This document shows, in pieces, positions 1 through 64,000 of a stretch of 64,000 nt of DNA. The notes beneath the pieces are model-generated. The model was not told the origin of the DNA, did no database searches, and saw only the letters and a program-made list of their open reading frames with translations. Origin of the DNA: Paenibacillus sp. BIHB 4019 (lineage in GTDB: Bacteria; Bacillota; Bacilli; Paenibacillales; Paenibacillaceae). A program made the position numbers and the translations under genes. Numbering within the stretch: the stretch's first letter is position 1; each line of letters opens with the position of its first letter. The stretch lies in the NCBI RefSeq assembly GCF_002741035.1, contig NZ_CP016808.1, positions 992,001-1,056,000 on the forward strand. Direction: 5' to 3'.

Positions 1-399
1 AATTTCCTGCAGCACCTGCTTGTTCATGTACCCCTGCAACTCTGGCTGAAGTCCCGTACGGACAAATTCATAGGCTTCGTTCAGCTTCAGTCCCGTTCTT
101 CTTTTGTTAACAAGACCAAATACCTTTTTCTTAATTTCCAGATAAACCTTCGCATCCTCCTTAGGAGTGCCGTAAGCTCGGAGGCGAAGCTTTTCCTTAT
201 ACTTCGGCTTGGACAGGCTGTTGCGAATCAAGGCATCATGCTCGGTGTCATAATACAAGTTGGTGATGGAGTAAAATTCATGCTGCTTGTTGTAATCATC
301 CAGCTCCATGTATTCCAGCAGTTGAAGGTAGAAATTGCGGTAGGCTTCACTATCGAGCAAATATTTGTTTTCGTATCGGTTGAAAACCTCAATTGCCAT
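1..399 (-). CDS. VTC (polyphosphate polymerase) domain protein, 3' end cut by window
   Basis: The reading frame is open from the ATG at 397-399 to the window edge, giving 133 residues that begin MAIEVFNRYENKYLLD. The N-terminal RYE.KYLL motif, the later YYDT segment, and the basic residues of KPKYKEKLRLRAYG and KVYLEIKKK match the VTC/CYTH-like tunnel fold. That fold binds triphosphate or polyphosphate in yeast Vtc4 and bacterial relatives. An AGAGAGG ribosome binding site lies just upstream of the ATG. In Bacillales such proteins often stand beside CotH-like kinases and DUF4956 membrane proteins, but no such gene is visible because the gene runs off the left edge. Polymerase activity is inferred from family only. 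The C-terminus is not seen. Confidence 0.85.
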   Translation of the reverse strand, partial: MAIEVFNRYENKYLLDSEAYRNFYLQLLEYMELDDYNKQHEFYSITNLYYDTEHDALIRNSLSKPKYKEKLRLRAYGTPKEDAKVYLEIKKKVFGLVNKRRTGLKLNEAYEFVRTGLQPELQGYMNKQVLQEI

Positions 400-789
400 A
401 TTGTTCAAATCCTCTCTATTTGATCTCGCATGTTATTCGCTTGGCGATCTGGTTCGTTGTTTGCTCCCTGTTCTCGCTTGCTATATTCGTATCTTAGTCC
501 CCAAACCTTTAACGAAACTTAAATGAATTTACAAAATTTTAAAAGAAGGGTGAAGATCATGCTTCGCTCCATGAAAAGATCAGCTTCCGATCGCCATTCC
601 CCTTTCCGCTGCAAACATTAAGGTTGACTAAAGGTAATCCTGATATAATGGCCTTATTAAAAATATAGGAAAGAATATCATTTCGTTATCCTTTTTCTAT
701 ATTTCTCGGAATGAAACGCGCCGCGCCGCCAAGTACGGCAACAGCCGTTTCACCTTCATACACAACCTCTATATAAAGGATGACTGGCC
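400..789. other. Intergenic region: repeat copy and weak promoter-like boxes
   Basis: This divergent 390 bp gap lies between the VTC gene and the two-component operon. It holds repeat copy D (661-755). A TTGACT at 624-629 and a TATAAT at 644-649 also occur, but only 14 bp apart, which is short for a sigma-A promoter. An AAAGGA ribosome binding site precedes the ATG at 790. No small ORF was supported. Confidence 0.4.
661..755 (-). repeat. Dispersed double-hairpin element, copy D
   Basis: On the minus strand this reads GGTGAAACGGCTGTTGCCG, then GGCGGCGCGGCGCGTTTCAT, then a second palindrome bounded by AAATATAG and CTATATTT. The same order of parts is found near 8058, 9164, 18524 and 18923. The copy sits just upstream of the response regulator gene. 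Confidence 0.7.
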
Positions 790-1467
790 ATGAGAATTTT
801 AATTGTAGAAGATGAGCTTCATTTAGCTGAAGCATTAAGCCAAATATTAAAGAAGCATAATTACTCCGTTGATGCGGTCCATGATGGCGTTTCCGGGCTC
901 GATTATGCGCGGAGCGGCATTTATGATTTGCTGCTGCTTGATATCATGATGCCTGAAATGGACGGAATCAGCGTATTGACCCAGCTTCGCAAAGAGGGCG
1001 TATCCACCCCCGTCATTCTGCTGACCGCAAAAGGGGAAATTACCGATATGGTGGCGGGGCTTGATCATGGGGCGGATGACTATATTGCCAAACCTTTTTC
1101 ATCCGAGGAGCTGCTTGCCCGAATACGGGCTGCATTAAGACGCAAAGGCGAAGTGCTGCCCGAGGATGCCTTAAAGTTCGGGGATATCGAATTAAACACG
1201 TCGAATTTGAAGCTTTCCGTTAAAGATAAAGAAATCAAGCTCAATTTAAAGGAAAGTGCCCTATTGGAGCTGCTGATCGTGAGGAAGCAGGCAATCACCT
1301 CCAAGGAGCTGATTATTGAGAAGCTTTGGGGCTTTGATTCAGAAGCGGAGCACAACAATGTGGAGGTTTATATCTCTTTTTTACGGAAAAAGTTTACGTT
1401 TCTGCATTCGTCCGTACGCATTAACACGATTCGAAATGTAGGGTATGTATTAGAGGTGACCGCCTAA
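790..1467 (+). CDS. OmpR/PhoB-family response regulator
   Basis: This is a 225-residue two-domain regulator. The N-terminal receiver domain (about 1-115) has the acidic pocket EDE at 7-9, the phospho-acceptor Asp51 in LLLLDIMMPEMDG, the conserved Thr in LLTAKG and Lys in DYIAKPF. The C-terminal winged helix (about 125-223) ends with VEVYISFLRKKF and the typical TIRNVGYVLE hairpin. It should be phosphorylated by the histidine kinase encoded next to it, whose ATG overlaps this stop codon (TAATG). The start is supported by AAGGA nine bases upstream. The target genes are not evident; the nearest downstream genes encode a small exported protein and a secreted esterase. Confidence 0.95.
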   Translation: MRILIVEDELHLAEALSQILKKHNYSVDAVHDGVSGLDYARSGIYDLLLLDIMMPEMDGISVLTQLRKEGVSTPVILLTAKGEITDMVAGLDHGADDYIAKPFSSEELLARIRAALRRKGEVLPEDALKFGDIELNTSNLKLSVKDKEIKLNLKESALLELLIVRKQAITSKELIIEKLWGFDSEAEHNNVEVYISFLRKKFTFLHSSVRINTIRNVGYVLEVTA

Positions 1468-2777
1468 TGTTCACGAAGCTCAGAAATCGATTTCTTATCG
1501 TTAATCTGGTCATCATTTCGGTGGTCATGCTGATCGCCTTCGCTTCCATTTACGTCATTACGTACCGGAATGTGCAGGCAGATATCAATGATGAGATTCA
1601 CCGGGTAGCCGATTTTTATCAGAAGCCCTCAGGCGGCTCTGATTCTTCGCCCTCCGGCAGGCATAAGGGCGATTCTCCTTCTGCACCTATGGATAACGGG
1701 GCTATAGATAATGGTTCTATGGATAGCGGGCCTATGAATAATGGGGATTCACGTCCAGACCGTTCAGTTGCTTTTTCGCTGAAAACAGATGCCGAGTGGA
1801 ACATTACAAGCACGACCTCTCCATTCGAAATGGACAGTGATTTTTATGTCGCTGCGGTGCAGGAGGCTTCGGCAGTCACTAAAAACACCGGGCAGTTCAG
1901 CTTGGATGGGAGCCACTGGGCTTTTCTCAAGCAGCAGACGAATGAAGGCTATAATCTGGTTTTCCTTGACGTTACTGCCCAGCAAGATATTTTGACCAAT
2001 TTAATTTATACGTTTTCTGTCGTTGGGCTCGCGATGCTGATCATCTTGTTTTTCACCAGCCGTTTCTTCGCCAATCAGTCGATCAGACCCGTGAAAGAAG
2101 CGTTCGATAAACAGAAGCAATTTATTGCCGATGCTTCGCATGAAATGAAAACACCGCTTACGATCATTAACACCAATACGGATGTGCTGCTCTCCAACAG
2201 TGAAGATACCATTCACAACCAAGCGAAGTGGCTGCACTACATCAAATCAGAAACGGAAAGAATGACGAAGCTGACCAATGACCTGCTGTATTTAACGGAA
2301 ATGGATGATGCCCGAACAAGCATGGTCTACAGCAAGTTCAATATGAGTGATGCGGTTGAAAATATTATTTTAACGATGGAAGCTGTTATCTTTGAGAAAA
2401 ATGTGTCTCTGGACTACGACATTGAACCAGATTTAATGGTGCAGGGCAGCGGGGAGCAGATTAAGCAAGTCGTGATGATTTTGCTGGACAATGCTGTCAA
2501 ATATACGAGTGCCAAAGGAACGGTCACCATGTCGCTCCAGAAGCAGCAGAACGATATTGTGCTGGCGGTCACCAACACCGGCGAAGGAATTGCCGCCGAG
2601 CATCTGACCCGCATTTTTGACCGGTTTTACCGTACCGACTCCTCCCGGGCGCGCAAGCAGGGCGGTTACGGCCTTGGCCTGGCGATTGCGAAGTCCATTG
2701 TCGACCAGCATAAAGGGAAAATTTACGCGAAAAGCACAGTAGGCGAGTCTACAAGCTTTTATGTTCATCTGTCTTGA
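1467..2777 (+). CDS. Sensor histidine kinase, translationally coupled to the response regulator
   Basis: This is a 436-residue membrane kinase. TM1 is at about 10-32, followed by an extracytoplasmic sensor of about 145 residues and TM2 at about 180-200. Next come HisKA with His225 in FIADASHEMKTPL and an HATPase domain with N box QVVMILLDNAVKY, G1 NTGEGI and G2 GGYGLGLAIAKSIV. No HAMP domain is obvious. The sensor contains four tandem copies of a five-residue unit of the form (P/A/S)(M/I)(D/N)(N/S)G, encoded by four 15-bp repeats at 1686-1745. This Asp/Asn-rich segment is unusual and could vary by slippage; the signal sensed is unknown. A strong terminator follows at 2840-2873. Confidence 0.95.
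   Translation: MFTKLRNRFLIVNLVIISVVMLIAFASIYVITYRNVQADINDEIHRVADFYQKPSGGSDSSPSGRHKGDSPSAPMDNGAIDNGSMDSGPMNNGDSRPDRSVAFSLKTDAEWNITSTTSPFEMDSDFYVAAVQEASAVTKNTGQFSLDGSHWAFLKQQTNEGYNLVFLDVTAQQDILTNLIYTFSVVGLAMLIILFFTSRFFANQSIRPVKEAFDKQKQFIADASHEMKTPLTIINTNTDVLLSNSEDTIHNQAKWLHYIKSETERMTKLTNDLLYLTEMDDARTSMVYSKFNMSDAVENIILTMEAVIFEKNVSLDYDIEPDLMVQGSGEQIKQVVMILLDNAVKYTSAKGTVTMSLQKQQNDIVLAVTNTGEGIAAEHLTRIFDRFYRTDSSRARKQGGYGLGLAIAKSIVDQHKGKIYAKSTVGESTSFYVHLS
1686..1745 (+). repeat. Four tandem 15-bp coding repeats in the sensor domain
   Basis: Consecutive units begin at 1686, 1701, 1716 and 1731. Each follows the pattern NCTAT(G/A)(G/A)ATAnnGGn and encodes (P/A/S)(M/I)(D/N)(N/S)G. The unit is a multiple of three, so gain or loss of copies keeps the reading frame. 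Confidence 0.85.
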
Positions 2778-2839
2778 GCGGATTAGGCGGGGTTAGCAGC
2801 AAGTTGCTCCTCTGCCCTGCTCCATCTGGAAACGCGTAC

Positions 2840-2873
2840 AAAAAAGACTGATGAGCATTCATCAGTCTTTTTT
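2840..2873 (+). terminator. Rho-independent terminator, probably bidirectional
   Basis: A near-perfect stem AAAAAAGACTGATGA / TCATCAGTCTTTTTT has a GCAT loop. It ends the two-component operon and, read on the minus strand, the small exported-protein gene whose stop is at 2905. Confidence 0.9.
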
Positions 2874-2904
2874 GGCTATTTTGCAATCGTAAAGGTATGC
2901 TCGA

Positions 2905-3069
2905 CTATTTGGTAGCAGGGTTGTCCGCTCCATCTGGTTGTGCGCTCGCGATTGAACTTTGGTTGCCTTGTAGCCGATTCAAGTTGTCCGCTGCTGCTGC
3001 GTTTGACGCCAATGTGCTGCTGAACATAATACTGATCATCAGCATGCTTGCTGCTAATGTCTTTTTCAT
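2905..3069 (-). CDS. Small exported protein of unknown function, 54 aa
   Basis: An ATG at 3067-3069 opens a 54-residue frame ending TAG at 2905-2907. It is preceded by GAGAGG nine bases upstream. The protein starts MKKTLAASMLMISIMFSSTL and continues ASNAAAADN, a textbook signal peptide with a likely Ala-X-Ala cleavage near residue 27. The mature part would be about 28 residues, polar and Gln/Asn/Ser-rich, with no cysteine. It has its own terminator at 2840-2873. I do not recognise a family. Possible roles include a processed peptide or a small envelope factor. A longer overlapping frame on the same strand (2876-3193) lacks such a signal and is judged a shadow. Confidence 0.7.
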   Translation of the reverse strand: MKKTLAASMLMISIMFSSTLASNAAAADNLNRLQGNQSSIASAQPDGADNPATK

Positions 3070-3291
3070 AGTGGTAGCCTCTCATTTCTGTCCCATATGG
3101 ATGTGAACAATATTCATTATAGACATGCAACCTTAAATGGATATGAATTTTCGAACATTTTTTATGAATCCTTGCAAAAATGCTGGCTTGCAAAAAAATG
3201 GGTCGCGCTTAGTCCTCCAATCATATTGTCATTTTATGGTTGAGATGATACGCTTACTTACAGCAGGCTATTGAACTGGAGGAGAATGATG

Positions 3292-4695
3292 ATGAAGATG
3301 AATAAAGGGTTATTTTCCAGCCTTCTTGTTTTGGCGGTTACTTCAACCCCTTTTGCCTTTACAAATGTAAGCGCAAACAATTCAAGCTCCGAATCTAAGC
3401 AGCCCTCGTACTCATTAGTTGTGAAAGGCTTTGACTGGGGTCCCAGCGTGCATAAAATCGTCTTGAACACAGGAAGCACCATTCAAGGAAATACGCTGGC
3501 TAAAGACAGCTTTAAAATTTTAGCAGAGCGAAATTATCCCATGTTTAACTTCGATACCCAAAGCTCCTATGATGGCTTCGATAGCGGCAGCAGAAGCATA
3601 AATAACACCTATCTTTCAGACGAGGAAGGCAACAAGCTAGACAAGCAAACCGGCCAATACATTACGATTGAGATGAGCGTCCACCCTGATCTGGCTACTG
3701 CAAGCACGTTTAACTTTGATCTGCAGACCTTTACGAATCAATATGTAGACCTTCAATATACGATAATTCAGCAGAAAGCGCTCAAGGACGCCGCTGGCAA
3801 TGTAATCAACGATTTGACGACGACGCAGGAAACTCCGCATACGGTCATCGAGCAATCCATTGACAAATTTGATCTAACAGGAAAATTTGATTATAAAGAC
3901 GCTAAATATGGCGACATTGCGCTCACCTATGCGTCTTATTTGCCTGACACCGACGGGAAGAAGCTCCCGCTGATCATCTGGCTGCACGGGGCTGGAGAAG
4001 GGGGAACCGATCCACGAATTGCTCTTTTGGGCAACCGGGTAACGGCGTTAGCTGAAGATGCTGTACAGAAATTTTTTGGCGATGCGGCCGTTCTTGTACC
4101 ACAAACCCCTACCTTCTGGATGAATAACGGAACGGGGCAATATACGCAAGATGGCAGCAGCATGTATACGAACGCCTTGACGGCTTTAATTAAACAATAT
4201 GTTAAAGACAATAAAACGGATATTGATCCGAAGCGAATATATATTGGCGGCTGTTCAAACGGCGGCTTTATGTCCCTTAATATGCTCCTTGCGAACCCTA
4301 ATTATTTTGCAGCTGCTTATCCGTCAGCAGAGGCCTATTTGGATACTTGGCTAACCAATAAAGATATCGCCAAGCTTAAAAATATCCCTATCTGGTTTAC
4401 GGCCGCCGGAGCGGATCAAACCGTGGATACTTCAAAAAACACAACGCCAACTTATAAGAGGCTTATTGCTGCTGGTGCGCCTAATGTCCATTATTCTTAT
4501 TTTGACACTGTGCTCGATTTGAGCGGCCAGTATGCCAAAGGCAAAGGAGATAACAGTCCTTATGAATATAATGGGCACTGGTCCTGGATTTATGTACTGA
4601 ACAATGAAGTGTCCAATGACTATAATGGCAAGCCTGTAAAGGTTGAAGGCAAAGCCGTCACCCTTATGGAATGGCTGGCAAAGCAATCAAAATGA
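3292..4695 (+). CDS. Secreted alpha/beta-hydrolase esterase with N-terminal Ig-like domain
   Basis: This is a 467-residue secreted enzyme. The chosen ATG at 3292 sits seven bases after GGAGGAG; in-frame ATGs at 3286 and 3289 and a TTG at 3271 are too close to or upstream of it. A signal peptide is followed by a beta-rich N-terminal region (about 30-200) resembling the EstA Ig-like domain, with KGFDWGPSVHKIVL. The C-terminal hydrolase (about 205-465) carries LIIWLHGAGEGG (oxyanion loop) and GGCSNGGF with nucleophile Ser322. A likely acid follows IWFTAAGADQTV, and His429 lies in GHWSW. This architecture fits the prolyl-oligopeptidase/Est families that act on esters outside the cell; the substrate is unknown. 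It stands alone in its transcription unit. Confidence 0.88.
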   Translation: MKMNKGLFSSLLVLAVTSTPFAFTNVSANNSSSESKQPSYSLVVKGFDWGPSVHKIVLNTGSTIQGNTLAKDSFKILAERNYPMFNFDTQSSYDGFDSGSRSINNTYLSDEEGNKLDKQTGQYITIEMSVHPDLATASTFNFDLQTFTNQYVDLQYTIIQQKALKDAAGNVINDLTTTQETPHTVIEQSIDKFDLTGKFDYKDAKYGDIALTYASYLPDTDGKKLPLIIWLHGAGEGGTDPRIALLGNRVTALAEDAVQKFFGDAAVLVPQTPTFWMNNGTGQYTQDGSSMYTNALTALIKQYVKDNKTDIDPKRIYIGGCSNGGFMSLNMLLANPNYFAAAYPSAEAYLDTWLTNKDIAKLKNIPIWFTAAGADQTVDTSKNTTPTYKRLIAAGAPNVHYSYFDTVLDLSGQYAKGKGDNSPYEYNGHWSWIYVLNNEVSNDYNGKPVKVEGKAVTLMEWLAKQSK

Positions 4696-4727
4696 TGGTG
4701 GTTAAATCATAGTTTGACCGTTTCTTA

Positions 4728-4772
4728 AGGTGCGAATGCGTTAAGGATTTTATAAGTTACGTATTCGCACCT
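4728..4772. repeat. Inverted repeat after the esterase gene
   Basis: AGGTGCGAATGCGTTAA (4728-4744) is mirrored by TTACGTATTCGCACCT (4757-4772), so a long imperfect hairpin is possible. No T-run follows on the plus strand, so termination is uncertain. It lies between convergent genes. Confidence 0.6.
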
Positions 4773-4810
4773 GGGGAACAACTTAGTACAGACAGGAAAC
4801 TTCTTGCATT

Positions 4811-5140
4811 TTACTTATGGTCAAAAACATTCATAAGGCATATACGCTTATAAAAACCTCCGCGCTCATCCTTTTTCCTCTCTCGTATAAGCTCCATTTG
4901 CTCTCTTCCAATACCCTTGCTATGGGCAAAGCTATAAATAACCTCAAGCAAATCTGCCAGCTCCTCCAATTGTTCTTCCTGATCACCAGCTTCAAGAAAC
5001 TCATTTAGTTCTTCTTGAATTTTCTCCTTTAGCGCTATCTCATATTCAGCAGTATTAAGTACCCTAGAGCTGAACTGCTTACCGCTTGCTTGGATGATTT
5101 GAGGTATGTTGTCACGCACAAGCTTGTTGTATGTTTTCAC
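4811..5140 (-). CDS. MazG-like NTP pyrophosphohydrolase (phosphoribosyl-ATP pyrophosphohydrolase-like)
   Basis: This is a 109-residue, all-alpha protein starting at GTG 5140 with VKTYNKLVRDNIPQII. A GGGAGGAG ribosome binding site lies upstream of that GTG; the longer frame from 5185 would overlap the preceding gene and lacks such a site. YNKLVRDNIP is the signature of the small MazG-type family (COG4997-like). The acidic motif EELNEF followed by EELADLLEV supplies the EEXXE..EXXD metal-binding set that hydrolyses NTPs to NMP and pyrophosphate. It follows the HNH nuclease gene by 23 bases and should be co-transcribed with it. Family members clean up abnormal nucleotides; some MazG-like proteins occur in phage and defence contexts. 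Its role here is inferred only. Confidence 0.85.
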   Translation of the reverse strand: MKTYNKLVRDNIPQIIQASGKQFSSRVLNTAEYEIALKEKIQEELNEFLEAGDQEEQLEELADLLEVIYSFAHSKGIGREQMELIRERKKDERGGFYKRICLMNVFDHK

Positions 5141-5163
5141 CCTTGTTCTCCTCCCTATTTTCA

Positions 5164-6147
5164 TTAGCCCTGGCAAGCCATCCAAAACTTGCGTACAAGA
5201 TTACTATCGATAGCAAATTCGAGTTCTGAAACATGCTTATCAAGCTTCCCTTGTTCCTTCAAGCGTTGAAGAAGATTGTTATTCCGCTCCTCAAGCCGCT
5301 GAATCATTGCTTCATTCGGCACAACATTAGATTTACTGCTATTGCATGTTTGGTGGGCAAATACAAGATTCCATAAATCATCAGAATATAGATAGGACCA
5401 TGGAATAACATGGTCAATTGTAGGTGTTTCATTTTTTATTATCGAATCACATATAAAACAATGAGTCTCAGGATTTTCTACGATAAGAAATGGTGCAAAC
5501 TTACTTAGTGACCTTCGACTTACCTGATCATCATCTATAATTCGTAATTTTTTAGATAGTCTAGGTGAATGATTAAAATTCTCCAGCATTTGTGTCCAAC
5601 GATAGTTAATGGCATCAACAACAATCAATCTGTTTTGTTTTAGAGCAAGCAAGTTCTCTTTTTGAATAAACAAGCTATCTCCTTTTTGCTCATATTCGTA
5701 AACGCCTTCCATTTCTTTTCCTTCGACCCGCAAAAATCGGTAACTTACGTCTTGCTTTAGTGCTCTTATAGTTGCATGGAGTGCTTTCTCATACTCTTTG
5801 CCACATGCGGATTCGATATTCGATCTAAACCATTTTATGGGTTTCATTGTCCTTGATTGAGCCTGATAGGCTGTTATAAGGGTCTTGGAAGTTGTGACCA
5901 TTACGGGCGGCTTCACGGGATTCGAGCTTTGCTGAAGATTGAAAAACATCGTTTGTTCGAAATAATAACGAAGCACCTTTTTTGCAATCTCTCTTAATTG
6001 AACTTCCACATGCCCCGGCACTTCCGTTGCTGATTGCTCTTCATATTCAACCGCTATTTCTGTAATCGCTTTTGCCCATGCCATTTTATATGTATTGTCG
6101 AAACTGCAATTTCTAATGATGTACAGCCATTTTTCTAAAAAAATCAT
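5164..6147 (-). CDS. HNH endonuclease domain protein
   Basis: The protein is 327 residues from the ATG at 6147, preceded by GGTGGAA; an in-frame ATG at 6165 has no visible ribosome binding site. The C-terminal third holds an HNH fold: zinc-type pair CFICD, catalytic segment TIDHVIPWSYL, then WNLVFAHQTCNSSKSN with the second Cys and the Asn/His positions. The N-terminal 220 residues are helical with no recognised domain and probably bind DNA or a partner. The gene is AT-rich compared with its neighbours and is paired with the MazG-like gene downstream, which suggests an acquired two-gene unit. It could be a restriction-like or phage-derived nuclease. Substrate and target are unknown. Confidence 0.82.
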   Translation of the reverse strand: MIFLEKWLYIIRNCSFDNTYKMAWAKAITEIAVEYEEQSATEVPGHVEVQLREIAKKVLRYYFEQTMFFNLQQSSNPVKPPVMVTTSKTLITAYQAQSRTMKPIKWFRSNIESACGKEYEKALHATIRALKQDVSYRFLRVEGKEMEGVYEYEQKGDSLFIQKENLLALKQNRLIVVDAINYRWTQMLENFNHSPRLSKKLRIIDDDQVSRRSLSKFAPFLIVENPETHCFICDSIIKNETPTIDHVIPWSYLYSDDLWNLVFAHQTCNSSKSNVVPNEAMIQRLEERNNNLLQRLKEQGKLDKHVSELEFAIDSNLVRKFWMACQG

Positions 6148-6336
6148 ACGCCGCTTCCACCCCATTTTTTTGCTTTAGTGCCAAAATTGTATTCCTCTTA
6201 GGCTGCAAACTAGCTATAATGTCTATATCCATGCTAACATATTCGACAACAATAGAGACACCGAAATTGGCTCAAAGTTGCTTGACCAATCACAAGTATT
6301 TTTCAAAATGACTAAGTTCTAAAAGGATGGTTGGGT

Positions 6337-6627
6337 GTGAAAAAATATACGGTTATTATCGTTCTATTCCTACTTATAGCGGCTGCTTTAACAGTACCTA
6401 GCAAGCAGCAATACGCTGATTGGCTTAAAGGTCATATCAAGGAAGATAGCAATAGTTTAATTATCAACTTGGGTGTTGACCTGCTTGGGACAACGATTAT
6501 TGAGAAAGTAACGACTTGCCAAAGCTATGTCGTATTAAGTGTATGTACCACCAAAATTAGCAACTCTGAAAAAATCAAAGCAGCGGGTATATTCAACAAT
6601 TTCATCCCTTTGCAATTTCCTAAGTAA
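6337..6627 (+). CDS. Small membrane-anchored protein, DUF4359-like
   Basis: A GTG at 6337 follows AAGGA by nine bases and opens a 96-residue frame; the TTG at 6331 is too close to the site. The N-terminus VKKYTVIIVLFLLIAAALTV is a single membrane segment or uncleaved signal. The outside part has YADWLK, two cysteines in TTCQSYVVLSVCTT, and a C-terminal GIFNNFIPL motif. These features recall the DUF4359 family of small bacterial proteins. The function is unknown. It is divergent from the HNH gene, lies in the same AT-rich patch and has its own terminator. The family call rests on memory of the motif, so it is only moderately sure. Confidence 0.65.
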   Translation: MKKYTVIIVLFLLIAAALTVPSKQQYADWLKGHIKEDSNSLIINLGVDLLGTTIIEKVTTCQSYVVLSVCTTKISNSEKIKAAGIFNNFIPLQFPK

Positions 6628-6660
6628 GAGTAAGCTCATCATAGAGCAAAAAATAATAAT

Positions 6661-6708
6661 AAACTCCCTTCAGTTTGCTGTATAGTGCACACGGAGGGAG
6701 TTTTTTTG
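6661..6708 (+). terminator. Rho-independent terminator after the DUF4359-like gene
   Basis: AAACTCCCT (6661-6669) pairs with AGGGAGTTT (6695-6703) across a long loop and is followed by a T-run to 6707. Confidence 0.85.
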
Positions 6709-6841
6709 TTACAGATGGCTTATCACTTAGGACGTGCATGCAAACGTGAGCAAGCCAGATGCTTATTGAATTTTACCTCAAACGCGCTTCCGCTCCTGCT
6801 TTAAAATGTCCTAGCTTATGGGTTGAACTTACATAACGAAA

Positions 6842-7035
6842 AGCGGATTCGTGCAAAGACTTGGCGGACACAGGGCAGCTATTTCAACCAAAACAGAGGA
6901 AACGGCATAGGTTGCGGACTCAGAAGACGCTAATGCGCTGCTATTAGTTATTTTGACGGCATAATGCGAGCTATAACGGCTTTGCTGTCCGCTTATGGCC
7001 CAAAATCGCCTCAAAAGCCACAGTAGCGGAACGTC
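6842..7035. repeat. Non-coding repeat-like block with spaced GCGGA motifs
   Basis: GCGGACACAG (6864) and GCGGACTCAG (6914) are exactly 50 bp apart. An inverted CTGTCCGC occurs at 6985 and AGCGGA at 7023-7028. The 458 bp gap 6628-7085 holds only the terminator above and this block. A 61-codon minus-strand frame inside it has no ribosome binding site or protein-like composition. It looks like an inserted repetitive element; copies elsewhere cannot be checked here. Confidence 0.4.
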
Positions 7036-7085
7036 AGTCCGTCAAAATATGAGATAGCAGCACGATGCCGATTTTCATTCAAATC

Positions 7086-8006
7086 CTAGTTGAACTTGTA
7101 AGAAACACCCGTTAAGCTTTCTGAAATATGCCATAACCGGTTTGAAATATCAGCAGCGTATAATTTATTAATGATCTCGTCACTCTTAGGATAGCCTTTT
7201 CTGCCGCCTCTCCCGTCTGGGCCAATATATTCCCCGCCTTTAATTGACGGTTCTGTAGCAGCATACAAGGTAGGCAAGGCCCCCATATGGGCTGGCTGGC
7301 TTAATAATCCGGTAAGCATACGCATGAATGTATTGGCCCGTTTTCCTGAACCGAAGGAAAATAAGTTCGTATTCGATATTCCAGGATGGCAGGCAACGCT
7401 TACGGCATCTATGTGATTGGAACGAAACTTGTTTTGAAGCTCTTTGGCGAACATGAGGTTGGCCAGCTTGCTTTGCCCATAAAATTTTATAGCGCTATAT
7501 CCCTTGGAACCGTCTAAATTGTCAAAATGGATAGCAGCGTTATGAGCAGCTATACTGCTTACGGTAACCACTCTCGAATTTGGGGTAGCAATAAGCTTTG
7601 GCAAAAGTAAGCCCGTCAGGGCAAAATGGCCCAAATGGTTTCCGCCAAGCTGTGATTCGAAGCCATCCTTGGTCAAACGATGCGGGGGAATCATAATTCC
7701 AGCATTATTGATAAGAATAGATAAGGAGTCGTATTGATTCATAAAATCGGTTGCGAATGCCCTGATGCTATTCAAATCACCAAGGTCAAGCTGCATCGTT
7801 GTCACATGTGCATCCGGATAGACCGACTTTATTTTGCCGGCAGCTACGCTTCCCTTCTCCATGTTCCGAACAGCCAGTATAACCTTTGCTTTTCTTTCAG
7901 CTAGTGCTGCTGCTGTTTCAAAACCCAGCCCGCTATTCGCGCCTGTAATAATGACTACTTGATCTGATACATCTGTGATGTTGTCTTTGGTCCAAACAAC
8001 GCTCAT
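7086..8006 (-). CDS. Short-chain dehydrogenase/reductase (retinol dehydrogenase-like)
   Basis: This 306-residue NAD(P)-dependent oxidoreductase belongs to the extended WW-domain/retinol-dehydrogenase-like branch. The Rossmann nucleotide site is TGANSGLGFE near the N-terminus. NNAG stabilises the central sheet, VVTVSSIAAH supplies the catalytic Ser strand, and Tyr176 and Lys180 in YGQSK form the YxxxK pair. The Arg in LAVRNMEKG suggests NADP preference. The substrate cannot be told from sequence. It is a single gene divergent from trhO, with repeat copy E and both promoters in the gap. The C-terminal WHISESLTGVSYKFN tail is typical of this group. There is no signal peptide, so it is cytosolic. 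Confidence 0.9.
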   Translation of the reverse strand: MSVVWTKDNITDVSDQVVIITGANSGLGFETAAALAERKAKVILAVRNMEKGSVAAGKIKSVYPDAHVTTMQLDLGDLNSIRAFATDFMNQYDSLSILINNAGIMIPPHRLTKDGFESQLGGNHLGHFALTGLLLPKLIATPNSRVVTVSSIAAHNAAIHFDNLDGSKGYSAIKFYGQSKLANLMFAKELQNKFRSNHIDAVSVACHPGISNTNLFSFGSGKRANTFMRMLTGLLSQPAHMGALPTLYAATEPSIKGGEYIGPDGRGGRKGYPKSDEIINKLYAADISNRLWHISESLTGVSYKFN

Positions 8007-8057
8007 TTTAAATGCACTCCTTTTTTATCAAATAGCAGAAAATGATTCGATTGGGCC

Positions 8058-8136
8058 AAGGTGAAACGGCTTTCTCCGTCCTCTGGCGGCGCGGCACGGT
8101 TCGATGGGAAAATCATATCCTTTCCAATATGTTAAA
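8058..8136 (+). repeat. Dispersed double-hairpin element, copy E
   Basis: It begins GGTGAAACGGCT, continues with CCTCTGGCGGCGCGGC, and ends in an AT-rich arm around ATATCC...AATATG. It is most like copy D at the left end and like A and B in the CCTCTGGCGGC core. The second hairpin is degenerate. It lies between the SDR and trhO genes. Confidence 0.6.
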
Positions 8137-8257
8137 AATTGATGTCAACCCAACGAAATTATCAGCACAGTTGGTGTTGTGAACATGTCCTATGTCTATT
8201 ACAATATAATATGTTCTCTAATGTGTTCTCAACTTAGTTACAGAAAGGAATTTGGCA

Positions 8258-9151
8258 ATGAACAACCCTTCCAACTATCAGGTCTTATTGTATTATAAAT
8301 TTGTTGCAATCCCCGATGCGGAGCAATTCGCAGCCGAACATTTGGCTTACTGCAAGGAGTTAAACGTGCGAGGCCGCATTCTTATTGCGGATGAGGGCAT
8401 CAATGGCACGGTTTCCGGAACGATTGAGCAAACGGAGCAATACATGCGTGACCTGCGCTCCAATCCGTTGTTTGCCGATATCGTATTTAAGATCGATGAA
8501 GCTGATCAGCATGCTTTTCCAAAAATGTTCGTCCGTTACAAAAAGGAGCTCGTTACTCTCCGCTACGACAAACCGCTTGATCCCAATACGCTAACCGGCA
8601 CGCATCTGTCTCCTAAAGAGTTCCACGACTATTTGCAAAGGGAAGACGTTATTGTGCTTGACGGCCGTAGCGATTATGAATACGATCTTGGACATTTCCG
8701 CAATGCGATCAGGCCTGATCTTAAAACCTTCAAGGAATTTCCGGAATGGCTTCGCGAAAATATGGCGGATATGAAAGACAAGCCGATCATTACTTACTGT
8801 ACTGGCGGTATCCGCTGCGAGAAGCTGACTGGCGTCATGCTAAGCGAAGGCTTCAAAGATGTCTATCAGCTCGATGGCGGCATTGTCACCTATGGCAAAG
8901 ACGAGGAAGTTCAAGGAAAGCTTTTCGACGGCAAATGTTATGTGTTCGATGAGCGGATTTCGGTGACCATTAACCGCACAGATGAAGCTGTCGTCGTCGG
9001 AAAATGCTATCACTGCGAAGCGCCAGCGGAAACCTACATTAACTGCGCGGATGATACCTGCCACCGTCAGCATATTGTATGCCCGGACTGCGAGGAGACC
9101 CATCACGGCTTCTGTTCTATGGAATGCGAGGAGCATGTGACTAGCGTTTAA
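8258..9151 (+). CDS. trhO: tRNA uridine(34) hydroxylase TrhO (rhodanese family)
   Basis: This 297-residue protein is read from the ATG at 8258, seven bases after AAAGGAA; an in-frame TTG at 8252 is rejected. TrhO makes 5-hydroxyuridine at the wobble position of certain tRNAs in an oxygen-dependent way. The N-terminal UPF0176 domain contains GRILIADEGINGTVSG. The rhodanese domain (about 120-220) has the catalytic Cys181 in TYCTGGIRCEK, and a Cys-rich C-terminus with CYHCEAP, CHRQHIVCPDC and CSMEC probably binds zinc. Length and order fit the YbfQ/YceA family. It is convergent with guaA, with a bidirectional terminator between them. Confidence 0.94.
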   Translation: MNNPSNYQVLLYYKFVAIPDAEQFAAEHLAYCKELNVRGRILIADEGINGTVSGTIEQTEQYMRDLRSNPLFADIVFKIDEADQHAFPKMFVRYKKELVTLRYDKPLDPNTLTGTHLSPKEFHDYLQREDVIVLDGRSDYEYDLGHFRNAIRPDLKTFKEFPEWLRENMADMKDKPIITYCTGGIRCEKLTGVMLSEGFKDVYQLDGGIVTYGKDEEVQGKLFDGKCYVFDERISVTINRTDEAVVVGKCYHCEAPAETYINCADDTCHRQHIVCPDCEETHHGFCSMECEEHVTSV

Positions 9152-9163
9152 TGGGTACTGATT

Positions 9164-9260
9164 AAGCGTAAACGGCTATCGCCGTCCTCTGGCGGCATAG
9201 CTGCCGTTTCGCGGGCAAAATATAAGCTGATTATAAAAGTGAAGCTTATACGTTCTTATA
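9164..9260 (+). repeat. Dispersed double-hairpin element, copy A
   Basis: The first palindrome is AAACGGC ... GCCGTTT with an inner CGCC/GGCG stem. The second is TATAAGCT ... AGCTTATA. It is nearly identical to copy B at 18524 through AAGCGTAAACGGCT, CCTCTGGCGGC, CCGTTTCGCGG and AAATATAAGC. It sits just after the trhO stop. Confidence 0.8.
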
Positions 9261-9264
9261 ATTC

Positions 9265-9313
9265 AAAAAACTCTCCTTCCTTTGCCATTAACGCAAAAGA
9301 AAGAGAGTTTTTT
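9265..9313. terminator. Bidirectional terminator between trhO and guaA
   Basis: AAAAAACTCTC (9265-9275) pairs with GAGAGTTTTTT (9303-9313), with further pairing inside. T-runs are present in both reading directions, which suits two convergent genes. Confidence 0.9.
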
Positions 9314-9331
9314 GTTTAGGCTACGGAACGG

Positions 9332-10870
9332 CTATTCCCACTCAATCGTAGCTGGCGGTTTCGACGTAACGTCATAGACGATACGGTTAACGTTGTCCAC
9401 TTCGTTTACGATACGAACCGAAATTTTCTCAAGCACGTCCCAAGGAATACGAGCCCAGTCCGCTGTCATTCCGTCAATCGACGTAACGGCGCGGATACCT
9501 ACAGTGTAGGAATATGTGCGGGCATCGCCCATAACGCCTACGCTCTTCATGTTCGGAAGCGCAGTGAAGTATTGCCAAATTTCGCGGTCAAGGCCAGCCT
9601 TGGCAATTTCATCGCGGAGAATCGCATCCGACTCGCGTACGATCGTCAGCTTCTCTTCGGTTACTTCGCCAAGCACGCGAATCGCAAGACCCGGACCTGG
9701 GAATGGCTGACGCCATACGATCGCATCTGGCAAGCCGCACTCGGAACCGACTTTACGAACCTCATCCTTGAACAGCGCTTTAAGCGGCTCTACAAGCTTG
9801 AACTTAATGTCCTCCGGCAGGCCGCCGACATTGTGGTGGGACTTGATCGTTTGGGCTGTAGCTGTTCCGCTCTCAACGATATCCGTATACAGCGTGCCTT
9901 GCGCCAAAAATTCAAAGTCATCGAATTTATCCGACTCTTCTTGGAAAACGTAAATGAATTCGTTGCCGATAATTTTACGTTTTTGCTCCGGATCGTCAAC
10001 GCCTGCAAGCTTGCTCATAAAACGCTCTCTTGCATCGATTTTGACAACCTTCATATCGAATTTGCCCACGAATGTTTCCATAACGCCTTCTGCTTCATCC
10101 TTGCGAAGCAAGCCGTGGTCAATAAACATGCAAGTAAGCTGATCGCCGATCGCCTTGTGCAGCAAAATTGCAACAACGGAGGAATCTACACCGCCGGAAA
10201 GGGCGCATAGCACCTTCTTGTCGCCAACCTGGTCGCGAATATCACGAATGGTATCCTCGATGAAACTCTCCATCGTCCAGTTGCCGTCACAGTCGCAAAT
10301 GTTGTAGAGGAAGTTGCGAATCATTTCATTGCCGAATACAGAGTGACGAACTTCCGGATGGAATTGCACCGCATAGAAGTGCTTGTCCGGGTTGCTCATT
10401 GCCGCAATTGGAGCATGCTCCGTGCTTCCATCAACGATGAAGCCTGCTGGTGGCTCGACTACGAGATCGCTGTGGCTCATCCATACGGTCTGAGAAGCGT
10501 CTAGGCCTTGGGTCAAACGGCTGTCCGGCGTAAAATCAACCTCTGCTTTACCGTATTCGCGTTTGCCTGCGCGCTCTACTTTGCCTTGCAATTGATGCGA
10601 CATCAGCTGCATGCCGTAGCAAATGCCAAAGATCGGAATTCCCAGATCGTAGATTGCCGGGTCAACAAGCGGCGAGTTCGTTTCGTATACGCTAGCTGGA
10701 CCTCCTGAGAATACAATCCCTTTCGGCTGAATTTCACGAATGCGCTCAACCGATGTATTAAATGGCAGCAACTCGCTGTATACGCCCAAATCACGAATGC
10801 GGCGTGCGATTAGCTGGTTGTATTGTCCTCCGAAGTCCAGAACAATGATGATTTCATTTGGCTTGTTCAT
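9332..10870 (-). CDS. guaA: GMP synthase (glutamine-hydrolysing)
   Basis: This 512-residue enzyme converts XMP, ATP and glutamine to GMP in the last step of guanine nucleotide synthesis. The class I amidotransferase domain (about 1-195) has the nucleophile elbow FGICYGMQL with catalytic Cys and the FHPEV His-Glu pair. The ATP-pyrophosphatase domain has the P-loop [10 protein letters not shown], and the C-terminal dimerisation domain ends [13 protein letters not shown]. Length is standard. GGGAGG precedes the ATG, and a good sigma-A promoter lies upstream. No purine riboswitch is apparent in the short leader. In Bacillus subtilis guaA follows yeaC-yeaD-yebA; here an AraC/binding-protein unit intervenes. 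Confidence 0.98.
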
Positions 10871-10898
10871 TACCGAGCCTCCCTCAATTAATGTAGTA

Positions 10899-10928
10899 AT
10901 TATATATAAGGCGCTTTGAGCGAGTCAA
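10899..10928 (-). promoter_or_regulatory. Sigma-A promoter of guaA
   Basis: On the minus strand TTGACT is followed after 18 bp by TATAAT, about 30 bp upstream of the guaA start region. Both boxes are near consensus. Confidence 0.75.
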
Positions 10929-11003
10929 GGCTGAGTGACGATAATCCACTTTTTTTAAAGGAGATGCGCCTCATATGGATAAAATAGGGATTTAAATGCC
11001 ATT

Positions 11004-11030
11004 AAAAAGGACCTTCCATGCCGGAAGGCC
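11004..11030 (-). terminator. Terminator of the AraC/binding-protein ORF
   Basis: On the minus strand GGCCTTCC - GGCAT - GGAAGGTCC is followed by TTTTT. It lies 25 bp after the stop at 11055. Confidence 0.85.
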
Positions 11031-11054
11031 ACCCTCTACACATTTTGCGTTGCT

Positions 11055-12077
11055 TTAAGATTTAACGAGCGCCTTGAGCACATCGTCCAGCTTCATGCTG
11101 TCAGCTGTTGGGCCATTCAGCATCCAATGTCTCGCTGATACTTTATGCACATTCCCTTTTTTAACAGCAGGAATTTCCTGCCACACTTTCATTTGCTCGA
11201 TTTCATCCAATTCAGTCAAAGCCATCTGGGCTTCCTCCTCCGAATCAAACGATCCGCCAACCGTCACAAATAAATGGTCAGCCGTTATTTCGGGCAGCTT
11301 CTCCAGCGACTCGCCTACTCCCCAACTGCCCTCTTCTTCCTTCTGCTCTAATTCCGCGACAGATGCATCCATGGCTAAACCAACATCCTTGTAGACAAGG
11401 CTTGTATAGACGAACGCCGGGAAAAAGACTTGCACATCGCTTTGGGACGGGCGAATAAACGCGACGGAATGGTTGGCGCCTACAGCCTTCGCAACGGCTT
11501 CTTTCGTTTGCTCCAGCTTCTCATTATACGCATTTATGACCGCCTGAGCTTGCTCCTCCCGATCAATGGCTTTGCCGATAGCGGCTATGGAGGTTTTCCA
11601 GTCACCGCGATCATAAACGATCGTTGGAGCGATTTTGCTCAATTTTTCGTAGCTTTCTTTATCGGTCGGCAGCAAATGCGCCATAATCAAATCCGGCTTT
11701 GCATCCAAAATAGCTTCGTAGTTCAAGCTGTCTGGCGTGTAGATGGCCGGAATATTTCTCTCTTGCAGCGTTTCATATAAATATTGGCCCTTCATCGCCT
11801 GGGCCTGCACAATAGGTGCGTCCAAAGCCAGCAAAATATCCTCTAGGCCGCTTACCGCAATTCGCTGCGGATTAACCGGAATTTCTGTCTCGCCCAACAT
11901 ATGCTGCACAACCTTGGTTTGCGATGCTTGCTGTCCCGCACCATTTTCCCCCGTTGCTGCCGCTTCTGCCGTTATGGAGCGATCATTTACCCCCGCGGAG
12001 CCTGCACAGCCGCTGAACAATAGAGCCATGCAAAGCAGCATAACAGCAGCTACCGACAACTTTAATTCCTTATACAT
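11055..12077 (-). CDS. Iron-siderophore ABC transporter substrate-binding lipoprotein (internal start)
   Basis: This alternative product of 340 residues starts at the ATG at 12075-12077, seven to eight bases after GGGAG. The N-terminus MYKELKLSVAAVMLLCMALL continues FSGC, a lipoprotein signal with lipid-modified Cys24. The mature protein has the type III (FepB/FhuD/FeuA-like) binding fold, with the long-helix segment ending EKLEQTKEAVAKAVG and a C-terminal SARHWMLNGPTADSMKLDDV. It should capture a ferric siderophore outside the membrane and pass it to an FecCD-type permease located elsewhere. Its own promoter and Fur box lie at 12103-12151, within the coding sequence of the longer frame. This start is favoured over a functional fusion because an internal signal peptide would be odd in a DNA-binding protein. 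Confidence 0.75.
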   Translation of the reverse strand: MYKELKLSVAAVMLLCMALLFSGCAGSAGVNDRSITAEAAATGENGAGQQASQTKVVQHMLGETEIPVNPQRIAVSGLEDILLALDAPIVQAQAMKGQYLYETLQERNIPAIYTPDSLNYEAILDAKPDLIMAHLLPTDKESYEKLSKIAPTIVYDRGDWKTSIAAIGKAIDREEQAQAVINAYNEKLEQTKEAVAKAVGANHSVAFIRPSQSDVQVFFPAFVYTSLVYKDVGLAMDASVAELEQKEEEGSWGVGESLEKLPEITADHLFVTVGGSFDSEEEAQMALTELDEIEQMKVWQEIPAVKKGNVHKVSARHWMLNGPTADSMKLDDVLKALVKS

Positions 12078-13049
12078 CGTTAAATCTCCCTCTCCAACTA
12101 GTTGATAACTATTATCATTGTAATTGTAGCTTTGCGTTGGATGGGGGACAATGGCTTGCCCTGAACGACGGAATGGATTATTCTGAACTGCTTTGCCGCT
12201 TGCGGCTCGGGAGCGGAAGCGAAGCGGCGGCAGTCCGGTATGCTTTTTGAACACTCGGCTAAAATAATACACATCCGGATACCCGATGCTCGCCGCGATT
12301 TCCTGCAGCGTTGCTTGTGTGTCCGAAAGCAGGTGACGAGCATGATCCATGCGGACTTTAATTAAATAGTCGTTCGGCGTCGTTGCCAGCTGTTTTTTGA
12401 ATAAACGCGACAAATAGCTGGCGCTGCAACCTAGCAGTCCGGCCAGACCTTCAACCGATATCGGCTCCGGGTAGTTGTTTTCAATATAGCGCATGGCTTG
12501 CCACACGAGATCCGGCGCAGTTGGAGCAATTTCCTGATCTGAAAGCTGACCCATCAGCTCATGCACAAACTGATAAAGCTGACCCTTGGCCCCCAGCCTG
12601 TCCAGCATGCTTAGCTTGCCCCAGCTTTCTTCCATTTTCCGCACAATCGCATGTATCGCAAGCGGGTTTTGAGGAGCAAAGCCATATTGGATTTGAAACG
12701 GGTTGCAATGCTCCATGAGCTGCTGAAGCTTCCGATTGCCTTGCCCCGCCAGATTCCCTTTATAAAAAATCATATCGTATTCAAATACATCCGCCGAAGG
12801 AAAAATGTTTAGGCACATCCCCTTGCCGCCATGCAGGAGATGAAAGGGCTGAGCGGCATAATTCGTCCCATCCAGCGTCACCTGCGCTTGTCCGCGCGTT
12901 ACCCATATGAAACCGCTGGATGGCAGTAGATAGCCGCGCAGCTCCTCATTTTTCCCCAGAGCTATATGCCGGATATCAAGCACTTTAACCGTCGCTTCAT
13001 GCCATAGCAGCAGTTGGTCATTCCAATTCATACGACTCATTCCATTCAC
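11055..13049 (-). CDS. AraC-type regulator joined in frame to a siderophore-binding lipoprotein
   Basis: One open frame of 664 codons encodes two proteins that are normally separate. Residues 1-about 290 are an AraC regulator: a cupin-like sensor with LPSSGFIWVTRGQAQVTL, then two HTH motifs (SVEGLAGLLGCSASYLSRLF and EIAASIGYPDVYYFSRVF). Residues 325-664 are a complete iron-siderophore binding protein with its own signal peptide and lipobox. The 35-residue joint has a promoter, Fur box and ribosome binding site at DNA level, so the binding protein is probably also made alone from 12077. The N-terminal start is unclear: GTG 13049, ATG 13040 or ATG 13031. Btr-like proteins in Bacillus also fuse AraC to a binding domain, but without a signal peptide. 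No permease gene is nearby. Confidence 0.85.
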   Translation of the reverse strand: MNGMSRMNWNDQLLLWHEATVKVLDIRHIALGKNEELRGYLLPSSGFIWVTRGQAQVTLDGTNYAAQPFHLLHGGKGMCLNIFPSADVFEYDMIFYKGNLAGQGNRKLQQLMEHCNPFQIQYGFAPQNPLAIHAIVRKMEESWGKLSMLDRLGAKGQLYQFVHELMGQLSDQEIAPTAPDLVWQAMRYIENNYPEPISVEGLAGLLGCSASYLSRLFKKQLATTPNDYLIKVRMDHARHLLSDTQATLQEIAASIGYPDVYYFSRVFKKHTGLPPLRFRSRAASGKAVQNNPFRRSGQAIVPHPTQSYNYNDNSYQLVGEGDLTMYKELKLSVAAVMLLCMALLFSGCAGSAGVNDRSITAEAAATGENGAGQQASQTKVVQHMLGETEIPVNPQRIAVSGLEDILLALDAPIVQAQAMKGQYLYETLQERNIPAIYTPDSLNYEAILDAKPDLIMAHLLPTDKESYEKLSKIAPTIVYDRGDWKTSIAAIGKAIDREEQAQAVINAYNEKLEQTKEAVAKAVGANHSVAFIRPSQSDVQVFFPAFVYTSLVYKDVGLAMDASVAELEQKEEEGSWGVGESLEKLPEITADHLFVTVGGSFDSEEEAQMALTELDEIEQMKVWQEIPAVKKGNVHKVSARHWMLNGPTADSMKLDDVLKALVKS
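12103..12117. promoter_or_regulatory. Fur box upstream of the binding-protein start
   Basis: TGATAACTATTATCA matches the 7-1-7 Fur consensus TGATAATnATTATCA in 13 of 14 positions. It sits just downstream of the -10 box, where bound Fur would block transcription when iron is plentiful. Confidence 0.8.
12123..12151 (-). promoter_or_regulatory. Sigma-A promoter of the binding protein, inside the AraC reading frame
   Basis: On the minus strand TTGTCC (12151-12146) is followed after 17 bp by TACAAT (12128-12123). The Fur box follows directly. Confidence 0.6.
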
Positions 13050-13057
13050 ATCCCGTT

Positions 13058-13076
13058 ACAGATAAACGTTATCTGT
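13058..13076. promoter_or_regulatory. Palindromic operator upstream of the AraC start
   Basis: ACAGATAAACGTTATCTGT is a perfect 8-3-8 palindrome nine bases before the GTG at 13049. It matches the Fur 7-1-7 pattern in about 10 of 14 positions, so it is a weak Fur site or a site for the AraC protein itself. Confidence 0.55.
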
Positions 13077-13102
13077 CCTATCAAGCACCATTTTATTATA
13101 TT

Positions 13103-13117
13103 TGAAAATGGTTCTCA
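13103..13117. promoter_or_regulatory. Second Fur box upstream of the AraC gene
   Basis: TGAAAATGGTTCTCA (reverse TGAGAACCATTTTCA) fits the TGAnAATnATTnTCA form of the Bacillus Fur box. With the other sites it points to iron control of the whole unit. Confidence 0.7.
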
Positions 13118-13183
13118 TCACTAGCTTTTTTGTCTGTGCGTCGTTTGAGCTTAGGGAGTGGGCGAGATGCAGGGGATTGGATA

Positions 13184-13225
13184 GAAAAAAAGCGAGCAGC
13201 CATATGGTTAGTAGGCTGCTTGCTT
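13184..13225 (-). terminator. Terminator of the transglutaminase operon
   Basis: On the minus strand AAGCAAGCAGCC pairs with GGCTGCTCGCTT and is followed by a T-run. A second perfect 12-bp inverted repeat (CGGAGCAAGCTA, 13237-13268) lies between it and the stop codon. Confidence 0.85.
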
Positions 13226-13273
13226 CTGTTGGGATGCGGAGCAAGCTAGTGAGACTTAGCTTGCTCCGGACGG

Positions 13274-15880
13274 TTATGTGCGCCGCGCGGAATGCCTGCG
13301 GACACATAATAGGGCGGCCGCTGCCGACAGCTCCTCTGGCAGCGGCGCTTGCCAGGCACGCCGCTGCTCATAGCGGGCGGCGTCATCCCATGTGACGAAG
13401 CGCTTCAAGGCTTCGGACTGAGACGCAGGCAGCAGAGCGGCTTGCGCTGCTGCGTATTGCCTTGCTGTTTGCTGCGGCTGCCTTTTGGCTACGCAGCGGT
13501 CCAGCTGTGGCCAGATTGCCGCCGATACTGCGGCAAACTGCTTTTGGACGCCGCCGCTGCCCCGGGCCGGCGTCACGCCGCGGGAGGCGGCGCTGTAGCG
13601 GCGCAGCGCCAGCCACAGGCGCAGCCGCCTGCGCTGCGCCGCAGCGCAGAGCACGGCTGCCAGCGCCAGCGCAGCCGCGCCTGCGGCGCCTTTAGCGGCG
13701 GGCGTCGCCCCCGCCGCTGCCTCGGCGGCGCCAAGCGCCGCACGCGCAAGGGCATCCGCCCCTTGCGCAAGAGCCGTGGCGGCCTGCTCAGCCGCCGCCA
13801 CAGCCAGCGCTTGCGCGCGCTGCCCCATCGGGCGCGCAGCAGCGCTGGCAAATGCTCCGGCGGCCCCTTCGCCGCCCGCCGCTGCACTGCCGGCTGTGCC
13901 GGCCAAGCCCGCGAGCGCTGCTCCCGCGGCTGTCCCTTCGCCGCCATACCCCGGCGTCGGATCAAAAGGCACCCACCCTGCGCCTGGGAAGTATACCTCC
14001 ACCCAGGCATGGGCGTCCTTGCCCTTTACTTCATAAGCGGCCAGCTTCATGCCTGCATGTGCCGCATCATTTCGTGCATCCGGCTGCTCCGCGGACACGG
14101 TTCCGGGCGCAAAGCCTTTCACCCATCTGGCCGGAATGCCTTGTGTACGAAGCATAATGACCATTGCACTGGAAAAATGCACGCAATACCCTTCATGCTG
14201 CTTAAACAAAAAATCGTCCACGAAATCTGCTCCGGCCCCAGGGACCGCACTATTTTCAGCTGAATAGGTGTAGCTGCTTCGCAAATAAGTTTCAACCGCC
14301 TTCACCTGATCATAGCGGCTCGTTACTCCGCCTCCCGATACCTCTGCTGCCAGTGCAGCAACACGGCTCGGCAGCGATTCCGGAAGCTGCAAATATTCGG
14401 CCAGCGCTTCCTTCTCTCCCGCTTGAATGCCGCCACTGCGCAAGGCAGCTTCATCCATCACGGGAAGCAGCGTCTGAACGGTGTACTGGTCTATAAGCAC
14501 CTTATCCGAAGGAGCGTATAACGTTCCCGTCGCTTCATTTTTCAAATAAGTGTTCAGCTTGCTTCTTGGCTCCGAGGAGGTTAAATCAAGCAAAGTGCCG
14601 GAGGTTCCGCCCATAAAAAGCGGGAAGCCGCGCTCCGCCTGTTTAAGAAGCACCGTCTGAACGACAATTCGATCCGGGCTGACGGTCGTCTCCGCACCTG
14701 CCCCTTGGCTTCTTATATCCCCCTCTTCTCCAGTCTCTGTATCTGTCTCTGTATCTGTTTCTACCACTGTCTCTGTATCTGCCTCCGATTCTACCTCTGC
14801 AAGGGCTTCTACCGCCTCTACCTCCACGCTTCCCTCTCCACTAGCAGACGCAATCCGTTCCCCGCCATTTGTAATAGGCAGCAGCGTCGTACGCTGCTCC
14901 GTTTCCTGCCAGCCTTTACCGGTATAAAAAGCTTTCGTCTCCCCGCGCCAATACGTGCGAACAGGAGACAGCCCCGTAAAAACAAGCCGTTCATCCTGCT
15001 TTAGCGGAGCGCCTAATGTGGTGTCATCAAATCCATAGCCTGTGGAAGCGTAGCTTCCGCTCGCGGCTGCCGAGGCCAGCGCAGCCTTCGGATTGCCGTG
15101 ATCCAAACCAAGCACATACTGCTCCAGGCTTGCAGTTAGCGGTTGTGTCCAGCCCGCGGGGCTATTTGCCACGGATTTTCCTCCAGAAAATAGAAGTCCG
15201 GCGCCCAGACACAGCCCCACAACAACGAAAGCAGAAGCCGACCAGCGATAAGAAGCCGTCTGCGCTTCCTCCTTGCTTTCTTCTCCCTGCAGCGTTCTCA
15301 TGCGTGCAAACATGACAATCGCGCCAAGCAGCAGGCCTTCCGCTGTCACACGCAGCAGCGCATTCAGCACATCCATGCCAAGCCATGCATGCAGAAAAAT
15401 CAAATACCCTGCCGTTATGCCGGCCAAAGCCAGCCCCAGCTGGCGCAGCCAAATTAAAGCCTGCAGCGCGGGCACAAGCAGCCCAAAGCCGGTAAACAGA
15501 AGCAGCGCCTGCAGCTCTGTTGACATTCCCCACGCTACCGCTCCCATGCTGAACAGCCCGCCAGCTTCCTCGGCAAAGCGGCTGGCAAAACCAGCTGCCC
15601 ATTCCAGCGGTCCCACTTCTGGGCCTTTGTAAAGACGCATCAAGCCTGTAATGCCGATGGCGGAATAAACGACAAGCATGATATACCAAGGCGCTCGCAG
15701 TAAGCCAGCTATAGCAATACAGCCTACAAATACAATAAGAGGCTGAGCCACATCAATATAATAACGGCTGCCTGCCTCCGACCATGGAAGCATCCACTCC
15801 GCAAGCAAGCCAAGCAGCAGCAAGCTCGTCAACAGGCGGTAGCCGAATGCCGGCTCCCCTTGCGCATTAAATATCGCCAT
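13274..15880 (-). CDS. Membrane transglutaminase-like protein (TgpA/YebA family)
   Basis: This 868-residue protein has about six N-terminal membrane segments (residues 10-215), an outside region with an Asp/Glu/Thr repeat (DTETDTETG), and a transglutaminase core. The triad is visible: Cys566 in HEGYCVHFSSA, His624 in DAHAWVEV and Asp640 in PFDPTPGYGG. After it comes a strikingly Ala/Gly-rich spacer with one more membrane segment, encoded by very GC-rich DNA (about 13560-13960), and a cytosolic DUF4129-like tail. The family is thought to modify or cleave envelope proteins, but substrates are unknown. The ATG follows GAAGGA and overlaps the DUF58 gene by 14 bases. It is the third gene of the moxR-DUF58-transglutaminase operon. 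Confidence 0.92.
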   Translation of the reverse strand: MAIFNAQGEPAFGYRLLTSLLLLGLLAEWMLPWSEAGSRYYIDVAQPLIVFVGCIAIAGLLRAPWYIMLVVYSAIGITGLMRLYKGPEVGPLEWAAGFASRFAEEAGGLFSMGAVAWGMSTELQALLLFTGFGLLVPALQALIWLRQLGLALAGITAGYLIFLHAWLGMDVLNALLRVTAEGLLLGAIVMFARMRTLQGEESKEEAQTASYRWSASAFVVVGLCLGAGLLFSGGKSVANSPAGWTQPLTASLEQYVLGLDHGNPKAALASAAASGSYASTGYGFDDTTLGAPLKQDERLVFTGLSPVRTYWRGETKAFYTGKGWQETEQRTTLLPITNGGERIASASGEGSVEVEAVEALAEVESEADTETVVETDTETDTETGEEGDIRSQGAGAETTVSPDRIVVQTVLLKQAERGFPLFMGGTSGTLLDLTSSEPRSKLNTYLKNEATGTLYAPSDKVLIDQYTVQTLLPVMDEAALRSGGIQAGEKEALAEYLQLPESLPSRVAALAAEVSGGGVTSRYDQVKAVETYLRSSYTYSAENSAVPGAGADFVDDFLFKQHEGYCVHFSSAMVIMLRTQGIPARWVKGFAPGTVSAEQPDARNDAAHAGMKLAAYEVKGKDAHAWVEVYFPGAGWVPFDPTPGYGGEGTAAGAALAGLAGTAGSAAAGGEGAAGAFASAAARPMGQRAQALAVAAAEQAATALAQGADALARAALGAAEAAAGATPAAKGAAGAAALALAAVLCAAAQRRRLRLWLALRRYSAASRGVTPARGSGGVQKQFAAVSAAIWPQLDRCVAKRQPQQTARQYAAAQAALLPASQSEALKRFVTWDDAARYEQRRAWQAPLPEELSAAAALLCVRRHSARRT

Positions 15881-17474
15881 AACGAATCCTTCCCTTCGTT
15901 AATTGCGGCTGTTCATTCATCCGCTCCGGGTACGTCAGCCAATATGTGCGGACACCGAAGCTCTCCAGCCATTTCTGCTGCTCGCGCATTGCAAAAGAAG
16001 GCGTGCTTTGCTTGATCAGCATATAAAGCAGCACTTGGCAGCCCTGCTCCGCTGCTCGCGAGGCCATCTGCCCCCAGCTTGCGCTATTGCGCCAATCGGC
16101 GGTAAAACAGCGCAATATGCCGCCTCTAGGCATCTGGTCAAGCTCGCCAATTACCCTTGCAACAAACCGGCCATGCTGCACCAGCTTCAGCCGTGCGAGC
16201 TGTTCCAGCAGTTCTTGCATACTTGCGGCTGTGCTGTTGTCCTCGTAGGCACCCGTTTCCGGCCATGCATTTATCTCAGCGTTCGCCAAACTTCCGACAT
16301 CCCTTTCCTGCCCCTCATCCACTTCCGCTCCCGAATACATTCCTGCCCCGTTATCTGACTGTCCCGATACCGATGGCAGGATCGATGCCTCTTTCACTTT
16401 TCCCCTTGTCCCACCGTCGTCTAGAACCGCTTGGCCAGCAATGAGCTGCACCCGATTTCCCGCTAAATGATCCTGCTCCAGCACGCCGGCAGCCCACCCG
16501 GCACAGGCATCAAAAAACCTTTCGTCACCAGCATAAGCAACCGCAGTGTTGTCAATGGCCAAAAGCACCAATGGGCGATGAAGCGCTGTGCCATGCTCCT
16601 TCGTGTGCAGCCCCCGCCCGCGAGCGGCAGCCTTCCAATTGACATGGCGCAGCGAATCCCCATCCCGGTATGGACGCATCTCAGGGCCAATTCCTGCCTG
16701 TCTGCCGGAATGCTGGCCTTCAGACGGCTCACGCCCTAAGCCCGCCTCCTGAGCATCCATCTTGCCCGGATGCAGCCTAATGATAGTCGCTAAGCCGCTT
16801 CCCCGAAGCACCGCCGCACCTGGAGCTGCTACAGCCTCCGGCAATGCAGGAACCGCAAGCAGCCCGCTGCGGCAAGCAAAGGTTCGGCTAACAGCCGTTA
16901 ATCCTAAATAATCGCTTGCCGTAACGGTAACCGCCTCAAAGCTATGCTCTCCGCGCCGAATAAGCTGCGCCCGATAGCTAAGCGCGAGTCTTGTTTCGAA
17001 ATGAAGCTGCGCCGCATAGCGATAAGAAACTCGCTCCTGCTTTGCCGTACTCCCATTGACCATCGTATCTTCAAGCGCCAGCCAAACGAACGGAATAGGA
17101 AAAGCGCGGCCCAGCATCAGCTGCACCTCAACCTCTCCCCCATCGCGAATTGTGCCTTCGCCAAGCATGCGGCGCACCTCCATGCCTCGCATAGCAAGCC
17201 AAGGCAGTCCGGCGCTTAGCAGCATGATGCAGCCAAGCACAGCGAACATAAACCACTCCACCGCCATTCCTCGCTGAATGACAGCAGCGAGAGCAGCGCA
17301 CCAGCCCGATAGCAGAAGCAGCCAGCCTCCCCACCTTATCCGGCCCAGCCTCTGCTGTCCCAACTCCTGCTCCGCTTCTGCCTCATGCTCAGTATCCGCT
17401 GCTTTCGCTTGCCCTTCTCCAGCATCCGCTTGCCCTAGTTTCACTGCCTCGTTATCCGCACTGGAAACCGCCAT
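15867..17474 (-). CDS. DUF58 domain protein (YeaD-like)
   Basis: This is a 535-residue protein with two membrane segments near residues 50-95, followed by a beta-rich middle and the DUF58 core. The signature RPYRDGDSLRHVNWKAAARG is present, followed by a VWA-like fold (LLAIDNTAVAY). DUF58 proteins accompany MoxR ATPases and are regarded as their clients or adaptors. A variable Gly/Asp/Ser-rich insert lies around residues 350-410. The ATG overlaps the moxR stop (TAATG), so translation is probably coupled; the 3' end overlaps the transglutaminase gene. Exact function is unknown. Confidence 0.92.
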   Translation of the reverse strand: MAVSSADNEAVKLGQADAGEGQAKAADTEHEAEAEQELGQQRLGRIRWGGWLLLLSGWCAALAAVIQRGMAVEWFMFAVLGCIMLLSAGLPWLAMRGMEVRRMLGEGTIRDGGEVEVQLMLGRAFPIPFVWLALEDTMVNGSTAKQERVSYRYAAQLHFETRLALSYRAQLIRRGEHSFEAVTVTASDYLGLTAVSRTFACRSGLLAVPALPEAVAAPGAAVLRGSGLATIIRLHPGKMDAQEAGLGREPSEGQHSGRQAGIGPEMRPYRDGDSLRHVNWKAAARGRGLHTKEHGTALHRPLVLLAIDNTAVAYAGDERFFDACAGWAAGVLEQDHLAGNRVQLIAGQAVLDDGGTRGKVKEASILPSVSGQSDNGAGMYSGAEVDEGQERDVGSLANAEINAWPETGAYEDNSTAASMQELLEQLARLKLVQHGRFVARVIGELDQMPRGGILRCFTADWRNSASWGQMASRAAEQGCQVLLYMLIKQSTPSFAMREQQKWLESFGVRTYWLTYPERMNEQPQLTKGRIRYGDI

Positions 17475-18502
17475 TAGCGCCGCCCTCCCGCCGCTTGCGG
17501 CAGCACGGCTGCGGGAAGCGGCGTAGTGCGCAGCAGCTGCTCTACGAGCTGTGCTGCTGTCATCCGCAGAGGTGCCCCCGGATATACCTCCAGCCGATGT
17601 GCAAGTACTGCTTCGCCTGTCGCCAGCAAATCATCCGGCAGCACATAACCTCTGCCTTCCAAATATGCAGAGGCCTGTGCCGCCCGCAGCCAATCCCTGC
17701 CGGCACGCGGGCTCATCGCCAGCGCCAGCTCAGGCATTTTCCGCGAAGCGTCTGCCACTTGCACCATATATTCAATCAGGCCAGGATGGACATGGGCCAG
17801 CCGCACTTCCCGCTGCATCCGCAGCCATTCCTCCGGCATGACCACTGGCCTGATTTTATGAGGCTCCTGCCGCTGCCCATCGGCATATTGCTCCAGCAGC
17901 TGCTTCTCAAACTGCGGCTCGGGATATCCAATGGACAGCCGCATCATAAAACGGTCCAGCTGCGCCTCCGGCAGCCTGCTCGTCCCTTCAAAACGCAGCG
18001 GATTTTGCGTAGCAATCAGCATAAACGGCGACGGGAGCGGCCTTGTCTCCCCGTCCACCGTAATTCGCCGCTCCTCCATCGCTTCAAGCAATGCGGACTG
18101 GGTACGGGCGGAGGCGCGGTTGATTTCATCCGCCAGCACGACATTGCCCATAATCGGGCCTGTTACATACTTTAGCTCGCCACGAGCCGCATCCCACACC
18201 GCTCCGCCCAGCACATCCGACGGCAGCATGTCCGACGTAAACTGAATGCGCTTGAACTCCCCGCCAATGACGCGGGCACACGCTTCTGCAAGCACGGTTT
18301 TGCCGACTCCCGGCTTATCCTCCAGCAGCACATGCCCACCCGCCAGCAGCGCGGTGAACATTTGCTTTACCAGCTCCCGTTTGCCTAGCAGAACGCCTTC
18401 CACACGCTGGAGCATGCGATGAATAAGCATCTGCGGCAGCTCCTGCCATACATCCGTCTCCTCTTGCCGAACGGTAGATTGGTATTTTGAATGAATCATC
18501 AT
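17474..18502 (-). CDS. MoxR-family AAA+ ATPase (YeaC-like)
   Basis: This 342-residue ATPase starts at the ATG ending at 18502; the frame continues upstream to 18604 but only through repeat copy B, so the longer start is rejected. Walker A is DKPGVGKT (about 62-69), Walker B VVLADEINRA, sensor 1 ATQNP and the arginine finger is in EAQLDRFMMRL. A C-terminal lid domain follows. MoxR ATPases act as chaperone-like remodelers for VWA or DUF58 partners. It is the first gene of a three-gene operon that in Bacillus subtilis (yeaC-yeaD-yebA) precedes guaA. AGGAAGG upstream serves as ribosome binding site with slightly long spacing. Confidence 0.93.
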   Translation of the reverse strand: MMIHSKYQSTVRQEETDVWQELPQMLIHRMLQRVEGVLLGKRELVKQMFTALLAGGHVLLEDKPGVGKTVLAEACARVIGGEFKRIQFTSDMLPSDVLGGAVWDAARGELKYVTGPIMGNVVLADEINRASARTQSALLEAMEERRITVDGETRPLPSPFMLIATQNPLRFEGTSRLPEAQLDRFMMRLSIGYPEPQFEKQLLEQYADGQRQEPHKIRPVVMPEEWLRMQREVRLAHVHPGLIEYMVQVADASRKMPELALAMSPRAGRDWLRAAQASAYLEGRGYVLPDDLLATGEAVLAHRLEVYPGAPLRMTAAQLVEQLLRTTPLPAAVLPQAAGGRR

Positions 18503-18523
18503 TAGACAACCTGCCTTCCTCTC

Positions 18524-18620
18524 AAGCGTAAACGGCTGAAGCCCTCCTCTGGCGGCTAAGCTACCGTTTCGCGGTTGAAATATAAGCCATTTATAAGTGT
18601 GCAACTTATAAACGCTTTTA
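18524..18620 (+). repeat. Dispersed double-hairpin element, copy B
   Basis: Parts in order are AAGCGTAAACGGCT, CCTCTGGCGGC, ACCGTTTCGCGG, AAATATAAGCC, ATTTATAAGTG and AACTTATAAACG. It is very close to copy A in sequence. It starts about 20 bp before the moxR start codon, so it lies in that gene's leader or promoter. Confidence 0.8.
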
Positions 18621-18922
18621 TTTTTTTCAAAAAATCTTCTCTAGCATTTATTCTCGCCATGCTTCTCTCGATTTAGACCTGTTTCAAGGCGGATAGATTG
18701 ACTTTTCCGCTTCCCATCCCTTGCGCGGCAGCGATTCTAGCAGGAGCAGCTGTCATTTGGAAGACACAAAACCTATTAAATTTTCCCATAAATGCAAAAG
18801 GAAATACCCCGTTTATAGAGAAATAGTAAAACAGGCTCTAAACGGCTGAACAAGATAACAAGGCGGCAGTGAATGGGCGGCGGTTTAGGAAGTGTAAGCG
18901 TTTTACGTACGGATTTTGATTG
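18621..18922. other. Intergenic stretch between repeat copies B and C
   Basis: I see no gene here. It is AT-rich with short fragments that recall the repeat (CTAAACGGCTGAA near 18838, GGCGGCAG near 18862), possibly decayed copies. Promoters for the divergent moxR and GyrI-like genes must lie in or near 18621-19053, but no clear boxes stand out. Confidence 0.4.
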
Positions 18923-19019
18923 AAATATAGGAAGGTATAGGATTTGTTCATACTTTCTCTATATTTCTAAGCGAAACGGAAGCTTTGCCGCCAAAGGGTG
19001 GCGACAGCCGTTTACGCTC
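18923..19019 (-). repeat. Dispersed double-hairpin element, copy C
   Basis: On the minus strand it reads GAGCGTAAACGGCTGTCGCC, then TTTGGCGGC, CTTCCGTTTCGC and a second hairpin bounded by AAATATAG and CTATATTT. It lies just before the GyrI-like gene, in inverted orientation to copy B. Confidence 0.8.
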
Positions 19020-19053
19020 CAATGGCAAATAGTCCAGCACAGGAGGGATTAGA

Positions 19054-19530
19054 ATGAACGTTTTGAAGGAGGTAGTCCTTACAGAGCGGGAAGCTTTTCA
19101 CGTCGTAGGACTACAATGGGAAGGCACCTTTGCCGAAGCAGCAGCAGGCGGAATTAAGGAAATTCAGCAGCAATTCCAGCAGCGTGTGACGGAAATCAAC
19201 CATGTGCGGGAGCGCAATAAGCTGCTCGGGCTTTCTTTTCACACGACAAGCACAGGCTTTACTCATTATGCGGCGGTTCAGGCAGAGGCAGTAGGCTGCG
19301 TACCGGATGGCATGTACAGCCTTTCTATTCCAAGTCTGACCTATGCCACATACGATCATCATGCGAACGAACACATAGGGGCCTCCTACGATTACGTATA
19401 TAACTGGATCAGGCAGAACGGGCATAAGCCGCTTTCCGATGGCTTGACGCATTTGGAGTTTTATCCGATGAGCCATGATCCTTATGCGCCAAACCCGGCA
19501 TTCACTATTCTTATTCCGCTTGCAGAATAA
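19054..19530 (+). CDS. GyrI-like / AraC effector-binding domain protein
   Basis: This 158-residue single-domain protein has a SHS2-type GyrI/effector-binding fold. Visible features are an N-terminal FHVVGLQWEG strand, a middle GFTHYAAVQAEA segment and PDGMYSLSIPSLTYATYDHH. The C-terminal LTHLEFYPM strand carries the conserved Glu expected in the ligand cavity. Such stand-alone domains bind small hydrophobic or cationic ligands, and some hydrolyse or sequester drugs; here the ligand is unknown. AGGAGGG lies six bases before the ATG. There is no HTH, so it is not a regulator by itself. It is flanked by repeat copy C upstream and a strong terminator downstream. Confidence 0.88.
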   Translation: MNVLKEVVLTEREAFHVVGLQWEGTFAEAAAGGIKEIQQQFQQRVTEINHVRERNKLLGLSFHTTSTGFTHYAAVQAEAVGCVPDGMYSLSIPSLTYATYDHHANEHIGASYDYVYNWIRQNGHKPLSDGLTHLEFYPMSHDPYAPNPAFTILIPLAE

Positions 19531-19554
19531 GCTATAATTCATCCATATTTCTAG

Positions 19555-19612
19555 AAAAAAAAAGAGAAGGAACCGACCTGCGCAGCGACGCAGTGTCCGG
19601 TTCCTTCTCTTT
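19555..19612. terminator. Strong terminator, best on the minus strand
   Basis: AAAGAGAAGGAACCG pairs with CGGTTCCTTCTCTTT. A run of nine A before it gives a T-run on the minus strand, ending the operon that stops at 19671. It can also end the GyrI-like gene. Confidence 0.88.
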
Positions 19613-19641
19613 GCATGCCGGAAGAGGCCCCGGCATGCAAG
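19610..19641. repeat. Second perfect hairpin beside the terminator
   Basis: TTGCATGCCGG and CCGGCATGCAA form an 11-bp stem directly abutting the terminator stem. Two adjacent hairpins between convergent operons may ensure termination or 3' end stability. Confidence 0.7.
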
Positions 19642-19670
19642 CTGATATCCTCCTATAGCAAGGAGGCTTG

Positions 19671-19949
19671 TTACTTCTGTTCAGCAAGCTGAATATATTG
19701 ATAAAGACGGGAGCTATGAAGGAGCAATAACTGCTCCTCCCCGCCTCCCAGCACCACTTTGCGCCCTTCGCTGGCTGCTTGCTTCAGCAGCGTTGACAGA
19801 AAATCCAATTGCAAGCGGGCAGCTTCCTCCGCTTCGCGCTCCAGCCATTCGATATCCTTCAAGGCAAGCTGTGCCGTCCCCCGAAGCAGCAGCTCTTCAA
19901 ACCAGCTGCGCAGCCGCTGCAATCCATCGTATACCTGCTCCAAAGCCAT
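19671..19949 (-). CDS. Small helical protein, last gene of the MoxR/VWA operon
   Basis: This 92-residue protein starts at the ATG ending at 19949, eight bases after AAAGGAG; an upstream in-frame ATG at 19970 has no such site. It is predicted to be almost wholly alpha-helical and rich in Leu, Glu and Gln, with amphipathic stretches LRSWFEELLLRG, LEREAEEAARLQLDFLSTLL and LLLLHSSRLYQYIQLAEQK. No known family is recognised. It begins 35 bases after the SWIM gene stop and is followed by the operon terminator. Its position suggests a small partner of the SWIM or DUF4132 protein. It has no signal peptide and no cysteines. Confidence 0.75.
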   Translation of the reverse strand: MALEQVYDGLQRLRSWFEELLLRGTAQLALKDIEWLEREAEEAARLQLDFLSTLLKQAASEGRKVVLGGGEEQLLLLHSSRLYQYIQLAEQK

Positions 19950-19984
19950 GCCTGCCGCTCCTTTTCCCAATCGCTTATCGTCCC

Positions 19985-21706
19985 TTACATGTCTAGCTTT
20001 AAGCTGATCAGCTTCGTATTCTGCAGGAAGCTGATCGGATAAGCCTGACCGCCCTCCATTCGTACAAATGCATAAAACTGTTCCAGCGACGCAGCACCAT
20101 ATCCGGCTTCCAGGCGTTTGACGGTTTTTTCCCAGTCTGCTTGATAAGGAAGAATCAGCTCCAACTGCTCGCCTGCCTCATCCTCCACTTCAAGTACAAG
20201 GCTTTGCGAGCTTTTATCGAATCGGTTTCCTGTAATCCGGGCTAACTTAATTAAGGCAAGCCGTTCCTTTACGTCTGAAAATAATGCCGGCTGCTCCACT
20301 CCAGCCTGCCGCAATGCGGGCAAATCCGAGGCAAGCTTCCCCTTATTAACCTCGTTAATGGATTGTCGGGCGACAAGAGTAAGGCTCGCTCCCTCGCCTG
20401 ACGACAATCGGCGTTCCTCGTTCACTTTAATGTGCTCGAACACCAGCTCTTCTCCGGCAAATTGACGCATCGTCATGCTTGCAAGCCAAGGCGAATAGCC
20501 GGCATAATGCTTGGCAAACGAAAAATCATTGCCTTCATAATACACAGCCCGTGCATCCGTGTAGGTATACACCTGCCCATCATCGAGCCCATACATATAA
20601 TAGGTGATGCCTCTGTAGCCTGATCGTGTCTCCCACGGCTCAGCGCCAAGACCATATAAGCGCAGCTTCGGCAGCGAATAATATTTGCTGCGAAAAGCAC
20701 CGATGAGCTGTTCCTTCTTAGCAGCGGGAAGCGTCTCCCGCTCAAGCAGCTCAAGGGCAAGATACAGCTTGGTGACACGATCCAGCAGCACTTGCATGGA
20801 AAATCGCACATGGCGGTTGAAAAACAGCTCCAGCTCGCCCTGGATGCCGCGCAAGCCGCGCTCTACATCCGGCAGCTGGCCACTGCGCGCTGCGACAGCC
20901 AGCGTTTCCAGCTGTGCCGTATACGACTGGGGCAGACGGGCAAGTCCCGTCCGCAGCATCGCATGGATCAACTCCTTGCATTCCCTTACGGTATCGGGCG
21001 AAAAAGCCGCCTTGTACACTTTGCTGCGCAGCGCTTCCTGGTCATCCAGCCCCTTTAAAGCGCGGTAACGTAATAAAGCTTCCAGCTTTAACAGCTCGCC
21101 GGACCTATCCTTTATTTTGCAAAGCGCCTTAGCCGGGTTTGCTTCCTCAGTGAACGAAACCTCCGCACCTTGGAGCTTGAGACAGACCGTAAGAAGCGCA
21201 TTTTGTGCCACTTCCAGCTCTTCCGGGTAGCGCAGCCGAAACAGCACTTCCTCCACAATGGAAACATTAAACGGCTTAATCAATGGTGAAAGCTCGGCAG
21301 ACAGCAGCCAATTAAAGCGTTCCTCAGTGCCGCCTATCTGTTGCTTGCTGCCTTCTAACTCTCCTTCCTCGTGTGCAGAAGAAGAAGATGATGATGTTGA
21401 TGATGTTGATGTTGATGGCAGCTGCTGTGAGTAAAACAAAATGGCTATCAGCACATGCTTGCATAAGCTGTCTGACGGACATGTACACTTCCAGCGAGCC
21501 AGCGTATTTTCCAGCGTGCAGACCGTCCCGTCGTTCAACTCGCAGCTGACGGACGTTTCTCCCCAAGCATATTTGACATCAACGCCTTTGCTGATATCTT
21601 TTAACGCCCGATTATATATACCCTTGTTCGAATATCGAACCAAATAATCCTCGGTACATAGCTTGGCAAACTGCCCAAAGCTCGTTTCAAATGCGGCAGC
21701 TGACAT
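19985..21706 (-). CDS. SWIM zinc-finger protein
   Basis: This 573-residue protein starts at the ATG ending at 21706, one base after the upstream stop. The SWIM zinc finger is CTCPSDSLCKH: Cys74, Cys76, Cys82 and His84. SWIM fingers bind DNA or mediate protein contact. A low-complexity Ser/Thr linker (about 98-112) follows, then a long helical region and a C-terminal beta-rich part with YRGITYYMYGL. In other bacteria SWIM proteins of this size are found next to MoxR, VWA and DUF4132 genes, as here. Its role in the complex is unknown; target recognition is a reasonable guess. The reading frame extends to 21757, but only by overlap with the previous gene. Confidence 0.88.
   Translation of the reverse strand: MSAAAFETSFGQFAKLCTEDYLVRYSNKGIYNRALKDISKGVDVKYAWGETSVSCELNDGTVCTLENTLARWKCTCPSDSLCKHVLIAILFYSQQLPSTSTSSTSSSSSSAHEEGELEGSKQQIGGTEERFNWLLSAELSPLIKPFNVSIVEEVLFRLRYPEELEVAQNALLTVCLKLQGAEVSFTEEANPAKALCKIKDRSGELLKLEALLRYRALKGLDDQEALRSKVYKAAFSPDTVRECKELIHAMLRTGLARLPQSYTAQLETLAVAARSGQLPDVERGLRGIQGELELFFNRHVRFSMQVLLDRVTKLYLALELLERETLPAAKKEQLIGAFRSKYYSLPKLRLYGLGAEPWETRSGYRGITYYMYGLDDGQVYTYTDARAVYYEGNDFSFAKHYAGYSPWLASMTMRQFAGEELVFEHIKVNEERRLSSGEGASLTLVARQSINEVNKGKLASDLPALRQAGVEQPALFSDVKERLALIKLARITGNRFDKSSQSLVLEVEDEAGEQLELILPYQADWEKTVKRLEAGYGAASLEQFYAFVRMEGGQAYPISFLQNTKLISLKLDM
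21377..21417. repeat. Trinucleotide microsatellite in the SWIM gene
   Basis: A run of GAA, GAT and GTT triplets on the plus strand encodes the Ser/Thr linker after the zinc finger. Length changes would keep the frame. Confidence 0.8.
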
Positions 21707-21707
21707 G

Positions 21708-24700
21708 CTAGCGTCCCGATGCCCGCAAAATATCATAGATCGTCTCACTGAATACACGGCCTGGAATTTTGCCCAAATCTAGAGCCGGAATATCACTGTA
21801 GTAGCTGTATTGGCCTTTTTCATTCGCATGAAATTGCAGCTGCTCCAGCGTAATGTCTTCCAAGCCTTCGTAATAGGTGATGCTAGTCCCGCTAAAGCGC
21901 AGCTCGGCAAGCCAATCACCATAGTCCTTATACAGCTCGCTATACCAGCCGCCATCCTGAGCTTGGCCTTTGTACCAGCCATATTTCTCAAGCGCCTTAG
22001 GAAACGCTGTAGGCGAAAGCTCTGATCTCGGCAAATCCTCATATACCGTGCTTCGCTGGCTTTCTTCTTCCACGAGATGGATTTGGCGATTCAACTGCTC
22101 AAATGGCTGCTTGATTTCATAATCGTCCAGCTGTGATTTCCAGCCCTCAAGCGTTTCCTGATCCAGCTCAAGCGGATGAACCAAGCCGACTTTGGCATCA
22201 GCAGCAAGCTCGTATTCGTCTTCATCTACCGTGTTGAAGGTACCGTCCTCCATATAACGGAATGTGTCTGTAAGGCTGCCTTGTTCATACACGCCCCAGA
22301 TGAGGCCGACGGCAAACTTCTGCATGACGATATTGTTAACGAACAGTGCCGTCCATTCTTCAGCCGTCCACAGCCGCTGCTTGGACAACGATTCTTCCAG
22401 CCGCTGCGCTTGGATGCCGACCATCGTTTTCAAATCTTTTTTGAGCAAATTGAAATCAGCCTTCGCTTTCGCAGCCAGCTCCGCATCATCCTTTTGCCCC
22501 GGCACAGGCAAGCTTTTGAGCGGTTTGCCCGTTTCTTCATTGATGACAATAACCTCCAGATTCCGGTTCACCTTCACCTGGAAGGTACGCTCGCCATAGC
22601 TGAATTGCTGAGCACCCTTATCATCAAAGCCAAGCGACGTGACCAGGCGGTCTTCGAGCTGCTCTGGCGTAAGTCCTTGATTTTCCGCTGCCAGCTGCAG
22701 CGCCTCCTCAGCCGCGCCCTTTACCTGACGGTTTTTGACGGTTCGCTTGATTTTGTCAATGGCCATTAATGCGGCAGGCTCGCTTAAATAAGATAAAGCC
22801 TTGACCGCTTCCGCCGCCATTGCGCCGCGGCTATTTTCCGTCCATTCCTTAATTTGCGGAGCTAAAATTTGTATCAGCCTGCGATCACCGAACAATGCGC
22901 CTACATACAGCACCCATTTTTCCTTCGCAGGCGCTTCGCTTTGAATCCACAGCTGAATGAGCTCCGCAGCGAAATTTGAAAGCGAATCGCTGTTTACATA
23001 AGAACGCAGCTCGTTCAAGCGCTCATTCGGAGCCGTCGTATGATCCATCGATTGAAGCATTAAATACGACTTAATTCGGTCATCTACCTGCTGCCCCTCC
23101 AAATCCATTAATGCGGGCAAATCATTTACGGACAGCCAGCTGAGGCGGGCCGTTTTTTTGGCATCCGCTTGATCTGCAAGCGCTGCGTGCGCATGAACTG
23201 GGCTTAAATCAGCCGTTTCCAGCAAAATTTGAATAAGTGTGCGCCAGTCCTCCGATTTTTCCGTTTCCAGCAATTGCTGGTAAGCCGCCTTGCTGCCTGT
23301 TACGCTGCGCAGAGAGTTTAGTACCAGCTCTTTAATCGCTGCTTTTTTCTCGGTGCGATACAGGGTTAAATATAATGTTTCGTCAGGCACTCGGCTGAAT
23401 TCAGCCAACGCAGCTCCGCTTGCTTTCTTCGACGAATCCAGCAGCCCTGCTCGAATGGCTTCCGTCAGCTGGTCAAGGGTCAACGCATCGCGATCCTCGA
23501 AAGCAATTTCGAGCACGGTTAGCCGGGAGTCTGTAGGCAAATTCTTATATTGCTTCAATGAATCCGTCAAATTGTTCCTAATAATGGATCGATATTCGGT
23601 TTGCGGCATCGAACGGTAGTAATAATCTCTCATGCCATTAAGCATCAGCAAGCCCGAAAGCAGGCGCTCCCGGCTCACCTCAGGATCTTCTCCATAAAGC
23701 TCCAGCAGCTTTTGTCCGCTAAACGAGTAGGAATGATACATTTCCGACACAAGAGTCAGTGCATCGCATTCCGGTCGTGTAATCAAAATGGCCAGCCGCT
23801 TTATATAAGGCGAATCGGGAGGCAAGAAGCTTACAGCTACAAGCAGGCTTTTGCGTCTGCTGTCCCGGTTCCTTGGGTCAAACAACGAGCGATTCGTTTC
23901 ATCCTTCCAGTAATCCTCGAAGGAAGTTTCCCCTTCCAAATAACGGGCGAGAAACAGGCCATGACGCCCTCCCTCCGATTGTCCCCTTAATACAGCGAAT
24001 ACCGCCTGCGTAAGTGTGCCGGCTTCATCTGGCAATGCAATCCCGCCATCTGTGAGCACCTTATGCAAATAAGCTTTGTAATACGCCGAACGTAAAATTT
24101 CATAAGCACGCAAAGCTTGATCCGGCACACTAAGCACATAGCTTTGCAGCGCGCTCCACGGCACCATATAACTATTTAGCTCTCCGCTTAGCCGTTCAAT
24201 TAACTCATAAGGCTCCTCGAAAGGAACGATGCCCTCCAGCAGCTCGTCCGGCTTTTTGGCACGTCTGTCAAGGGCAAGCAAATGCTGGCGGACCTCAAGC
24301 GGATATACTTCATGCAGCGTTCTGACTGCATCAAGCAGCGCTAAGCCTAAATCCCCCGGCTCGTCCAGAAACAGCTGCTTGCTGCCTTTAACGTTAATGA
24401 CATATAACAAAGCGCTATGAATCTGGGTCAATGTCCGATTAAATAGGGTGCGGGAAACTTCTCCGGTCTCCTGTGCTTGGAGATCAGGAAAATGTGCCGC
24501 AATCGTTTTTTCGCGTTGGCCCGTTATAAAGTCCGCGCTCAGCTCCCGAACAGAATAATTTTCCTTTGCTTTGAACGGGTACGCGATGATCGGCTTCACC
24601 GCAGCATTCAGCAGCTCGCGAAGCTGCTCCGTATTTTCAGCCAATACCGCTTGCAATATTTCTGGAAACTCGCTCGCAAGCCTTTGGCTGTTAAACTGAT

Positions 24701-25253
24701 GGGTCGAGGTACTATCAAGCAGGGAGTACAGCTTTAGAAGCAGCAGCGTATTAATAATAACGCCTGTATCTCCAGCATCCTTTTTGCCAAAATTGCATTT
24801 GCTAACCCTGCTTTTCAGCTCATCCATAATCGCCTTATCGCCGGCAAATTTATGTATTTTCTCCATTCGTGGCAGCAGTGACTGCAAGCGCTGGCTTCCC
24901 GCTTTGCTTTTTCCTGCCAGCCCTAACGCATAATGCCCGTCGCCCAAGCAGATTGCGAGGCTGTATCCCTGCCAATAATAGCTTCGGCTAGCATTGAGTC
25001 CCATTCGCAGCATGAGTGCACCTGCACGAAAAAACACATCGCTGTCATCCTTCTTCGCAAGCTTCTCAAACAGATCCATCGAACGGTAGGCATATTGCAT
25101 GGAATCAGGCAGCAAATCCGGGAATTGCTCTGTTCTGCCCATTACATAATCGATAATGATTGCGCTGCGGTCCGTATTCTTCGAATATTCCTGCGAGAGT
25201 GCTTCTCCAAACTTTTCAAATAAGGCTTCAACATCCCTGTTTTCCGTTATCAT
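21708..25253 (-). CDS. DUF4132 domain protein, 1181 aa
   Basis: This very long, mostly helical cytosolic protein carries a C-terminal DUF4132 region. The N-terminal 850 residues look like alpha-alpha superhelical repeats, for example KALSYLSEPAALMAIDKIKR and RLNELRSYVNSDSLSNFAAE. DUF4132 features lie around 960-1110: WTALFVNNIVMQKFAVGLIW, FRYMEDGTF, KVGLVHPLELD and QPFEQLNRQIH. The domain has no proven activity. In some relatives it follows a WGR domain that binds nicked or modified DNA; no WGR is visible here. GGGAGGAACAGGATC precedes the ATG and the gap to the VWA gene is 20 bases. As the largest operon member it may be a scaffold or effector. No catalytic residues can be assigned with confidence. 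Confidence 0.9.
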   Translation of the reverse strand: MITENRDVEALFEKFGEALSQEYSKNTDRSAIIIDYVMGRTEQFPDLLPDSMQYAYRSMDLFEKLAKKDDSDVFFRAGALMLRMGLNASRSYYWQGYSLAICLGDGHYALGLAGKSKAGSQRLQSLLPRMEKIHKFAGDKAIMDELKSRVSKCNFGKKDAGDTGVIINTLLLLKLYSLLDSTSTHQFNSQRLASEFPEILQAVLAENTEQLRELLNAAVKPIIAYPFKAKENYSVRELSADFITGQREKTIAAHFPDLQAQETGEVSRTLFNRTLTQIHSALLYVINVKGSKQLFLDEPGDLGLALLDAVRTLHEVYPLEVRQHLLALDRRAKKPDELLEGIVPFEEPYELIERLSGELNSYMVPWSALQSYVLSVPDQALRAYEILRSAYYKAYLHKVLTDGGIALPDEAGTLTQAVFAVLRGQSEGGRHGLFLARYLEGETSFEDYWKDETNRSLFDPRNRDSRRKSLLVAVSFLPPDSPYIKRLAILITRPECDALTLVSEMYHSYSFSGQKLLELYGEDPEVSRERLLSGLLMLNGMRDYYYRSMPQTEYRSIIRNNLTDSLKQYKNLPTDSRLTVLEIAFEDRDALTLDQLTEAIRAGLLDSSKKASGAALAEFSRVPDETLYLTLYRTEKKAAIKELVLNSLRSVTGSKAAYQQLLETEKSEDWRTLIQILLETADLSPVHAHAALADQADAKKTARLSWLSVNDLPALMDLEGQQVDDRIKSYLMLQSMDHTTAPNERLNELRSYVNSDSLSNFAAELIQLWIQSEAPAKEKWVLYVGALFGDRRLIQILAPQIKEWTENSRGAMAAEAVKALSYLSEPAALMAIDKIKRTVKNRQVKGAAEEALQLAAENQGLTPEQLEDRLVTSLGFDDKGAQQFSYGERTFQVKVNRNLEVIVINEETGKPLKSLPVPGQKDDAELAAKAKADFNLLKKDLKTMVGIQAQRLEESLSKQRLWTAEEWTALFVNNIVMQKFAVGLIWGVYEQGSLTDTFRYMEDGTFNTVDEDEYELAADAKVGLVHPLELDQETLEGWKSQLDDYEIKQPFEQLNRQIHLVEEESQRSTVYEDLPRSELSPTAFPKALEKYGWYKGQAQDGGWYSELYKDYGDWLAELRFSGTSITYYEGLEDITLEQLQFHANEKGQYSYYSDIPALDLGKIPGRVFSETIYDILRASGR

Positions 25254-25273
25254 GATCCTGTTCCTCCCAAAAA

Positions 25274-26503
25274 TTAAGTTATAATATCGCCGATCCAGTC
25301 GGCCAGCTCATTCGGTGTAATCGCCGCTACGTGAGCCCCCATATTGGTGAGCATCTGCGCTGCGTGCTTGTTATAAACAGAGTCCCCGTTAAAATCGAGT
25401 GCGGTCAGCACGAGCAGCTTGCAGCCTGCATCCAATATATCTTTGCAGGCCTTATACATATGCTGAATCGGATAACCTTCCTCCAGATCGCTGACCAAAA
25501 TGTAAATCGTTTTTCCAGGGTTTTCAATCAGCGTCTCGCCATAGCGCAGCGCTTTGGCAATATGCGTACCGCCGCCTAGCTGAACGTTCATGAGCAGATC
25601 CACAGGGTCCTCCAGCCTGCTCGTCAAATCAACAACCTGGGTATCAAAAATAAATAAGTGAGTGCGCAGCGCATTCAGCTTGTAAAAAATGCTCGCCATC
25701 ACCGCGCTGTAAATGACCGAGTCCAGCATGCTCCCGCTCTCATCCACGCCAATAATAATGTTCCATTTGTTATGCGGCTGCACATTGCCGTCAAAATAAA
25801 GACGGTCGATGACAAATCTGCCTTTTGTGCGATCATAGTTTTTTAAATTTCGAGAAATGGTTTTCTTAAAATTTAAATTGCGCAGCGACTTCACAGAGCT
25901 GCTGGCGTAACGGCTGCGTTTGCCGAGTATGCTCGCTTTCGCCTGCGATTCGAGCTTCTGGCGCAAATCCTCCACTACCGCACGAACAATTTCCTTAGCG
26001 CTTCTTAACACATCGCCCTTCATTCGTCCTTTGAATTGCAGGATGTTCTTGAGCAGATTCATATTAGGCTCAAGCGATTGAAGCAGCTTCTTATCCGTGA
26101 GCAGCTCGGTCAGGCCATAGCGGTCCAGCGCCTGCTTCTCCAATATTTCCACCGTCTGCTTCGGAAATAATTCCCGCACCTTATGCAGCCACTTGGGGAC
26201 GGTAAGCTCTGAGGCGCCCCGCCCGCCTGTTTTCCTGTAGCCCTGCTCCTCGCCGTATTCGCGATCATATAAATAGGCAAGCAGCTCATCCATTTCTGTA
26301 TATGAAAAATGTTCAGCCGAATAGCCTTCCGCTTCGCATAAGCCTTCCTCGGCAGCCTCGCCGAGGATGAGCCGCCAGCGATTCAAAGCCTCGGCCGACG
26401 TGCGGCCGCTTGAAGCGGCGGGAGCACTTGAGGCTTGCCCCATTTCCCTATGCTCATGCTTGTATTCGCTTTGATCATCCTGCCTGTTCAACTCAGCATC
26501 CAT
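25274..26503 (-). CDS. VWA domain protein, partner of the MoxR ATPase
   Basis: This 409-residue protein has a helical N-terminal half and a von Willebrand A fold from about residue 247. The MIDAS metal site is intact: Asp254, Ser256 and Ser258 in GVDESGSM, a Thr in LGGGTHIAKAL and Asp in YILVSDLEEG. MIDAS domains bind partners through a divalent cation, and MoxR ATPases are known to act on such proteins. There is no signal peptide. The ATG lies eight bases after AAGGAG and overlaps the DUF5682 gene by 16 bases, so translation is coupled. It probably delivers clients to, or is remodelled by, the MoxR ATPase encoded at 28872. Confidence 0.93.
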   Translation of the reverse strand: MDAELNRQDDQSEYKHEHREMGQASSAPAASSGRTSAEALNRWRLILGEAAEEGLCEAEGYSAEHFSYTEMDELLAYLYDREYGEEQGYRKTGGRGASELTVPKWLHKVRELFPKQTVEILEKQALDRYGLTELLTDKKLLQSLEPNMNLLKNILQFKGRMKGDVLRSAKEIVRAVVEDLRQKLESQAKASILGKRSRYASSSVKSLRNLNFKKTISRNLKNYDRTKGRFVIDRLYFDGNVQPHNKWNIIIGVDESGSMLDSVIYSAVMASIFYKLNALRTHLFIFDTQVVDLTSRLEDPVDLLMNVQLGGGTHIAKALRYGETLIENPGKTIYILVSDLEEGYPIQHMYKACKDILDAGCKLLVLTALDFNGDSVYNKHAAQMLTNMGAHVAAITPNELADWIGDIIT

Positions 26504-28884
26504 GCGGCAAACTCCTTCCGTATGGCTTCATCTAGCGCCTTGGCCTGTATAAGGGTCTGCTCATCTATAGGCGGTATCTCCAGCTCTCCTGGGTCTGCTT
26601 GATGCAGTGTAGCGACCCGCTCTGCAATTAACGACGTCTCCATTGGCGTAAAATAGGTAAACGCAAGCCGCAGCTCCGGCACCATCGCAATAAAATCATC
26701 CGGAGGAAGCTCCTCGATTAAATAATTCAATTCGCCCAGCAGCAGATCATCGTACAAAAAAGCATCGCGCGCGATTTCAAACATCCCTTGCAAATATTTC
26801 GCCGTCTGCTTGGCCTGCTCCGGCGTTCCGCGAACGTAGCTTCTGGCGCGCTCCACCATCTCTTCACGCGTCCGGTCTCCAAGCGCTGCTAATATAGCTA
26901 TCGCCACTCCCTCCAATTGCGGGGAGAGCTTAGGGTCCGACAGCAGCTCGCTCAAATGCCCCCTAAATGTATCATTCTGAAAATGCTCTTCAGGCGACTC
27001 TGCAAGCATAGCCAGCAGCTTAAGCCCTTGTATAATCGCTGGATGCTCATTCGAATGGATGGCTGCGAGCCCCCGCAGCTTATCTACCGCATTGTTATAA
27101 GCTTCTGCTACGAGCAGCGGCAATTGTTCGTCTGCCGCAAGTCCCAGCAATCTGCCATGCTGGCGCAAACGATTTAATACCGTAAGCGTTTGGCAAAGCG
27201 ACAGAAAATTTCCGTCTTTGCGCAAAGCGGCCTGCACCTGCTCATATAACCGCCTCGCTGTATCCTGCAAGCCCATAAGAAGAGCCTGCAGCAGCGCATT
27301 CGCGATTTCGCCGCTATGGTGATCGGGAAGCTCCTGTATCCGTTCCCCGATTTTGCGTGCTGCCGCCTCCTTGAGCGTTCCTCCATACAGCGAGTTTTCG
27401 ATTAATCTCGCCTCAATGCGGGACGAATACGCGTAGACCCAAGTTTCACGAACGAGATTCATATGCCGATAGGCGACCCAATCTGGTCCAGACTCCCGAA
27501 CGGCAAAATCCGGAACGAGGAAGCTCGCGCATTGCAGCAGTTGGCTAAGCAGACGATGCTCCGCCTTGGCGTACAGATCAAGCACCTTCTTGTGCTTGCC
27601 GGTCGTCTTAATCTGAAGCCCTGACGCAGAGCAGCGATTCTTAAAATCTTCAACAATCGGCACCGTAAACGGATTGGGAGCGACAATGCCGATTTTATCC
27701 CCTGTCAGAAGCAGGCGCAGCTCCTCAAGCGGCTTGTCCGTTGCAAGCGTCCGCTCCCCCTTTACGAAGGAGGAAAGCGCGGCGTCCAAAAGCTCGTACA
27801 CCCCGCCTTCCCTTTTGCCCCGAAGCACCGCAAGCCCTTGAATCATGCTGTATGCCTCAATGGCATCGCTCGTCGAAACCTCCTCCTGGCCTTTGCGCAG
27901 CTTGCGCATCAGCTCGGATAACAAGGCGAGCGCTGTCTGGTTATAGGGCTCTGTTTTATGCTGCAGCAGCTTATTCCAAATCAGCTCATAATAGTTCACA
28001 TAAGGCATCCCGCTCGCATATCCATTCAAGCGATCCGCTTCTTCGAACGTGTAGACCATCGGATACAGCTGCTGCTGGATGGTTCCCCCTTTTTTTCCCT
28101 GCTGCTCCTTCTGCTGTTCTTCCCTCGCAGGCCTGCCTGCTTGGGCAGCTTCCAGCAGGCCGTACGTATGAAAGCCGCCAGTAATCACTAGAACACGCTT
28201 ATGCTTAGTCGCAGCTTGCTTGATGCACTCTCTCATATACGCCTCTCTCGCCATATCTCCAGAGGCATGAAGCTGTTCCTCCGAATAGCACATACGGGAT
28301 AACGCGCAGTAAGTAAATACATTCCGTACAAAAGCTTCCGTCGTTGCTGCTTGCCCTTCGATTTCGAACAGCTTTTCCCACAGCTCGTCAAAGCTGCGGC
28401 AGTTCATTTTACGGCATAAACGATTAATAAAATCGGAGCTGGCAAGCAAGGTTTCATCCTGGATGGACGTCTCCTGTTTTTCAGCTTTGGTTCTCGACTC
28501 GTGACTATAATCCAGATCAATAAATGCCGCCGGTATGCCAAGAAGCGCCGCTTCCTTCATAGCCACATACTCTGGGGAATAACTTAACAGAGGATAATAG
28601 CAAGCCGATCTTCCGCCTTGTTCATCCTCGTAAGTGCAATACAAACTGACGGGCGTCTCCGTCGCCTCATCCGCAAGCACCGGAATGAGCGGGGTGCCGC
28701 TCGCTGGCCCTTCGATCAAGATAATGTCCGGCTTATATTGCTTAATCACCTTTAGCAGATGAAAGGAGCACGCTGGGCTATGATGGCGGATGGGAAAATA
28801 CACGGTGCCGCTGCTCAGGTTAAACACCTGCTGATCAAATAAGGACGGCAGCTCCTTGTCAGCCTCGCCCGTTAACCAATCCAT
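26488..28884 (-). CDS. DUF5682 protein (ChaN/TIKI-like fold suspected), 798 aa
   Basis: The N-terminal 270 residues carry hallmark motifs of DUF5682: RHHSP at 33-37, IILIEGP with Glu58, and VLVITGGFHTYGLLEA. Conserved His/Glu sets like these recall the EreA/ChaN/TIKI superfamily, whose members include hydrolases and metal-dependent proteases. The remaining 500 residues are helical repeats without a known domain. The ATG follows GAGGAAA and overlaps the MoxR stop region by 13 bases. The protein is cytosolic. An enzyme acting on a small molecule or protein under control of the MoxR/VWA pair is plausible, but no activity is established. The fold relationship is inferred from motif pattern only. 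Confidence 0.85.
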   Translation of the reverse strand: MDWLTGEADKELPSLFDQQVFNLSSGTVYFPIRHHSPACSFHLLKVIKQYKPDIILIEGPASGTPLIPVLADEATETPVSLYCTYEDEQGGRSACYYPLLSYSPEYVAMKEAALLGIPAAFIDLDYSHESRTKAEKQETSIQDETLLASSDFINRLCRKMNCRSFDELWEKLFEIEGQAATTEAFVRNVFTYCALSRMCYSEEQLHASGDMAREAYMRECIKQAATKHKRVLVITGGFHTYGLLEAAQAGRPAREEQQKEQQGKKGGTIQQQLYPMVYTFEEADRLNGYASGMPYVNYYELIWNKLLQHKTEPYNQTALALLSELMRKLRKGQEEVSTSDAIEAYSMIQGLAVLRGKREGGVYELLDAALSSFVKGERTLATDKPLEELRLLLTGDKIGIVAPNPFTVPIVEDFKNRCSASGLQIKTTGKHKKVLDLYAKAEHRLLSQLLQCASFLVPDFAVRESGPDWVAYRHMNLVRETWVYAYSSRIEARLIENSLYGGTLKEAAARKIGERIQELPDHHSGEIANALLQALLMGLQDTARRLYEQVQAALRKDGNFLSLCQTLTVLNRLRQHGRLLGLAADEQLPLLVAEAYNNAVDKLRGLAAIHSNEHPAIIQGLKLLAMLAESPEEHFQNDTFRGHLSELLSDPKLSPQLEGVAIAILAALGDRTREEMVERARSYVRGTPEQAKQTAKYLQGMFEIARDAFLYDDLLLGELNYLIEELPPDDFIAMVPELRLAFTYFTPMETSLIAERVATLHQADPGELEIPPIDEQTLIQAKALDEAIRKEFAAWMLS

Positions 28885-29975
28885 TTTCTTTCCTCATAAT
28901 AGTCCTTCCATATCACATCTTCCTTGGAGCGTTCTTTGACGACCTTGGAGAAGTAGGTTTTCAGGATGGACAAATCCTTCTCATTTTCCTTGGCAATCGT
29001 TCCGAGCATATTTTGCACAAGCCGATCAAGCGAAATCGATTTATTTTCATAATAATAGGAGGTCATCGCGCTTTGAACATAGACAGAAACCGCTTCTGCC
29101 GTGCTCATGGAGGCTGCGGGGATGTCGATTTTGTAGCCTTCGCGCGTAATGCCGGAGCGGAGCTCCATAAATGTCGTCGCCAGCAGCTCGACCACATTCA
29201 GGTCAATTTCGGCGTCAACGCCACTATGCATAAGCAGGCTTCGGGCCCCATTTTCAATAATTTTCGCTTCCATCTTCATGCTGCTGACAGGCTTAATCGT
29301 CTCGAAATTGAATCGGCGCTTCAAGGCACCGCTCATTTCGTTGACGCCTTTGTCGCGAATATTCGCCGTTGCTATAACGTTAAAACCCGGCTTCGCAAAC
29401 AAGACGCCGCCGTCCAGCTCAGGAATGTTCATCACCTTGTCGCTCAAAATGCTAATTAAACTGTCCTGCGCTTCCGCTGGGCAGCGCGTAATTTCTTCAA
29501 AGCGGGTCATAATGCCCTGCTTCATTCCATTATATAAAGGCGCTGGCACAAGCGCGGCCTCGGATGGGCCTTTGTCCAGCAGCATCGCATAATTCCACGA
29601 GTATTTGATCATATCCTCCGTCGTCCCGGCTGTGCCTTGAATCGTATTCAGGCTCGTCCCCGATATAGCCGCTGACAACAGCTCGCTGAGCATCGTCTTC
29701 GCTGTGCCTGGATCTCCAACGAGCATTAAGCCCCGGTTGCCTGCCAAAGTGACAACGGCCCGTTCGATCAGCACATCGTTTCCGTAAAATTTGCGGGTAA
29801 TGGCGACTTCTTTGCCGTCCACGACAGCCGGCTTGTCTCTGCCAATTATAAAGTCACGCACATAGGCCGGAGACAGCAGCCACTCGGGCGGACGATTTCC
29901 GGTATCCTCTTCACGCAGCGCACGCAGCTCTGCTTCAAATAACATCTCAGCCGGCGGCTTGATCATATCCATCAT
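28872..29975 (-). CDS. MoxR-like AAA+ ATPase, first gene of the DUF5682/VWA/DUF4132 operon
   Basis: This 367-residue ATPase starts at the ATG ending at 29975, six bases after GGGAG; an upstream in-frame start at 30005 is rejected. Walker A is GDPGTAKT at 87-94. The Walker B equivalent reads TRFEEITR, with Glu where Asp is usual, followed by CPAEAQDSLISIL. Sensor 1 is NVIATANIRDKG and the arginine finger lies in ALKRRFNFE. It differs clearly from the other MoxR at 17474, so this is a second, separate system. Subfamily members form hexamers that work with VWA proteins. A promoter with TTGAAA-18-TATTAT lies upstream, and all five following genes are on the same strand with tiny gaps. Confidence 0.93.
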   Translation of the reverse strand: MMDMIKPPAEMLFEAELRALREEDTGNRPPEWLLSPAYVRDFIIGRDKPAVVDGKEVAITRKFYGNDVLIERAVVTLAGNRGLMLVGDPGTAKTMLSELLSAAISGTSLNTIQGTAGTTEDMIKYSWNYAMLLDKGPSEAALVPAPLYNGMKQGIMTRFEEITRCPAEAQDSLISILSDKVMNIPELDGGVLFAKPGFNVIATANIRDKGVNEMSGALKRRFNFETIKPVSSMKMEAKIIENGARSLLMHSGVDAEIDLNVVELLATTFMELRSGITREGYKIDIPAASMSTAEAVSVYVQSAMTSYYYENKSISLDRLVQNMLGTIAKENEKDLSILKTYFSKVVKERSKEDVIWKDYYEERKWIG

Positions 29976-30022
29976 TGTGGTCTCCCTTTCGCAAAAACAG
30001 ATCATATGTTCTTATTTTTTAT

Positions 30023-30052
30023 ATAATACCATAGCACACGCCGTTCTTTCAA
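30023..30052 (-). promoter_or_regulatory. Promoter of the six-gene MoxR/VWA operon
   Basis: On the minus strand TTGAAA (30052-30047) is followed after 18 bp by TATTAT (30028-30023), 48 bp before the start codon. No operator palindrome is obvious. Confidence 0.6.
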
Positions 30053-30257
30053 AATATTGGACAAAAATGGTTGTTTCGAACCATTCACTTAGCACCATCG
30101 GGCTAGATTTTTCGCTATAAAATAGGTCTCATCATTGATAACATTTTGGGATTATATGTATTTGTAATTGGGAGGGACTGTAGCTTACGATCATTCATTT
30201 ATTTGTCTATGGGGAATTAACGTGGTTGAAAGCTTGTTCGATTCGGCAAAATGGAAT

Positions 30258-30301
30258 GACCGCCCTCGCCCTGCCGGAAACCCTCAAGCGAGCGGCGGCC
30301 A
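30258..30301. terminator. Hairpin downstream of the serine hydrolase gene
   Basis: GACCGCCCTCGCC pairs with GGCGAGCGGCGGCC on the other arm. The stem is GC-rich but the T-run is weak, so termination is likely but not certain. The rest of 30053-30316 has no credible gene. Confidence 0.5.
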
Positions 30302-30316
30302 TCCCAAACTTCAAAA

Positions 30317-31786
30317 TTACTGTTCTGCCGCCAGCTTATGCACCTGCTGCAGCAGCTTTGTCATATCCATGCCGGCGTGGTTGCCGAGCAAAATAACCGT
30401 CATTCCGCTATCCAAATTACGCAGCATTCCTGTCGCATAGCCACTACCGCTGCCATTATGGAAAACGCCCTTCTCGCCGTTCAAGTTGATTGCAATCCAG
30501 CCGTATCCGTAATTTTTATCCGAATGCGGCGTGTACATCGCTTCAAGAGACTGCTTGCTTACCACTTTGCCCGCCCGAAGCGCATTATCCCATTTGAGCA
30601 AATCATCGACGGTCGAATACAGCGTTCCCGTACCCGACTGCGACACATAATACGGAGCCGCGGCCCATTCGTTATTTTTTTGCAAAATATAGCCCTGGAT
30701 GGTTGCGGTCGCAGGCGTAGCCGTACCAGAGTTTTTCATGCCCAGCGGAGTGAGAAAATGCTCGCTCACATAGTCGGCGTAGCTTTCGCCAGACAATTGC
30801 TCCAATACATAGGCCAGCAGAACATAGCCGTTATTGCTGTATAAATAAGTCGTGCCTGGCTCGTATTTCAGCTGCTTCGTCCGAAGCTCCGCGATCGTCT
30901 GCTCGATGGTAACGTCGCCGCTTCGTGTAAATTCAGATGGAAGCCCTGACGTATGCGACAGCAGCATATGAATAGTTATATCATCGCCGCGGGGAATACC
31001 CGTTACGTATTTGGACACCGGATCGGTTAGGCTCAGCTTTCCTTGCTCGACCAATTGCATAATGGATGCTGCTGTGAATGATTTTGTAATGGAAGCAATA
31101 CGCGACTTGGCGTCCGGACGATTCAATTTATTCGTTCCCGAAAAGCCATAGCCTTTGCGAAGCAGCACCTCGCCGTCCTTTGCTACAAGCGCCATGCCCG
31201 AGAAGCCTTCGCCCTTCAAATAGGCGTCAATCGCGGCATCCTCTTTGCTATACTTCGTAACTGCATCCGTCTGAATCCGGATCGTCAGAAGCTCCTTCGT
31301 CTGTGACAGCTGAAGCGACGCTTTGAGCGCATCCGTTACTGAACGCAGCGGGAGCATGAGCGTTCCTTTTATGTTTAGAGAAGGCGCGGACATGTTCATG
31401 GCCAGCCCGTCCACCGTTACTACGGAAGTTCCCGCCTGATGGACGATGACGTCTCCGTTCACTTTAATCGTTGCCGTTTGCGTCTTCCCATCCCATTCGA
31501 TATTGCCCGCAGCTGCCTTGCCTGCTTCACGAAGCGGCACGAATGTGGTGCCGTCCTTAATAAGCGGCTGCACATTCCATGCCACCGCTTTGCCATTTAC
31601 CTCGACTGCGATCGCCTTGCTGCTAGCCGGCTGCACTGCCTCTACCTGGCTGCTTGGTTGTGCAGCCGCCGCTGAACCGCCAGCACCAGCAAACGCTGAT
31701 ACGGCAGCCATTCCGATCAGGGCACTGCGCGCCACTGTGTGCCCGTTAAACCACCCTGCTATCTTCTTTCCTCTAATGCCTGTCAT
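30317..31786 (-). CDS. Secreted serine hydrolase (beta-lactamase/AmpC-like) with copper-amine-oxidase-like N-terminal domain
   Basis: This 489-residue protein is read from an ATG at 31786, ten bases after AAGGAG; a second ATG at 31810 is possible. A signal peptide (VARSALIGMAAVSAFAGAGG) is followed by a copper amine oxidase N-terminal-like domain (about 60-175), which in Firmicutes acts as a wall-associated module. The catalytic domain (about 190-489) has SITKS with nucleophile Ser232 and Lys235, the YSNNGY tyrosine motif and a C-terminal HNGSGSGYATG near the third motif. Class C-like hydrolases of this type include D-aminopeptidases, esterases and carboxypeptidases; resistance to beta-lactams cannot be claimed. 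It is a single gene. Confidence 0.9.
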   Translation of the reverse strand: MTGIRGKKIAGWFNGHTVARSALIGMAAVSAFAGAGGSAAAAQPSSQVEAVQPASSKAIAVEVNGKAVAWNVQPLIKDGTTFVPLREAGKAAAGNIEWDGKTQTATIKVNGDVIVHQAGTSVVTVDGLAMNMSAPSLNIKGTLMLPLRSVTDALKASLQLSQTKELLTIRIQTDAVTKYSKEDAAIDAYLKGEGFSGMALVAKDGEVLLRKGYGFSGTNKLNRPDAKSRIASITKSFTAASIMQLVEQGKLSLTDPVSKYVTGIPRGDDITIHMLLSHTSGLPSEFTRSGDVTIEQTIAELRTKQLKYEPGTTYLYSNNGYVLLAYVLEQLSGESYADYVSEHFLTPLGMKNSGTATPATATIQGYILQKNNEWAAAPYYVSQSGTGTLYSTVDDLLKWDNALRAGKVVSKQSLEAMYTPHSDKNYGYGWIAINLNGEKGVFHNGSGSGYATGMLRNLDSGMTVILLGNHAGMDMTKLLQQVHKLAAEQ

Positions 31787-31972
31787 TTCATGCCAACTCC
31801 TTCTTCTCATTCACCTACGCTTAAAGCTAAATCTACATGTTAGCCAAGCCTGCAATCCGTTCAACATACCTTCCTCTATTATAGACGCAGCAAATGGGAA
31901 AATGTAGCGGCTGCTATTTAAGTAAGTGTAGCCTAGCCCTACGTTAGCACCTGTAAAAACCCCTTACAAAAC

Positions 31973-32015
31973 AAATAAGCTCCACACAGAACTTATCGCC
32001 CGTGTGAAGCTTATT
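31973..32015 (-). terminator. Terminator of the cohesin-domain gene
   Basis: On the minus strand AATAAGCTTCACAC pairs with GTGTGGAGCTTATT and is followed by TGTTTTGT. It lies 70 bp after the stop at 32086. Confidence 0.8.
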
Positions 32016-32085
32016 ACTTCTTTCATTTCAAACATAAGCAAGCAATATATCCTATGCTTAGCTATCCATTCCTTAAGCGACCGGC

Positions 32086-33429
32086 TTAATGATTGAATTC
32101 ATAGCTAAGGCTGCTTAGCAATGCTTCGCCAATTTTAGTCAAGTCCAATTGGCTCACAAGACCGACAGCTCCTAGAAAATTCATCAGTAATTCACTTAAG
32201 AATGATTTGTTATTATTTAGTTGATACGATGCAGCTCCAAGATCCTTTAGGGAGAAGTCAGCTACTGGAGTGACCTCTATTGTAGTCTCACCAACATCTA
32301 CTAATGGCAAAGTAATTTCATTGTAGCCATTATCAGCTACTCTAGCTTTTAAGGCATCAATCTTGCCCGAACCTACGGCAATTGCTTTAAAATGCAAGTT
32401 AACAAGCACACCATTTCCATTAATGCCGTTATTCGCGCCATTACTTGCCGTAATCAATCTAATTGTATTATCGGTAATCTCCGTATTTGACGCAATACTA
32501 ACCGAATCTACGGGCTCAACAGAAATAAGCTTAAAGCGGGTATCATCATATTGAACATTGAAATCTTCTGCATAAATATTTGAAGCATTTTTCAAAACTG
32601 CCTGAACCACAAACGTGTCGAATAAAGAAACTTGCGTGACAGTCGATTCAATATCAAGGCTCATCGACGGTACGGGTACGCTGACAGAAGCTTCGTTCGA
32701 GCTTGCACTTATGCGGCCATCTTTTGTAGCGAACATTACATAGTAATAAGTAGTATTGTACTGAACGTTAGCATCCGTATATGAAGGACTGCTCAGATTT
32801 TCTGCAATCGTTGTGTAAGGACCACCCATAGAAGTACTTCTCTTAAGAATATAGGTAGCATTACTTACCACATCCCATTGAAGCCCTACTCCTGCTTTTG
32901 TATAATTTGCAGTCAAATTTAATGGTGCTTGCACCCCTGTAAATGGCAAAATTTCACCATTTTCCGAAATATCGATGGTGTCAATATATGTGCTGGATTG
33001 AGTAACGCTAAGCTCAACTGAATGTCTTCCATTCGAAAAACTATCGTTAAAATAGGTGACGCCATATTGTGTAGCACCACCACCTGAGAATTTACCTAAA
33101 TTAACATCATCAATAATGAGACTATATTCACCTTTTACCAACCATGAACGAATGCTTAATTTGTTTCCTGTAAAATCAAATCTAAGTTTTAAATCCTTGC
33201 TGCTTCCAATGGAATCGCCATTAGTTTTTCCAAGGTAATTTTGCGCAGTAGTATCTAATACCCAGCTCCCTATATAAGTAATATTAGGAGTATTAGTTTT
33301 TAGATCTACCCTTTTCCAACCAGCTTCAGGATTCAGCAAAACATCATTCAGGTTTGCCGCGAACGTACTTGGAATTACTAAAACAAAACATAATACTGCA
33401 GAAATAAAGCTAAGCAACCATTTTTTCAT
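32086..33429 (-). CDS. Secreted protein with FN3 and cohesin-like domains
   Basis: This 447-residue protein begins with signal peptide MKKWLLSFISAVLCFVLVIP. Residues about 30-155 are a beta-sandwich, possibly carbohydrate-binding (LRFDFTGNKLSIRSWLVKGEYSLIIDD; only partly shown as FDFTGNKLSIRSW and YSLIIDD). Residues 167-253 are a fibronectin type III module. Residues 257-390 are a cohesin-like domain with VQAVLKNASNIYAEDFNVQY and a YDDTRFKL strand. The last 55 residues are helical and unrecognised. Cohesins bind dockerins in cellulosomes, but no dockerin is seen in this window, so adhesion or a non-cellulosomal use is likely. The gene is AT-rich against its neighbours, which hints at transfer. 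Its FN3 (MGGPYTTIAENL, TYYYVMFATKDG) resembles the first FN3 of the GH48 cellulase. AAGGAGACTGAAAT precedes the ATG. Confidence 0.8.
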   Translation of the reverse strand: MKKWLLSFISAVLCFVLVIPSTFAANLNDVLLNPEAGWKRVDLKTNTPNITYIGSWVLDTTAQNYLGKTNGDSIGSSKDLKLRFDFTGNKLSIRSWLVKGEYSLIIDDVNLGKFSGGGATQYGVTYFNDSFSNGRHSVELSVTQSSTYIDTIDISENGEILPFTGVQAPLNLTANYTKAGVGLQWDVVSNATYILKRSTSMGGPYTTIAENLSSPSYTDANVQYNTTYYYVMFATKDGRISASSNEASVSVPVPSMSLDIESTVTQVSLFDTFVVQAVLKNASNIYAEDFNVQYDDTRFKLISVEPVDSVSIASNTEITDNTIRLITASNGANNGINGNGVLVNLHFKAIAVGSGKIDALKARVADNGYNEITLPLVDVGETTIEVTPVADFSLKDLGAASYQLNNNKSFLSELLMNFLGAVGLVSQLDLTKIGEALLSSLSYEFNH

Positions 33430-33508
33430 ATTTCAGTCTCCTTTTCTTCTGTCTAAATAGATATATCGGCATAAGTTGGATTTTAATTAGTTAAATAAGA
33501 CCAATAAC

Positions 33509-33556
33509 AAAAAAAATAAAAAAGCATGCGGCTAGGATCGAAAACCTGCAGCATGC
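33509..33556 (-). terminator. Terminator of bcp
   Basis: On the minus strand GGCATGCTGCAGG pairs with CCTAGCCGCATGC across a TTTTCGAT loop and is followed by TTTTTTATTTTTTT. Confidence 0.9.
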
Positions 33557-33587
33557 CCTACATTCAACTATCGTTCCTTCATACTCA

Positions 33588-34055
33588 CTAAAGCTCCTTC
33601 AGAGCCTCTACGACCTGCTCTACATGCCCTTTCACCTTCACCTTGCGCCATTCGCGGGCAAGCTTGCCTTCGGCGTCGATAAGAAAGGTCGAACGTACGA
33701 CGCCCATGTACTCCCTACCATACAATTTCTTTAGCTGCCATACGCCGAACAGCTCGCACACCTCATGCTCCTCATCTGCGAGCAGCAGAAACGGCAGCTC
33801 CTTCTTCGCAATAAACTTCTCATGCGACTTCACGCTGTCAGGGCTAATCCCGATGATAACGGCATCGCGGTCAACCATCCCTGGATAGGCATCGCGGAAA
33901 TCGCATGCCTGATCCGTACAGGTTGGCGTATTATCCTTCGGGTAAAAATAAAGCACAACCTTTTTCCCCAAGTAATCGCTAAGGCTCACCTGCGTCCCAT
34001 CCGAGGCCGGAAGCTTAAAATCCGGCACCGCTTGTCCCACTTCTATCGTAGACAT
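33588..34055 (-). CDS. bcp: Thioredoxin-dependent thiol peroxidase Bcp
   Basis: This 155-residue peroxiredoxin of the Bcp/PrxQ type reduces hydrogen peroxide and organic hydroperoxides, using thioredoxin as reductant. The active site is YPKDNTPTCTDQACDFRD, with peroxidatic Cys in PTCT and resolving Cys five residues later (CTDQAC). The fold motifs PDFKLPASDG and VVRSTFLIDAEGK are standard. GGAGG lies eight bases before the ATG. It is monocistronic with its own terminator. Length and order match the family fully. It acts in the cytosol. Confidence 0.96.
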   Translation of the reverse strand: MSTIEVGQAVPDFKLPASDGTQVSLSDYLGKKVVLYFYPKDNTPTCTDQACDFRDAYPGMVDRDAVIIGISPDSVKSHEKFIAKKELPFLLLADEEHEVCELFGVWQLKKLYGREYMGVVRSTFLIDAEGKLAREWRKVKVKGHVEQVVEALKEL

Positions 34056-34142
34056 GTATTCAACCTCCGCTTCCCATTTCTATATGTATGTAGAACTATG
34101 AACATTACTTCGTGTATTGGACGTTCTCAGCTTACATTGAAA

Positions 34143-34170
34143 CGGCGAGGAATAGTTCCTCGCCGCATTT
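34143..34170 (-). terminator. Hairpin ending the ABC transporter operon
   Basis: CGGCGAGGAA and TTCCTCGCCG form a perfect 10-bp stem with loop TAG, 18 bp after the stop at 34184. The minus-strand tail TTTC is short, so efficiency is uncertain. Confidence 0.65.
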
Positions 34171-34183
34171 AAACAACTATTCA

Positions 34184-34975
34184 TTACGAACCAGCACCGC
34201 GATAACGCTTTACGCCATGGTTCCACAGCAGCAGGCCGAGCGTGAAGAACACAAGGCCTACGACCGGGGTCAGCAGCGCAAGCTGGGACAGGTCATCCGC
34301 TTTCTTTTCGAGGAAATACGAAGCAGGGATGACGCCGACGAATGCGAAAGGCAGCAGCCAGGTCAGCACGAAACGAATCATTTTATTATAAATGTTAACC
34401 GGGTAACGCCCATAGTTTTGAATATTGTACATGAGCGGAACGATGCCCGTCGGAGCATCCGAGTAGAAGGATATCGCCGACAAAGCCGTATAAATGCCCG
34501 CATACACGAGCACGGCCCCAATAACGAATACGGCCAGCAGCACAATATCCATGATGTGGAAAGGCAATCCCAGCTCTCCCCAGCATACGAACATAATAAT
34601 TGCGCCGACGACGGAGCCGATCAGGGAAGGCGGATCGACATTTTCGAGCAGCACCTGAAACAAATTATGTGCCGGACGCGTCAAAATCCGGTCCATTTCC
34701 CCTTTAACAATATACCGCTCGCTAAAATTCCAGATGCTGAAAAAGGTGCTGAAAATGCCATATGGAATCATGAAGAAGCCATAGACAAACACGACCTCAG
34801 CCTCCGACCAGCCGCCAAGCGTTGGCGTATGGCGAAAAACAATTAAAATGAAGATCAGATTCATGAACTGGAACATCATATCGGACAAAATCTCGATCCA
34901 GAAATCCATCCGGTAGGTCAGCCGCGTCTTCGCGTAGTTTTTAATATATTCCCAAAATAATTGTGCATACAGCAT
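34184..34975 (-). CDS. ABC-2 family transporter permease (COG3694-like)
   Basis: This is a 263-residue protein from the ATG at 34975, preceded by AGGAGG; the longer frame to 35053 overlaps the upstream gene. Six membrane segments are visible, for example FMNLIFILIVF, VVFVYGFFMIPYGIF, VVGAIIMFVCWG, IVLLAVFVIGAVLVYAGIYT and LLTPVVGLVFFTLGLLLW. The cytosolic ERYIVKGEMDRILTRP segment is typical of this permease type, which pairs with a COG4587 permease and a COG4586 ATPase. The substrate of these exporters is not established. It is the last gene of the three-gene operon, seven bases after its partner permease. Confidence 0.9.
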   Translation of the reverse strand: MLYAQLFWEYIKNYAKTRLTYRMDFWIEILSDMMFQFMNLIFILIVFRHTPTLGGWSEAEVVFVYGFFMIPYGIFSTFFSIWNFSERYIVKGEMDRILTRPAHNLFQVLLENVDPPSLIGSVVGAIIMFVCWGELGLPFHIMDIVLLAVFVIGAVLVYAGIYTALSAISFYSDAPTGIVPLMYNIQNYGRYPVNIYNKMIRFVLTWLLPFAFVGVIPASYFLEKKADDLSQLALLTPVVGLVFFTLGLLLWNHGVKRYRGAGS

Positions 34976-34982
34976 GCCTGAC

Positions 34983-35777
34983 TTAACCTCCTTGCACGAA
35001 CAGGCGCTTGCGCGCTGCCCGCCATGTGAACCAGATTGGCACAAGCAGCACAACGAACCATACTACTTGAAGGCCAAACACGCCAGCTATTTCGCTGCCC
35101 GGCGTCCTGCCTGTGAATACAGAGCTCGGCAAATACGTGATGGCCTGAAACGGCAGCCATTTCATAACGCTTGCGAGCCAGCCAGGGAAAAAGGCAATCG
35201 GCACAACGACGCCGGAAAATAAATCGACCATTACGCGTTTCATCCGCATCATGCCCTCGTTATTTTCAACGAAGAAGGCAAACAGCCCCGTTAAAATGTT
35301 AATTTGCGAATTAATGAGAAAGCTGAACAGCAGCATAACTAAATAAATCATCCACGTCATCGGATCAGTCGGCAGTGTCACCGGAAAAATCAGGCAGACG
35401 ATAATCATGCCCGGAATCATGAACAGAAGCAGCCGGAATAAGCCTTCGCCGAAGCCCTGCATCATTTTCACGAGCAAATAGGAATACGGCCTTGTCATTT
35501 GGGTAGCAACGCTGCCATCCCTAATGTCATTGGCGATTTCACGATCGAGATTGTTAAAATAAAACGCCCTCGCCATCCACGATACCGCGACATACGTCGT
35601 CATCTGGGCTACGGTAAAGCCCGCCAGCTCCTGCTGCTCCCCGAAAATCGCTTTCCACAAAAAATAATACGCCCCGATGTTAATCGCATAAATAACGATA
35701 CCACTGTAATAATTAACGCGGTATGCCAGCATCGTAATAAAACGGATGCGAATAAAATCCAGATAAGCGCCCATCAT
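34983..35777 (-). CDS. ABC-2 family transporter permease (COG4587-like)
   Basis: This 264-residue permease has six predicted membrane segments. The DIRDGSVATQMTRPYSYLL segment on the cytosolic side is shared with its partner permease (EMDRILTRP), showing they are paralogous halves of one transporter. The ATG overlaps the ATPase stop (ATGA), so translation is coupled. The ATPase and both permeases probably form a heterodimeric exporter in the cytoplasmic membrane. The substrate is unknown; related systems have been loosely linked to antibiotic or lipid export. Confidence 0.9.
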   Translation of the reverse strand: MMGAYLDFIRIRFITMLAYRVNYYSGIVIYAINIGAYYFLWKAIFGEQQELAGFTVAQMTTYVAVSWMARAFYFNNLDREIANDIRDGSVATQMTRPYSYLLVKMMQGFGEGLFRLLLFMIPGMIIVCLIFPVTLPTDPMTWMIYLVMLLFSFLINSQINILTGLFAFFVENNEGMMRMKRVMVDLFSGVVVPIAFFPGWLASVMKWLPFQAITYLPSSVFTGRTPGSEIAGVFGLQVVWFVVLLVPIWFTWRAARKRLFVQGG

Positions 35778-36820
35778 GAGACTGTCGTCTCCTTAAGCGC
35801 TGCCTGCTGCTCTGATTCTGTGCTAGCCGAGCCGGAGCGGTAAATTTCACGAACGATTTCATCCGTGTTCGTCTCCACAATTTTAATGTCCTGAATCGCA
35901 GCACCGCCTACGACTTTGGACAAGGCATCAGATACATTGATTGCATGCGGCAGCCACATCGTTGCCGTTAAATCATTGTCCATTTTCCACGTCACATCAA
36001 GATCGCCCGTAAGCGCTTGAAGCGTCGCCAGCTTCGTCTGCGAACTGAACTCAAAGTGAATTTCGCGTCCCTTGCTCCAGCGGTTTTTCAAATCCTCCAG
36101 CCCGCCATCATAGATAATGCGCCCATCATCGAGCATAATGACACGCGAGCACAGCGCTTCAATATCTTGCAGATCATGGGTCGTGAGCAAAATCGTCGTG
36201 CCTTCCTCACGGTTCAAATCTTTGAGAAATTCGCGAATTTCTGTTTTCACAATAATATCCAGCCCGATCGTCGGCTCATCCAAAAATAAAATCGACGGAT
36301 TATGCAGCAGCGAAGCGACAAGCTCGCAGCGCATCCGCTGACCCAAGCTCAGCTTGCGGACAGGACGGTTGAGCAAATCGCCAAGGTCAAGCCGCTCAAT
36401 CAAATTGTTCAGCCTCTTGCGGAAATCGGCCTCCGATACACGGTACACTTTGCGCAGCAGCTGGAACGACTCAATAACCCCGATATCCCACCATAGCTGC
36501 GAACGCTGTCCGAACACTACTCCGATTTCAGCGACAAACTTTTCGCGGTCCTTGTAGGGAACATAACCATTGACTCGCAAATCGCCGGAGGTCGGCACTA
36601 AAATGCCGGTCAGCATTTTAATGGTTGTCGATTTGCCTGCACCATTTTCACCGATATAGCCACAGATTTCGCCTTGCGGGATTTGAAAGGAAATATCCTT
36701 TACAGCTGTAACCTCCGTATATTCGCGTTTGAACAGGTCTTTCAGCGCCCCGGACAGCCCTTCCCGGTTTTTCTGTACATTAAACTGCTTGCGCAGATCC
36801 TTAACATCTATTGCCAGCAT
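35774..36820 (-). CDS. ABC transporter ATP-binding protein (COG4586-like)
   Basis: This 348-residue ATPase energises the two permeases downstream. Walker A is GENGAGKST (about 57-65), the Q-loop lies in GVVFGQRSQLWWD, the signature is KLSLGQRMRCE, Walker B is ILFLDEPTIGLD and the switch His is in LLTTHDLQD. The WWD after the Q-loop is characteristic of the COG4586 branch. A C-terminal domain of about 100 residues (DLDVTWKMDNDLTATMWLP) is the extension seen in such exporters. The first gene of the operon, it is divergent from the LCP gene with about 240 bp between them. Confidence 0.93.
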   Translation of the reverse strand: MLAIDVKDLRKQFNVQKNREGLSGALKDLFKREYTEVTAVKDISFQIPQGEICGYIGENGAGKSTTIKMLTGILVPTSGDLRVNGYVPYKDREKFVAEIGVVFGQRSQLWWDIGVIESFQLLRKVYRVSEADFRKRLNNLIERLDLGDLLNRPVRKLSLGQRMRCELVASLLHNPSILFLDEPTIGLDIIVKTEIREFLKDLNREEGTTILLTTHDLQDIEALCSRVIMLDDGRIIYDGGLEDLKNRWSKGREIHFEFSSQTKLATLQALTGDLDVTWKMDNDLTATMWLPHAINVSDALSKVVGGAAIQDIKIVETNTDEIVREIYRSGSASTESEQQAALKETTVS

Positions 36821-36946
36821 TGGTTCGTCTAGCTCCTCTCCGTTAATACGGTCGACATTCCCCGGGAAATTATGCTAATCCCCCGTTTGCAAAAAGAGCG
36901 ATGATTCACGGTCATCACACTTCATTATCCTATATTCTGATAAAAC

Positions 36947-36976
36947 TTGCTTCCGTATGTCCTTCCGAATTATAAT
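36947..36976 (+). promoter_or_regulatory. Promoter upstream of the LCP gene
   Basis: TTGCTT (36947-36952) and a consensus TATAAT (36971-36976) are 18 bp apart, about 85 bp before the start codon. Confidence 0.6.
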
Positions 36977-37061
36977 TTTACAATATGTAATCATACAGCA
37001 GATGGCAGGGCACGTAAATGCTATTAGAGAAACGTTTTACAATGGCAGTCAAGGGGAATGA

Positions 37062-38162
37062 ATGGAAGACGGGGTACTGCGAAATTTTGAAAGGGGCATT
37101 ACTAGCATAATGGAAAAACGGCCGAAGAAAGCTAAGCTATCAAAAACGTGGAAATGGATTCTGACAATTGTCCTTATTCTGCTGGGAATCGGTATTGCTT
37201 ATGCAGGTTACTGGATTTATGGCGTTTATAATGCTACGTCGGATTTCAATAAACCGAATGAGGAATCGAGATTTTCCCATTTTGAGGACACCGGACTCGA
37301 AGCACCTAAATGGGAAGGCACGGAGCGAGTCAACATTTTGCTGCTTGGCGGCGATGCTCGTGGCATGGATGAAGGACAAATTCCTCGTTCAGACTCAATG
37401 CTTGTGTTATCCATAGACCCAACTACTAAGAGAGCGCATCTATTGTCGATCCTCCGCGATACTTATGTCCCGATTGAAGGACATGGACGGGGACGGATTA
37501 ATACTGCTATCACACTTGGCAAGCCTGAACTGGCAATGAAGACGGTCAGCGATTTGCTTGGACTCAATATTCAGTATTATGTGTATACCGATTTCGAAGG
37601 CTTTAAGAAATTAATTGATACATTAGGCGGCATCACGATTGATGTCGAGAAGGATATGCGTTATACCGACAATGCCGACGGCAACCGTTACGATATTGAT
37701 TTGAAAAAGGGCGTCCAGCTGCTGGATGGCGATAAAGCGCTGCAATATGTTCGCTTCCGCCACGATGCGATGAGCGACTTTACACGTACGGAGCGCCAGC
37801 GCAAGTTTTTGCAGGCTCTTGCCAAGGAGATGCAATCGGGCTGGAATATTCTCAAAATGAAGGAAATATTGGAGAACGTCTCTCCTTATATAGAGACGAA
37901 TTTGACCGTCACGGATATGCTTAAGCTCGGACAGCTTGGCGTCGACTCCCATGTCGCTGGCACCGCTCAGGTTCCGCCGATGGATATGATTACGGACGAA
38001 GATGTTGGCGGCGCTTCTGTGCTTGGCGTACGCAATGAGGAAGAGCTCAAGTCCTATGTGGACACGCTGCTGGAAAGCGACGATACGCTCGCTTCGCCTG
38101 AGGGTTCACCTGGCGCTGATGCCAGCAGCAATCCTGAAGCATCGGCTACACCGTCACCGTAA
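37062..38162 (+). CDS. LytR-CpsA-Psr (LCP) family cell-wall glycopolymer ligase
   Basis: This 366-residue membrane-anchored enzyme attaches teichoic acid or other glycopolymers to peptidoglycan. A cytosolic N-terminus (1-30) precedes one membrane segment (WILTIVLILLGIGIAYAGYW). The LCP domain (about 90-300) has NILLLGGDARG, RSDSMLVLSID, the pyrophosphate-binding LSILRDTYVPI, GGITIDVEKDM and the VRFRHDAMSDFTRTERQ motif with its Arg and Asp residues. The C-terminus is a Ser/Pro/Ala-rich tail. AAGGGG five bases before the ATG at 37062 supports the longer start over the internal ATG at 37110. Whether it is a TagT/U/V or LytR equivalent cannot be told. It is monocistronic. Confidence 0.92.
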   Translation: MEDGVLRNFERGITSIMEKRPKKAKLSKTWKWILTIVLILLGIGIAYAGYWIYGVYNATSDFNKPNEESRFSHFEDTGLEAPKWEGTERVNILLLGGDARGMDEGQIPRSDSMLVLSIDPTTKRAHLLSILRDTYVPIEGHGRGRINTAITLGKPELAMKTVSDLLGLNIQYYVYTDFEGFKKLIDTLGGITIDVEKDMRYTDNADGNRYDIDLKKGVQLLDGDKALQYVRFRHDAMSDFTRTERQRKFLQALAKEMQSGWNILKMKEILENVSPYIETNLTVTDMLKLGQLGVDSHVAGTAQVPPMDMITDEDVGGASVLGVRNEEELKSYVDTLLESDDTLASPEGSPGADASSNPEASATPSP

Positions 38163-38270
38163 GCCAAACCAAGCGCTTTACAGCAACCGACAATTGAATA
38201 AGGTCAGTAGCATGCATTATTGCTGGAACTGGAAGTTCGCTGCTTGAATAAGCAGCAGAAAGATGTTTGT

Positions 38271-38302
38271 CGTCCTCATTCCGAGTGGAATGAGGACGTT
38301 TT
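38271..38302 (+). terminator. Terminator after the LCP gene
   Basis: CGTCCTCATTCC and GGAATGAGGACG form a perfect 12-bp stem with loop GAGT, followed by TTTT. Confidence 0.88.
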
Positions 38303-38378
38303 GATGTTAGATATTTAGGCAGGCAATCTCGCGTTCCAAGCGGGATGCTGCACCATTTTTCAAGGGGGAATTATTGTT

Positions 38379-39689
38379 ATGACGATTCAAAGACCACGCT
38401 CCGAGGCGCTATATGCCGAAGCGCTTGAGCATATTGTAGGCGGCGTCAACAGCCCTTCCCGTTCGTTCAAAGGTGTTGGCGGGGGCGCACCCGTCTTTAT
38501 GAAGCGTGCCGAGGGCGCTTATTTCTGGGATGTCGACGACAATCGATATATCGATTATTTGGCGGCTTACGGCCCTATTATTACAGGACATGCCCATCCG
38601 CATATTACCGAAGCGATCGTTCGCGCCGCGCAAAATGGCGTTTTGTACGGCACGCCGACCGAGCTTGAGGTTCAATTGGCACGCATGCTCAAAGATGCGA
38701 TTCCCTCTATGGATAAAGTGCGCTTCGTCAATTCCGGCACCGAGGCGGTTATGACGACCATTCGCGTGGCACGGGCTTACACGAAACGCAGCAAAATTAT
38801 TAAATTCGCCGGCTGCTACCACGGCCACTCCGATCTGGTGCTCGTCGCAGCTGGCTCTGGTCCTTCCACGCTTGGCATACCGGACAGCGCTGGCGTGCCG
38901 ATTAGCATTGCCCAAGAAGTCATTACGGTGCCTTTCAACGATATTCCGGCCTTAAAGCAGGCGCTTGAACGGTTCGGCCACGAGACGGCAGCCGTTATGG
39001 TTGAGCCTATTGTCGGCAACTTCGGCATGGTGATGCCGCATGAAGGTTATTTAGAGCAGTTGTGCGCTTTAACGCGTGAGGCTGGAGCGCTTGTCATTTA
39101 TGATGAGGTCATTAGCGCCTTCCGCTTCCATTACGGCTCCTCGCAAACGTTTGCTGCCTTCCCTGATCAAGCTGCCATTGAGCCGGACCTTACAGCGCTT
39201 GGCAAAATTATCGGAGGCGGACTCCCCATTGGCGCATACGGCGGACGCCGCAGCATCATGGAGCAAGTCGCGCCGCTCGGCCCTGCTTATCAGGCTGGAA
39301 CGATGGCGGGCAATCCTGCCTCTATTTCAGCAGGCATCGCCTGTCTCGAAGTGCTGAAGACGCCTGGCATTTATGAGCGTATGGATCGGCTTGCTGGTCA
39401 GCTTGCTGGAGGACTTAAGGCAGCAGCAGACAAACATGGCTTCGCGCTTACGGTTAACCAAATTCGCGGATCGTTTTCAGCCCATTTTTGCAATCATCCG
39501 GTTACGAATTATGATGAAGCGCAGGATACGGACGGCGAGCTGTTTGGCCGCTTCTTTAAGCTGATGCTGGATCAGGGCATTAATTTGGCCCCATCCAAGT
39601 ATGAAGCGTGGTTTCTGACCATCGCCCATACTGATGAAGATATCAATGCGACCATTGAAGCGGCGGAGCACGCTTTCAGTAAGCTTTAG
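38379..39689 (+). CDS. hemL: Glutamate-1-semialdehyde 2,1-aminomutase
   Basis: This 436-residue PLP enzyme converts glutamate-1-semialdehyde to 5-aminolevulinate at the start of tetrapyrrole synthesis. Diagnostic segments are [55 protein letters not shown], and the PLP-binding Lys276 in [23 protein letters not shown] precedes the ATG. No other hem gene is adjacent, so it may be the second paralog (GsaB-like) found in many Bacillales rather than the hem-operon copy. coaA follows after 14 bases and is probably co-transcribed. Confidence 0.95.
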
Positions 39690-39703
39690 GAGAGGTCAGC
39701 CCG

Positions 39704-40645
39704 ATGCCTTCTGTAATAGAAAGGGACATGTTGATGAATCCATATTTGGAATTTGACCGCGCCGCTTGGTCGGCGCTCCGTGATCATACTCCTCTGCCGC
39801 TCACGGAGGAGGAGCTGAATGAGCTGAAGGGCCTCAATGACCAAGTATCGCTTGAAGAGGTTGAGGCGATTTATTTGCCGCTTACCCATCTGCTGAACCT
39901 CCATATCGAAGCCGCTGAGCGGCTAAAGCAAGCTTCGGCTGCATTTTTGCATATGGAGGCGCCCAAGGTGCCTTTTGTGCTCGGCATTGCAGGCAGCGTA
40001 GCCGTAGGAAAAAGCACGACGGCGCGGCTGCTGCAGCGGCTGCTTTCCCGTCATGGGAATGGCCGCAAGGTCGATCTCGTTACGACAGACGGCTTCCTCT
40101 ATCCCAAACGGGTACTGGAGGAGCGCGGGCTAATGAAGCGCAAAGGATTTCCTGAAAGCTATGCCGTCAAGACGCTGATGGACTTTATGGGACAAATTAA
40201 ATCGGGAAATCCCCGCGTGAAAGCGCCGATCTATTCTCATCTGACCTACGACATTATTCCCGGGCAATACCAGTTTGTCGAACAGCCGGATGTGCTGATT
40301 GTCGAAGGAATTAACGTTTTGCAGGTTAGCAAAGAAGCACACTCTTTTGTAAGCGATTTTTTCGACTTCTCGATTTTTGTCGATGCGCCCGAAACGTTCA
40401 TAGAGCGCTGGTATGTCGAACGATTTTTGATGCTGCGGCATACCGCTTTTAAGAACAAGGACTCCTACTTCCATCGCTATGCAAGCCTCACTGATGAAGA
40501 GGCTGTCGAGACGGCAGCAACGATTTGGAAAGAAATCAATGCCGTCAATTTGTACGACAATATTTTGCCGACGAAACGGCGGGCTATGCTGATTTTAGAA
40601 AAGGATGCCGAGCACCGCATTCAGCAAATTCAGCTGCGGAATTAA
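39704..40645 (+). CDS. coaA: Type I pantothenate kinase
   Basis: This 313-residue kinase carries out the first step of coenzyme A synthesis, pantothenate to 4'-phosphopantothenate. The P-loop is [12 protein letters not shown], followed by [44 protein letters not shown] and [10 protein letters not shown]. These are the full set for the bacterial CoaA (type I) family, which is feedback-inhibited by CoA. AGGAGAGG precedes the ATG at 39704; an internal ATG (39728) would trim eight residues. It lies 14 bases after hemL. Confidence 0.95.
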
Positions 40646-40691
40646 CTCAGCGCAGCTGCCAGCCCCCTTTTGGATGAATGGCTGACATAAC

Positions 40692-40727
40692 AAAGCTGCC
40701 CTCCCTAATAAGAGTGCAGCTTTATTT
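40692..40727 (+). terminator. Terminator after coaA
   Basis: AAAGCTGC pairs with GCAGCTTT across a 16-base loop and is followed by ATTTTCT. Confidence 0.75.
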
Positions 40728-40757
40728 TCTATTTTCGAATCAAGAGGAGGCATCGTT

Positions 40758-41090
40758 ATGGGCTGGGAATATGGCATAAAGACCACAAATCCTTCGATCC
40801 TGCCTGAGCTTGTGGCACGTTTGGCTGATGCTATTCATGTAACGGAACCATACAGGATTGAGCGCTATGAGAACGGCTTCGCCCTGCTTCAGGATGATCC
40901 TTCATGGCCAAAAATACTGCAGGTATCGATAGAAACAGCAGCTGGACTCGAAGATATGACCGATGGTGAAGCTTATGTTTACTGTCTATTTCATATCCGC
41001 GGCGAGCTTGCAGCTGGCTGGTTGAAACACATGGAGCGGGAAACAAAAGCTCAGCGATATGCTGGCAGGCTGGAGTGGTTCGAGCTCTAA
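40758..41090 (+). CDS. Conserved hypothetical protein, 110 aa
   Basis: This small cytosolic alpha/beta protein starts MGWEYGIKTTNPSILPELVA. AGGAGG lies seven bases before the ATG, so it is real. It contains PYRIERYENGFALLQ, a Trp-Pro pair and GEAYVYCLFHIRGELAAGWL. No known domain is recognised and there is no membrane segment. It is a single gene between terminators. The function is unknown. Confidence 0.75.
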   Translation: MGWEYGIKTTNPSILPELVARLADAIHVTEPYRIERYENGFALLQDDPSWPKILQVSIETAAGLEDMTDGEAYVYCLFHIRGELAAGWLKHMERETKAQRYAGRLEWFEL

Positions 41091-41136
41091 AGGATAATAT
41101 ATTGAATTGCTCGTTTTTGCCCAATGATCAATATCA

Positions 41137-41235
41137 CAGTGTATTCATCTGCGGGAAGAGCGCAGCGGCATCCCACTTATTGACGATATTGAACTGAATT
41201 TCTTAGAGCTGCCGAAGCTGAGATTAATGCGCTAA
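41137..41235 (+). pseudogene. C-terminal remnant of an Rpn-family nuclease/transposase-like protein
   Basis: An open stretch ending TAA at 41233 encodes CIHLREERSGIPLIDDIELN and then FLELPKLRLMR. This resembles the LRE.RSGI.L.DDIEIHFLELPKL segment of Rpn (PD-(D/E)XK) recombination-promoting proteins, which are common mobile-like genes in Bacillales. The nuclease core and a start codon are missing, so it is a decayed fragment. Similarity is judged by eye. Confidence 0.5.
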
Positions 41236-41330
41236 AAAAACAACGGTAATATGGTAGCAAGCACGATGTGGCATTTCCTGCAATCACATTTTCCCCTACT
41301 AAAATATTGTTAAAGCATTAGAATGCCATT

Positions 41331-41383
41331 AGCGCAGCAGCAAAGAAGCAGCCCTCTGAGGGCTGCTTCTTTGCTGCTGCGCT
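41331..41383. repeat. Perfect 25-bp inverted repeat (3-base loop)
   Basis: The left arm 41331-41355 starts AGCGCAGCAGCAAAGAAGC; the right arm 41359-41383 is its exact complement, with loop CTG. It lies downstream of suhB on the minus strand. No T-run directly follows the stem in either direction. Apart from this and the Rpn remnant, 41091-41444 holds nothing else I can support. Confidence 0.85.
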
Positions 41384-41444
41384 ATAGCTCGCTGCGTGCT
41401 TATTTTAACAGGTGACTGATTATCCCCAGCCTGATCTGCTCTTG

Positions 41445-42299
41445 CTACTCCGTCGCCTCAGCATCCGCCAACGCCTTCAAAAACGGCTCATGCATAAGCC
41501 CATTTGAAGCCGCCACATTTCGGACGCCGAGGTGATAGCTTTTGCCTTGTGTATCTGTAACGATGCCGCCTGACTCCTGTACAAGCAAGGAGCCTGCCGC
41601 CAAATCCCAGCTGTTCAGCCCGATTTCCCAGAAGCCAGTCAGGCGGCCTGCTGCCACATAAGCCATATGGAGCGCAGCCGAGCCCGATGAGCGAAGATTG
41701 CGCACCTGCGGCGCAAGCGCCTGAATGCCTTTCAAATTCAGCGGCAGCGCATACAGATGATCTGCCGGGAAGCCCGTCGCGATCAAGCTGCTGCTGAGCG
41801 CATCTTCCTTCGACACCTGCATCCGCTTGCCGGATACATAGGCTCCTTTGCCTTTCTCGGCAAGGAACAACTCGTCCTTCATCGGGTCATACACGACTCC
41901 AACGATAACCTCTCCTTTATAAGCAAGCGCAATCGATACGACGAAAAACGGAAAGCCATGGACGAAGTTCGTTGTCCCGTCAATCGGATCGACAATCCAT
42001 AAATATTCCGCCTCGCTCTGGTCGGCGAGCGCCTGTGCTGAAGCCTCAGGTCCAGGCTCAACCCCTTCCTCGCCCAAAAACGAGTGATGAGGAAAATGAG
42101 TCAGAACAAGCTTCTTAATAAGCTGCTCCGAGCCTTTATCAACTTCTGTTACTAAATCATGAGAAGAATATTTCATATCCAGTCTATTATAGTTTCCTAG
42201 TTTCGTCTTGATCCATTCGCCCGCTTTGGCCGCGCAATTTATCGCAACCGCAGTGAAGCTTTTGCCGCTTACAACTGAAGGTTCACGCTGATCACTCAC
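41445..42299 (-). CDS. suhB: Inositol monophosphatase family protein
   Basis: This 284-residue Mg-dependent phosphatase carries the family signatures: LGEEG (metal-binding Glu), WIVDPIDGTTNFVHGFP (Asp-Pro-Ile-Asp-Gly-Thr) and LNSWDLAAGSLLVQESGG near the C-terminus. It should hydrolyse inositol-1-phosphate or related sugar phosphates; some relatives act on NADP or PAP. The start is a GTG at 42299 after GGGTGA; no better start was found. The gene is monocistronic, with a short gap to the TauE-like gene on the same strand. The symbol reflects family, not a proven role. Confidence 0.9.
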   Translation of the reverse strand: MSDQREPSVVSGKSFTAVAINCAAKAGEWIKTKLGNYNRLDMKYSSHDLVTEVDKGSEQLIKKLVLTHFPHHSFLGEEGVEPGPEASAQALADQSEAEYLWIVDPIDGTTNFVHGFPFFVVSIALAYKGEVIVGVVYDPMKDELFLAEKGKGAYVSGKRMQVSKEDALSSSLIATGFPADHLYALPLNLKGIQALAPQVRNLRSSGSAALHMAYVAAGRLTGFWEIGLNSWDLAAGSLLVQESGGIVTDTQGKSYHLGVRNVAASNGLMHEPFLKALADAEATE

Positions 42300-42405
42300 G
42301 GTGCATCACCCAACTCTCTTTAATAAGTTTAACTATTAACATTATCTATTATTACGCTTATAAATCAATATGCGTTCCTGTCTTTTTGCTAGATTCTAAA
42401 AATGG

Positions 42406-43254
42406 CTACAGCTGCCTAATACCTTCATAGACCAATTGGCAGGCCAGAACGAGCAGGGTAACCCTTAGCAGCCATAACAGCCCATTGCCGCTCATCTTGT
42501 TTGCAACATAGGCCCCAAGCTTTCCGCCAACCCATGCGCCCGGAATAAGCGCCAGCAAAATCCACCAGTTGATTTCCCCCAGCCATACATGCGTGGCACT
42601 GCCCAATATCGAGGATAAAAAAATGACAAACATCGACGTAGCAGTTGCCGCATGCGGCGGGAAACGGAATAACAGCACCATTAGCGGTACGAACAAGGAG
42701 CCGCCGCCAATGCCAAACAAACCGGAAATGATCCCTACACCAAACCCAATTACAAGCATCGGCCAAATGGCATAGCCATACGTATGCTGCTCGCCAGCTG
42801 AATCCACCATCGTCCGCTGCACCGGCCACTCCCGCGCAACCGGTTTCAAATAATTTCGCACAATCAACAAGGCAGATATAAGCAGCATAAAAATGCCAAA
42901 GGACAAATTAAAGGCGGCGCCTTTCAAAAGCCCTGTCATAGCCGCACCCAGCATCGCGGCCGGACCGCTTGTCGTAAACAGCAGCCAGGCGCTGCGGTAA
43001 TCGACGATTTTGCGCTTCGCATAGGATAGCGTCGAGGCAAGCGCCGTTACAATAAGCATCGTAAGCGAGGTGCCTACCGCTGTGCCATGGTCGATTGGCG
43101 CGCCCATGAGCGAAGGCCCCAAATACATAAGCGCGGGCACTATAATAATGCCTCCGCCCAAACCGACAATACTTCCGAACATCGCTGCTGCCATCCCTAA
43201 TAATACAAGTGCAATCCATTCAAACAAGGGAGTCACCGCCTTCTGTTCAATCAT
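42406..43254 (-). CDS. TauE/SafE-family membrane transporter
   Basis: This 282-residue protein has eight predicted membrane segments. The two family repeats are evident: IVGLGGGIIIVPALM in the first half and LFGIGGGSLFVPLMVLLF in the second. TauE/SafE proteins move sulfur-containing organic anions such as sulfite or sulfoacetate, but the substrate here is unknown. The ATG at 43254 has only a distant AGGGGA, so the start is moderately sure. No sulfur-metabolism genes flank it. Confidence 0.9.
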   Translation of the reverse strand: MIEQKAVTPLFEWIALVLLGMAAAMFGSIVGLGGGIIIVPALMYLGPSLMGAPIDHGTAVGTSLTMLIVTALASTLSYAKRKIVDYRSAWLLFTTSGPAAMLGAAMTGLLKGAAFNLSFGIFMLLISALLIVRNYLKPVAREWPVQRTMVDSAGEQHTYGYAIWPMLVIGFGVGIISGLFGIGGGSLFVPLMVLLFRFPPHAATATSMFVIFLSSILGSATHVWLGEINWWILLALIPGAWVGGKLGAYVANKMSGNGLLWLLRVTLLVLACQLVYEGIRQL

Positions 43255-43303
43255 GATGCGTTACATGTTCCCCTACACCATCACTTTTCATTCCTAGTAG
43301 AAG

Positions 43304-43331
43304 AGCACCGTCAACGATAGCTGACGGTGCT
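43304..43331 (-). terminator. Hairpin between uvsE and the TauE-like gene
   Basis: AGCACCGTCA pairs with TGACGGTGCT across an eight-base loop, 18 bp after the uvsE stop. The T tail is poor. Confidence 0.6.
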
Positions 43332-43348
43332 GCATGCTTTTGAAAATC

Positions 43349-44404
43349 CTATAGCTCGGTTACCTCAATACTGCCGCCGTCCACAATCCGAACGCCTTCG
43401 CCTTTAGCCGCCAATATGCGGAAGTCATCCATAAGCGCCAGCAGCGCTTTATCCTTGAGCTTCGCTTCGAGCATGCAGTCAAGCTGCGGCGTCACCGCCG
43501 CCACCTTTCGCAAAAACAGCAGCAGCTCGCCTGCATTCAAATAGTCGGCATGACTGCGCGGATTAGGGCCTTCCTTCGGACTGGAAAAATGGATTTTGGG
43601 CGGCAGGCTAATTTCGACCGTATCATCCTTACCACCTGCCGCATTAGCCGCTTCGCTATTCAGCCGCTGTTCTTCAAGCCGCCACGTCTCGGCGATTTGC
43701 GGCCAAAGACTGCTGCACAGCTTGTCCAAGGAGACGCCGCCATCATTCACTTGATGGTGATGCACATCGAGCACCATCGGCACTTCCACGGCCTGAGCCG
43801 CCTCCAGCGTCTCCACTGCATTGAACGTCTTATCGTCGTTCTCCAGCGTTACACGGTGCCGATAGCGCTCTGGGAGCGCCTGAAACTGCCGGATAAAGCG
43901 TGCACCTGCGACCATCTTGTCGCCATATGCACCGCCAATATGTATGTTGCACTTGACTGTCTCCGGCAGTCCCATCGCCTCTAGCATGCGGACATGATAT
44001 TCCATGTCCCGTTTGGAGCTTTCCAGCACCTCGGGCCTTGGCGTGCTGAATACGCAAAAATGGTCGGGATGAAACGAAACCCTCAGCCGATTATTTTGCA
44101 CAAAAAGACCAATTTCACGAAAAGCTTCACGCAGCGCCGGATAAGCATCCCAATCTGCTACAGCCTGATGGGTCGCCAGCGGAATCAGCTTTGAGGAAAA
44201 GCGATACATCTGAATATCGCTCGCCTTGGCATGCTTCAAAATCCGCAGCGTACTGCGCAAATTGTCCTCGGCGATCCGCTCCAGCTTGCGCAGAGCCGCT
44301 TCCCGGTCACCAAGCTTCGTAAAATTTGCAAACGTCATCGTCCGCGATGGCGAAGCATTTTCCAGCAGCATGCTCATGGCTACGAACCCGAATCTAACCA
44401 GCAT
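43349..44404 (-). CDS. uvsE: UV DNA damage endonuclease (UVDE)
   Basis: This 351-residue TIM-barrel nuclease nicks DNA 5' to UV photoproducts and some abasic sites, starting an alternative excision repair. Motifs include RFGFVAMS at the N-terminus, RVSFHPDHFCVFSTPRPEV (metal-binding His), CNIHIGGAYGDK, VTLENDDKTF and VLDVHHHQVN. The last two carry the Glu/Asp/His metal ligands. A low-conservation insert lies near 245-265. It starts three bases after the upstream small gene, with only a weak ribosome binding site, so coupling is likely. UvsE is often sporulation-linked in Bacillales, but regulation is not visible here. Confidence 0.94.
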   Translation of the reverse strand: MLVRFGFVAMSMLLENASPSRTMTFANFTKLGDREAALRKLERIAEDNLRSTLRILKHAKASDIQMYRFSSKLIPLATHQAVADWDAYPALREAFREIGLFVQNNRLRVSFHPDHFCVFSTPRPEVLESSKRDMEYHVRMLEAMGLPETVKCNIHIGGAYGDKMVAGARFIRQFQALPERYRHRVTLENDDKTFNAVETLEAAQAVEVPMVLDVHHHQVNDGGVSLDKLCSSLWPQIAETWRLEEQRLNSEAANAAGGKDDTVEISLPPKIHFSSPKEGPNPRSHADYLNAGELLLFLRKVAAVTPQLDCMLEAKLKDKALLALMDDFRILAAKGEGVRIVDGGSIEVTEL

Positions 44405-44407
44405 CCG

Positions 44408-44725
44408 CTATTCACGCTCGCCAAAAAACATTTCGTAAGCTAGTGCAGTCTGCACTTTAGCTTCTTCCTCAGTCAGCTTTCTCACAAGCTCCATCTCCAC
44501 TTCAGTCACTTCTTCGCCTTGAAAATTAATTTCAGCGATCGAAGCGAGGATGCGGACTATGGCAATGGCCTCATTGTTCGTCGTATACGCAATGACCTTC
44601 TGGCCGGTAGGGTATACGCGAAATCCGCTCTTTACCATCTTGCCCTTGCCGTATTCAAGCAATTCATGAAGCTCCTGCTCTGACTTGAATTTGCATACAG
44701 AATTAAACTCGGTTGAAAATCCCAT
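44408..44725 (-). CDS. Hypothetical protein between ddl and uvsE, 105 aa
   Basis: It starts at the ATG ending at 44725, after a strong AAAGGAGGGAG; a longer frame to 44758 is rejected. The sequence begins MGFSTEFNSVCKFKSEQEL and has a beta-strand set (KSGFRVYPTGQKVIAYTTN) and a helical, acidic C-terminus (TEEEAKVQTALAYEMFFGE). No family is recognised. It lies 41 bases after ddl and three before uvsE, so the three genes look like one operon. The function is unknown. Confidence 0.8.
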   Translation of the reverse strand: MGFSTEFNSVCKFKSEQELHELLEYGKGKMVKSGFRVYPTGQKVIAYTTNNEAIAIVRILASIAEINFQGEEVTEVEMELVRKLTEEEAKVQTALAYEMFFGERE

Positions 44726-44766
44726 GAACTCCCTCCTTTCTCTAGAGTGAATTTCCATTGCTTTTA

Positions 44767-45879
44767 TTACGCTTCGCTAGCGCCGAAATTGATTTTTTGC
44801 TTCTCGCCATGCCGTCTCAAGGCAAGCTCAATCAGCTTATCCAGCAGCTCGCGGTAAGGCATTCCTGTTTCTTTCCACATAAGCGGATACATGCTGAAAG
44901 GCGTAAAGCCCGGCAGCGTATTTACCTCGTTAATAAACAGCTGGCCGTCCGACCTGCGCATGAAGAAATCTACGCGGGAAAGGCCCGATCCATCAATGGA
45001 CAAAAAGGCGCGAATCGCCATATCCCTGACTGACTCCGAGATTTCCTCCGAAAGCTCGGCTGGAATTTGCATGACCGATTTGCCATCCACATATTTTGCC
45101 TTATAGTCGTAAAATTCATTAGAAGCAATAACCTCGCCCGGCACAGAAGCTTTAGGCTCGTCATTGCCAAGCACCGCGACTTCGATTTCTCTCGCATCGA
45201 CAAATTCCTCAACGATTACTTTGCGGTCATACTTGAAAGCGTAGTCGATTGCCGTCATCAGCTCTTCACGGTTGCGTGCCTTGGAAATGCCGACACTGGA
45301 GCCCAGATTGGCTGGCTTAACGAAGCACGGGTAGCCGAGAGCCACTTCACATTCCATTACAAAAAAGGCAGCGTCCTTCTCCCACTGCGTACGGTTGAAG
45401 TAGCGGAACACGCATTGCGGCAGTCCTTCTTGCGCAAAAACCTTCTTCATCGTCACCTTGTCCATGCCTACTGCCGATGCCAGCACGCCTGCGCCGACGT
45501 ACGGAATGTTGGCCATTTCGAACAAGCCTTGAATCGTGCCATCCTCGCCAAATGTGCCATGCAGCAGCGGAAATACGACATCAATTGCCGCTACTCCAGC
45601 TGCTGCTGCACCTGATGTATCTAAACCGGCAAACAGCGGAGCAAGCGGAAAGCCCGCTCCGGAAGCGGCTGCTGCAAGACGCAGCTCGCTGGCGGATTGC
45701 GGCTTGCTTCCCAGCTTGTCGCCCACTCTCCACTCGCCCTGCTTAGTAATATAGAAGGGGGTAATTGCGTATTTATCGTAATCAAATTCTCCCAATACTG
45801 CGAAAGCTGTCTGCAGCGAAACTTCATGCTCGCCTGATTTTCCTCCGTATACAAGTGCTACGTTTACTTTCGTCCCCAT
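44767..45879 (-). CDS. ddl: D-alanine--D-alanine ligase
   Basis: This 370-residue ATP-grasp enzyme makes the D-Ala-D-Ala dipeptide for peptidoglycan. Motifs include VYGGKSGEHEVSL, LHGTFGEDGTIQGLFE, PCFVKPANLGSSVGISKA, EFYDYKAKY in the omega loop, and FINEVNTLPGFTPFSMYP with the Mg ligands. The Tyr in YDYKAKY is the residue seen in D-Ala-preferring Ddl rather than D-lactate ligases. An Ala/Gly-rich insert near 70-95 is slightly long. CGGAGG precedes the ATG. It heads the small operon with the 105-aa protein and uvsE. Confidence 0.95.
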   Translation of the reverse strand: MGTKVNVALVYGGKSGEHEVSLQTAFAVLGEFDYDKYAITPFYITKQGEWRVGDKLGSKPQSASELRLAAAASGAGFPLAPLFAGLDTSGAAAAGVAAIDVVFPLLHGTFGEDGTIQGLFEMANIPYVGAGVLASAVGMDKVTMKKVFAQEGLPQCVFRYFNRTQWEKDAAFFVMECEVALGYPCFVKPANLGSSVGISKARNREELMTAIDYAFKYDRKVIVEEFVDAREIEVAVLGNDEPKASVPGEVIASNEFYDYKAKYVDGKSVMQIPAELSEEISESVRDMAIRAFLSIDGSGLSRVDFFMRRSDGQLFINEVNTLPGFTPFSMYPLMWKETGMPYRELLDKLIELALRRHGEKQKINFGASEA

Positions 45880-45912
45880 CGCATATCCTCCGGTAAAATA
45901 ATAAATAATAAC

Positions 45913-47220
45913 TTATAGCCCATCCTCAATATGAAAAAAACGGTACCTGGTTTGTTCCGTCCAGGCATAAGAATCGCGATAGTCCCAGTAGCGATGGCGG
46001 CTGGGTACAGTATTCGCATTAACAAGCGGCATACCCGCTGCATCGAAAGCCGTTACAATCGTGCTGTGCTGAAAACGGTTGTCGCCGTTCCAGTCATAAG
46101 TGATCACATCGCCAAGCTGGAGCTCTTCAGCCGAATCAACGACTCTGGCTCGAAGTCCTGACTGCCGGGGAGTGGATAAGTAGTTCGTCAGCGCATTCGA
46201 CACCGACCAGCTGTAGCTCCACCATTCCCTGCCTCCGTTACGGCCTTTGTACCACCAGCCGCTGCCCCTGTTACCAGTATAATTCATCGGAGCATTGCCT
46301 GCAAAGACCGACTGGGAGATGTAATTTGTACAATTGACCTCAAACTCCTCATATGCAGGGTTTGGTTCATTCCACCAACGGTCGGCGTAAGCTGCGGCCA
46401 AATCGCGCCGATACAGCGCGCGGGCGCTTTGGGGCTGGAACGCTGCAAACAGGTCATAATTCAAGTAGGGCACCGAGCGAAGACGGAAATGCTCCTCTTC
46501 CTGCTGCTGCTCTTCCTCTCCAACCGAATTTTGATCCTGAAAAGCATGCTCGAAGCGCGGACGCCGTTCCGCAATGATCGGCTCAATGCGAACGATGTGC
46601 CAGCGGTCGCCAGCAGCGGCCAGCCATAGCCGCTCCACTTCTTTCCGCTCTTCTATATAACGCAATCCTCTATGCTCAATCTGCCGCTTAATATGCAGCC
46701 GGATAAGCACGGACGCTTCGGTACCAGACTCCTGCACCCTGACCAGCTCCGCCTTCGTCTCGCTGCGCGAAGGCAGGACGCCGCGCAGCAGATCCCGCTC
46801 GCGCAGCCGGTTCAGCCTGCCGCGGAGCCTGCCGCAATGATCCTTATCCGCGACGAAGCCATCTACCGCTGCTGCATGCTGCTCGGTTTCCGCCTGATTG
46901 TACAGGCTTACATACTGATGCACGGCAGGCTTCCAGCCTTGCGCTTCCTCTCCAAGCTGCGGCGGCGAATCGCCTGAGCGCATGAGCGAGGTCATGGAAG
47001 ACGCAGCCATTCGCGAATGCTCAGTCACGGCAGACTCCGGCTTCTGCTGATTCTGGTGCTTCTCCTGCTGAGCTCCGCCTTTCGTCGTTCCCTCCTGAGC
47101 ATGCTGCTGCGCGTGCCGCTGGGCGGAGCGCGGCTGAAAGGCGGACAGGTTCAGCAGCGGCTGCCGCTCCTGCTTGCCTGCACGGCGGCCTGCCGTTTGT
47201 TTGTCTGATCGCAAGGACAT
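45913..47220 (-). CDS. Protein with C-terminal putative amidase (Amidase_6) domain
   Basis: This 435-residue protein has an Arg/Gln/Glu-rich N-terminal half with no signal peptide, then a C-terminal amidase_6 domain (about 265-430). The domain has NCTNYISQ (candidate catalytic Cys), WWYKGRNGGREWWSYSWS, LGDVITYDWNGDNRFQHSTI (likely His) and YAWTEQTRYRFFHI. Similar proteins in Bacillus (YhbB-like) are thought to be peptidase-like hydrolases. AGGAGGG lies seven bases before the ATG at 47220. The missing signal peptide suggests a role inside the cell, perhaps in the spore; this is inference. It is divergent from aconitase. Confidence 0.85.
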   Translation of the reverse strand: MSLRSDKQTAGRRAGKQERQPLLNLSAFQPRSAQRHAQQHAQEGTTKGGAQQEKHQNQQKPESAVTEHSRMAASSMTSLMRSGDSPPQLGEEAQGWKPAVHQYVSLYNQAETEQHAAAVDGFVADKDHCGRLRGRLNRLRERDLLRGVLPSRSETKAELVRVQESGTEASVLIRLHIKRQIEHRGLRYIEERKEVERLWLAAAGDRWHIVRIEPIIAERRPRFEHAFQDQNSVGEEEQQQEEEHFRLRSVPYLNYDLFAAFQPQSARALYRRDLAAAYADRWWNEPNPAYEEFEVNCTNYISQSVFAGNAPMNYTGNRGSGWWYKGRNGGREWWSYSWSVSNALTNYLSTPRQSGLRARVVDSAEELQLGDVITYDWNGDNRFQHSTIVTAFDAAGMPLVNANTVPSRHRYWDYRDSYAWTEQTRYRFFHIEDGL

Positions 47221-47468
47221 CGGCTTTCCCTCCTAAAAAGCAAGCTTTTAAACCGCACGTGCTGCGGCGGACGCCAGGCAAGGGTGCGGAGCGCCTAATC
47301 AATTTATTTATATGTTCACATTCCTCTAAACATGAGGCTCTAGCCAAAAGCTCGCATAATAATCCATTATTAGGATAAAACAAGCCTTGCGGATGGAGGT
47401 TACATTCGTCCATCAGCCTAAATGCCTAAAATGGGCGCCAATATTCGAGAAAGCGGGTACAATTGGAC

Positions 47469-47498
47469 TTTACGAGAGCCCCTATTTAGCGATATACT
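47469..47498 (+). promoter_or_regulatory. Possible promoter of aconitase
   Basis: TTTACG and TATACT are 18 bp apart, about 105 bp before the start codon. Nothing else stands out in the 384 bp gap 47221-47604; no clear CcpC or CodY site was recognised. Confidence 0.4.
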
Positions 47499-47604
47499 AG
47501 AAGCATAGCAAATTTGAAATCGTGTTTCACAGAGCGAAACACCCACTAAAGAATGTTTCCTTTTCTTTTTCAAAAGTAAAGCCACCTAAGGAGGAACTTG
47601 AACC

Positions 47605-50316
47605 ATGTCTCAACAAAATCATTACTCCGTTCGCACCTCGCTTGACGTAAACGGCAAATCCTTTGCGTATTACCGTTTGTCCGGCCTGGAAGAGCAAGGC
47701 CTTGGAAATATTTCCAAGCTTCCTTTCTCTATCAAAGTCCTGCTCGAGGCTGCTGTACGTCAATTCGACGGCCGCGCCATTACGCCTGAGCATGTGAAGC
47801 AGCTGACAACATGGGCAGATGGACGCGAGGACAAAGAAATTCCATTTATTCCTGCACGTATCGTATTGCAGGATTTCACGGGCGTTCCCGTCGTAGTCGA
47901 TCTGGCAGCTATGCGCGATACGGTTAAACGCGCTGGCGGCGACCCTAAAAAAATCAATCCGCTCGTACCGGTTGACCTCGTAATCGACCACTCGATCATG
48001 GTTGATGCATTCGGCAACGCGGACGCGCTTGAATACAACACCAAGGTAGAATTTGAGCGCAATGAAGAGCGTTACCGCTTCCTGCGCTGGGCCCAAACGG
48101 CGTTCGATAACTTCCGCGCTGTACCGCCGGGAACAGGTATCGTTCACCAAGTTAACCTGGAGTACCTTGCATCTGTAGCTGCTACAAAAGTCATCGATGG
48201 CGAAACGGTTGTTTTCCCTGATTCCCTCGTTGGTACGGATTCCCATACAACAATGATCAACGGTCTTGGCGTAGTCGGCTGGGGCGTTGGCGGTATCGAG
48301 GCTGAGGCAGGCATGCTGGGCCAACCGCTTTATTTTGTAACACCTGAAGTTATCGGCTTCAAATTGACTGGCAGCTTGGCAGAAGGCGCTACGGCGACTG
48401 ACCTTGCTCTGACAGTTACGCAAATTCTTCGTAAAAAAGGCGTTGTCGGCAAATTCGTCGAGTATTTCGGTCCCGGCTTGTCCAACATCAGCCTTGCTGA
48501 CCGTGCTACGGTTGCCAACATGGCTCCTGAGTACGGCGCAACCGTTGGCTTCTTCCCAGTCGACAGCGAGACGCTTAACTTCATGCGTGCAACTGGCCGT
48601 ACAGAAGAGCAAATCGCTCTGGTTGAAGCTTACTACAAAGCACAAGATATGTTCCGCACAGATGAGACGCCAGATCCTGTCTTCTCCGATGTGATTGAGC
48701 TTGATATGTCGACTGTTGTTCCTTCCCTTGCTGGTCCGAAGCGTCCTCAAGACCGCGTTGAGCTGACAGCAATGAAAGATGAGTTCAACAACATCATCCG
48801 CACGCCAATCGATAAAGGCGGATACGGCATGTCAGATGAGAAGATCGAACAGCTCGTTGACGTGAAGCACCCGAACGGCCAAGCAAGCAAAATGGGCACT
48901 GGCGCTGTTGTTATCGCAGCTATCACAAGCTGTACGAACACGTCCAACCCAAGCGTTATGCTAGGTGCGGGCCTTGTAGCGAAGAAAGCGGTAGCTCTTG
49001 GACTGACTAAGCCTGCTTATGTGAAAAGTTCTCTGACGCCGGGCTCGCTCGTCGTTACGGAATATTTGAAGAAAGCGAACCTGCTGGAATCGCTGGAAGC
49101 ACTCGGTTTCCACGTTGCCGGTTATGGCTGCGCAACTTGTATCGGCAACTCCGGTCCGCTTCCTGATGAAGTAGGCCAAGCTATTGCTGACAACGACATG
49201 ACGGTAGCGGCTGTATTGTCCGGTAACCGTAACTTTGAAGGCCGTGTTCATGCTCAGGTGAAAGCGAACTATTTGGCTTCTCCTCCGCTTGTTGTTGCAT
49301 ATGCACTTGCAGGAACGGTTAACATCGACCTTTCCAAAGATGCAATTGGCTATGACAAAGACAACAACCCGGTTTACCTGAAAGATATCTGGCCAACTTC
49401 GAAAGAAATTCAGGAAGCAACTGCGGCTGCGCTTAATCCGCAAATGTTCCGTGATAAATATGAAAATGTATTTACGCAAAACGATCGTTGGAATGCAATC
49501 GACGTACCAGAGGGCGAAAGCTATGAGTGGGATCCAAAATCCACTTACATTCAAAATCCGCCGTTCTTTGAAAACCTTGGTACGGAGCTTAACGACATTG
49601 CCGACATCCATTCTGCAAATGTGCTTGCGCTTATGGGCGACTCGGTTACAACTGACCATATCTCCCCTGCCGGCAACATTAAAGCAGATAGCCCAGGCGG
49701 CGAATATTTGATCGAAAATGGCGTAAAAAGAGAAGATTTCAACTCGTACGGTTCGCGTCGTGGTAACCACGAAGTCATGATGCGCGGTACATTCGCCAAC
49801 ATCCGTATCCGTAACCAAGTGGCTCCGGGCACTGAGGGCGGCGTAACAACTTACCTGCCGACTGACGAAGTAATGTCGATCTACGATGCTTCCATGAAGT
49901 ATCAAAAATCCGGCAAAAACCTTGTCGTTATTGCTGGTAAAGAATACGGCACAGGAAGCTCCCGTGACTGGGCGGCAAAAGGTACATTCCTGCTCGGCGT
50001 AAAAGCCGTTATTACTGAAAGCTTCGAGCGTATTCACCGTTCCAACCTGGTAGGCATGGGCGTACTGCCACTGCAATTCCAAGAAGGCCACGGCTGGAAA
50101 ACGCTTGGTATTACAGGCCGCGAAACGTTCGATATTACTGGACTGTCCAATGATGTGACAGCTGGCGAGACGGTTACCGTAACAGCTACCCGTGAAGACG
50201 GCACAGCGTTCGACTTCCAAGCTATCGTTCGTCTGGACTCCATGGTTGATGTAGACTACTACCGTAATGGCGGTATTTTGCAAACCGTGCTTCGTCAAAT
50301 GATTGCTAACATGTAG
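47605..50316 (+). CDS. acnA: Aconitate hydratase A
   Basis: This 903-residue TCA-cycle enzyme interconverts citrate and isocitrate through cis-aconitate using a 4Fe-4S cluster. Cluster cysteines are in [15 protein letters not shown] and [14 protein letters not shown]. Other signatures are [31 protein letters not shown] and the C-terminal swivel domain with [16 protein letters not shown]. Length fits the AcnA/CitB (IRP1-like) family, whose apo-form can bind RNA. AAGGAGG precedes the ATG. It is monocistronic with a strong terminator. Long open frames on the other strand within it are shadows. Confidence 0.98.
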
Positions 50317-50350
50317 GAAGCATAAGCCTTCCCTTGATTCGCAGAAATTC

Positions 50351-50400
50351 AAAAAAAGCAGCGATTTCCCCATAACGGGTGAATCGCTGCTTTTTGTTTT
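50351..50400 (+). terminator. Terminator after aconitase
   Basis: AAAAAGCAGCGATT pairs with AATCGCTGCTTTTT, with an inner CCC/GGG. It is followed by TTTTTGTTTT and could serve both directions. Confidence 0.88.
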
Positions 50401-50450
50401 AGGAGCACGGGAAAATATCCGATTTCAAGCTTCAAGGTTCACTTTCTTTT

Positions 50451-51161
50451 CTACTCCTGATCCAGAGGCTGCTTGATGCCATCCTCGTAGAAATCGAAGA
50501 TGAGCTGCTGCTGCGTGCCTCTTACGGCGTAGAATACATCGGCCAGCGTTTTCCCCCTATGCTTCTGCCCCAACGCTTTTTCCAGCCACTCTCGGGTCAG
50601 CCCATGCAGCTTAAGATTAGCCTCCACCACCATGCCATCCATAATCAGCTCCACCGGAAAAGCCTGCGCTTGCAGCGAAAGCCCCATATCCTGCTTGGTG
50701 ATAAGCCGATATGCATCCTTTTTCAGGATAGAGATTCTGCCATTGTCTTCGAGCAAGGCATACTCCACCTCTTCAATATTAAAAACGCCCCTTTCCCTTA
50801 GCGCTTGGTTCAGCGAATCCAAGGTATAGCGAATTTTACGCATGTTGGTTTCCATGACTTTGCCGTTTTCTATCAGCACGGTAGGGGAACCCGAGATCCA
50901 GCTGCGCATCTTTCGGCTTTTGAGAGCGATCAGTGAAAGCAGGAAAGACATAGCTGTAATCACAACCAGCGACAGCACGATGTATGTGGGTTTCAGGGTG
51001 GCATTGAACGCCAAATTCGCCGCCAGGGAGCCCAGCGTAATGCTGGTTACAAAATCGTTAAACGTCATATTCGAAAGGGTCTGCTTGCCGAGAATCCGGG
51101 GAATGAGCAGCAGCAGTCCTACTGCGACAATTGTCCGGATCAAAATTTCCACATACGTCAT
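50451..51161 (-). CDS. DUF421 membrane protein (YetF/YdfS-like)
   Basis: This 236-residue protein starts at the ATG ending at 51161, seven bases after GGAGGAGG. Three N-terminal membrane segments (TIVAVGLLLLIPRIL, ITLGSLAANLAF, YIVLSLVVITAMSFLLSLIAL) precede a cytosolic YetF domain with PTVLIENGKVME, MRKIRYTLDSLNQALRERG and VEYALLEDNGRISILKK. The GKQTLSNMTFNDFV motif is typical. DUF421 proteins are common in spore-formers, with some linked to spore membrane and germination; the biochemical role is not established. Confidence 0.92.
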   Translation of the reverse strand: MTYVEILIRTIVAVGLLLLIPRILGKQTLSNMTFNDFVTSITLGSLAANLAFNATLKPTYIVLSLVVITAMSFLLSLIALKSRKMRSWISGSPTVLIENGKVMETNMRKIRYTLDSLNQALRERGVFNIEEVEYALLEDNGRISILKKDAYRLITKQDMGLSLQAQAFPVELIMDGMVVEANLKLHGLTREWLEKALGQKHRGKTLADVFYAVRGTQQQLIFDFYEDGIKQPLDQE

Positions 51162-51198
51162 CTTCAAACCTCCTCCCCCCATTATTTCCAAAAGGAAT

Positions 51199-51252
51199 AA
51201 AAAAAAGCAGCGCCTGCTTCACTTTTCCTCAAGTGAAGCGGGCGCTGCTTTT
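51199..51252 (-). terminator. Terminator of the IclR-type gene
   Basis: AAGCAGCGCC and GGCGCTGCTT form the outer stem, with an inner CTTCACTT/AAGTGAAG pair. The A-run at 51199-51207 gives a T-run on the minus strand. Confidence 0.88.
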
Positions 51253-51297
51253 CTATTTTTGCGGCCAGTAACTGAGCATGCTGCTGCCAACTGCCTG

Positions 51298-52044
51298 CTA
51301 TTTCATCATTGTGCTCATCCGCTTGGACGCTTCCAGCAAAATAGGAGCGGCTAAGCGCATTTTTTCCATCGTCATGCGGCTTGCCGGACCGGATACGGAT
51401 AAGGCGGCGACAAGCTTGCCTTCCCGTCCAAATATCGGCGCGGAAAAAGCGGCGGCGCCAGGCTCCCGCTCCTCAAAGCTCGTCGCATAGCCCTGCTCCG
51501 TAATGTCCGCAAGCTGCATCTTATATTGATCGAGATCAATCGTAAACAGCCACGACGGATCGCCAAAAATCTCTTCCCGCACGAGCGGATCGGCGTAAGC
51601 GATCAGCACCTTGCTGGATGCCCCTGCGTAAAGCGGCAGCCTCGCTCCGATTGGCGCCACCCGGCGCACAGGCTGATTGCTCTGCACGGCCTGAATGCGA
51701 ATCCGCTCCGAACCGTCGCGTACGTAAATGCTTACGGTCTCGCCCAGCTTATCGCGCAGACGCTCCATCTCCGGCTGCCAAATGACCGCTGGATCATCGG
51801 TGCGGGATAAATGTGCAGACAGCTCCCATACTCGCATGCCAAGCCGGTAGCGCTCCGTTACCAGGTCGCGCTCGATAAAGCCTTTATCTTCAAGGGTGGC
51901 CAGCATCCGATGGACCGTGCTCTTATGAAGCCCTGTCCGCTCGGCGATTTCCGTCATAACCAGATCCTTTCCCGCTGTAAAACAGATCAAAATATCCAGC
52001 GCTCGTTCGACTGCGCGTACGGTTGATTTCCCTTCCTCCGCCAT
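51298..52044 (-). CDS. IclR-family transcriptional regulator
   Basis: This 248-residue regulator starts at the ATG ending at 52044, eleven bases after GGGAGG. The N-terminal winged helix (about 5-70) has VRAVERALDILICF and MTEIAERTGLHKSTVHRMLA. The C-terminal IclR effector domain (about 75-245) has a GAF-like fold with YAGASSKVLIAYAD, GYATSFEEREPGAAAFSAPI and AALSVSGPASRM. IclR proteins usually control carbon-compound catabolism in response to a small acid. No catabolic operon is adjacent, so the target is unknown. It is divergent from the alpha/beta hydrolase gene, which could be its target. Confidence 0.93.
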   Translation of the reverse strand: MAEEGKSTVRAVERALDILICFTAGKDLVMTEIAERTGLHKSTVHRMLATLEDKGFIERDLVTERYRLGMRVWELSAHLSRTDDPAVIWQPEMERLRDKLGETVSIYVRDGSERIRIQAVQSNQPVRRVAPIGARLPLYAGASSKVLIAYADPLVREEIFGDPSWLFTIDLDQYKMQLADITEQGYATSFEEREPGAAAFSAPIFGREGKLVAALSVSGPASRMTMEKMRLAAPILLEASKRMSTMMK

Positions 52045-52179
52045 GATGTGCCACACCTCCCTCGTTTCATTAAGTGAAACTCATTCTCACACAGTATAAC
52101 TCATCAAAGGCTTAATCGTAAAGAAAAGATCCTTTGATTACAAAAGCATTACAACACCTTAACAATACGTCGACATCAA

Positions 52180-52208
52180 TTGACAGGCACTCCCGCTCCG
52201 CATACGAT
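52180..52208 (+). promoter_or_regulatory. Sigma-A promoter of the alpha/beta hydrolase gene
   Basis: TTGACA (52180-52185) and TACGAT (52203-52208) are 17 bp apart. The ribosome binding site AGGAGGAGAAGG follows about 40 bp on. Confidence 0.75.
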
Positions 52209-52261
52209 TAAAGTACTAGAAATGAGAAGCGTTTACATAGTTCGAGAGGAGGAGAAGGGAT

Positions 52262-53338
52262 ATGAGCACAACAATGATGACATCTGTTTCAATGGAGGGA
52301 ACCTTCCCCCAGGGACTGCATCCCTTTCCTTCTCTAGATAAGCTCCAACTGCCACGCCCGAGCGCAAAAACCAGGAGGTTGCACGCATTGGTTGCCCTTA
52401 TTGCCTCACTGCTAGCTTTATGCATGATCGTCGTCGTTATCTTCCACGCCTATGTGGCTTGGATGCTCGCCTATCCCTACGTCGCTCCGCTCACTTCCAA
52501 TCCGAAGGCTGCAATCGGGCTTGATTACGAGGACGTGCTCATTCCAAGCATCAGCGGCAAAACCAACGTCAGCGGCTGGTACGTGCCGGCCTACAGCGAT
52601 GATTCGAACAGCGAGCCAGCTGCACGCACGATCGTGTTCAGTCATGGCTACGGCGCTAACCGCGAAGAAACTTGGGTACCGATGTATGATTTAACGAAGC
52701 TGCTTAATGGCCTTCATTATAATGTTATGCTTTTTGATTACGGCTACGCCTCTGCTACTGACAAAACGGCAGCAACTGGCGGTTTGGAAGAATCCCAGCA
52801 ATTGCTCGCCGCCGTTCAATATGTGAAGGAGCAAGGCTCCAAGGAAGTGATCGTCTGGGGCTTCTCCATGGGGGCAGGAACCGCCATGCAAGCTGCGCTG
52901 CAATCCAAAGATATTAACGGCATGATTCTTGACAGCCTGTTCGTGCCAAGCGCTGATTCGCTGTTCAACAATGTCAGCCAAGTTGTGAGCCTGCCGCGTT
53001 TTCCGTCTGAAGCATTGATCGGAGCACTGCTCCCGCTATGGACAGGAGTAGGCATCGATTCCGTGCCGGCCGAGCAAATGATGAATACGAGCTACGATAT
53101 TCCGATTTATATTATACATGGCACGCAGGATGTGAAGTCGCCATACACGACGGCTGAGCATATCGCAGACAAACAGACGAATCCATTGTCCCGCTCGTGG
53201 ATCGTGCAGCAAGGACAGCATGAAATGCTGTTCCGCGAGCATCCGAGCGAATACATTCAGCGCGCTGCGCTTTTCCTCAGCCAAGTGAACCAGCAGGTGC
53301 TCGCTGATCAAGCAGATCCGGCAGCAGCCAGCGCCTAA
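52262..53338 (+). CDS. Membrane-anchored alpha/beta hydrolase
   Basis: This 358-residue protein has an N-terminal membrane anchor (about 42-70, LVALIASLLALCMIVVVIFH). The hydrolase domain shows the oxyanion loop TIVFSHGYGANRE, the nucleophile elbow VIVWGFSMGAGTAM, the acid in IYIIHGTQDVKSP and His in VQQGQHEMLF. It resembles the YqkD/BEM46-like group of Firmicutes. The catalytic face is probably outside. Substrate unknown. AGGAGGAG is just upstream of the ATG. Confidence 0.9.
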   Translation: MSTTMMTSVSMEGTFPQGLHPFPSLDKLQLPRPSAKTRRLHALVALIASLLALCMIVVVIFHAYVAWMLAYPYVAPLTSNPKAAIGLDYEDVLIPSISGKTNVSGWYVPAYSDDSNSEPAARTIVFSHGYGANREETWVPMYDLTKLLNGLHYNVMLFDYGYASATDKTAATGGLEESQQLLAAVQYVKEQGSKEVIVWGFSMGAGTAMQAALQSKDINGMILDSLFVPSADSLFNNVSQVVSLPRFPSEALIGALLPLWTGVGIDSVPAEQMMNTSYDIPIYIIHGTQDVKSPYTTAEHIADKQTNPLSRSWIVQQGQHEMLFREHPSEYIQRAALFLSQVNQQVLADQADPAAASA

Positions 53339-53355
53339 ACCAAGCGGCCTGCCGC

Positions 53356-53407
53356 ATAGCAAATGCCCCGCGCACTGGAGCTTTTCCAGCAGCGGGGCAT
53401 TTGCTAT
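53356..53407. terminator. Bidirectional terminator between convergent genes
   Basis: ATAGCAAATGCCCCGC and its complement near 53391-53407 form a 16-bp stem, with an inner CTGGA/TCCAG hairpin. It lies between the hydrolase gene and the response regulator gene. T-runs are short. Confidence 0.7.
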
Positions 53408-53441
53408 GCCTATAACTTCTACGATGAAACGTTACCGCGGC

Positions 53442-55076
53442 TCAAATTCCCGCTTCGCCTTTGTAGCGCTTGCGAAACTCAATCGGCGAATAGCCTTCCT
53501 GTTTTTTGAACAGCCGTGAAAAATAAGAAAAATTGCTGTAGCCCGTAATTTCCGCCACATCGCTCACCTTCAGATCCGATTGGCTGAGCAGCTTCTTCGC
53601 GTATTCCATACGCTGGCTTACGATATAATCCGTTAGCGACGAGCCTGTCTCCTTTTTGAACAATCGGGATAAATACGCAGGGTTAAAATGCAGCAGCGAG
53701 GCAATTTCCTCCCGGCTGACCTCCTCGGACATTCGCGATTTTACGTATTGCTCGATTTGTTCTACAATCGTCGGCTCGCTCTCCTTCTGATTCGCCGCAT
53801 GCTCAATTGCCATCTCAATGACCTGCCTCGTCCACAGGCGCAAATGGGCAAGCGACTTCGTGCACGGCGCACTTCCTTCCCGTTTGACGCTGATTGCGTC
53901 AATAACGTACCCAATTGAGATGCCGCTTTGATTGAAGGATTGATAGAGAGACGACAGCAAATGGTAATAGAGCGCTTTCAAATCTTCTTTTGAAAGTGGA
54001 TTTTCCTTGTCATAGGAAGCAAACCATTCATCGACAACCTGATACAGCTCCGCATGGCGGCCCTTTTGCAGCAGCAAGGCAATTTCCGCCGGCCAATCCT
54101 TGCGGCCAAACAGCTGCTCCGGCATCTGGTGCGCTTGCTCGCCCTCAACCCATACGTCCTTCATATCACCCGCGCACTCCCGTTCCAGTTTAAGCAAGGA
54201 GGCGCTGCGGCTCCCAAGCGTACATAGTGCACCTGGCAAGCTGATATAGCATTTTACCCGGCTGTAAAAATAAACCCCGCAATCTTCGACCAGCCCCATG
54301 CATCGCCTGCGCAGCTCGGCAATGCTTCTCCCCTGCTCCTGTGCATGGTAGACGACGATGAACAGCTCGCCATTGCGGCTCTTGAGAACAGCGCCTGGCC
54401 AATTTTCCAGCACGGTTTCCTCTGCACGGTTCATGACCGCGTACTCCAATATTTCTTCATCCTTTATGCCAAAACGCGCTTTCCAGCCGGAGATGCTGAC
54501 GAGCACCAGCATAAACTCGCCGCTATCTGCTGCATCCGGCTCCATTAAGGACAATTGGCTAAGCAGCGCTTCATTATTCGGCGTTTTCCCCGCAGGATAA
54601 AGCACATCGTTCCAGAAGCGCTCGACCAGTTCCTGCTTGTGATGGCGCAGCACCTTCTCAAACTTGCCCATCCGCCGTTTCAGCAAATTATGCTCCCGAT
54701 CCTGCTCCAGCTTGCGCAGCGAGCGTGCTACCGTTTCCAGCAGCAGCTCATGCCTCACAGGCTTGAGCATATAATCGAAGCAGCCTGCACGCAGCGCCGC
54801 CTGGACATATTCGAAGCGGTCATGTCCCGTAACAAAAATGACGCTGGCCGAAAATTGCTCCTGGTTCAGCCATTCGAGCAGCTCCAGCCCATTTTCACCC
54901 GGCATTTCGATATCGCAGATAACAACATCAATTCGCTGGTCGCAAAAGATGATTCGCGCCTCTTCTACATCCATCGCTCCATACACTTCGCTTATTCCGA
55001 GCGATCTCCAATTTACCGTCTCCATGATACTTTTCAAAGCATAAGCTTCATCATCTACCACGAGAAGGCGATACAT
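53442..55076 (-). CDS. AraC-type response regulator (YesN-like), no kinase gene adjacent
   Basis: This 544-residue regulator starts at the ATG ending at 55076, nine bases after AGGAGG. The receiver domain (1-120) has VVDDE, phospho-acceptor Asp55 in VVICDIEMPGENG, Thr in FVTGHD and Lys in YMLKPV. A middle region of about 290 residues is variable. The C-terminal AraC domain (about 440-540) has two HTH motifs: VSREEIASLLHFNPAYLSRL and VSDVAEITGYSNFSYFSRLF. Such YesN-type regulators normally pair with a YesM-type kinase and respond to extracellular sugars; here no kinase gene is in the window. It follows the GH9-GH48 operon on the same strand and is a natural candidate for its regulator. Confidence 0.93.
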   Translation of the reverse strand: MYRLLVVDDEAYALKSIMETVNWRSLGISEVYGAMDVEEARIIFCDQRIDVVICDIEMPGENGLELLEWLNQEQFSASVIFVTGHDRFEYVQAALRAGCFDYMLKPVRHELLLETVARSLRKLEQDREHNLLKRRMGKFEKVLRHHKQELVERFWNDVLYPAGKTPNNEALLSQLSLMEPDAADSGEFMLVLVSISGWKARFGIKDEEILEYAVMNRAEETVLENWPGAVLKSRNGELFIVVYHAQEQGRSIAELRRRCMGLVEDCGVYFYSRVKCYISLPGALCTLGSRSASLLKLERECAGDMKDVWVEGEQAHQMPEQLFGRKDWPAEIALLLQKGRHAELYQVVDEWFASYDKENPLSKEDLKALYYHLLSSLYQSFNQSGISIGYVIDAISVKREGSAPCTKSLAHLRLWTRQVIEMAIEHAANQKESEPTIVEQIEQYVKSRMSEEVSREEIASLLHFNPAYLSRLFKKETGSSLTDYIVSQRMEYAKKLLSQSDLKVSDVAEITGYSNFSYFSRLFKKQEGYSPIEFRKRYKGEAGI

Positions 55077-55334
55077 GATTAGCACCCTCCTTTGCGCTTT
55101 GAAATGTTTATTGCAGCGGCCTGCTTCGCACAAGCCGTCTATCGCTTGAATGCATCGCTTCCTTCCAAAAGTTTTCCAATTTAATCTTATCAAATTATGG
55201 ATATTAACACAATATTTTCTCGATTTCCTCAGAGGGTTTTTCCATAAAGAAAAGAGGGCCGCGCAAGGCATATTCACCCAGCACGGCTCCTCTTCCCTTC
55301 CTGCAAATTATTTACTTGGCCGCTGCTGCATTTT

Positions 55335-58300
55335 CTAAGGCTCAATGCCCCATACAAGCGTACCGTTTTGGTAAAGCGTCACTTTATTCCAATCGACGAG
55401 CGAAGTTTTGGTCGCATCGAAGGAATAGTCATTGGCCTCATTCAAATTGGACCAATCATTTTTGGAGACACGCGTCTGGATTTGGCCGCTTGTGCCACCC
55501 GCTGCAATGGAGCCTGCTGCAGCTGTGAAGCTGATTTCCATATACGTATCAGCTGTTGCAGTCGGCGAACTCATAGTCACGAAGGAGGCATGCACGTTGC
55601 TGCTGCCCACTTGTGCATAGTCGCTCCAGAAGCTATGCTGCTGCGTGCCGTCCGCCGTGAAGTAGTAGCGGATTTTCAGCGTACTCAAATCTACCGCAGT
55701 CGTGCCATTGTTCAAAATATTAAAGTGCGCCATCATCGCATTGTTCGTTGCATTCGTATCTGCCGCTCTATACTGGACCTTGAGATTGCCGCCGACTGGA
55801 GGTGCAACAGGCGTTACGGCTACCGTGTTGGAAAGCGTCGTTCCAGCAGCATTTTCAGCAACAATGCGGTACGTATAATGGGTGCCATTCACGGCACTCG
55901 CATCCGTGTATGCCGTCGTTGTCAGGCCAGTAGCTACAGATGCAAATGCGCTGCCTCCCGAGGAACGCTCGACATTATAGAAGTCTGCTCCAGAAGCTGC
56001 TGTCCAAGACAGTGCCGCTGACGCATTGCCTGCAGTACCTGTCACGGTGAATGCACCAGGTACGACGGCGCCCGGTGCCTGAGGCGTAACCGCCACCTGT
56101 GCCGAGTTTACGGACTCGCCTACTGCATTGACCGCAGTAACTACATAATAATAGGTCGTGCCATTCGTAACACTCGTATCGCTGTAGCTTGTGCCGCTAA
56201 CCGCAGTCGCTACTGTCGTGTATGGCCCGCCCGTTGTTGCCGCGCGCTTCACATTGTAGCTCGTTGCGCCAGGCGTCGTGCTCCAGCTCAGGCTCGCCTG
56301 AGCATTGCCGGCTGTTCCGGTCAGTGTCGCCGGAGCGCCAGGAACGGTTGGAGCTGCTGGCGTACCCAGCAAACGGTCATACTCGGCATAAGCCGTTGCA
56401 ATATCTACCTGCGACCAGAAACGGTGGTACTTGAACGTCGGTACGCCGTTATCCCATGTTCTTGTTGTATTGTTCCACGACGTGTTGTAAAGGTTCGACA
56501 AGTACGACCATTGCGGATCCTGCTGAATTAGTGGACGCAAATCAGCGTAGCCGATATAGACGCCATTGCCGCCTTTTGCCGGATCGGAGGCTACTGCACC
56601 GCTGCCCGGAAGCATGTTGCCTTGGCCAAACTTACCTGTCCAGCCGCTTGGCAAGTAAATTTCCTTCGTGAAGAAGCGGTTGTAATCCGCACGCTGCTCT
56701 TCTGTGACAATACCTACGCCATCATTGAAAGTCCAAGCCGTATCAAGAAGCTTGCCAGCCATTTCCTTCGCTTCGGCTGCTAATGGCGTCAGGCTTCCCG
56801 TCTCAGCCTGCGTACCCGCTGCGAAGAACGCGAGTGCTTTAACGTATGTGCCGAGCGCGCCAACGTCCTGGCTCGGATTAATCGTAGTCGCATGGTAGGT
56901 CGGATTGCCCGTGTAGGAGCTAAAGCCATTCCATGTATCCGGCTGGCCATTCCACTCTTGGCCTCCCGGAATCCAGAACTCGCCTGGCGCAGCTACAGTC
57001 GCTACGTTGACATTAGTGCCGCCCAGTATACGCTGGCCTTGCGCATTCAAATAGTAGCCGTCAGCGTCAGTAACCGGACGCTCATCGACGAATACATAAT
57101 CCAGTGTCCAGTCCACCCACTTCTGGATAACGGTTTTCGCCATTTGGAAGTTTTCCGAGCTAAGGTCGCCATTTTCAGCCAAAATATAATACAGCTCAGC
57201 TACGCGCTCAAGCGGCCATACTTGGAAGCCAAACCAAGTGTTCGAATCCGGATCATGATAAACCGGAGCTTCATCATAAGCCATGCCGTAGAATTTGCTC
57301 ACGCCTGCCGGATAAGCGGAATATTGGCCATTCCAGCTGTTCGTTGCGCCGCCGCCCATTGCGCCTTCAGACGATTGCAGCCACGTATAAAATTCCAGCT
57401 GGCGTTTAAGCGATGCGTTCCAGTCCGTCTGTGCGGTCGCGGACGTTGGGATAAGCCCGCCATCCTGAGTTGACAGCGCATATGCGGCAACCGGGTTTTG
57501 GTAAGCCTGGTGCGCATGGCTTGCGCCGATACGCCAAGCCCAGTTTCCGGCGCCTTGCTCCAAGCCGCCGCCCCACGACGTATACCATGCCATCAAATAT
57601 GAGCTTGAATCTTTGCCCGTTCCCGGAGTTGGCGCACCGCCGCTAGCGCTTCCAATTTTTTGGAAGTATTTATCATACATGCCGTAACGGAGATAATCGC
57701 CCATCTTTTTCGCTTTGTTCAAGTAAGCGGTATTGTTGTAGCCAAGCTCCTTCGCCCAATACATCACTTGTACGGCGCGGCCGTCCGCATCTGTCGCATT
57801 CGTGTAGCGCCACTGCTTCGCAGGCGCCTGATTTTCCTTCGTGAAGAGGGACATGAAGCCTTCGCCTGTTTTGCCGAAAGTCTGATTGTCCTGAGATGGA
57901 TGCGGGATCGCCTCCCACACCGACTCCTGCTCGCCGCGCTGGAACGTATTAACGTAAGTAGATGTATGCGTTGGGTTTAGAAGATTTCCATAATTGTACC
58001 AATTGTCAACGTCGATCAGCCAATGCATCAAATATGTTTGGTTGTTGCCGTACGTCGCTTTCAGCTCGGCATCCAGCGGATCTTTGCCCGCGGCATATTT
58101 GCCGGAAAGCTGCACCGGATATTGATCCGGGAACGGTTTTTCATCTGCATACGTCGCTGGGCTGTTAGGATTGTAAAAGCTCATCGTCGGCTGCTCTTCC
58201 TTGCCGTCTCCTTCATTGACCGGAATGATATACTTCTCCATATTGTCCCAGGCTGCTTCCAAATGGCTCCAGTCCTGCGTATAGTGGCCATACAGCGTCT

Positions 58301-58607
58301 CCAGCCATAGCCAGTAGCTGTAAGCCTCGGAAGTACTCATATGACCGTAATCCGGCGCTTCACTAATCAACGTCTCAATGGAGTGATAAGGAATGCCCTC
58401 CGGTGAAAAATAACCGTTCGCCGGATTTTTGATCTGGTCGTACATTTGCAGGAAGCGCGACTCCTCAATGCTGACCGCCGCCGCAGCAGCCACGGATACT
58501 TTGGGCGTAGAGCCCCAAAGCCCGGTGGACAGCGTGACGAGCAGCGTTGTTGATAGGACGAGTCCCGTTACTTTTTTCGAAGCTTTCAACGTAAAAATCG
58601 GTTTCAT
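55335..58607 (-). CDS. Secreted GH48 cellobiohydrolase with two FN3 domains and a CBM3
   Basis: This 1090-residue secreted enzyme hydrolyses cellulose processively from chain ends. The signal peptide ends near residue 44. The GH48 catalytic domain (about 45-745) includes HSIETLISEAPDYGH, which carries the conserved acid Glu, plus NNQTYLMHWLIDVDNWY and YHRFWSQVDIATAYAEYDRL. Two FN3 modules follow (about 750-845 and 846-932), starting with GTAGNAQASLSW and GTAGNASAALSW. The CBM3 (about 935-1090) ends [18 protein letters not shown] and is nearly the same as that of the GH9 protein. GGGAGG is nine bases before the ATG. It is the second gene of an operon, 44 bases after GH9. Confidence 0.95.
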   Translation of the reverse strand: MKPIFTLKASKKVTGLVLSTTLLVTLSTGLWGSTPKVSVAAAAAVSIEESRFLQMYDQIKNPANGYFSPEGIPYHSIETLISEAPDYGHMSTSEAYSYWLWLETLYGHYTQDWSHLEAAWDNMEKYIIPVNEGDGKEEQPTMSFYNPNSPATYADEKPFPDQYPVQLSGKYAAGKDPLDAELKATYGNNQTYLMHWLIDVDNWYNYGNLLNPTHTSTYVNTFQRGEQESVWEAIPHPSQDNQTFGKTGEGFMSLFTKENQAPAKQWRYTNATDADGRAVQVMYWAKELGYNNTAYLNKAKKMGDYLRYGMYDKYFQKIGSASGGAPTPGTGKDSSSYLMAWYTSWGGGLEQGAGNWAWRIGASHAHQAYQNPVAAYALSTQDGGLIPTSATAQTDWNASLKRQLEFYTWLQSSEGAMGGGATNSWNGQYSAYPAGVSKFYGMAYDEAPVYHDPDSNTWFGFQVWPLERVAELYYILAENGDLSSENFQMAKTVIQKWVDWTLDYVFVDERPVTDADGYYLNAQGQRILGGTNVNVATVAAPGEFWIPGGQEWNGQPDTWNGFSSYTGNPTYHATTINPSQDVGALGTYVKALAFFAAGTQAETGSLTPLAAEAKEMAGKLLDTAWTFNDGVGIVTEEQRADYNRFFTKEIYLPSGWTGKFGQGNMLPGSGAVASDPAKGGNGVYIGYADLRPLIQQDPQWSYLSNLYNTSWNNTTRTWDNGVPTFKYHRFWSQVDIATAYAEYDRLLGTPAAPTVPGAPATLTGTAGNAQASLSWSTTPGATSYNVKRAATTGGPYTTVATAVSGTSYSDTSVTNGTTYYYVVTAVNAVGESVNSAQVAVTPQAPGAVVPGAFTVTGTAGNASAALSWTAASGADFYNVERSSGGSAFASVATGLTTTAYTDASAVNGTHYTYRIVAENAAGTTLSNTVAVTPVAPPVGGNLKVQYRAADTNATNNAMMAHFNILNNGTTAVDLSTLKIRYYFTADGTQQHSFWSDYAQVGSSNVHASFVTMSSPTATADTYMEISFTAAAGSIAAGGTSGQIQTRVSKNDWSNLNEANDYSFDATKTSLVDWNKVTLYQNGTLVWGIEP

Positions 58608-58651
58608 ATCTTCTTACCTCCCTAATTTGGAATAGCAGCTAACGTCAAATA

Positions 58652-61267
<2,616 letters not shown>

Positions 61268-61413
61268 TCATCATTTTCACTGCCACTTGCTTCGTATTGG
61301 CCTTGTCTCTGCACTCTCCTCCTTCCGCTTCTATTCCGTCGCCCTCCCCACTGTATAAACTAATACGAGGGTCTAATACCATTTTATAGGATCAATTTCA
61401 GGTGGCACTAGTC

Positions 61414-61449
61414 CTTTAAATGACTTCTTTACTGTCACTTTAATGACTT
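61414..61449. promoter_or_regulatory. Direct repeat upstream of the cellulase operon
   Basis: CTTTAAATGACTT (61414-61426) and CTTTAATGACTT (61438-61449) are in phase, with TGACTT copies 23 bp apart, about two helix turns. A further TTTGACG begins at 61451. This spacing fits AraC-type binding, for example by the regulator at 53442. No clear CcpA cre site was seen in 61253-61570. Confidence 0.45.
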
Positions 61450-61570
61450 TTTTGACGTTTTTTTCGTACAACCCTTACTTAAGTCCTTCCTTTTTTAAGG
61501 GCAATAGTACAAATGGTTCCAATGTTTAGAAGCAGTTCCAGCCTGCCGCTTGGGATGCCTGAAAAACAAA

Positions 61571-61619
61571 AAAAGACCCGAATGCCATTCGCCTAGCCAG
61601 CGAAAACATTCAAGTCTTA
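61571..61619 (-). terminator. Terminator-like hairpin
   Basis: On the minus strand AAGACTTGAATG pairs with CATTCGGGTCTT and is followed by TTTTTGTTTTTC. It is a second terminator downstream of folE, or ends an RNA made between 61620 and 61726. Confidence 0.75.
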
Positions 61620-61661
61620 TGGAGTGTGTCCTTCCAGATCTATATGCGAGCTTGAGGATTA

Positions 61662-61689
61662 TTGCAAGTTAGGGACTTAATCTTATAAT
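61662..61689 (+). promoter_or_regulatory. Orphan promoter-like boxes between two terminators
   Basis: TTGCAA (61662-61667) and TATAAT (61684-61689) are 16 bp apart on the plus strand. No gene follows on that strand before folE's 3' end. A small or antisense RNA is possible, or the match is chance. Confidence 0.3.
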
Positions 61690-61726
61690 GGCTCCCCATT
61701 TTTTTTCAAGCCCCACATTTTCGATC

Positions 61727-61781
61727 AAAAAAAAACCGCTCCACAAGCTGGCGCATGATGCACACTGGCTTGTGGAGCGGT
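61727..61781 (-). terminator. Terminator of folE
   Basis: ACCGCTCCACAAGC and GCTTGTGGAGCGGT form a 14-bp stem; the A-run at 61727-61735 is a nine-base T-run on the minus strand. Confidence 0.92.
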
Positions 61782-61813
61782 CTATGGTTATCCAATCGCT
61801 ACTACGAAAAAAA

Positions 61814-62407
61814 TTAGGACTTGAGCAAAGCTAAAAATTCGGAGCGCAGAGCCGGATTGGAACGGAACTCTCCGCGCACCGCCGACGTCACCGTCATGCT
61901 GCCAGGCTTCTTCACCCCGCGGGAGCACATGCACAAATGCTCGCCTTCCACGACGACCATAACGCCATGCGGCTGCAATTCCTTGTCTAAAATATCCGCG
62001 ATTTGGCTCGTTATCCGCTCCTGTACTTGCAAGCGTCTTGTAACGGCTTCTACTAGGCGAGCCAGCTTGCTGAGACCAGCAATCTTGCCGCTTGGAATGT
62101 AACCAATATGTGCTTTGCCGAAAAATGGCGCCATATGATGCTCGCACTGGCTGTAATAGATAATGTCTTTTACAATAACCAGCTCTTCATGCTGTTCATC
62201 GAACGTAACGCCTAGCACCTCGCTCGGATCAACCTCATAACCTGCGAAAATCTCTTCATACATGCGGGTGACGCGTGCAGGCGTCTCCAGCAGCCCTTCC
62301 CTTTCCACATTCTCGCCAACAAGCTTCAAAATTTCCTTCACATGAAATTCAATCTGCTCCCGGTTCTGAATGACTTTAGAGTTGACGTAATCTTTCTTTC
62401 CCGCCAT
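61814..62407 (-). CDS. folE: GTP cyclohydrolase I (FolE type)
   Basis: This 197-residue enzyme converts GTP to dihydroneopterin triphosphate, the entry to folate synthesis and, in many bacteria, also to queuosine. Zinc-binding Cys/His residues are in [20 protein letters not shown] and in [28 protein letters not shown] and [20 protein letters not shown] complete the signature. The start at 62407 follows AGAGGG; three upstream in-frame codons are discarded. Length fits. No other folate gene is adjacent, but queG lies about 425 bases away on the same strand. Confidence 0.96.
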
Positions 62408-62447
62408 GCGGACCACCCTCTTTTTCGCTAATCAGCTGCTTATGCCG

Positions 62448-62687
62448 TTATCTGCGCGGCATCTTCTGATTTTTGTTCATATTCTGGTTCTGGTTTTTCA
62501 TCATGTTCTGGGCACGCGTCATCTGCTGCTTATTCAGATTATAGCCCATTTGCTTCGCCATCTTTTGAATCATTTCTGGATCGCTTTGCATTTTCTCTAG
62601 CTGTTTGCGCAAGTAGAATACGCCGATGAAAAACCCACCGACTGCCCCCACGATTAATGTCACAATCGGAATAATGTAACTCCACAT
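62448..62687 (-). CDS. yneF: YneF family (UPF0154) small membrane protein
   Basis: This 79-residue protein is read from the ATG ending at 62687, nine bases after AGGTGAG; a TTG at 62696 is also in frame. One membrane segment (IIPIVTLIVGAVGGFFIGVFY) is followed by LRKQLEKMQSDPEMIQKMAKQ, the hallmark of UPF0154, and GYNLNKQQMTRAQNMMKNQN. The C-terminus is Asn/Gln/Met/Lys-rich. The function is unknown, though conserved in Firmicutes. Confidence 0.92.
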   Translation of the reverse strand: MWSYIIPIVTLIVGAVGGFFIGVFYLRKQLEKMQSDPEMIQKMAKQMGYNLNKQQMTRAQNMMKNQNQNMNKNQKMPRR

Positions 62688-62832
62688 AAAAAGCAACTCA
62701 CCTGACCCTTTCCCGACTTAAACTTGTCTATAATGACCCCTATAATAGCATGTAAACTTGACATTCGCAAACGTTGGAAGCGCAAACGGCGTGCCCTATT
62801 CCAGCAGCCGCCAAACGCAGGCGGCTGCTGGA

Positions 62833-63999
62833 TCAACGAGGGACCGTATCGGCTCCTTCTGCTAGCGAATGCAGCGCCTGCTCCATATAGCGCCGCGCGT
62901 CATCATCCGCCTCCTGCAGCAATGCCTGCCGGATCGCTTCTTCTGCCTCTGCGCCGCCAATGCGGCCCAGCGACCATGCCGCCGTTCCCCGCATAACCGG
63001 GCGGACATCCTGGCGCAGCACTTGAATGAGGTCCGGCACTGCACTAGGATCTTTAAAATTGCCCAGCGCAATAACGGCATTGCGCTGAATGGGCTTTTTG
63101 CCCCTCCAAGCAGAAGAGCTGCTCGCATATAGGCGTTGAAATTCTTTATTGCCAATCGTCAGCAGCGGGGTAAGCAGCGGCTTGACCAGCTCATGATCCG
63201 GCTGAAGCTCTGGCTGATGCGTCCAGTTTTTGCCCCGGTTTACCGGACATACCGTCTGGCATGTGTCGCAGCCGTACAGGCGGTTGCCGATTTTTCGCAT
63301 GTAGCCGTCTTCTACAAAACCTTTCGTCTGCGTAATAAACGAAATGCAGCGGCTCGAATTAAGCTGGCCTGGGCCCATGAGCGCATCCGTCGGGCAAGCG
63401 TCAATGCATTTGGTGCATTCGCCGCAGCCATCCGTCACTTCCTCATCTGGCTCCAGAGGCAAATTCGTAATCATTTCCCCTAGATAGATCCACGAGCCAA
63501 GATCCTCGGACAATATTGCACAGTTTTTGGCGCTCCAGCCCAGTCCCGCGCGCTCGGCAACGGCCCGATCGGATAAAGCGCCCGTATCGACCATGCTTTC
63601 AGCCCGAAAGCCCGGTACGCGCTCTGCGAGCCAAGCTTCAAGCCGCCCAAGCCTGTTCCTCAGCACCTTGTGATAATCCTCGCCCCAAGCCGAGCGGGAC
63701 AAAATGCCCCTTCTCGCTCCCGGCTCCGATTTAGGAGGCTGATGGAGCTTGGAGGGATAAGCGATCGCGATCGCGATAATCGATTGCGGCTGGTCAAACA
63801 ACAGCGCCGGATTGGTACGCTTGTCAAGGTCCGGCTCTTCGAAACCAGACTCGTAGCCAAGCTCGCGGTGCTGAATAAGCCGCTGCTTCAAGGTGATGAA
63901 CGGATCAGCAGAAGCGACGCCAATTTTGTCGATGCCGAGGCTGCGCGCGGCGGCTTTCATTTCTTTTTTCAATGCAGCGTAATACGCCCGTTCCTCCAT
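62833..63999 (-). CDS. queG: Epoxyqueuosine reductase
   Basis: This 388-residue iron-sulfur and cobalamin enzyme reduces epoxyqueuosine to queuosine in tRNA, the last step of queuosine synthesis. Motifs include AAARSLGIDKIGVASA, MVDTGALSDRAVAERAGLGW (catalytic Asp), and two 4Fe-4S sets, CGECTKCIDACP and CDTCQTVCP with a preceding Cys in SSRCISF. A C-terminal HEAT-like extension (QRNAVIALGNFKDPSAVPDL, AAWSLGRIG) fits the longer Firmicute form. The ATG at 63997-63999 is at the window edge, so its ribosome binding site is not visible; the N-terminus looks complete. folE, which can feed the same pathway, lies downstream. Confidence 0.95.
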   Translation of the reverse strand: MEERAYYAALKKEMKAAARSLGIDKIGVASADPFITLKQRLIQHRELGYESGFEEPDLDKRTNPALLFDQPQSIIAIAIAYPSKLHQPPKSEPGARRGILSRSAWGEDYHKVLRNRLGRLEAWLAERVPGFRAESMVDTGALSDRAVAERAGLGWSAKNCAILSEDLGSWIYLGEMITNLPLEPDEEVTDGCGECTKCIDACPTDALMGPGQLNSSRCISFITQTKGFVEDGYMRKIGNRLYGCDTCQTVCPVNRGKNWTHQPELQPDHELVKPLLTPLLTIGNKEFQRLYASSSSAWRGKKPIQRNAVIALGNFKDPSAVPDLIQVLRQDVRPVMRGTAAWSLGRIGGAEAEEAIRQALLQEADDDARRYMEQALHSLAEGADTVPR

Positions 64000-64000
64000 C

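Follow-up and report, generated by a model that had tools for sequence, protein, structure and literature searches.

The operon analyzed in this work is a member of the known YehL-type group of MoxR/VWA systems, and two of its products receive new structural readings: the DUF5682 protein looks like a TraB/Tiki-fold domain joined to HEAT-like helices in its predicted model, and the small protein encoded by the last gene looks, by profile comparison, like a detached relative of a domain of the SWIM protein. As a model of function we propose a remodelling machine of the YehL type driven by the MoxR/VWA pair; the full model, with all its parts taken jointly, appears to us evenly poised between right and wrong. 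Almost every Escherichia coli genome searched has yehLM. Among the papers listed by our literature search there was no functional study of the gene set.

Organization of the operon

The window (the whole stretch of 64,000 nucleotides that was analyzed) contains six open reading frames, all on the minus strand between 19671 and 30005, and a first-pass annotation of this DNA had described them as coupled genes. The positions agree, and the spacings match exactly once ATG 21706 is taken as the start of the SWIM gene and ATG 19949 as that of the small gene: overlaps of 13 and 16 bp and gaps of 20, 1 and 35 bp.

28872..30005, minus strand: gene of a MoxR AAA+ ATPase of the YehL subfamily (Pfam AAA_5, 4.1e-34; 47% identity to YehL; motifs)
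26488..28884, minus strand: gene of a DUF5682 protein, YehM family (Pfam DUF5682, 9.4e-98; model; fold matches)
25274..26503, minus strand: gene of a CoxE/YehP-type VWA protein (Pfam VWA_CoxE, 1.4e-42; 41% identity to YehP; motif counts)
21708..25253, minus strand: gene of a DUF4132 protein, YehI family (Pfam DUF4132, 7.9e-48; model; Foldseek)
19985..21706 (ORF to 21757), minus strand: gene of a SWIM zinc-finger protein, YehQ-like (CTCPSDSLCKH; Pfam SWIM, 0.0088)
19671..19949 (ORF 19671..19970), minus strand: gene of a 92-aa helical small protein (HMMs; third-position bias)

The strong Pfam matches bear out the identities previously assigned to the MoxR, DUF5682, VWA and DUF4132 proteins. The MoxR protein has Walker A GDPGTAKT, Walker B FEEITR, sensor 1 ATAN and the motif KRRF, and its translation probably starts at ATG 29975, after GGGAG, rather than at 30005. 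Asp is the usual Walker B residue, and Glu stands in its place in the MoxR family described here; FEEITR is common to the window protein and YehL, which share 46.8% identity over 361 aa (YehL alone among the subfamilies was compared), and the Pfam bpMoxR score of 21.1 lies below the cut-off of 27. The similarity of the ATPase to YehL and a gene context with DUF5682, VWA and SWIM genes are those of the YehL subfamily. The MIDAS motif of the VWA protein is intact (DESGSM, GGGTH, SD). Although the Pfam SWIM match reaches 16 bits, below the cut-off of 19.6, the naming of a SWIM zinc-finger protein holds, since the window protein and 78/78 homologues found all carry CxCx5CxH. Structure prediction, which had been recommended for the DUF4132 protein, gave a model (pLDDT 87.4, pTM 0.63) that looks like a HEAT-like solenoid of about 870 residues followed by a C-terminal alpha/beta region with the DUF4132 domain; Foldseek matched the model to CAND1 with E 2.3e-5. 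A Pfam scan of the six proteins returned no family for the small one.

The host genome is Paenibacillus-like, of 7.25 Mb. The closest DUF5682 protein among the matches listed is that of Paenibacillus sp. Leaf72 (97% identity).

Co-conservation of the gene set

Scanning named genomes with the DUF5682 alignment gave at least 596 pattern matches and at least 560 confirmed relatives, the best 80 of which were fetched and their families called with HMMs from window and E. coli seeds; being the best 80 of at least 560, these loci favour near relatives of the window. Within this best-80 set MoxR is present in 80 loci, VWA in 79, SWIM in 78, DUF4132 in 74 and a small-protein match in 39; all five large families occur together in 74/80, and all matches lie on one strand in 80/80. 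Some family is missing from L078, L080, L083, L101, L112 and L113, of which L078, L101 and L112 end where the genes would continue. The order MoxR-DUF5682-VWA-DUF4132-SWIM-small is found in 30 of the best 80 loci, with two more having split genes (L047, L068), and exactly MoxR-DUF5682-VWA-SWIM-DUF4132 in 27. The taxa include Paenibacillus, Saccharibacillus, Brevibacillus, Clostridium, many Lachnospiraceae/Oscillospiraceae, a member of the Spirochaetes and a Tannerella MAG. Co-occurrence in 74 of these best 80 loci makes the operon more than a chance arrangement; the neighbourhood search proposed earlier thus came out in favour of a co-conserved unit, and a single complex around the MoxR/VWA pair is plausible.

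The flanking ORFs bear on an alternative that we regard as unlikely, namely that the operon encodes a chaperone dedicated to one enzyme, serving its maturation or the insertion of its cofactor, comparable to NorQ/NorD and CoxD/CoxE, with DUF5682 in a structural role. CoxD/CoxE are maturation chaperones, and Pfam assigns the VWA protein to the CoxE family. However, no extra gene recurs like the five families: among the top 14 clusters of flanking ORFs most are confined to one lineage and the widest is found in 18/80 loci (best 80 of at least 560). We also know of no maturation system with the DUF5682/SWIM/DUF4132 set. Further points for this alternative are that NorQ/NorD insert a metal centre (excerpts of PMC13036017 and PMC9976466) and that the DUF4132 relative MolR was named for molybdate (excerpt of PMC8533742).

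Predicted fold of the DUF5682 protein

28138..28884, minus strand: TraB-fold domain of the DUF5682 protein, residues 1-249 (His34, Glu58, His239)

The model of the DUF5682 protein (pLDDT 87.0, pTM 0.78) looks like an N-terminal TraB/Tiki-fold domain with C-terminal HEAT-like helices, and structure comparison of this predicted model finds a TraB-type fold in the N-terminus. Foldseek alone, run with the model against the PDB, gave nothing at E <= 0.001, with 7w5z_E at rank 33 (prob 0.85). Comparison of the DUF5682 and TraB profiles, done with controls, gave Prob 86 and E 4.8e-6 on 37 columns, and full-length profiles gave Prob 62-65 over 203-204 columns. Pfam TraB matches 4/51 DUF5682 members with a best E of 0.081, and the weak matches of the members to ChaN and TraB are roughly equalled by those to Pfam families unrelated to the Tiki fold.

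His34, Glu58 and His239 are invariant in 101/101 N-terminal fragments, which were located by the pattern [RK]HxSP (found in 101/101); because 22 further loci were picked by RH[HL]SP, residues 33, 34, 36 and 37 owe part of their constancy to this selection, whereas Glu58 and His239 do not. In the Tiki 2His/2Glu set, according to the excerpt of PMC6254334, the first His is preceded by the first Glu at a distance of two residues. DUF5682 residue 32, at this place, is Ile or Val and not Glu, which leaves room for a different catalysis or for none; the corresponding stretch of TraB proteins is GTAH, likewise without the first Glu of Tiki. It is possible that the DUF5682 protein acts as an enzyme, a hydrolase with His34, Glu58 and His239 as candidate catalytic residues, and the predicted fold is consistent with the same suggestion in the first-pass annotation. 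A literature search found no paper naming DUF5682. With a predicted fold and three candidate residues, specific substitutions and pull-downs become designable.

The small protein and a domain of the SWIM protein

20693..21034, minus strand: internal helical domain of the SWIM protein, relative of the small protein (HMM, profile comparison)

The earlier presentation of the small protein as a new partner finds no support in that form: the protein belongs to the conserved system and has a relative in one domain of the SWIM protein. A direct search with it returned 2 proteins only. Neighbourhood HMMs find free or fused copies elsewhere, in Clostridia as a separate gene or as a C-terminal fusion to SWIM, and the idea of a lineage-restricted novelty was therefore rejected. 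Between the window and a relative (G010) 15/21 differences in the small ORF fall at third codon positions, and for this reason the ORF is considered more than chance.

We searched 6,074 ORFs with a strict HMM made from 33 free-standing copies of Bacilli, and, its own members omitted, every rank below E 1 was an ORF of the system. These comprise 14 more free-standing ORFs, all located downstream of SWIM and scoring under E 0.01, the C-terminal ends of L076 and L082, which are both long SWIM proteins, and the internal domain of the SWIM protein L104; weaker matches follow. Its matches to internal SWIM domains are weak (E 0.003 to above 1), and the plain internal-domain HMM reaches the free copies at E 0.09 or worse. 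The strict HMM, not the iterated one, is taken as evidence because the iterated profile mixes in SWIM domains. An HMM of Bacilli SWIM domains matches the SWIM protein of the window at residues 242-355. Comparison of the free-standing with the internal-domain profile gave Prob 90 and E 1.6e-6, the reversed profile and five other profiles used as controls staying below 1; this test is not wholly independent, since the boundaries of the internal domain were taken from the iterated HMM search. That one lineage carries the copy fused and another carries it free suggests packing of the small protein against the SWIM protein.

YehK was tried as the counterpart of the small protein in E. coli and rejected, being matched by neither HMM; the small-protein and internal-domain HMM searches did not match YehQ either.

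Promoter region and putative regulation

30023..30052, minus strand: extended -10 promoter, TTGAAA-18-TATTAT with TG before the -10 (sequence; aligned relatives)
30000..30011, minus strand: operator-like element GAACATATGATC just 3' of the -10 (conserved)
about 19555..19609, minus strand: probable terminator, hairpin GAGAAGGAACCG...CGGTTCCTTCTC followed by a T-run (read in sequence)

One promoter and one terminator, as annotated at first pass, are readable in the sequence, with scans listing about chance numbers of sites. The promoter scan (12 promoter-like sites against 11.4 expected) means little by itself because the count is close to expectation; an extended -10 occupies the same place in many aligned relatives. 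The terminator scan listed 14 sites against 13.6 expected, the hairpin at 19555..19609 being absent from its list.

The region from -150 to +60 relative to the start of the MoxR ORF contains GAACRTAYGATC in 26 of the best 80 of at least 560 loci: 26/26 from Paenibacillus, Saccharibacillus and Neobacillus, 0/6 from Brevibacillus and 0/48 others. The genome has 3 other copies of GAACRTAYGATC, whose neighbouring genes show no evident repair role as judged by eye, and the pattern GAACRNNYGTTC is not enriched in the own genome (30 places, compared with 57 for its backward control). The LexA box consensus of Firmicutes is GAACN4GTTC, from which GAACATATGATC departs by one mismatch.

This near match is one of the points for a DNA-damage-induced machine under LexA-type control, with SWIM, WGR-linked and DUF4132 parts acting at damaged DNA, a reading that we hold to be quite improbable. 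Exact boxes were found upstream of the operon in 0/81 cases, on which ground LexA control was rejected, and the constancy of the departure in 26 loci suggests another regulator. The second DUF4132 gene of the same genome has two exact GAACN4GTTC boxes, as is the case in 3/14 relatives examined, but the exact box is missing from 11/15 second-DUF4132 loci, the control palindrome occurs in 2/15, and this set of 15 omits L192 and L193, both of them fragments from a sixteenth genome. Excerpts of PMC11039860 and PMC4576408 list molR, which adjoins yehI, as LexA-regulated, and according to that of PMC8533742 the Deinococcus operon drA0165-drA0166, in which drA0166 is a DUF4132 gene, goes up on DdrO depletion. 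In K-12 CTGGATAAAATTACAG lies just ahead of yehF, encoding a WGR protein; since CTGN10CAG occurs 15 times in a 24-kb E. coli stretch, the weight of this match comes from its position and from the published listing. What evidence there is for LexA pertains to neighbours or paralogues rather than these genes.

Genomic location and distribution

DUF5682 scores over the cut-off in 8/398 Bacillota genomes and reaches E <= 0.001 in 11; of the three weak matches, L157 is TraB-like by sequence, L155 is apparently unrelated and L156 has no assignable ORF. Among 40 relatives, the own genome included, 13 have a match. The genus has two kinds: that of the window (G000, G010, G014) and a type-A operon in the order SWIM-HEAT protein-MoxR-DUF5682-VWA (Pfam on L021 only). 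DUF4132 is not obligatory, since this paralogous operon has another HEAT-like protein instead.

In G000 and G010 the window operon has a DUF58-type moxR gene on one side and a peroxiredoxin gene on the other, the two being separated by 14,986 bp in G000 and 13,426 bp in G010. Both flanking genes are on one contig in 22/23 other same-genus relatives, with no DUF5682 match on that contig and with gaps of 185 to 28,008 bp (<=8,354 bp in 20/22; worked out by hand from the best match of each gene); G018 is the exception, with the two on separate contigs. The operon of G014 is found on a contig other than that of the flanking genes. The genes of the operon thus act like a unit gained, moved or lost.

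The differing places of the operon in relatives, together with its patchy occurrence in Bacillota and in the relatives, speak for a conflict system, anti-phage or self-killing, in which DUF5682 would be the effector and SWIM/DUF4132 the sensor. Relatives occur in 30/72,556 plasmid records, several of the 15 listed being chromosome-sized, and MoxR-vWA ternary conflict systems have been proposed (excerpt of PMC7159879). Against this, PADLOC matched 0/6 proteins, 1/50,697 phage records matched, and parts are seldom swapped among near relatives, given the same five families in 74/80 loci (best 80 of at least 560). Moreover, yehLM DNA is found in 5285/5426 E. coli genomes (in 5164 a single place covers 80% or more of the query), 5292/5294 sites are chromosomal, and identity is at least 95% in 5194/5287 records. 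The conflict role suggested in the first-pass annotation is thus weak and we consider it decidedly unlikely, but it may still hold because the family is patchy in Bacillota. Of that interpretation as a whole, the co-conserved unit and the possible enzyme stand, and the novelty of the small protein falls.

Proposed mechanism

In the remodelling machine, which we regard as the mechanism best supported, a MoxR hexamer, coupled to its client via the CoxE/YehP-type VWA protein, would remodel a protein or complex, which the SWIM protein and the HEAT-like DUF4132 solenoid would choose and hold. The helical module would be supplied twice, inside the SWIM protein and as the small protein. DUF5682, with its TraB/Tiki-fold domain and HEAT-like tail, would modify the client chemically, most likely as a peptidase-like enzyme or ester hydrolase using His34, Glu58 and His239. 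Our best guess for the trigger is cell stress, possibly DNA damage.

A narrower proposal, unlikely in our estimate, is that the MoxR/VWA motor hands the client over to a TraB-fold hydrolase of the cytosol, so that a peptidase of the TraB type would be coupled to an AAA+ remodeller. If true, about 97% of the complete E. coli genomes searched would encode a TraB-type AAA+ processing machine.

Comparison with known systems

RavA-ViaA and NorQ-NorD, from published descriptions seen in excerpt, pair a MoxR ATPase with a MIDAS VWA protein, as does the window operon, which differs in its three further conserved large partners, its YehL subfamily and its CoxE-type VWA. The ternary conflict systems, as presented in the excerpt of PMC7159879, combine MoxR and vWA with a further component, as here; their third components are of VMAP, iSTAND and FtsH types, whereas none of these is over the Pfam cut-off in the six proteins, and the words SWIM, MolR and yeh are absent from the main text of that paper. 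PMC3893208, PMC11432383 and PMC9334617, also in excerpt, are cited alongside.

DUF5682 resembles TraB/PrgY/GumN and Tiki/ChaN/EreA in predicted fold, profile similarity and the His...Glu...His arrangement, and differs from this superfamily in having no Glu before His34, in its HEAT-like tail and in its MoxR/VWA operon.

The E. coli region yehI-yehK-yehL-yehM-yehP-yehQ encodes the same five large families; identities to the K-12 proteins are 47% for YehL, 41% for YehP, 34% over 329 aa for YehI, 26% for YehM and 20% for YehQ, the SWIM homology to the last being weak (E 1.8e-7). The region molR-yehI-K-L-M-P-Q is missing from the viable genome-reduced strain DGF-298 (excerpt of PMC10652928). In E. 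coli the DUF4132 gene (yehI) lies upstream, the WGR gene yehF is nearby and no small-domain gene was detected, YehK and YehQ giving no match, but the MoxR, DUF5682, VWA and SWIM genes keep the same relative order as in the window. With the small protein read at the level of domains and a fold predicted for DUF5682, what was an unknown operon is turned into testable parts.

Walker B motif and integrity of the operon genes

The MoxR subfamily of the operon carries Glu at the Walker B position that is usually Asp. At least 77 share this motif, FEEITR or a sequence close to it, among the 81 MoxR ORFs of the best 80 of 560 confirmed DUF5682 relatives' loci (L037-L116), and it is found in YehL of Escherichia coli too. 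Four operon genes of Paenibacillus sp. OVF10 (L068) are each broken into two ORFs and the DUF5682 gene of a further relative, G015, is split (L015 and L018), reflecting either decay or sequencing error.

Upstream block and neighboring genes

Window about 30063-30085: second block of conserved sequence before the operon, with AAGGACGTTTCAACCATTTTT as its form in relatives
Window 15867-17474: DUF58-like gene, Pfam match under the cut-off
Window 17474-18604: second MoxR gene, within region 14001-18604

The AAGGACGTTTCAACCATTTTT block lies about 30-40 bp upstream of the extended -10 of the operon promoter in many Paenibacillus loci. The second MoxR and DUF58-like genes stand side by side immediately beside the operon; this MoxR gene is unrelated to that of the operon, and homologues were found in 24 of 24 same-genus relatives (cut-off E <= 1e-60).

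Related loci in the same genome

L021 2917-10879: type-A operon, gene order SWIM, HEAT-like protein, MoxR, DUF5682, VWA
L036 4523-10222 (G000, own genome, C1 about 3525523-3531222): second DUF4132 gene, DUF5724-DUF4132-DUF7737, 1645 aa

The type-A operon is a paralogue of the window operon. Upstream of the second DUF4132 gene there are two exact GAACN4GTTC boxes spaced by 29 bp, and such a pair is present at 4 of 15 second-DUF4132 loci, own locus counted (L036; further loci L177-L180).

Counterpart region of E. coli

L003 2450-2465 (E. coli K-12): CTGGATAAAATTACAG, directly before the WGR gene yehF

A yehLM match was absent from 141 of the 5426 E. coli genomes searched, and a resistance transposon is reported in the metG/DUF4132/yeh region of one E. 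coli lineage (PMC9334617). The position of CTGGATAAAATTACAG directly before yehF fits the listing of molR as LexA-controlled in two publications (PMC11039860, PMC4576408).
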